Source: Saprolegnia diclina VS20
Lineage: Eukaryota; Oomycota; Saprolegniomycetes; Saprolegniales; Saprolegniaceae
NCBI RefSeq assembly: GCF_000281045.1
Contig: NW_008246086.1
Span: forward strand, 610,072 to 634,983
Reading direction: 5' to 3'
DNA: 24,912 nucleotides
In this document: piece by piece, positions 1-24,912 of the stretch
Position numbering within the stretch: position 1 is the stretch's first letter
Layout: each line of letters starts with the position of its first letter
Notes under the pieces: model-generated
Told to the model about the DNA's origin: nothing
Database searches by the model: none
Seen by the model: the letters and a program-made list of their open reading frames with translations, nothing else
Made by a program: the position numbers and the translations under genes

Positions 1-126
1 GCCTTGACGTATGCCCAAGGCGCGCCGACGCCCAAGTCGGTCTTTACACCTTTTGAAGTAGGTCCTGCTTCGGACATGCCCGACACTGATATGGGGGCCG
101 ACGACGACGACAGCGCTACTATGTAG
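1..126 (+). CDS. 3' end of an unidentified gene with an acidic C-terminus
   Basis: Reading from base 1 in frame 1 gives an open stretch of 41 residues ending in TAG at 124-126. The peptide is rich in Thr, Pro and Asp and closes with a run of four Asp followed by SATM. Codon choice (GCG, ACG, CCG, TCG, GAC) matches the other genes of the window. The gene enters from the left edge, so its start and family cannot be seen. An acidic, probably disordered tail is all that can be said. It could also be a chance open frame, since only 126 bases are available. Confidence 0.5.
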   Translation, partial: ALTYAQGAPTPKSVFTPFEVGPASDMPDTDMGADDDDSATM

Positions 127-439
127 AAGACGCAACCGAAGCGTGCATAATCATTATATACCGCGTCTTTTCTTCTACCATCGCTCGCACAAGATCATGA
201 TACAACATGGATTCGCATATTATAGCTCATTCGATGTTGGTGTACTAGTACTAGTAGTCTTCAACTTAGTTGGTGTCGTTGCCGCCCTTTCTTCGTCCTA
301 CATACCATACTACGTGTACGTACATGGAAGGATGGAACCTGCTTGTATGAGGAACTAGATAGTCCCTGTCGAGAGTGAGCGCTGCATCGTCACGCTGAGC
401 TGGCGCCACCTACGTTGGCACCATCGACTTGTCCTGATG

Positions 440-1076
440 CTACGCCTCGAGCGTCTCGGTGCATGCCACGTCAATGAAGCCGTCGGTGCCACTCGAATCG
501 GGACTCATTGGGCTTCCATACGCCATGTATCATCGTGTCGAGCAGGATGCTGGCCGAGCAAAGGACCCGAAGACCGAAAGCCTCCTGGCATGGACGGCGT
601 CTCAAGCGTACGTCCAGCGCGCAATCCACGAAGAACTACGCAAGCAAGCCGCACGAAGTCGTCCGGTGCAGGCGTCCCAAGCGCGATCGCCCCGTCGTCG
701 GCGCAGCCTACGTGTATATTAGAGCGCGCTCGTACTCGTTGATTGTACCCTACGCAGCCCTTGGAACGGGTCGAGTGCTGTATAGCTCGTGGAGTTGGAT
801 GGAGGTCGAGACGCAGCGGCTCGGCGGCGCTCTTTGGCCGACAACGCGCAGATGAATCAAAGCCTCGACGAGGTGGCGCAAGATGCAGAGAGAAAGCCAC
901 GGAGCGTCGGCGCCCGCGGCGCCGGTGGCGGTTCCGGCACGAACGAAGCGGCGCAGCACGTTCAAGGGCACCAAGCGTCCGTAGTTGCAGCCGCAGACAT
1001 ATTTGAGGGGACATCGCGCTGCTGGACGATCGCCAAGAGGATCCGGCCTGTCGACTACGGCGCGGAGCTGCATCAT
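440..1076 (-). other. Coding-like minus-strand stretch, gene model unresolved
   Basis: On the minus strand an ATGATG at 1076 opens a 108-residue frame with GC-rich third positions, which stops at 750-752. Beyond it lie splice-like signals of the local type: a GTAGGGTAC donor just before the stop with an ACACGTAG acceptor about 45 bases on, then a GTACGC donor with a GGCCAG acceptor. The exon-like pieces read as plausible protein, but I could not join them in one frame without conflict: the best-looking frame of piece two needs a different phase from piece one. No family was recognised. It may be a real intron-rich gene, a decayed gene, or GC-rich non-coding DNA. A copy of the 41-base repeat that precedes the ATM-like gene lies upstream at 1197-1237 in the matching orientation. 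Confidence 0.25.
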
Positions 1077-1196
1077 GCCGAGCCGAGCCGATTCGAAGAG
1101 TACTCCCTTCTTCCCTCATCCACGATGAAGAAGGGCGTCCGAAAGAACATTTCGTGGCTCCATCTGGCTGCATCGTATGACAACTCAATTCCGACC

Positions 1197-1528
1197 GAGC
1201 CAATGGCCTTGCCGGATTCAATACGTGGCAGTCGGAGCGTCAAGGTGTAATTCCTTCTTTGCGGCAGCGTTGCAACTATTTTCGCGCAAGGGTGCCGCAC
1301 CTTGCCACGGAATGGACGACGACCCTCGCGAGGTCGCTCGGGACAGGTCCAAGGCCCAATGAAGGCCCAAGGATACCCTGCCCACTGGCTCATTATATAA
1401 CCTTAAACTGTCACTTCGATGCAGTCGTGCGCTCACCGAGGCTACTCGTTGAAGCATTGCTGCAACACTGCTGCAAAGAAGGAATTTCTCTTGCGTGTAT
1501 CCTGCAAAATGATTGGCCAAATCCCGCG
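1197..1528. repeat. MITE-like imperfect inverted repeat, about 330 bp
   Basis: The left arm (about 1197-1285) and the reverse complement of the right arm (about 1450-1528) share ordered blocks: GCCAAT, then TTGC(C/A)GGAT, then AATTCCTTCTTTGC, then GCAG(C/T)GTTGCA, with small length differences between blocks. Between the arms lie about 170 bases with no coding signal. This is the shape of a non-autonomous DNA element or an old foldback. I see no clear target-site duplication and no transposase. The outer end of the left arm recurs near the ATM-like gene at 5238-5278. Confidence 0.5.
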
Positions 1529-1807
1529 TTCGAATGGCGCCCGGCGGGCCAGCCGGCGGGAGCTGCCGGCGGGCGGTACTACGAGGGAGGGCAGCGCTGG
1601 CAAGGACATCGTCAAATGCTACTGCACTAAGATGCTCGTCGCTGAGATAAAGGAGCGCATACCACCATGGCAGCGAAGGAGAAGATTTCCTCAGCGAGCA
1701 CGGCGTGTAAGCTGCATGATTAGTCGACGCCAATGCATTCAACATGCACACAACTCTGTTCCATACATGGAATCTTATGCAAACTTCAAAGTCCTACGAC
1801 TCGCGCC

Positions 1808-2557
1808 TTAGACCTTGATGTTGGGCTCCTTGATCAACGCCTTCTCGCCATACGACTGGTGCAGCTTGATCGCGACAAACGCCGCGAGCGCAAGCACGAA
1901 CGACGCGATCTCCAAGCCAAAGCCCGCGCCGTACGAAACGTACCCGCCGAGCGGCTGCACTTGGCCGGCCCAGCAGCAAAACGCAATGAGCGTCGAGCCA
2001 AACGTAGCCAATGTAAAGATCGACGCAAAGGTCACAAAGCGCGACGTGGCCGCGCAGCACGTGACAAAGAGGACGAGTGAGAGGACGCTGAGGAGGCCAA
2101 AGGCCATGCCGAGGGTTGCAAACGCGAGCGTCACCTTGCCGAGGGACCCGCACGACTTGTCCATGAAGCCGTAGAACGCGTCCTTGTCCATGCCCGCGAT
2201 GCGCGTGCTGATCATGGCCGTCGAGCTGTTGGTGTTCAGGTACTCGGAGCACACGTCAAGCCCGATCGCAATCTTGGTGACTGAGGAGCCGTTCATCTTG
2301 AGCTCGCCGCCGGCGCCGGCCGTGCGGTAAAAGCTAAAGCACTGGTCGAGCACGATGCCACTCGATCCAAAGTCGGCGTTGACGCAGTAGCCCCACACGC
2401 CTGTCGTAAACTTGACGTTCTGGTAAGCAGTCGCATTCTTGATGTCGCCGGGGATGACCGTGCTGGACCACATGGGGATCGCGAGCGCGATCGTTGCGAG
2501 CGTGAGCGCGGCGACGCTGAGGAAGATCGCAAGGAGCCCGGTCCACGAGCACGCCAT
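1808..2557 (-). CDS. Four-helix claudin/SUR7-like membrane protein (copy A)
   Basis: A single-exon gene of 249 residues starts at the ATG complementary to 2555-2557 and ends with TAA at 1808-1810. Hydrophobic segments at about residues 6-28, 141-167, 173-197 and 209-231 give four membrane helices. The large first loop contains W55-G56-Y57-C58, a second Cys at 73, Asn-Ser-Ser sites, and a CG pair just before helix 2. This is the layout of the claudin/PMP22/SUR7 group, which acts in plasma-membrane domains or cell contacts; the exact job here is unknown. The neighbour at 2719-3405 has the same helix layout and similar Cys spacing, including a Thr/Ser-CGS(L/I)G motif before helix 2, and is transcribed away from it. 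The two look like diverged duplicates. Confidence 0.82.
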   Translation of the reverse strand: MACSWTGLLAIFLSVAALTLATIALAIPMWSSTVIPGDIKNATAYQNVKFTTGVWGYCVNADFGSSGIVLDQCFSFYRTAGAGGELKMNGSSVTKIAIGLDVCSEYLNTNSSTAMISTRIAGMDKDAFYGFMDKSCGSLGKVTLAFATLGMAFGLLSVLSLVLFVTCCAATSRFVTFASIFTLATFGSTLIAFCCWAGQVQPLGGYVSYGAGFGLEIASFVLALAAFVAIKLHQSYGEKALIKEPNIKV

Positions 2558-2718
2558 CTTGCTCGATCGGTGGTGAAAAGCAAACTAAGATCTTGGGAGG
2601 CGTCGCTCGCTGAAACCGCCCGCGGCCTCTGATTGGTCCAATCTTTTCGAAGCCGATCAGGGATTGGGCGTTCGAAATTCTCCGGCGCCTCTTGGCCCAG
2701 CAGGCGCAGTAGAAAGAT
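2558..2718. promoter_or_regulatory. Shared divergent promoter with palindromic CCAAT box
   Basis: These 161 bases separate the start codons of two divergent membrane-protein genes, so they must hold both promoters. At 2631-2643 lies GATTGGTCCAATC, a perfect odd palindrome that gives a CCAAT box on each strand. A second ATTGG occurs at about 2665. CCAAT boxes are classically bound by NF-Y. Binding here is an inference. Confidence 0.5.
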
Positions 2719-3405
2719 ATGTTCTGGTCCCCCAAGGGCGTCGTGACGCTCGTGCTCTGCATCGCGGCCGCGGGCTTCTCGTGGACGCAGCTCGTGCTGC
2801 CGACGTGGCTCGAGTCGGCGACCGAGTCGGTGGGCCTCGCCAGTCACTGCGTGCGCGGCGTCTGCTACTCCTTCTCGCTCCCGCCCAACGTCGGCGAAAT
2901 GCAGCGCTACGCTGGGAAGCTCTTGATCCCAGCCAATATGACGCTCTGCGCCGCCTATGCTGGCAAGTCGTGGAACGCCACGGGGCATATGGTTGACGGC
3001 GCGTTCCTCGAGGCGACGTGCGGCTCGATCGGGCACGCAGCCATGGCCATGTGCCTCATCCAAGCGATCCTCGGCACCTTCATGGTCGCTGCCTACCTCA
3101 CGTGGACGTGCGCAGCGACCAACAAGTCGTGCCTCCTCGCGCTCTGCAAGCTCCTCGCGTTCGCCAGCCTCTTTGCGAACCTGCTCACCATCACGTTCTG
3201 GATGGTGCTCAAGTCCCGGCTCCAGACCCGAGCAGGCGTCAAGGACGGCCTCGGCTTCATCTGTACGCTTATCTCGGCCGCGCTCTTTGGCTTGTGCGTT
3301 GTCTTGATTGGCATGCTCCGGCTCCGCGAACGCCACGAGAAATCGCAGCGCAATTTGCTGCGCGCCAAGTCGTCGCTGCAGCAAAAGTCGATGGCCGCCG
3401 TGTAG
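2719..3405 (+). CDS. Four-helix claudin/SUR7-like membrane protein (copy B)
   Basis: A single-exon gene of 228 residues, ATG at 2719 to TAG at 3403-3405. Predicted helices lie at about residues 7-28, 105-128, 138-163 and 178-200. The extracellular loop between helices 1 and 2 carries cysteines at 44, 49, 77 and 101, an N-M-T glycosylation site, and the TCGSIG motif seen in copy A as SCGSLG. The C-terminal tail after helix 4 is basic and Gln/Ser-rich and probably cytosolic. The gene is divergent from copy A across a 161-base promoter. Function is not known beyond membership of the claudin-like four-helix fold, and sequence identity between the two copies is low. Confidence 0.82.
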   Translation: MFWSPKGVVTLVLCIAAAGFSWTQLVLPTWLESATESVGLASHCVRGVCYSFSLPPNVGEMQRYAGKLLIPANMTLCAAYAGKSWNATGHMVDGAFLEATCGSIGHAAMAMCLIQAILGTFMVAAYLTWTCAATNKSCLLALCKLLAFASLFANLLTITFWMVLKSRLQTRAGVKDGLGFICTLISAALFGLCVVLIGMLRLRERHEKSQRNLLRAKSSLQQKSMAAV

Positions 3406-3618
3406 CGACCTCAATGTACGAGTTGTCTTCGAAAGCCATACTTAATATACACTATGTACCCCATTCAGAGGCTCGAGCTGTCGTGGGCTGCCGGCTCCAC
3501 CTTGGCGCCTCCTGAGATTGACAACGAGATCCGGATAAGAGGTGTCGTATGCGGACAAATGCGGGACCAATAGTTTGTATGGAAATGGCCCTGGCCAATT
3601 GATTTGGAGATTGCTCTC

Positions 3619-5164
3619 ATGGCCGCCAACATGCTGCAGGTCGTCGCGGGGACGTACGAAGGGATGCTGTACGGCTGGGAGACCTCGATGGATGACCTCC
3701 TCGCCAAGAAAGCCAAGCTCAAGATGATCTACGGCTACCCGGCGCACACCGAGTGCATCAAGTCGATCGCGATGATGATGGAGCACGACGGCAAGACGCT
3801 CCTCACGGGCAGCACGGACGAAATGATCAAGTGGGCCTCGCATCTATCGCCTCGCCCTCTTCTCACGCTGCATATAGGATCTACAACGTCAAGCGCAAGG
3901 TCGAAGTCGGTATCCTCATGCAGCACAAGGGTACGCGCGACCATCTTGAACCTCGAGGATCTCATAGATGGATGGTGCATCAGGCGCCGTCACGTGCCTC
4001 GAGTACTATGGCAAGTCGCACGTGCTCAGTGGCAGCGCCGACAACACGATCTGCATCTGGCGCACGTCCGACTGGAACTGCGTCCATATCCTGGGCGGCC
4101 ACAAGTAGACGCAACTGCCACGAACGCGCGTGGGCTTAGCATCGCTGTGTAGGGCGCCCGTCAACTCGATCGCCGTGCACCCGAGCGGCAAGCTGGCGTT
4201 CTCGGTCGCGCGCGACAAGACGCTCCGCATGTGGAACTTGGTCAAGGGCCGCTCGGCGTACATTCGCCGCCTCGACCAGGAGGCCTCCGAGGTGTTCCTT
4301 TCCCACGACGGCAACCGGTACGTTTTCCTATATATCTCTACGACATCTTGCTCATGCCTCTACCTAGGTATGGTCTTGTCATGGGCCGCGATGTCTCGCT
4401 CTTTGGCGCTGCCAACGCCGATGTACGTCCTTCATCCTTGCTCTTCGCTTGGCTCATACCAACTGCATCCTAGCTCCTCGCCGTTCTCGAGCACAAGAAG
4501 AAGGTGAACACGGCGGCGTTTGCGACCACCGACCTCGTCGTCTGCGGCCTCGACGACGGCAGCTTTTACATTCACCGCGCGTCGGGCGGGTACGCGCTCG
4601 ATCGTGGATCCACGATGCTCAAGTTGCGTGTTTTGTAGCGTTGTCGCCGAAGTCAAGCACGCGTCGCTGGACGCACGCATCCGCTGCATGCAGATCGTGG
4701 CCAAGCCCGATGAGACCGCGCTGCCGTTCATCGTGCTCGCGACGTCCAAGGGCGTCGTGCAGGTGTGGGACCTCGCGGACTTTGCGCTTGACGGCAACGA
4801 CACGGTCGCGGCCAACGCCGACGTGCAGCCGATCGTCTCGACCAAGATGTATGGCTCGGCGCTCGTGACGGCGCTCTCGGCGTGCAAGACGTCGCACGCG
4901 CACGGCGATGAAGAGGTGCCCGAGCCTGTCGTGGAGAAGAAGCCCAAGGCCAAGAAGCCGCAATCGACCAAGGACATTGTGCCCACGGTCGTCGTCGAGC
5001 ACGAGGTCTCGGGTCTCTCCAAGGGCCAGAAGAAGAAGGCCAAGCGCAAGGCGGCGATGGAGGCCGAGGCGCCCAAGGAAGCGGCGGCGAAGGACGAGAC
5101 GGCGGCGCCCAAGAAGAAGAACAAGAACAAGAAGGCCAAGAAGACGCCCACGACGTCGAATTAA
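3619..5164 (+). CDS. PAK1IP1: PAK1IP1/Mak11 WD40 protein, 60S ribosome biogenesis
   Basis: Seven exons: 3619-3830, 3878-3930, 3968-4104, 4153-4317, 4368-4422, 4474-4589 and 4639-5164. ATG 3619 is the first in frame; TAA is at 5162-5164. The product is about 420 residues. WD repeats match PAK1IP1 closely, including HPSGKLAFSV, DKTLRMWNLVKGRSA and the DNTICIW strand. The C-terminal 80 residues are Lys/Ala-rich, as in the family. PAK1IP1/Mak11 is a nucleolar factor needed for 60S subunit maturation, and in animals it also binds PAK kinase. Six of the seven exons join cleanly. At the exon 2/3 junction (3929-3931) the frame fails by one base: an AAGGG where AAGG would give a perfect AAG|GTACGC donor. 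This is either an assembly error or a real break. Family assignment is firm. Confidence 0.9.
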
Positions 5165-5237
5165 CTATCTCTAATACATGTAGACTCTGCTCCCATGGGT
5201 TCGCATGACCCGAAGCGCGTCGTTCCGGCGGAGGATC

Positions 5238-5320
5238 CTCCGCGTGCCACGTTTCAAATCCGGCAAGGCCATTGGCTCAAATAACACGCCAGGTTTCGAT
5301 ATCCTGTCAAAATGCATACG
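5238..5320 (+). repeat. Dispersed intergenic repeat upstream of the ATM-like gene
   Basis: Bases 5238-5278 match the reverse complement of 1197-1237 over 41 bases with about five differences; the core is ATCCGGCAAGGCCATTGG. Twenty-odd bases on, TATCCTGTCAAAATGCAT (5301-5317) resembles 1503-1520 (TATCCTGCAAAATGATTGG) and 9121-9134 (CCTGTCAGAATGCAT). The block lies about 90-170 bases before ATG 5406, so it could serve as a promoter element with a CCAAT box or simply be a decayed mobile element. Confidence 0.55.
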
Positions 5321-5405
5321 TGGATCCAAACCTGTAGAACACAATACGTCAACTTTGGGAGGGTCATCATTTCCGATCTTGCCGGGTTGAAGTTGTCGAC
5401 GCGCC

Positions 5406-8400
5406 ATGATGCCAACGCTCCTCCATGACCTCCTCCACTTCCTCGGGAACATGCTGCATGGAGTGGTAGACCACGTCGGTCGCTTGCTAGGCAACGCGCC
5501 CGCGACCCTGCTCGAGGACGACGCGGTCCTTCCTCCCCCGCTCGACCCACCGCCATCGTCGTCGCTCGACGCACTGCCATCGACCTCGCTCGACGCAGCG
5601 CCATCGTCTTCGCTTGACGCGACGCCATCGTCTTCGCTTGACGCGACGCCATCGGCCCCGCTCCGAGAAGACCTCGTCGCCACGATCGACCGACTCGCCT
5701 CGGACACGAGCACGACCGTGGCGAGCGCTGCGGAGCGGGCGCGTGCTGCGTATGGACCGACCCCACTCGTGTCTGGGCACCCTCCTCAGCCCCCTCCGAC
5801 CTCGTGGACGTGCACCTTTGCAGAGCCGATCGACGTCTGGGTCCACGACGTGGCGCGGCAGCTCATCGAGCACTGCAACATGGATCCTTTGCTCACGGCA
5901 TGCATCGATCTGGCGGCCGTCGACCCGGGTATCGCGCGGCAGTGTCTCATCGTCGGCCTCGCCGAGGTATTGCAGGCGACGCCTCAAGAAGCCACCGGCA
6001 TCCTCCACACCATCTTAAACGCACACGTGCGAAACGGGCAGGTCTTGGTCGAGTCGTTCCTCCGCGCGGCCCGCGTGTTGGACCCGGCGCAGCTCCTGCC
6101 GTGGCATCTTCTCATGGAGTACGCGCTGCAGTGCAACATGCCGTACTCGGTGCTCCAGTGCGTCGAGCGTGCGGGCGCAGGCGATAGTCAGCATTGGGCT
6201 ATGGCCGCCTTCAACGCGATCGGCGACACCGCATGCAAGGCCAACGCGTACTGGGTCACAGTGGCGTCGACACCGCCACTGCAACTGCAACTGAGTTACG
6301 CCAAGGCTCTGGCAGACTTGAGCCAATGGTCGCTGCTCGATCCGCCGAAAGCCACGAACGACTCCTTGGTCGCCCTCGAAGCGGGTGACTACACACGCGT
6401 GGCGTCATTGGCCAAGCTGCGCATCGTGCAAGACGGCATGCTCGAGCCAACGATCGCGGTGACCAAGGCGGTGCTGGACCAACAAGATCTCATCAAGATC
6501 GCAGACGTCAGCGCCAATCTTCAGGTCCCGATCATGTGCATCAAATGTAGATGGCTCACCCGCGCATGTACATGTAGATCCAAGGGGACGGGCTGGCGCT
6601 CGTCGAGCGTTGGAAAGAAGGGCACAAGCAGCATTGCGACGAGCCCCGCGCTCTCCTGCGGTGCCTCGCGGTCGAGCAGCGACTCCTGACCACCCTCAAA
6701 GCCTCTTTGCAGACTCGGGCGGAATGGTTTGTGGAGCGCGTCGCCGTCGCGCAGCGGGATGCTGCTCCGCACATCGTCGCCGGCGTTTTCGCCGAGCTCG
6801 AGACAACGCTGCAGCTGCTGCCCGGTGCCTCGGACGTGCGGCTGCTCACGAAGCTCGTGCAGAACGGCTTGGCCGAGGACGATCATCTCTCGACCGTCGA
6901 CTGGACGGCACAACCCGGCGCCGGCGGCTGGACAGCGTTCCAAGCCGACGCTAATATGTCGCTGTGGGACCTGGCGTGGAGCCAGCTCGAGAACCCGACC
7001 GACAAGCGCGCGGGCAAGGTCTATTTGGCACTCGCCAAGGCGTGGGACAATCAAGGAGCACCCGAACTGGTCGTGCGCGCGCTCGAGATGTATGCCAAGA
7101 GCCTCCGGTACAAACCCCAGATTGTGTATTGTGTACCGAGGACATGGTGTGCATAGGTGCACCGGGGCGTCCACCTTCGACTTTCTCGGGTTGTGATTTC
7201 AGCACCGCTGCGACAAGGACGTGGCCAGCGCCATGCGTCGGCTCCTTTTGGACACCGGCACCCGCGTGCCGACGGTGGCTTTGGTGCCGCACACGCACGC
7301 GATCGCGGCGCAGTTTCTGGCTGCGTTCAAGCGCAACGACAAGCCTTGCTGCCACCTGCTCGGCGACTTGCTTGTCCGCATGTGCGTCGACCACCCGTAC
7401 CACGTGGCGCACGTCATCGCGCAGCGGCTTTTTCGAAACTCTCGGGAACTCCAGAGTTTCACGCAGTGGCTCTTCGAGAACCCCCGCGACTTTGTCGGCC
7501 GGCGCATCCGCCAGCAGTCGGACCGCGCGGCTCGACTCTTTGACGCAGCGTGCAAGCTGGCGGCGAGGACGTCGGCGTGCTGGAGTTCGTCGCCAACGCC
7601 GAGCCGCTGGTGACCCATATCTGCGAGAGCCAGAGCATGCTTAACGACTGGTTCGATCGATGGGAGAGCGTGGACATCGATGCGCGCCTCAAGATGCTGG
7701 CCGATGGCCCCATCACGCTCCCGCAGTGGTTCCTGACAAAGTTCCCGGACCCGTATGCGTGGTACGACCGTTCTTTTGCGCATGCAACGACCAAGTTGTG
7801 GGGTGTTGTAGGTACCAAAGCCGCCTCCAGTACACGCGCACACTGGCGTCATCGTCCGTGCTTGGCGTGGTCATGGGTCTCGGTGACCGCCATGCCGGCA
7901 ACTTTCTCCTCAACACGATGAACGGTGGCGTTGTCTACATCGATTTCGGCATTGTCTTCGACCACAACTGTACGTCACGATGACATACATGTACCACGAT
8001 GCATGACGTGATATGCGTATAGTCGACGGCGCGACGGAGCACATTGAGGCCGTGCCAATTCGCCTCACGCGCAACCTCGTTGCCGCGCTTGGGCCGAGCG
8101 GCGCGGGCGGCTTCTTTGCCATGGCGTGCGCCGAGACGCTCGAGGTACACGCCTTGCATGAGGATGACAGCTGACTTTTGTGTGAGCGTAGGTTGTGCCA
8201 GCACCACGTGACGATGCAGCGCCTTCTCGCGGTGCGTCTTTTCGTTTGCAAAAGCTCATTTTACGAGCAGCGGGTGATGTAGAGCGACCCGGTCGTCGCG
8301 CCACAGAGCGTGCCATACACGGAGGCCCGCTTGAATACCATCATGCCGCTTCGCAACGTGTCCATCTCGATGACGATGATCGACGACATCATCGCGGCGG

Positions 8401-8456
8401 CCACAGACCCGCAGTCCCTGGCGGTCATGCCCTCGAACTGGGTTCCGTGGTTTTAG
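5406..8456 (+). CDS. ATM-like PI3K-related kinase, shortened and lacking the kinase N-lobe
   Basis: Exons inferred: 5406-6546, 6585-7123 (or to 7132), 7203-7761, 7812-7969, 8023-8144, 8202-8231 and 8283-8456. About 900 residues result, against roughly 3000 for ATM. After a Ser/Pro/Leu-Asp repeat region comes helical FAT-like sequence with a DHPYH motif typical of ATM. Next are GVLEF, KFPDP..W, the catalytic loop GLGDRHAGN, the activation motif YIDFG and VPIRLTRN. A FATC-like end, ATDP then WVPWF, closes the protein. The lobe that should lie between DHPYH and GVLEF, with the P-loop, catalytic Lys and the DLRQD region (about 170-200 residues), is absent. At about 7550-7560 the frame also shifts. 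Summed exons leave a remainder of 2, so no single frame runs through. This looks like a kinase-dead remnant, a pseudogene or an assembly deletion. DNA-PKcs is a less likely alternative. Confidence 0.78.
5550..5669 (+). repeat. 24-bp coding minisatellite, five units
   Basis: Five head-to-tail 24-base units begin at 5550, 5574, 5598, 5622 and 5646. The core is GCCATCGTCTTCGCTTGACG. Each unit encodes eight residues of the form (A/T/L)PSSSLDA; the last unit is diverged. Units three and four are almost identical, which suggests recent slippage or unequal exchange within the first exon of the ATM-like gene. Confidence 0.85.
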
Positions 8457-9229
8457 CAGCCGCAGCTAGCGCTCGCTCGTTTTCCAAGTTCGGAATTCTC
8501 AATACATGCCATTGCATTGCAGTCGGTGGTTTGAGAGAGATGCACTCGCTCGTACAAGTGCATATCTTGCAGGACGCGTGCCATTGACCACTGCTTCCAA
8601 ATTGGTGACTCGCATTTAGCTCATGCCTTTGCATCGTTGATGGGACCCGATGTGCTTGACAGAGGTCCCTCTTGCGTCGGAGCATGAACAAGTACCATCC
8701 TAGTAGCGACATGAGCGCAGCTTTGTTGCACTCTACGCCATCGGGCTTACCGCTAACGCGAATGAGAAATGAGATGTCGGAATCGGGTGACGACATGCAT
8801 GCAAAGTCGATGGCGCGTGGATATGACGGCTGGACGATGCGAGGCGAGGAGGTTGCATGCAGCAGCGCAGGTCTGTATGCAATCGACGACAGTTCCTGGT
8901 AGGTCAATCCATGAGCCCACACAAGGTTCATCCTGTCCTTGAGCTCAAGGATACGACGGTGTACTCGCAGCATCGACGCGCGGATGTGTCATCCCCATCA
9001 TGGCTTGGCGCCATATCGACTTCAACCTTTGATAATCGATACCTGTGTAAATAAGATATCCCGCATGTATGTATTCTTGCCGTATTGGTAGAAAATGATG
9101 CAAAAAGCGAGAGCTTGAAACCTGTCAGAATGCATCGGCGCAAACGAAGGCCATTGGCCAAAATGAACCGAGGGCCTATTCGCCGTCGCCAGTCAAAATC
9201 CAACGAACGCCCTCGAGGAAGCAAGCGCC
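8457..9229. other. 770-base intergenic stretch, possibly an unrecognised minus-strand ORF
   Basis: A minus-strand frame of 182 residues covers 8425-8973, overlapping the end of the kinase gene by about 30 bases. Its codon use is less GC-biased than the firm genes and I recognise no domain, so I do not call it a gene. From about 9060 to 9229 lies the presumed 5' flank of the eIF3j gene, with repeat-like motifs at 9107-9165. Confidence 0.4.
9107..9165 (+). repeat. Diverged copy of the dispersed intergenic motif
   Basis: CCTGTCAGAATGCAT (9121-9134) matches 5303-5317 with one change, and AAGGCCATTGGCCAAAATG (about 9147-9165) carries the same AAGGCCATTGG core as 5264-5274. The two blocks stand in the opposite order to the copy near the ATM-like gene. 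The block sits 65-120 bases before the start codon of eIF3j, so a CCAAT promoter role is possible. Confidence 0.45.
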
Positions 9230-10170
9230 ATGGACTCCTGGGGTACGCACGCGCCTCCTGCGTAGACGACGATGGCCTCATGCGACCGTATGTAGATGAT
9301 GAAGAATTCGAAGTGCCCACGTACGCGACTTTGGCCATTGGCGGCGAAGCGGCGGCTAATGGACTCGTAGGTTGAACGACAAGAAGCCTGTCGTCGCCAA
9401 CTGGGACGACTCGGAAGAGGAGGAGGAAGAAGTCAAGCCCGTCGTCGCCGCCAAGCCGGCCGCGCCCACGGGTCCCCTCAAGCCCAAGCAGCTCAAGAAG
9501 ATGATGCTCAAGGAGCAGGAGGAGAAGCACAAGCTTGAAGTCGCGATCGCCAAGGCCCGCGCCGAGGAGGAGCGCCACATGACGGCCGACGAACTCAAGG
9601 CCAAGCAGCAGCGCTCGATCGAGGAAGCCGACTTTGAGAACACGCTCGACGCGTTTGGTTTGAGCACGTCGAACGCGGTCAAGACCAAGGTCGCGAAGGC
9701 CGGCGACCTCGAGACGGTCGTCTCGGACATGAAGCTTGTGACGCTCGCCGACCACGAGGACCTCGGGTCGCTTGTCGGCAAGCGCCTCGTCAACTCGGTA
9801 TGCCTCCATTCTTGTGGGGCTTGCCCCTCATCCCATCGCTGTCTAGAACGCCAAATACGTCGTCGAGTTTATGAAGACGCTCATCTCGCACGCGTCGACG
9901 AACCTCACGGCCAACGACATGAACGACCTTACGACCATCATCAACGTACGTCGACCTCGCTCGATTCTCTCGAGAGGCTCATGCCTGTGGGATGCTGCGT
10001 AGGTCATCAAGAACGAGAAGATCCAGGCCGCCAAGCCCAAGGGCAAGAAGAAGAAGGTCACGGGCAAGCAGGGCTACGCCAAGGTCGAGCGGGCGACGGG
10101 CGGCGCCGGCGCCGGTGCCAACGTGGAGGACTACGACTATGGCGATGACGATTTCGATGATTTTATGTAA
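9230..10170 (+). CDS. EIF3J: Translation initiation factor eIF3 subunit J
   Basis: Five exons: 9230-9242, 9296-9320, 9371-9797, 9847-9945 and 10003-10170. They sum to 732 bases, giving 243 residues in one unbroken frame. The protein starts MDSWDDEEFEVP and continues with an acidic WDDSEEEEEE stretch. A long Lys/Glu/Ala helix (about residues 50-95) follows, then the conserved middle, a KPKGKKKK basic patch and the acidic end DDDFDDFM. This matches eIF3j (yeast Hcr1), a loosely bound eIF3 subunit that sits in the 40S decoding centre and also helps subunit recycling. The two tiny first exons (13 and 25 bases) were found because splicing them restores the family's N-terminal motif. All four introns have local-type GTA...TAG ends. 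Confidence 0.92.
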
Positions 10171-10305
10171 ACCTACAAACCGCCTTTTGCTACCATACTC
10201 CGATCGACTAACTAAACTCTTGCGACGACAATACTATAGTCGATCCCACTATAATGGGGCGAGGCTCGTGCTCGAGGTCTAGTAGACTATCGGGTGTTGT
10301 CAGGA

Positions 10306-10317
10306 ATATATAAATAT
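10306..10317 (+). promoter_or_regulatory. TATA-like AT-rich box before the TPR gene
   Basis: ATATATAAATAT lies in an otherwise GC-rich flank, only about 12 bases before the ATG at 10329. That spacing is short for a TATA box plus 5' UTR. Either the transcript has almost no leader, or translation begins further in, or the box is fortuitous. Confidence 0.25.
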
Positions 10318-10328
10318 AGAGAGCCGCC

Positions 10329-13300
10329 ATGGAGACGGCAACATGCTACTACAACGGCGACGACGCCTTCGACCCGCTCCTGCAGCATGAGCTCGCGCTC
10401 GAGATGACGAGTGCAAACGAGCAAGAGACCCAGCGAAGCGCATGCGATGACGCGCAGCTCACGGCCGTCCTTCTCCGCGTCAACCACGCGTGGCTGCACG
10501 CGTTCGCGTCCCATCACGAGCGGCCGTGTCTCGCGGACGAGCTCGTGTCGCGCGACTCGGTCTGGCTCAACGACTACTTCCAGAAGCTGCGCGTGCTCCA
10601 CGACCCGGCGTCGTCGCATGCCAAGCTCATTATGCAACGGCTCCAAGAGTCGAGTCGCCGGCAGCAGCAAGCGACCGCGTACGTCCACGATGGAAGCGAC
10701 GCGAGCCGGCAGCTGGTCGAGCCATTAGCGCTCATTTTGCACTGCACAACGCAAGACCGCTTGCCCGAGCCCCGCCTCGTACGATAAACTTCTTGCGACC
10801 TCCATCAAAAGCGCACTCCCAACGACAGCGTAGGTGCCCTTTCTGCGCGAAACAACGCTGTACTTGGAGAGTCCGGCGCTGATCGCGCGCGCCAACGAAG
10901 CAGGTGCGCTGGCTGCAACACCATGTGCTGCTCAGTTCGATGGGTAGCGCTATCGACGCCGCTGTACCGGCTGCTCGTCGTGCGGCAGAACACCGAGGCG
11001 CGCATGCTCCTCGTGCGACTGCTTTTGACGCTGGCCCAAGCCGACGCGACGGCCGTGGTCCGCGGCTGCACCATTGGCGGCCAAGTAGGCAATGACGCAG
11101 GGTGTACGCGGTGATGGTATCCTTATCTGTAGGGCCGCGCGATGCTGCCCAATATCTTTATCCAGACACTGCCCAAGCGCCATCCCGAGTGCATCGAGCT
11201 CCAGACGACCGCCGTCCGGCTCTTGCACATCTTTGACGTGCGCAAGAGCTCGTTCTTTCTCGACATTCCGTCGGCCAAGAGCTTGCATCGCCCGAAGGCG
11301 CTCTCGCCCGTCGTGCTGGCGGCGCTGCCTGTGCCAACGTTCTCGCTGCCCGACGACGTACGCCGTCCGTCGAGTCCATACAAGGAGAGCGTGCGGCCAA
11401 AGACCCACACGATGCCACGCCGGCGTCCATTTCCGTCGCCAACACCGCGCGCGGACGTTGAAGTGCGCCGGCCGTCGACGCCGCAGAAGCTTGCGCCGCT
11501 CGAGGCCATCGATGCGCGGCTCGGCGCCTTCGACTTAACGCCGGGCGAAGAAACCGGTGTCCGTGCACAAGCCGATCCCGATGCCGTTTCTCGACACGCC
11601 GCAAGCCGAGGATCTGCCGCGGTCGTCCATCACACCGACGACGCGCCAGCGCAAGCCCGAGCTGCAGTCGGTCGCGAGCTTCGAGTGGTACTGGCGCACG
11701 CTGCCGCCAGGCCACGCCAAGCTCTCGGACTACGCCAAGCTCAAGGCCGTGTGCCGCGCCGCCGTGTCGCAGCACAAGATTGGCGACCTCGAGCGCGCCT
11801 CGGAGCTCTACGCACTCGCTTTGCGGCTTCCAGAGCCGGTCAACGTCGAGACGGACGGGACGGCACCGCTGCGGGTCGCGCTGCTCGTGAACCTCGGAAG
11901 TGCCCACCTGGGCCTGCGGCAGTGGGAGACCAGCATCACGACGCTCCGGACTGCTATCGTGGCCTGTCCCGAGCATGTCATGGCACACTACACGCTCGGC
12001 ATGGCGCTCGCCGCCAGTGGGCAAGTCCGCGAGGCCATCTCCGAGCTTCAAGCTGTCGCACCGTTGCACTCGCCGGTGCTGCACCTCTCATGTGATTTTG
12101 TATTTTTATTCTTTTTTGCCAGGCCAAGGCGCAGCTGCGACGCCTCGAGGGCCGACGGCCACGCAAGGCGACCGCGTCCACAGCGACGTTGCGCTCGGCG
12201 ATCGGCCGCATGGCGACGCAGGCTGAGGCGCTCGACGTGGTGTGGGCGACGCTCTTCCGGTGCCTCGACAAGTCGCGCTGCGGCGTCGTGAGCGTCGAAG
12301 GCTTCCGCGACATGCTCCACTTGGCCAGCGTCACGTTGACTAAGGACGAGTGGCGGTGTCTCCTCGGGCACGTGGCGCACGAGCACGACGCCAACTACAT
12401 TGTGTACGCACGCCTCGCATCGGACGTGATGCTGCACCGCCCGGCACCGCCGTCGCCCGTCGACAAGGTGTGCTTCAACGGTCTCCGCCGGCGCACGGGC
12501 ATGGAGCGCCTCCGAGTCTCGCTGCACTTGCTCGCACAGGTACCACCATTCTACCATACCTCTACATACAAGCAAACGTTTGCGGGTTGTAGCGCGAGGC
12601 CAGGGCGTTCTGCGGCACGGTCTCACAGTGGGCGCGCTTTGGCGTCGACAAGACCATCGATATCACCTCGAAAGCGCCGCCCGTCTCGTCGACGTGGATG
12701 CCATTCGTTGTGCACGTTCCGCCGTGCCCGACGTCAGTGCTTTCGACGCTCGCAACTGTCCTTGTCGCCCAGAGCACGGCCAAGGGCGTCGCATCGGCCC
12801 ACCGCGCGATCCGGCTCCGACGTCTCATCACGCGTAAGGTCGTTGAGACGTTTGTGGCCAAAGGCGTGGTCTACGCGATCGCCAGCACAACCAAGCTCCT
12901 CCATGAGATGCGCCACCGGCTCGCGACGACCAGCGCGGCGCACGAGGTCCGCGGTGGCGTCGCCTTGTACTCGCTCCGGCACCTTACCGCCGCCCACGCC
13001 CACGCGCACGTGCATGCAAGAGCGCAAGCCAAGACGGCCCTCGAGCGTATCGCGAACCGCGCAACTGCCGTTGTCGCCATGCGCGCCGGCGCCACGTTTG
13101 ATCTTCCGACCTTTGGCGCCCAGGCCAAGGTGATGGCAGCGCGCTGGCGAAAGACAAGCGGCGCACTAAGCCAAGTGGCCACAGCAAGTCGCAAGCACTG
13201 CGTCTCGTGGGTGCACGCCGGCGGCTCGCTCCACGACATTGCGACGCTGGCGACCCGACAGACGGCGCGGTTCGGGAAGCAGCACCGGCGGCTCGTGGCC

Positions 13301-13594
13301 GTCGCCGACCACGCGACGCAGATCGTAGTGCAGCGTCGTGACGCAGTGGGTATCGTCGCGACTCGGGTCGTGCGCGCGAAAATCGCCTATTACACGGTCT
13401 TTCATGCGCTGCAGACAGGCCTCTCGACGGTCTCGGGCGCACCGCTGCCCGCGTACGACCTGCCGTGGATGTTTCGCAAGTACGAGATCCTTCCGAACGA
13501 CGAGATTGAGCTGCCCGTCGAGGAGCCGACCGAGCAAGTGGCAGCAGAGGCAGGCGGCGTCGCGCCCTGGCACACGGAGCGCACGACTTTGTAG
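10329..13594 (+). CDS. Large TPR protein with degenerate EF-hand pair, family unknown
   Basis: Six exons inferred: 10329-10778, 10834-10903, 10936-11084, 11133-12075, 12123-12539 and 12593-13594. The product is about 1009 residues. The N-terminal third is unrecognised. A Pro/Arg/Ser-rich linker (about 11350-11650) leads to TPR-type helices (ERASELYALALRLPE, then LVNLGSAHLGLRQWETSI and AHYTLGMALAASGQVREAI). Next come two weak EF-hand-like loops: DKSRCGVVSVEGF, lacking the final acidic ligand, and a DANYIVY loop. The last 330 residues are Ala/His/Arg-rich helices of no known family. Exon 4 contains one apparent extra G in the GGG at 11543-11545; without it frames join as LTPAKKPVSV. The intron 10904-10935 is only 32 bases and its model is the least certain. 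The role is unknown; TPRs suggest a scaffold. Confidence 0.72.
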
Positions 13595-13698
13595 CTAGTC
13601 GAATGAGGTAACGCGAGAAGGATGTGAACGCATCACCAACTCTACGCGCGTCGTTGCCTTCACTGTGCTCAAAAGCGCGAATGGCGAGAGCGCAAGAC

Positions 13699-13740
13699 GG
13701 ATAATCCGTGGACGCAGAGTCGCCGTCCGCGGAATTATCC
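13699..13740. repeat. Near-perfect inverted repeat (hairpin 1)
   Basis: GGATAATCCGTGGACG (13699-13714) pairs with CGTCCGCGGAATTATCC (13724-13740) around a nine-base loop. Pairing is complete apart from one G-T/C change and one bulged base. It lies about 105 bases after the stop codon of the TPR gene. Confidence 0.75.
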
Positions 13741-13748
13741 TCACCGTT

Positions 13749-13810
13749 GCCAACTTCAACCCAGAGACTTCAACCTGCCGATTCCGCCATCGGATGGCGT
13801 AGAAGTTGGC
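13749..13810. repeat. Nested inverted repeat (hairpin 2)
   Basis: GCCAACTTC (13749-13757) pairs perfectly with GAAGTTGGC (13802-13810). Inside it CGCCAT-CGG-ATGGCG (13785-13799) forms a second six-base stem with a three-base loop. The outer stem begins eight bases after hairpin 1, so the two together make a strongly structured 112-base block. Confidence 0.7.
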
Positions 13811-13905
13811 GGGTCTGTCGCGTGCTGTCTGCCTTCCGCCGCCAGAGGCCGTGGCCTTGCGCTGCGTCCGTGTCTTCTTCTGCTTGGTGTGGAGGCGTGG
13901 ATACG

Positions 13906-14000
13906 TGTACCCCGGGGTGCGGTTGCCGTCAACGGCGCCGCGTGGCGATCGTGGGTGCACCACGGGACCCTTCACAGCCATGTATACCCCGGGGTGCGGT
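13906..14000. repeat. Pair of GC-rich direct repeats
   Basis: TGTACCCCGGGGTGCGGT (13906-13923) recurs as TGTATACCCCGGGGTGCGGT (13981-14000), differing only by an inserted TA. Each copy contains the palindrome ACCCCGGGGT. The copies are 75 bases apart and the sequence between contains a further near-palindrome, GTGGGTGCACCAC. They could be protein-binding sites or the ends of a small element. Confidence 0.65.
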
Positions 14001-14373
14001 ACCGTGTCCCTTGGGATCTTGCGGATTTTTACTCTCATCACGCGAATGATGCGCCGACGTCATCGACATTTTAATGCAGCGCGGTCGCGGATTGGCCGAA
14101 AGTGCCGCTCAGCTTCAACAGGCTGGATTGCGTCAAACAGTCCACGGATGCCGACGGCGAGTGTTTTTAGCCCGGGGGGCTTATACCGCCATATACAAAC
14201 ACCAAGTACACGCGAATCCACGGTGCATTTTTTTATTACGTGCAACGGGCAGCATAATAATAAAAAAGTATCTTTTTGGCGTGGGAACTTGCTACCAATT
14301 GGGCGAATAAAATGCGCGCGCTGATAAAAATAGCACCAAAACGAAAGCCGTCCACTTTTCCTTTTCGCCTCTG

Positions 14374-15333
14374 ATGCTCACGACGACGACCCCCGTGCTG
14401 ACGGCGCCCAAGCCCCTCGCGGTCGGCAAGAAGCCGCAGAACCCGACGGCCAAGTTTGTCATCGGCGCCGGCGTCGCCTGGTCGTATGAGCTCGCGCTCG
14501 GCCACTTCTTCGAGTTTATCAAGGTCATGAAGCAAACGCAAGGCCACAAGTCGTACCTCGAGCTCGGCCGCGAAATCACCAAGGCCAAGGGCATTTACGG
14601 CATCTGGGACGGCTTTTTTCCGTGGGGCACGGTGCAGGCCATCGCGAAGGGCTCCGTCTTCTCGTGGGGCCAAGCCTTTGCGCGCATGCAGATGGTGCCG
14701 CTGGTGAAGCAGGGCACGCTCAGCGACCGCACGGCCGAGATCATTTCCGGCGGCTTTGGCGGCGGTGTCCAAGGCATCTTTCTCTCGCCGACGCTGCTGT
14801 TGAAGACGCGCGTCATGACGGACCCGGTGTTCCGCAACAAGATGACGGGCTGGGAAACGTGCAAGAAATCGGGCCAGGTCGGCATGAACGTCATTCGCCA
14901 CGAAGGCATTTCGGCGCTCATGAAGGGCAGCATCGTCTTCTCGCTCAAGCGCGTGGCCGACTGGTCGACGCGGTATGCGTTCTGCGTCCTCACGGAAGAA
15001 GCGCTCTTCAAGGGGGACGACCCGAAGAAGAAGCTCACAGTCACCGAAGAGCTCGCTTCGTCGCTCATTGGTGGTACCCTCTCATGCATTGCGACGCTTC
15101 CGGTCGACGTCATGGTCGCCCAGATCCAACAGGCGTCCAAGGCCGGCGCCAACGTCGGCATCATCTCGACCTTCAAGGACGAGTACGCCAAGGGCGGCAT
15201 GAAGCGCCTCGTCGGCTTCTCGATGGCCGGCTTTATCCCGCGCTGCTTGCACTGCGCGTTCACGACCATGGTCATGAAGACCGGCTGCTCGGTCGTCTAC
15301 GACATGTACGAGCAGTACACGGACGCCAACTAA
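14374..15333 (+). CDS. Mitochondrial carrier family (SLC25-like) protein, divergent
   Basis: A single-exon gene of 319 residues, ATG at 14374 and TAA at 15331-15333. Three repeats of about 100 residues are visible. Repeat three has the clearest signature, LPVDVMVAQIQQ. Repeat two has SPTLLLKTRVMTD, where the Pro-x-x-x-x-Lys-x-Arg pattern survives. Repeat one (YELALGHFFEFIKVMKQTQ) has lost the signature Pro. Each repeat continues with a Gly-containing second helix, such as GIYGIWDGFFPWG. The family exchanges metabolites, nucleotides or cofactors across the inner mitochondrial membrane. The weakened signatures mean the substrate cannot be guessed. It is one of the few genes in the window without introns. 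An AT-rich flank with CCAATTGG lies about 80 bases upstream. Confidence 0.8.
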   Translation: MLTTTTPVLTAPKPLAVGKKPQNPTAKFVIGAGVAWSYELALGHFFEFIKVMKQTQGHKSYLELGREITKAKGIYGIWDGFFPWGTVQAIAKGSVFSWGQAFARMQMVPLVKQGTLSDRTAEIISGGFGGGVQGIFLSPTLLLKTRVMTDPVFRNKMTGWETCKKSGQVGMNVIRHEGISALMKGSIVFSLKRVADWSTRYAFCVLTEEALFKGDDPKKKLTVTEELASSLIGGTLSCIATLPVDVMVAQIQQASKAGANVGIISTFKDEYAKGGMKRLVGFSMAGFIPRCLHCAFTTMVMKTGCSVVYDMYEQYTDAN

Positions 15334-15398
15334 GTATATGATGATATCGTAGCGTGATATCAAGTAGTCGTAGTCAGTTTTGTAATTAACTTCTTCCA

Positions 15399-16096
15399 TC
15401 ATGCCTGGAACGCTGGTGGCAGGAAATCGCGGTAGTTGGCTAGCACGTCGTCCTCGCGCGCTTGCATGACCTCGTAGTCGGCGTCGTTCTCGTGGTCGTA
15501 GCTACGACAGCACCCAAGATGAGATTGCACGGTGTCGACGCAGCAAAGCTACCCGATGAGGTGGCAGAGCCCGTGGGCCACAAGCACGGGCAAGCGGTCG
15601 TCCAACGTCGTATCTATGACCCAAGTGAGGCGTTGTCGACTCGACGTGCATGGCCACGCACCGTGGTGCTTGCAGAACGACTGCACGTACGGGATGCCGA
15701 TGAACATGTCACCGAGGTACCGGTCCTCTTCCGTCGCGACGGACGGCAACACGCCGGGCACCGCGATCTGCCACCCAAGAGAAGCGAAATTCATTAGCAA
15801 GAAAGGCGAAGTGTATTACCTTGTAATTGGGAAACGAGAGGATGTCCGTGGGCTTGTCCTTCTTGCGCGTCGTGCGGTTGAGGTACTGGATGTGCTTGTT
15901 GGTCGTGAGGAGCAGACCGGCGTCCCTAGGCCATGCGCTGAAAGATCGTTGGCGATGGTGACCATGGCTACCATGGCGTGGCTGACGACGCGTTGAGGTA
16001 GCGCAGCATCGCGTTGAGCTGCGCGTTCAGCTTGGCCGTCGACAGCGGCAGCTTCCCGCGGAAGTCGCGCCGGAGCTGCGCGTTCACAATCACCAT
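15399..16096 (-). CDS. YBEY: YbeY-type endoribonuclease (rRNA maturation factor)
   Basis: Five exons on the minus strand: 16096-15972, 15925-15820, 15767-15662, 15613-15553 and 15501-15399. They sum to 501 bases, giving 166 residues in one clean frame. The hallmark is H126-G-L-C-H130-L-I-G-Y-D-H136, the three-His zinc site. Before it come LNRTTRKKDKPTDILSFP (the conserved Arg and TDILSFP strand) and YLGDMFIG, the usual LGDI strand. YbeY is a single-strand endoribonuclease that matures small-subunit rRNA in bacteria, mitochondria and plastids. The length matches bacterial YbeY, with no obvious targeting peptide before MVIVNAQLRRDF, so an upstream start or exon may be missing. Four spliceosomal introns rule out bacterial contamination. 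Confidence 0.93.
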
Positions 16097-16114
16097 GGCC
16101 ACGCAAACTGGCGG

Positions 16115-16142
16115 TTTTTTATTTTATTTTATTTTATTTTTT
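16115..16142. repeat. (TTTTA)n microsatellite
   Basis: A run of T broken by A every fifth base, with four to five units, lies about 20 bases upstream of the YbeY start codon on the minus strand, where it reads as TAAAA repeats. It is the most AT-rich patch of the region and probably part of the YbeY promoter or 5' UTR. Confidence 0.85.
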
Positions 16143-16368
16143 AAAATAATTCAAAATGCCCAAGTTGAAGTTGCACGAATCTCGACAAGGATGTCGATCG
16201 TCGGCGTACCACCACCGCTCGCGCTCGCGCCGGCGCGAAACGCGGATTCTTGTGGCCACGCGCTCACCTCGAGAGCGCAATGCGATGTCCGACCAGAAGA
16301 ACCACCCCAAGACGAGGATGTATATCTGAGAACTAAGATGTTGTTGAGCAACTAAGATGAGGCCGAAG

Positions 16369-17431
16369 CTACTCGCGGTCCGCGACGCGCCGGAGGTTGA
16401 TGTTGACTCTGGCGTGCGCGATGTAATCTGCGAAAGCGTCGACTTCGGCTGGGATGTGCGTGTGCTTCAGTGCTTGGGTGCACGCCGCAAAGTCGTCGGG
16501 AAGCTGGTCGGTGACGAGCGGGACGCCATGGAAGCATCGACGAGCTTCGCCACCCATGACAAGGATATCACCTACTTACGCATGAGCTAAATTGTGTCGG
16601 ACGCGTCGGTGTACCGCTGCGCAGCCAGAGCGCTGTCGGCGTCGTCGCACGCGTCAAGCCGCCTTGCAAGTACACACACTGCGTGCCGAGGCTCAGCGAC
16701 ACGATTGGGTTGACCATGTCGAACTCGGCGTTGTCCAAGTGGCCGCCCATGCAGGTCCCGGCCGGGTAAAAATTGACGATGCCCGACTCGACGTCCTTCC
16801 CGTTAACGTAGCTTGTCATCGCGTACACCTCCTTCACGAGCTGCTTGAGCTCCTCTGGCAGCGGAGGAATGTCGGGGTCGGCCACGTACTCGCGCGCTGT
16901 CCAGTCGTAATGGGCGCCAATGTTGGCCCAGCGCAAGGCGTGGAACGCCTTCCACGCTGGCCGCCCATGCGTCGTCGCGTCTTCATGCCATGCGTCTTCC
17001 CAGAGCCTCGTCGTCGCAGCTCGATCGCCCGTGAGGTTGGTCACATTGTTATAGGGCTGTTGCGAGTGAGCTCGTACGGCGCGGAAGGCCCACTCGACTT
17101 GGGTCGTGATGGGCATGGCACCAGTAAGCACCATCATGCCGCTGAGCCCTTCGATCTCGTAAATGTAGGCATCGCGAGGGCTAAGGATGGTGTAGTCGAA
17201 AGCGAGCGCCTCGGAGGACGGCGCGCGGCCACGGAGGCGAGCCATATTGGCAGCCGAGTTGGCGTCCTTGGCATGGACGTCGATGACGCCCGAGAAGTCG
17301 ACGCGGTCGGTCTGCCGATGGGCATCATGGCGACGCTGGCGTGCGTTCTTGTGGTCGCTACTCCGATGGCGGTATTGCTTCTCGAGCGGCCGGAAGCGGT
17401 CGACGACGTCGCCCGTGCTTGCTGCCCGCAT
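16369..17431 (-). CDS. ALKBH1: ALKBH1-type Fe(II)/2-oxoglutarate dioxygenase
   Basis: Two exons, 17431-16615 and 16571-16369, joined by a 43-base intron to give 339 residues. ATG 17431 is chosen because the frame upstream has no other ATG. The N-terminus has an FRPLEKQYR stretch and FSGVIDVHA, matching ALKBH1. Further on are LRWANIGAHYDW, then GIVNFYPAG and the iron ligands H231-x-D233 in GGHLDNAEFD. The third iron ligand H287 is in CFHGVP, and the 2-oxoglutarate arginines R327 and R333 are in RVNINLRRV. All catalytic residues are therefore present. ALKBH1 acts on tRNA (m1A, and the wobble C34 pathway in mitochondria) and on methylated DNA in some reports; substrate here is inferred only. The gene is head-to-head with the coiled-coil gene. 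Confidence 0.94.
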
Positions 17432-17583
17432 TATATTCGGCACGACATGTTATATTCGGCAGAAGTGCTGGTGGCAACTGCCTTCAATAACGGATACTAT
17501 ACGAACTTATCCGGTCAGAGGCAGCCAAGATCGCATTTCGGGAATCGCGCGCGAAGGAAGAAGCGGCCGAGAGGAAGCGCGGG
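17432..17583. promoter_or_regulatory. Divergent promoter between ALKBH1 and the coiled-coil gene
   Basis: Only 152 bases separate the two start codons. TTATATTCGGCA-like sequence occurs twice (about 17431-17442 and 17450-17461). From 17491 on, the plus strand is open in frame with the coiled-coil gene (31 codons, no ATG, TAA at 17488-17490) and reads as protein-like, so part of this interval may be coding. Confidence 0.4.
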
Positions 17584-19188
17584 ATGTCACGGCAGGTCGT
17601 ATCGCTATCGCAGATGCTGGGGCACGACGGAAGGTAGACGCGGGTATGCATGAGGATGCATGAGGTCAACGGACAATGCAGGAAGCGCGATGGGCATGGC
17701 GCAGCGCTGCGGCCGCCATCGTACCGCGGGACGACGCCCCATGGAAGCGGCCATGCACCGAGGAGCAATAACCACATGCAGCCCGTCTTCCGATCGACAG
17801 GTACTCCATGCAACCTCAGCGGTATGGCTCCAAGCACGTCGCAAGGGTATCGACCGACTCAACCTCCGATCCAAGACGACTACGGCTCCCAGCGTCCGGA
17901 ACGCCCATATCGGCTGCTTGGATCAGCGTATTCTACGTTGTAGGCTACACGGGGGCCTCGCAGGCGACGAGCTACACGTCCGAAGAGCCACAAAGCCTCT
18001 CCCAAGCGACGACGACATTTGCCTCGGCGAGCCAGGACGAGGTAGGCCATGACCAAGTGCGTGAGCTCTGAACGTCGAGCAGATAGTTCCGCTGCCCGCT
18101 CTGCTGCACTCTCGATATTCACGTATGCTCATGAGCATGACGGACGCCCAACGATCGACCATCTCGCACGCGACCCCCTCCTCTACGTCCGCTGGTCCAG
18201 ACCCCGACGCAAGAAGTGCTTGCTCCGCTTCTACCGAAGTCGACGAGGTTGCTTTGGCGAGGGCCGAGCAAAAGAAGCGGAAACGCGATCAGCTTGACGC
18301 AGAGAAGCAAGAACGACGTCATGTGAAAGAGCAGCGCCGCATCCAAGCAGAGACCGAGAAAGCCGCCCGACGAGCATTGAAGCAGACAATGGATGACGAA
18401 AAGCGAGCCAAGAAGGAAGCGCAAGAAGCAGCGCGGCGTTTGCACGAGTCGACCCAAGCGGAAGCCAAGCTGCGCCGTCGTGGCGAGAAGGAGAAGCTGC
18501 GACTTGAGGCGCTCAAGAAGGCTCAAGACGACGCGGCGGCAGCCCTCTTGGGCAAAGTCGTTCGTCGGCAGGAGAAGCGCCGGATTGCGACCGAGCATGA
18601 CAAGCGACTGCGTGCCTTGGAGTCAATGTTGCATGCAGCGGAGAAGAGTCGCACCGAAGAGACGAGGCGCGCGTTGCGCATGGAAACCCAAATCAACACG
18701 CTCGCTGCAGCCGTCGAGCGGGCGCTTCTGGAGGTGCATCCGGAAGGATGATGTTCATTCGCTGTATCTAACCCCTCTTGCAGAAAGCTGGACTGGCAGA
18801 GACCTTGATGGACCAGAAGAATGCTCTTGCCGCGTGCACTTCGGACCTCCAGAAAGCAGTTCATAATCTCGTCAGCGCCAACGCCCCTACGAAGCGCCAG
18901 GTGCAAGTCGAGTCGTTCACCCCGGTGGCGCCTACTCCCAAGCCCCAACGTCGTGCACGGTCGTCTGCGGTGCCAAACGCTGACGGTCCGCCGACGTTGC
19001 GACGGTCGCTTCGCATGGCACAACGTGTGAACCGCGCCTTGGTCGTGGACCCGCCCGACGCCGTCGTTCGTCAGCCGCCGCCGGCCGAGGCGCCTACCGA
19101 CATCGACTATGGATGCTTGATCGCACTGGACATGATCGAGAAGGCGCGGGCGAAGAAGCGGCGAAAGGAGGTAGCACAGGAGTACTGA
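17584..19188 (+). CDS. Basic coiled-coil protein of unknown function
   Basis: Five exons inferred: 17584-17633, 17682-17893, 17944-18041, 18083-18733 and 18784-19188, giving 471 residues in one frame. ATG 17584 is the first in frame, but 31 protein-like codons lie before it without an ATG. The N-terminal third is Pro/Ser/Gln/Tyr-rich and likely disordered. Residues of exon 4 form a long charged coiled coil (EQKKRKRDQLDAEKQERR, then repeated Arg/Glu/Ala heptads through about 150 residues). The last exon adds a short helix and Pro-rich segment, and ends in a basic helix (EKARAKKRRKEV). I recognise no family. The donor of intron 2 (GTCCGG) is unlike the others, so that junction is less sure. Convergent with NDUFB10, 61 bases apart. 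Confidence 0.72.
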
Positions 19189-19249
19189 TCGTTGTAACAA
19201 GACACGCTTCATATTCTTACGGGCGGCGCACGGGGCCGTGCCTGCATAC

Positions 19250-19554
19250 CTAGTCTTGGTACTTGATCTACATAATGCAGCATGAGCACAGGCCTGATGT
19301 ATGCTAGAACGCACCGGCTTCATGCCAAGCCACGGGTCCTTGACGAGCGCCGCGTACTCTTCCCGGATGGCTTTGCACGCGACGAAGTGGTTGACGCCGT
19401 TCTTCATGTAGCACTCGGCGACTTCTTCGCGGAGGAGCTTGACAGTCTGGTGCGAGATCATCTTCTCCTTGGCGAGATCCTTCTTGGCCTGCATGAGCAT
19501 CGCGATGTCCACCGTGCCCGGGCGGGGCAGCACCACTTGACCGTTCTCCGCCAT
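19250..19554 (-). CDS. NDUFB10: NDUFB10-like subunit of respiratory complex I
   Basis: Two exons, 19554-19315 and 19267-19250, encode 85 residues. The second exon is just 18 bases (IKYQD and stop) after a 47-base intron. The sequence AKEKMISHQTVKLLREEV followed by CYMKNGVNHFVAC resembles the plant form of the PDSW/NDUFB10 accessory subunit, including the Cys pair C48 and C60 and the GVNH motif. NDUFB10 sits on the intermembrane-space side of the complex I membrane arm, and its cysteines form disulfides. An in-frame upstream extension to 19632 exists, but the ATG at 19554 gives the family's usual short N-terminus without a presequence. Confidence 0.86.
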
Positions 19555-20134
19555 TAAAAACGCAAATAAGAGCGGAGTGGCCCGCGCCGGATAAGAAAGC
19601 GAAGGCCCCCGGCCGCACAGCCGCCAAACCATTGTATCATCCGCTTCTCATTTGCCTTTTGTATCGGACTTGGTATTTTTATTCCAAGCGTGCACCATCC
19701 GCATACGACCCGTTGCCGTCAAGAGCAAGCGCCGCCACGCTGCCAGCACAGACGCCAGGTAATCGTCCGCAGGCACGCTCATGCTGGCGCTGCTCTCAAG
19801 GCCATGAAGATACCAGGCCAAGTCGAGAATGCATACTATCATGCAGCAGGAAGCCGCGGGCGAATGTTGAGCTGCTTGTCATCTGCGGCGTCGGAACGAT
19901 TGCCGGTACGCCTTCAACTGCATCTCGCATCGCCCCATTGCTACGAGCGATGGACCAAGCATGACTAGCGTGCTGCACTACGGGTGCTATAGCAGGCATG
20001 GTTGGTTCTACTCATTTTTTTTTTTTTTTTGGGTTCTACTAGTCTGCCATGCCCGTCACCGCGTTGGCAAGATCGCGTATCCGAATACGGTACGGATACC
20101 AAAGCACAGGAAGATCGGGGTCTTGCAGTTGACG
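19555..20134. other. 580-base intergenic stretch, possible small minus-strand gene
   Basis: This lies between the NDUFB10 start and the SHPRH start, so both promoters are here. On the minus strand there are two short protein-like pieces: one of about 19 residues beginning at an ATG near 19946, and one ending at 19648 (ADDYLASVLAAWRRLL and a basic tail). I could not join them with a convincing intron and recognise no domain. A poly-T tract with flanking direct repeats is listed separately. Confidence 0.4.
20004..20040. repeat. T16 tract flanked by 9-bp direct repeats
   Basis: GGTTCTACT occurs at 20004-20012 and again at 20032-20040, with CA, sixteen T and one G between them. On the minus strand this reads as a poly(A) run bounded by a target-site-like duplication. 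Confidence 0.8.
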
Positions 20135-23100
20135 ATGGTCCGTCGGAAGCAAGCGCGGCCAAGGGGCCCGAGACATGGAGACGACGACGCGCCCGCGAAA
20201 GCCTTGTCGTATGCTGGCTGGCCGCGCGCTGCGAAGAAGCGCCGCCTGGCGACGATGCCCATCCGCGTCGACGTGCCGATGCACTCGGCACCGAGCGACC
20301 TCTGCATCCATGTTGCAGTGCCACCGAGCAGCAATGTCCCGGGCCGCGACGCAACAGCGGACCACAGCGCTACGTATCGCCTCAGCCTCGTGCAAAGTGA
20401 TGCGCGAAACGGCGTGTACGACACGGTGTGTCTTGGCGATGGCGAGCTGGTCGAGACAACGGCCGTGGGCCTCTCGCCGCCGATCCTCACGGCGCTTGCC
20501 CACGTCGCAGCCGCCAACTACGTTTCGGTCGTCGTTTCGATGCACCCTACAGTGCTGCACATGTACGTGCACATGGACGCCTACGCGACGCGCAAGCAGG
20601 CGGTGATGGTTCAGCACATGCGTCGCTTCATGGCCTGGCTCCTCCTCGCATCGAGAGACGAATGGTCGTACCCATACCTCTCCGAGCTCGAGGCCATGAC
20701 GACATTCGCCGCTCCGCCGCTGATACACCCGTCGCAGCTACTCGAGCATATCGTGCCATGCCCGTTCTCGGCGGCGGGCGACGCCTATGTCCCGAGTCCG
20801 TATCTCCTTCCGACGCTGCGCCGATACCAGCGCGCCGCCGTCGCATGGATGCTGGAGCGCGAAGCTGGCGCCGATCCCAATGTACGCACTCCATTTACTC
20901 GTCTCGTAGTCCTCATGGCGTCTAGGGTGCGCTTGCTACGTTGCAGACGACGTATGCCACGCACCTCGGGACCTCGATGGCGTACGACCCCTTCGCAGCC
21001 GCGTTCGTCACGCCGGGCACAGCACCGACTACCTTCGTGCACGGCGGCGTCCTTGCCGATGAAATGGGCTTGGGCAAGACGCTGCAAGTGCTCGCGTGCA
21101 TCTTGTCGCACCCGTGCTTGATGCCACTGACCGTGTTGGCGGCGGCGCCACCACGCGCGTGGCCGAGTAATGACGTGAGCTGCGTGTGCAACTCGAGCGC
21201 GATGCACAGCGCGGGATTTGTCCGCTGCACATTGTGTGGCATTCTCCAGCACCGCATCTGCACTGGCGCGGACGCTGACGAGACGTTCCACTGCGAAGCG
21301 TGCTTGCGCGTCGCCCAGCCGCTCTGGCACACCAAGACGACTCTGATCGTGTCGCCCCAGTCGATCCACAAGCAGTGGGAGGCCGAGGTGCTCCGGCACA
21401 CGACGCCTGGCGCCGTCACCATCTACGTACGCTTGCTCTGTGGATACGAGGTGTGATCGAATACGGTGTCTAGTGCTATAGCGGCATCAAGGCCATGCGG
21501 GCGCGTCTTCGTGGACCGTCGTCCGAGTGGCAGTACTGCCGGGCACCGGTCCTCGCTGCGTTTGACCTTGTCTTGGCCACGTACCATACTCCTGACGCTA
21601 TCATGCACCGACACGACTGTCGACATGTAGGTACGAAGCGCTGCGCGATGACGTGCACTACATTCGGAACGCCGACGCCCGACGTTTGCGCCAGGCCAAG
21701 CACTACCGCATCGCGGCGAGTCCGCTCACGCATCTCTGCTTTTGGCGCGTCTGCCTCGACGAAGCACAGCTCGTCGAGAGCCAGCAAGTATCCATCGCTC
21801 TACTATCTGAGATCTGACATGGGTTCTAAATCGGACGTAGACGCAAGCGGCCGTGATGGCGTCGCATCTCTCAATGCAGCACCGGTGGTGGGTCACCGGC
21901 ACGCCCTTTGGCAAGAGCATGGCCGACGTGCACGCGACGTTTGCCTTTCTGCGCGTCCCGCCTTTGGACGCCAAGGAGATTTGGCGCCAGCTGACGCCGC
22001 ATGACCGCCTCGTGAACGCGCTCCAGGCGCTCGTTTGGCGCAACCGCAAGTGCAATGTCGACGATCAGATCGTATTGCCGCCGCAGACGACGCGATTCCA
22101 CTGGCTGGAGCTCTCGAGCATCGAGGCGCACTTCTACGAGACACAGCACGCCGCATGCACCCAGTACGCCCCTACCGCACCGACATTCTGTCCAATGTCA
22201 AGACGTAGGAGCTACGCGGTCGGCGACGATGTGACACCCGGTATGCTCCAGACCCTCTTGCGCTTGCGCCAAGCCTGCTGCCACCCGCAACTCGGCGCGC
22301 ACGGCATCCGCATGCTCCAGTCGGGCGGGCGTGTGCTCACCATGGACGAGATTCTGGACGAAATGCTCCTTTACGTACGCTAAGCTATTGGGGCTAAGTG
22401 TCTTGATGGCATGTACACTATTAGGCAACGCGGGCTTGCGAAGACGCGCAGCGGCTCTGGATCGCTGCGACCAACGGCCTCGCCGGCATCGACGCCATTG
22501 AGCACGACGCGGGTGCCGCCATTGCGCGCTACTGCGACGCGATAGCTCTTGTGCAAATCCACTGGAAGGACTTTCGGGCGGACGTGCTGCCGCGACTGCA
22601 CATGGCCGTCAACCTCGAGCGACGGCTCGTCGATTTGGTGCCTGCAGCATCGCCGACTGCCGATGCGTCCGTGTCTCCGTGCATCAACGCCAAGGACGAG
22701 CACGGCCTTCCTTCGCTTGCTTCGCTGCAGGCGTGCATGCGCCCAGAGCGGCGCGAAGACGATGGGGTGCTGGCGTGTCTTGAGGCGAATCCGTCAGTCG
22801 TGTCTGCAACAGCAACGGCGCTGGCTGCGTCGGCACGCCAACTGGAGCACTACTACTTGAGCACAGCGACGGCGCAGCACGACGCTGCCCAGCACAAGTA
22901 CATGCAGGCACATGGCAACGTCGACGCGCGTCGCTTCTCGGCGGCACCGCTGGCGACCATTTCAAACGCGCGACTGGACCGGCTTTGCGCCTCGTGGCTG
23001 GGGCGTTCGGACGGCTACCAACGATTTGCGCGCAAGTTTACGTCGACCGCCGGGCTCGTCATTGTCGCGTCGTCGGCGCTCGAAGACTTTGCGAGACGCC

Positions 23101-24905
23101 GTACTGAGATGCACGACGCGCTGGTCCACCTCAGTGCCGCCACGCCATCCCCACGTGACGTGGCACGCTCCGGTGAGCACACTTGTGCAAAAGATGCAAA
23201 GGACGAACGCTCGACAATGTAGGCAACTGCCAACGCTGTCGGCAAGACCGGTACGGCCCCGTGTGCGACCACTGCAAACTGCAGCCGTCGCTCGATTCGC
23301 TGCAGGCAACGCTCGTAGACGACGGCGACATGGCCGTGCTCTTGCAGGTGCTCGACGAGATGCAGCATCATGACAACAGCCTGCTCTCTGCTGTCCGCAA
23401 GGAAGTGGCGTGCGCCGCCAAGCTCTGGCAAGCGCAGCATGCGCGGCTTGGCGGTCTCGACGAACTCGCCATGGCCAAGACCACCATGACACTGTCGACC
23501 AACGCCAACCACGGGACGGTATCCACACCGTCCGCTGTGAACTTTCATTCACATCATGGCACTCTGTAGGCGATCAACGAGCTCCACGCGTACGAGCTGC
23601 CCGGAAGGCGGGTGACGCTCGATGTGGAGCGCGCCGACGCCCACGCGACGCTACGTACTGCGCTCAGTCAGCTCCGGTACCTTCGACACCTGCAACAGCA
23701 CCGCGTGACGTCGTCCTCGCGCCGCGACGACTGCGTCGTGTGCCACGAGGAGCTTCCGATCGAGCACGCCATGTGGTCGTGTGCTCACGTCTTGTGTCGT
23801 TCGTGCACGCAAGCGATGATGCGGCCGGCGCGACGCGCGCTCTGTCCGACCTGCCGCTGCCCCAGCACCGCTGCGTCGATTCAACTGGTTCGAGACGAGC
23901 CGCTGCGCATCGGTACGCGATTCTCCAACCTCAAAACGGTTTTGAGACTGGCGTTTGAGATTGAATGGGGACGTATAGGACCCGAGTGCGGTACCAAGGT
24001 CGACAGCATCGTCCGCTGCATCCGTAGTCTGGGCGACGTGCGCGTACTTCTCTTTTCCCAGTGGCCGTCCATGCTGCGCATTCTCTCGACAGCCTTGCAG
24101 GAGGCCGGCGTCCACTGCCTTTACCCCGAGACTAAGAAGGACTTTGAGAAGGAACTGCAAGCGTTCAAGGCATCGACGACGTCGGCGTGTGTGCTCGCAT
24201 TGCCTTTTCGACACGGCGCCAACGGCCTCAACCTCGTCGAGGCGTCGCACGTCGTCTTGGTCGAGCCGCTTCTGAACGGGTCGGTGGAGCGGCAGGCCAT
24301 TAACCGCGTCCATCGTCTCGGGCAGGAAAAGCCGACAACTGTTCACCGCTTCATTGTGCAGCACTCGATTGAGGAAGGGATTTTGGCGCTGCAGGCCCGC
24401 GACGCCAACACGCCGCTGCACGCAACCGAGGTGGTCTCGGCAACCGACTGGCGCCTCCTTCTACAGCAGGTGAGTCGCAATCGATGGATATTTTGATCCT
24501 CATTTGGTCGTAGGAGCATGCCGAGATGAACGACGGATTCTGGTCGGCGCCGATGGGTGGTCCGACGCGCCAGCAAGTCAAGGACCGCTTGGAACGCGCG
24601 AGATCGTTTGAGCTGCGGGCCACCGACGCCCGCCTCGTCGACGAGCCAACGCTCGTTGTCTGTGGCGTATCGGTCAACGTGCACGTCGCTGCGCAGCTGC
24701 TACGAGGTACGCCACGTGTCAGCATGGTCGTCAAGCATCTCTTGGCGGTGTAGACTGCAGCGCTGTCGATGAAGACGATGCTGCGTTGCTTGCGGTGCTC
24801 AAACAGCGTCTACGCGTCAAGCTACATGCGCTGGGCTTCCCAACACCCGAGGTTGTATCGTCAAATGCTGTCCCCGCCCAAAACGCCGGGCCGGATCGCA
24901 CTTAG
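20135..24905 (+). CDS. SHPRH: SHPRH-type SNF2 helicase with PHD and RING domains (E3 ubiquitin ligase)
   Basis: Ten exons: 20135-20881, 20926-21426, 21474-21580, 21631-21787, 21841-22374, 22425-23172, 23223-23518, 23570-24469, 24514-24706 and 24754-24905. They sum to 4335 bases, giving 1444 residues in one frame. Order: LPTLRRYQRAAVAWML (about 226-241), Walker A DEMGLGKT (about 293-300), and an inserted PHD finger (C4HC3, about 335-375). Then come the DEAQ box (about 493), VTGTP, a CxxC...CxxC knuckle (about 934-949) and a C3HC4 RING (about 1086-1127). Motif V GANGLNLVEA and motif VI QAINRVHRLGQ (about 1272-1282) follow. This split-helicase order is specific to SHPRH/Rad5-like proteins. SHPRH polyubiquitinates PCNA in postreplication repair. 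Human SHPRH is longer and has a linker-histone (H15) domain that I do not see here. All catalytic motifs are intact. Confidence 0.95.
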
Positions 24906-24912
24906 CACGATG

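What the first reader, a model, noticed from the sequence alone, without database searches (positions are those of the whole stretch)
7203..7970. ATM-like kinase gene with the whole ATP-binding N-lobe missing
Seen: the order DHPYH ... GVLEF ... KFPDP ... GLGDRHAGN ... YIDFG ... FATC-like end is that of ATM. However, only about 40 residues separate the end of the DHPYH segment from GVLEF, and the reading frame shifts at about 7550-7560. Known: in ATM roughly 200 residues with the P-loop, catalytic Lys and DLRQD lie there. The product could not bind ATP normally, yet its catalytic loop, DFG-type motif and C-terminus remain well conserved. It is either a regulatory pseudokinase, a young pseudogene, or an assembly collapse. 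The whole protein is also only about 900 residues.
Basis: partly seen in the sequence, partly recalled or inferred. Interest (0 to 1): 0.75.

Follow-up and report, generated by a model that had tools for sequence, protein, structure and literature searches.

The report
Broken extra ATM-like kinase gene
This is a recently broken extra copy of a DNA-damage-type kinase gene in a water mould: it really lacks the ATP-binding part, but the same gene in a sister species still has that part, so it looks like an ordinary decaying gene and not a new kind of kinase.

Summary
In detail: at window 7560-7573 the segment that should encode the kinase N-lobe is absent and the frame shifts, while the catalytic loop, DFG-type motif and FATC-like end remain. 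The genome is Saprolegnia diclina VS20: the annotated protein SDRG_06981 matches at 100%, is 562 aa, and ends at an in-frame stop at 7194-7196. The window copy carries an upstream stop, a net loss of about 520 bp with a frameshift, and perhaps a small frame disruption near 8192-8201. The best reading is a young pseudogene of a fast-evolving Saprolegnia PIKK pair on the ATM side of the tree, outside the ATM clade. Lineage-specific change is not in excess after the stop, so inactivation is recent. Assembly error at the deletion, or splicing that skips the lesions, cannot be excluded without reads. Ordinary; low interest.

The parts
5406..6524 (+). Exon 1 of the PIKK-like pseudogene (FAT-region N part)
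   Evidence: Open frame; in annotated SDRG_06981; the part upstream of the stop has 73.4% BLASTP identity (320/436) to SPRG_14470
5539..5654 (+). 24-bp tandem repeat, 4.8 copies, coding for SLDATPSS-type repeats in exon 1
   Evidence: TRF; absent from the S. parasitica protein in the alignment
6525..6577 (.). Intron 1 (53 nt, GT-AG), same place as in the paralogue
6578..7107 (+). Exon 2 (FAT region)
   Evidence: agrees with annotated SDRG_06981
7108..7156 (.). Intron 2 (49 nt), same place as in the paralogue
   Evidence: agrees with SDRG_06981
7157..7559 (+). Exon 3, end of FAT region, up to ...LFDAACKL; contains the stop and DHPYH (7389-7403)
   Evidence: 89 of 117 aligned residues after the stop identical to SPRG_14470
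7194..7196 (+). In-frame stop codon; end of annotated SDRG_06981; the orthologue and paralogue have a residue there
7560..7573 (+). Junction: 14 nt where the S. parasitica orthologue encodes 145 residues with the N-lobe; the frame changes here
7550..7761 (+). Exon with VQAGGEDVGVLEF...FPDPYAW (start of C-lobe); its first bases overlap the end of exon 3 in another frame
7762..7811 (.). Intron (50 nt); same place as in the paralogue (48 nt)
7812..7969 (+). Exon with catalytic loop GLGDRHAGN (7876-7902) and IDFG (7939-7950)
   Evidence: PF00454 3.3e-14 for the piece 7645-7983
7970..8022 (.). Intron (53 nt); same place as in the paralogue (51 nt)
8023..8144 (+). Exon, C-lobe VPIRLTRNLVAALGPSG...CAETLE
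8145..8191. Intron (47 nt if it ends here, 57 nt if it ends at 8201 as in the script)
8192..8201 (+). Small frame disruption compared with the paralogue DNA and the S. parasitica protein, if the acceptor ending at 8191 is used; an acceptor ending at 8201 would avoid it
   Evidence: by eye
8202..8231 (+). Short exon HHVTMQRLLA
8232..8282 (.). Intron (51 nt)
8283..8455 (+). Last exon with FATC-like C-terminus
   Evidence: PF02260 23.5 bits at 8379-8453, below the 25.3 cut-off

Best explanation
A young pseudogene in S. diclina VS20 of a fast-evolving PIKK paralogue (HEAT-poor FAT-kinase-FATC form) seen here only in Saprolegnia. In the line to VS20 it acquired an in-frame stop in the FAT region, lost about 520 bp carrying the kinase N-lobe, and perhaps gained a further small frame disruption. 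What remains as an open frame is the 562-aa FAT-region fragment annotated as SDRG_06981, without a kinase part. Shown: the lesions in this assembly, the orthologue with the N-lobe, and no excess of lineage-specific change after the stop. Inferred: that the lesions are real in the organism, that no splice form skips them, that the gene is functionless, and the order of events.
For: SPRG_14470 has 145 residues between AACKL and GVLEF, with TDGKTYKQVVK and a following D, where the window has 14 nt. In-frame stop at 7194-7196, where the public 562-aa model also ends. Possible small frame disruption near 8192-8201. Four introns share their place with the paralogue, and frames are otherwise open, as in recent decay. 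Tree: window with SPRG_14470 at 97/93, these with the paralogues at 100/100. The S. parasitica copy has itself lost the catalytic-loop His (LGDRN), which suggests weak constraint. The missing segment was found in the held genome only at the paralogue, in three pieces of 56%, 62% and 42% identity.
Against: Residues identical to the orthologue: 350/455 before the stop (76.9%), 89/117 between stop and deletion (76.1%), 164/231 after the deletion (71.0%); S. diclina-specific changes are not in excess after the stop (18 vs 12; before 26 vs 15; Fisher p 0.81), so there is no sign of long neutral decay. The catalytic residues of the C-lobe are intact in the window. GT-AG pairs of 40-130 nt that would keep the frame exist: 8 past the stop, 1 more of a second kind, and 9 past the junction. 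The third disruption depends on the choice of splice acceptor. No reads or transcripts were available.
Confidence: 0.8

Rival explanations
1. Assembly or consensus error: the organism has an intact gene, and about 520 bp were dropped in assembly.
For: Single assembly; no excess of lineage-specific change after the stop. The held assembly may be incomplete: the ATM-like SDRG_14925 matched none of the fetched loci at high identity, though not every kinase locus was fetched.
Against: The stop is a second lesion, 364 nt away, that a dropped stretch does not explain, and a third is possible. No N in the window and no tandem array at the junction (dispersed repeats were not searched). The segment was found in the held genome only at the paralogue.
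Confidence: 0.12
2. A regulatory pseudokinase: splicing skips the stop and the junction, and an N-lobe-less FAT-C-lobe-FATC protein is made and used.
For: Open frames and conserved C-lobe residues after the stop; frame-keeping GT-AG pairs exist.
Against: Needs two or three non-standard splice choices, while the ordinary introns (47-57 nt) sit where the paralogue has its own. The orthologue keeps the N-lobe. The public model stops at 562 aa.
Confidence: 0.05
3. The 562-aa FAT-region fragment is itself a functional truncated protein.
For: Open frame, annotated as SDRG_06981; 73.4% BLASTP identity to the orthologue; an in-frame tandem repeat is tolerated; identity is lower after the deletion (71.0%) than before the stop (76.9%), a difference I did not test.
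Against: No Pfam domain found in it; identity before the stop is almost the same as between stop and deletion (76.9% vs 76.1%).
Confidence: 0.06

Closest known systems
SPRG_14470, S. parasitica CBS 223.65 (orthologue)
   Same: HEAT-poor form with the same start; about 73% identity; FAT part, C-lobe and FATC-like end
   Different: Has the N-lobe segment and no stop; its catalytic loop reads LGDRN; lacks the SLDATPSS repeat insertion
SDRG_06880, S. diclina VS20 (paralogue on the same contig)
   Same: Four shared intron places; 43.6% (151/346, FAT part) and 51.5% (124/241, C-lobe) identity
   Different: 2112 aa with a long N-terminal region, an intact frame, and an N-lobe with VLPD at the place of a DLRxD-type motif
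ATM/Tel1
   Same: The pair joins the ATM side of the tree (89/85); the best hit outside the pair is SDRG_14925, which groups with ATM
   Different: Lies outside the ATM clade (83/93) on a branch of 2.05; S. diclina has SDRG_14925 besides
ATR/Mec1
   Same: Best PDB sequence hits of the window and paralogue C-lobes are Mec1 and ATR
   Different: ATR forms its own clade (100/99) without the pair; the UME-bearing ATR is on contig C18

Membership tests
PIKK (active kinase) | FAT region followed by kinase domain and FATC | tested here: inconclusive
   FAT region not recognised by Pfam and not among the 9 FAT matches in the genome, but aligns with paralogue and orthologue; C-lobe PF00454 3.3e-14; FATC 23.5 bits, below cut-off
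PIKK (active kinase) | N-lobe with nucleotide-binding Lys and DLRxD-type Asp | tested here: not met
   14 nt at the place where SPRG_14470 has 145 residues
PIKK (active kinase) | Catalytic loop DRHxxN and DFG-type motif | tested here: met
   GLGDRHAGN and IDFG at 7876-7950, but downstream of the stop and the frame break
ATM | Branches within the ATM clade | tested here: not met
   Next to the ATM clade, which excludes it at 83/93; long branch, so the place is unsure
ATM | TAN domain and full HEAT solenoid | tested here: inconclusive
   No Pfam match in the pieces 5406-7613, but SDRG_14925 also shows no TAN match, so the test is uninformative here; the gene begins at 5406, after a WD40-type gene
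ATR | Branches within the ATR clade; UME domain | tested here: not met
   ATR clade 100/99 without it; none of the 4 UME matches in the genome lies on C19
Pseudogene | Several disabling lesions compared with an intact orthologue | tested here: met
   Stop and N-lobe deletion with frameshift; a third, small disruption depends on the splice acceptor
Pseudogene | Relaxed constraint after inactivation | tested here: not met
   No excess of S. diclina-specific change after the stop, Fisher p 0.81; expected if very young
Pseudogene | No functional transcript or product | not testable with these tools
   No RNA or protein data at hand

The most novel reading that the evidence does not exclude
A Saprolegnia-specific PIKK offshoot is turning into a kinase-dead scaffold: S. 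parasitica has lost the catalytic-loop His, and S. diclina has lost the N-lobe and makes, through alternative splicing or as a FAT-only fragment, a non-catalytic partner of the long paralogue on the same contig.
Probability: 0.06. Interest if true: 0.5.

Novelty: new member of a known kind. Interest (0 to 1): 0.17.

Why it matters
It settles a claim of an N-lobe-less PIKK: the missing lobe is most likely a recent loss in one genome, not a viable kinase design. It also shows a fast-evolving extra PIKK pair in Saprolegnia, beside ATM- and ATR-grouping proteins and kinases that I take for SMG1 and two TORs (labels from recalled motifs), which is easily mistaken for ATM in annotation.

Tried and rejected
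A second frameshift near 7800 was first suspected from a 5-nt difference to the paralogue and withdrawn: it is an intron of 50 nt here and 48 nt in the paralogue.

The gene was first taken for ATR because of PDB hits; the tree puts the pair on the ATM side. The tree has 22 rows: 18 proteins that I picked from the search results, the window piece (44% of columns filled), and three own-genome kinases. It is not a full sample of the 228 hits, of which 120 were listed. Several group labels are mine and come from Pfam domains, hit order or recalled motifs, not from the source: at least P0006, P0007, P0008, P0011, P0022 and P0025 as ATM or Tel1, P0010 and the C18 gene as ATR. TOR and SMG1 labels for C60, C78 and C49 are from recalled motifs. 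The kinases on C120 and C82 were not identified.

AlphaFold of SPRG_14470 with 8 sequences gave mean pLDDT 49 and was not used; no fold search was run. Pfam did not recognise the FAT part. The search with the window protein found 3 proteins with E up to 0.001 among 7987 scored; a profile of the two S. parasitica proteins found 2 among 7992 scored. Both searches scored only the candidates sharing most words, and only within a length range.

Papers: PMC3681718 seen as listing, start of abstract and passages; PMC3019232 as listing, passages and section 20. What I saw of them does not mention these genes. The four locus tags gave 0 papers. The other papers were seen as listings only.

Where SDRG_14925 lies in the held assembly was not settled: the search did not complete in six tries, and the fetched loci do not match it at high identity.

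Full report
What is there. The window lies on contig C19 of a held genome of 54,150,662 bases in 169 contigs. The gene spans 5406-8455 on the + strand. Splicing six introns of 47-57 nt (the one at 8145 ends at 8191 or 8201) gives a FAT-region part, a kinase C-lobe and a FATC-like end. The protein search named the organism: SDRG_06981 of Saprolegnia diclina VS20, 562 aa, 100% identical, on a record of 748,253 bases. That public model ends at the in-frame stop found here at 7194-7196.

The missing lobe. The exon that ends in ...LFDAACKL (7559) is followed after 14 nt by GVLEF (7574) in another frame. The S. parasitica orthologue SPRG_14470 (962 aa) has 145 residues between the same landmarks, including TDGKTYKQVVK and a following Asp; in an alignment of 8 sequences G682, K690 and D697 of that protein are invariant. 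Its PF00454 match runs from profile position 24 to 229 of 241. Adding the two introns that the paralogue has in this stretch (53 and 46 nt), the net loss is about 520 bp; the S. parasitica DNA was not seen, so the intron part is inferred. A search of the held genome with the S. parasitica segment found only the paralogue, in three pieces of 56%, 62% and 42% identity.

Other lesions. The stop at 7194-7196 stands where the orthologue and the paralogue have a residue. Near 8192-8201 the frame is disrupted compared with the paralogue DNA and the S. parasitica protein, if the acceptor ending at 8191 is used; an acceptor 10 nt further on avoids it, so this third lesion is less sure. The apparent break near 7800 is an intron.

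Age. Aligned residues identical to SPRG_14470: 350 of 455 before the stop, 89 of 117 between stop and deletion, 164 of 231 after it. At sites where both outgroup rows agree (270, 41 and 170), S. diclina-specific changes number 26, 2 and 16, and S. parasitica-specific changes 15, 0 and 12; before versus after the stop, Fisher p = 0.81. There is thus no sign of long decay: the lesions are young, or constraint is weak in both species. The lower identity after the deletion (71.0%) was not tested. The S. parasitica protein has LGDRN in place of the GLGDRH-type catalytic loop, which favours weak constraint.

Family. The window piece pairs with SPRG_14470 (97/93) and both with the paralogues SDRG_06880 and SPRG_15598 (100/100). 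This group sits on a branch of 2.05 changes per column, with the ATM clade (89/85) but outside it (83/93), away from ATR (100/99). Single-sequence hits pointed to Mec1/ATR instead, so the placement is not firm. S. diclina has a protein that groups with ATM, SDRG_14925, and a UME-bearing ATR on C18. PF02260 matches 8 places in the held genome at E up to 1, 7 of them over the cut-off; the window's is the eighth. Among the 120 listed of 228 hits, full-length close relatives of the pair were seen only in Saprolegnia, and short forms only in the two Saprolegnia species.

Verdict. A young pseudogene of a Saprolegnia PIKK offshoot is best supported. Assembly error at the deletion, a splice form that skips the lesions (frame-keeping GT-AG pairs exist: 8 and 1 past the stop, 9 past the junction), and a functional FAT-only fragment remain possible and need reads, RNA and further isolates. 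Kinome work on Phytophthora infestans, P. ramorum and H. arabidopsidis reports four PIKKs each, two of them TOR-like, plus two PIKK-like proteins that lack FAT or FATC (PMC3019232, section 20), so incomplete PIKK-like genes in oomycetes are not new.

Noticed in passing
L037 (G000:C19:230000-239500): Paralogue SDRG_06880 (2112 aa) lies about 380 kb away on the same contig; its N-lobe has VLPD at the place of a DLRxD-type motif, so its activity is uncertain.
   Followed up: partly
window 5539-5654: 24-bp tandem repeat inside exon 1 coding for SLDATPSS-type repeats, absent from the S. parasitica protein.
   Followed up: partly
window 20926-24496: Pieces of a SNF2 helicase with a RING finger and Helicase_C on the + strand, a Rad5-type order (that name is recalled).
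   Followed up: no
window 16568-17449: 2OG-Fe(II) oxygenase (PF13532; the name AlkB-type is recalled) on the - strand.
   Followed up: no
window 9360-9848 and 14311-15333: eIF3 subunit (PF08597) and a mitochondrial carrier gene (PF00153), both on the + strand.
   Followed up: no
P0001 (SPRG_14470), residues 821-828: Catalytic loop reads LGDRNAAN: the conserved His is Asn in the S. parasitica orthologue.
   Followed up: partly
P0005 and P0003 (SPRG_15599, SPRG_15598): The S. parasitica counterpart of the paralogue appears split into two public gene models, both on a record of 40,633 bases.
   Followed up: no
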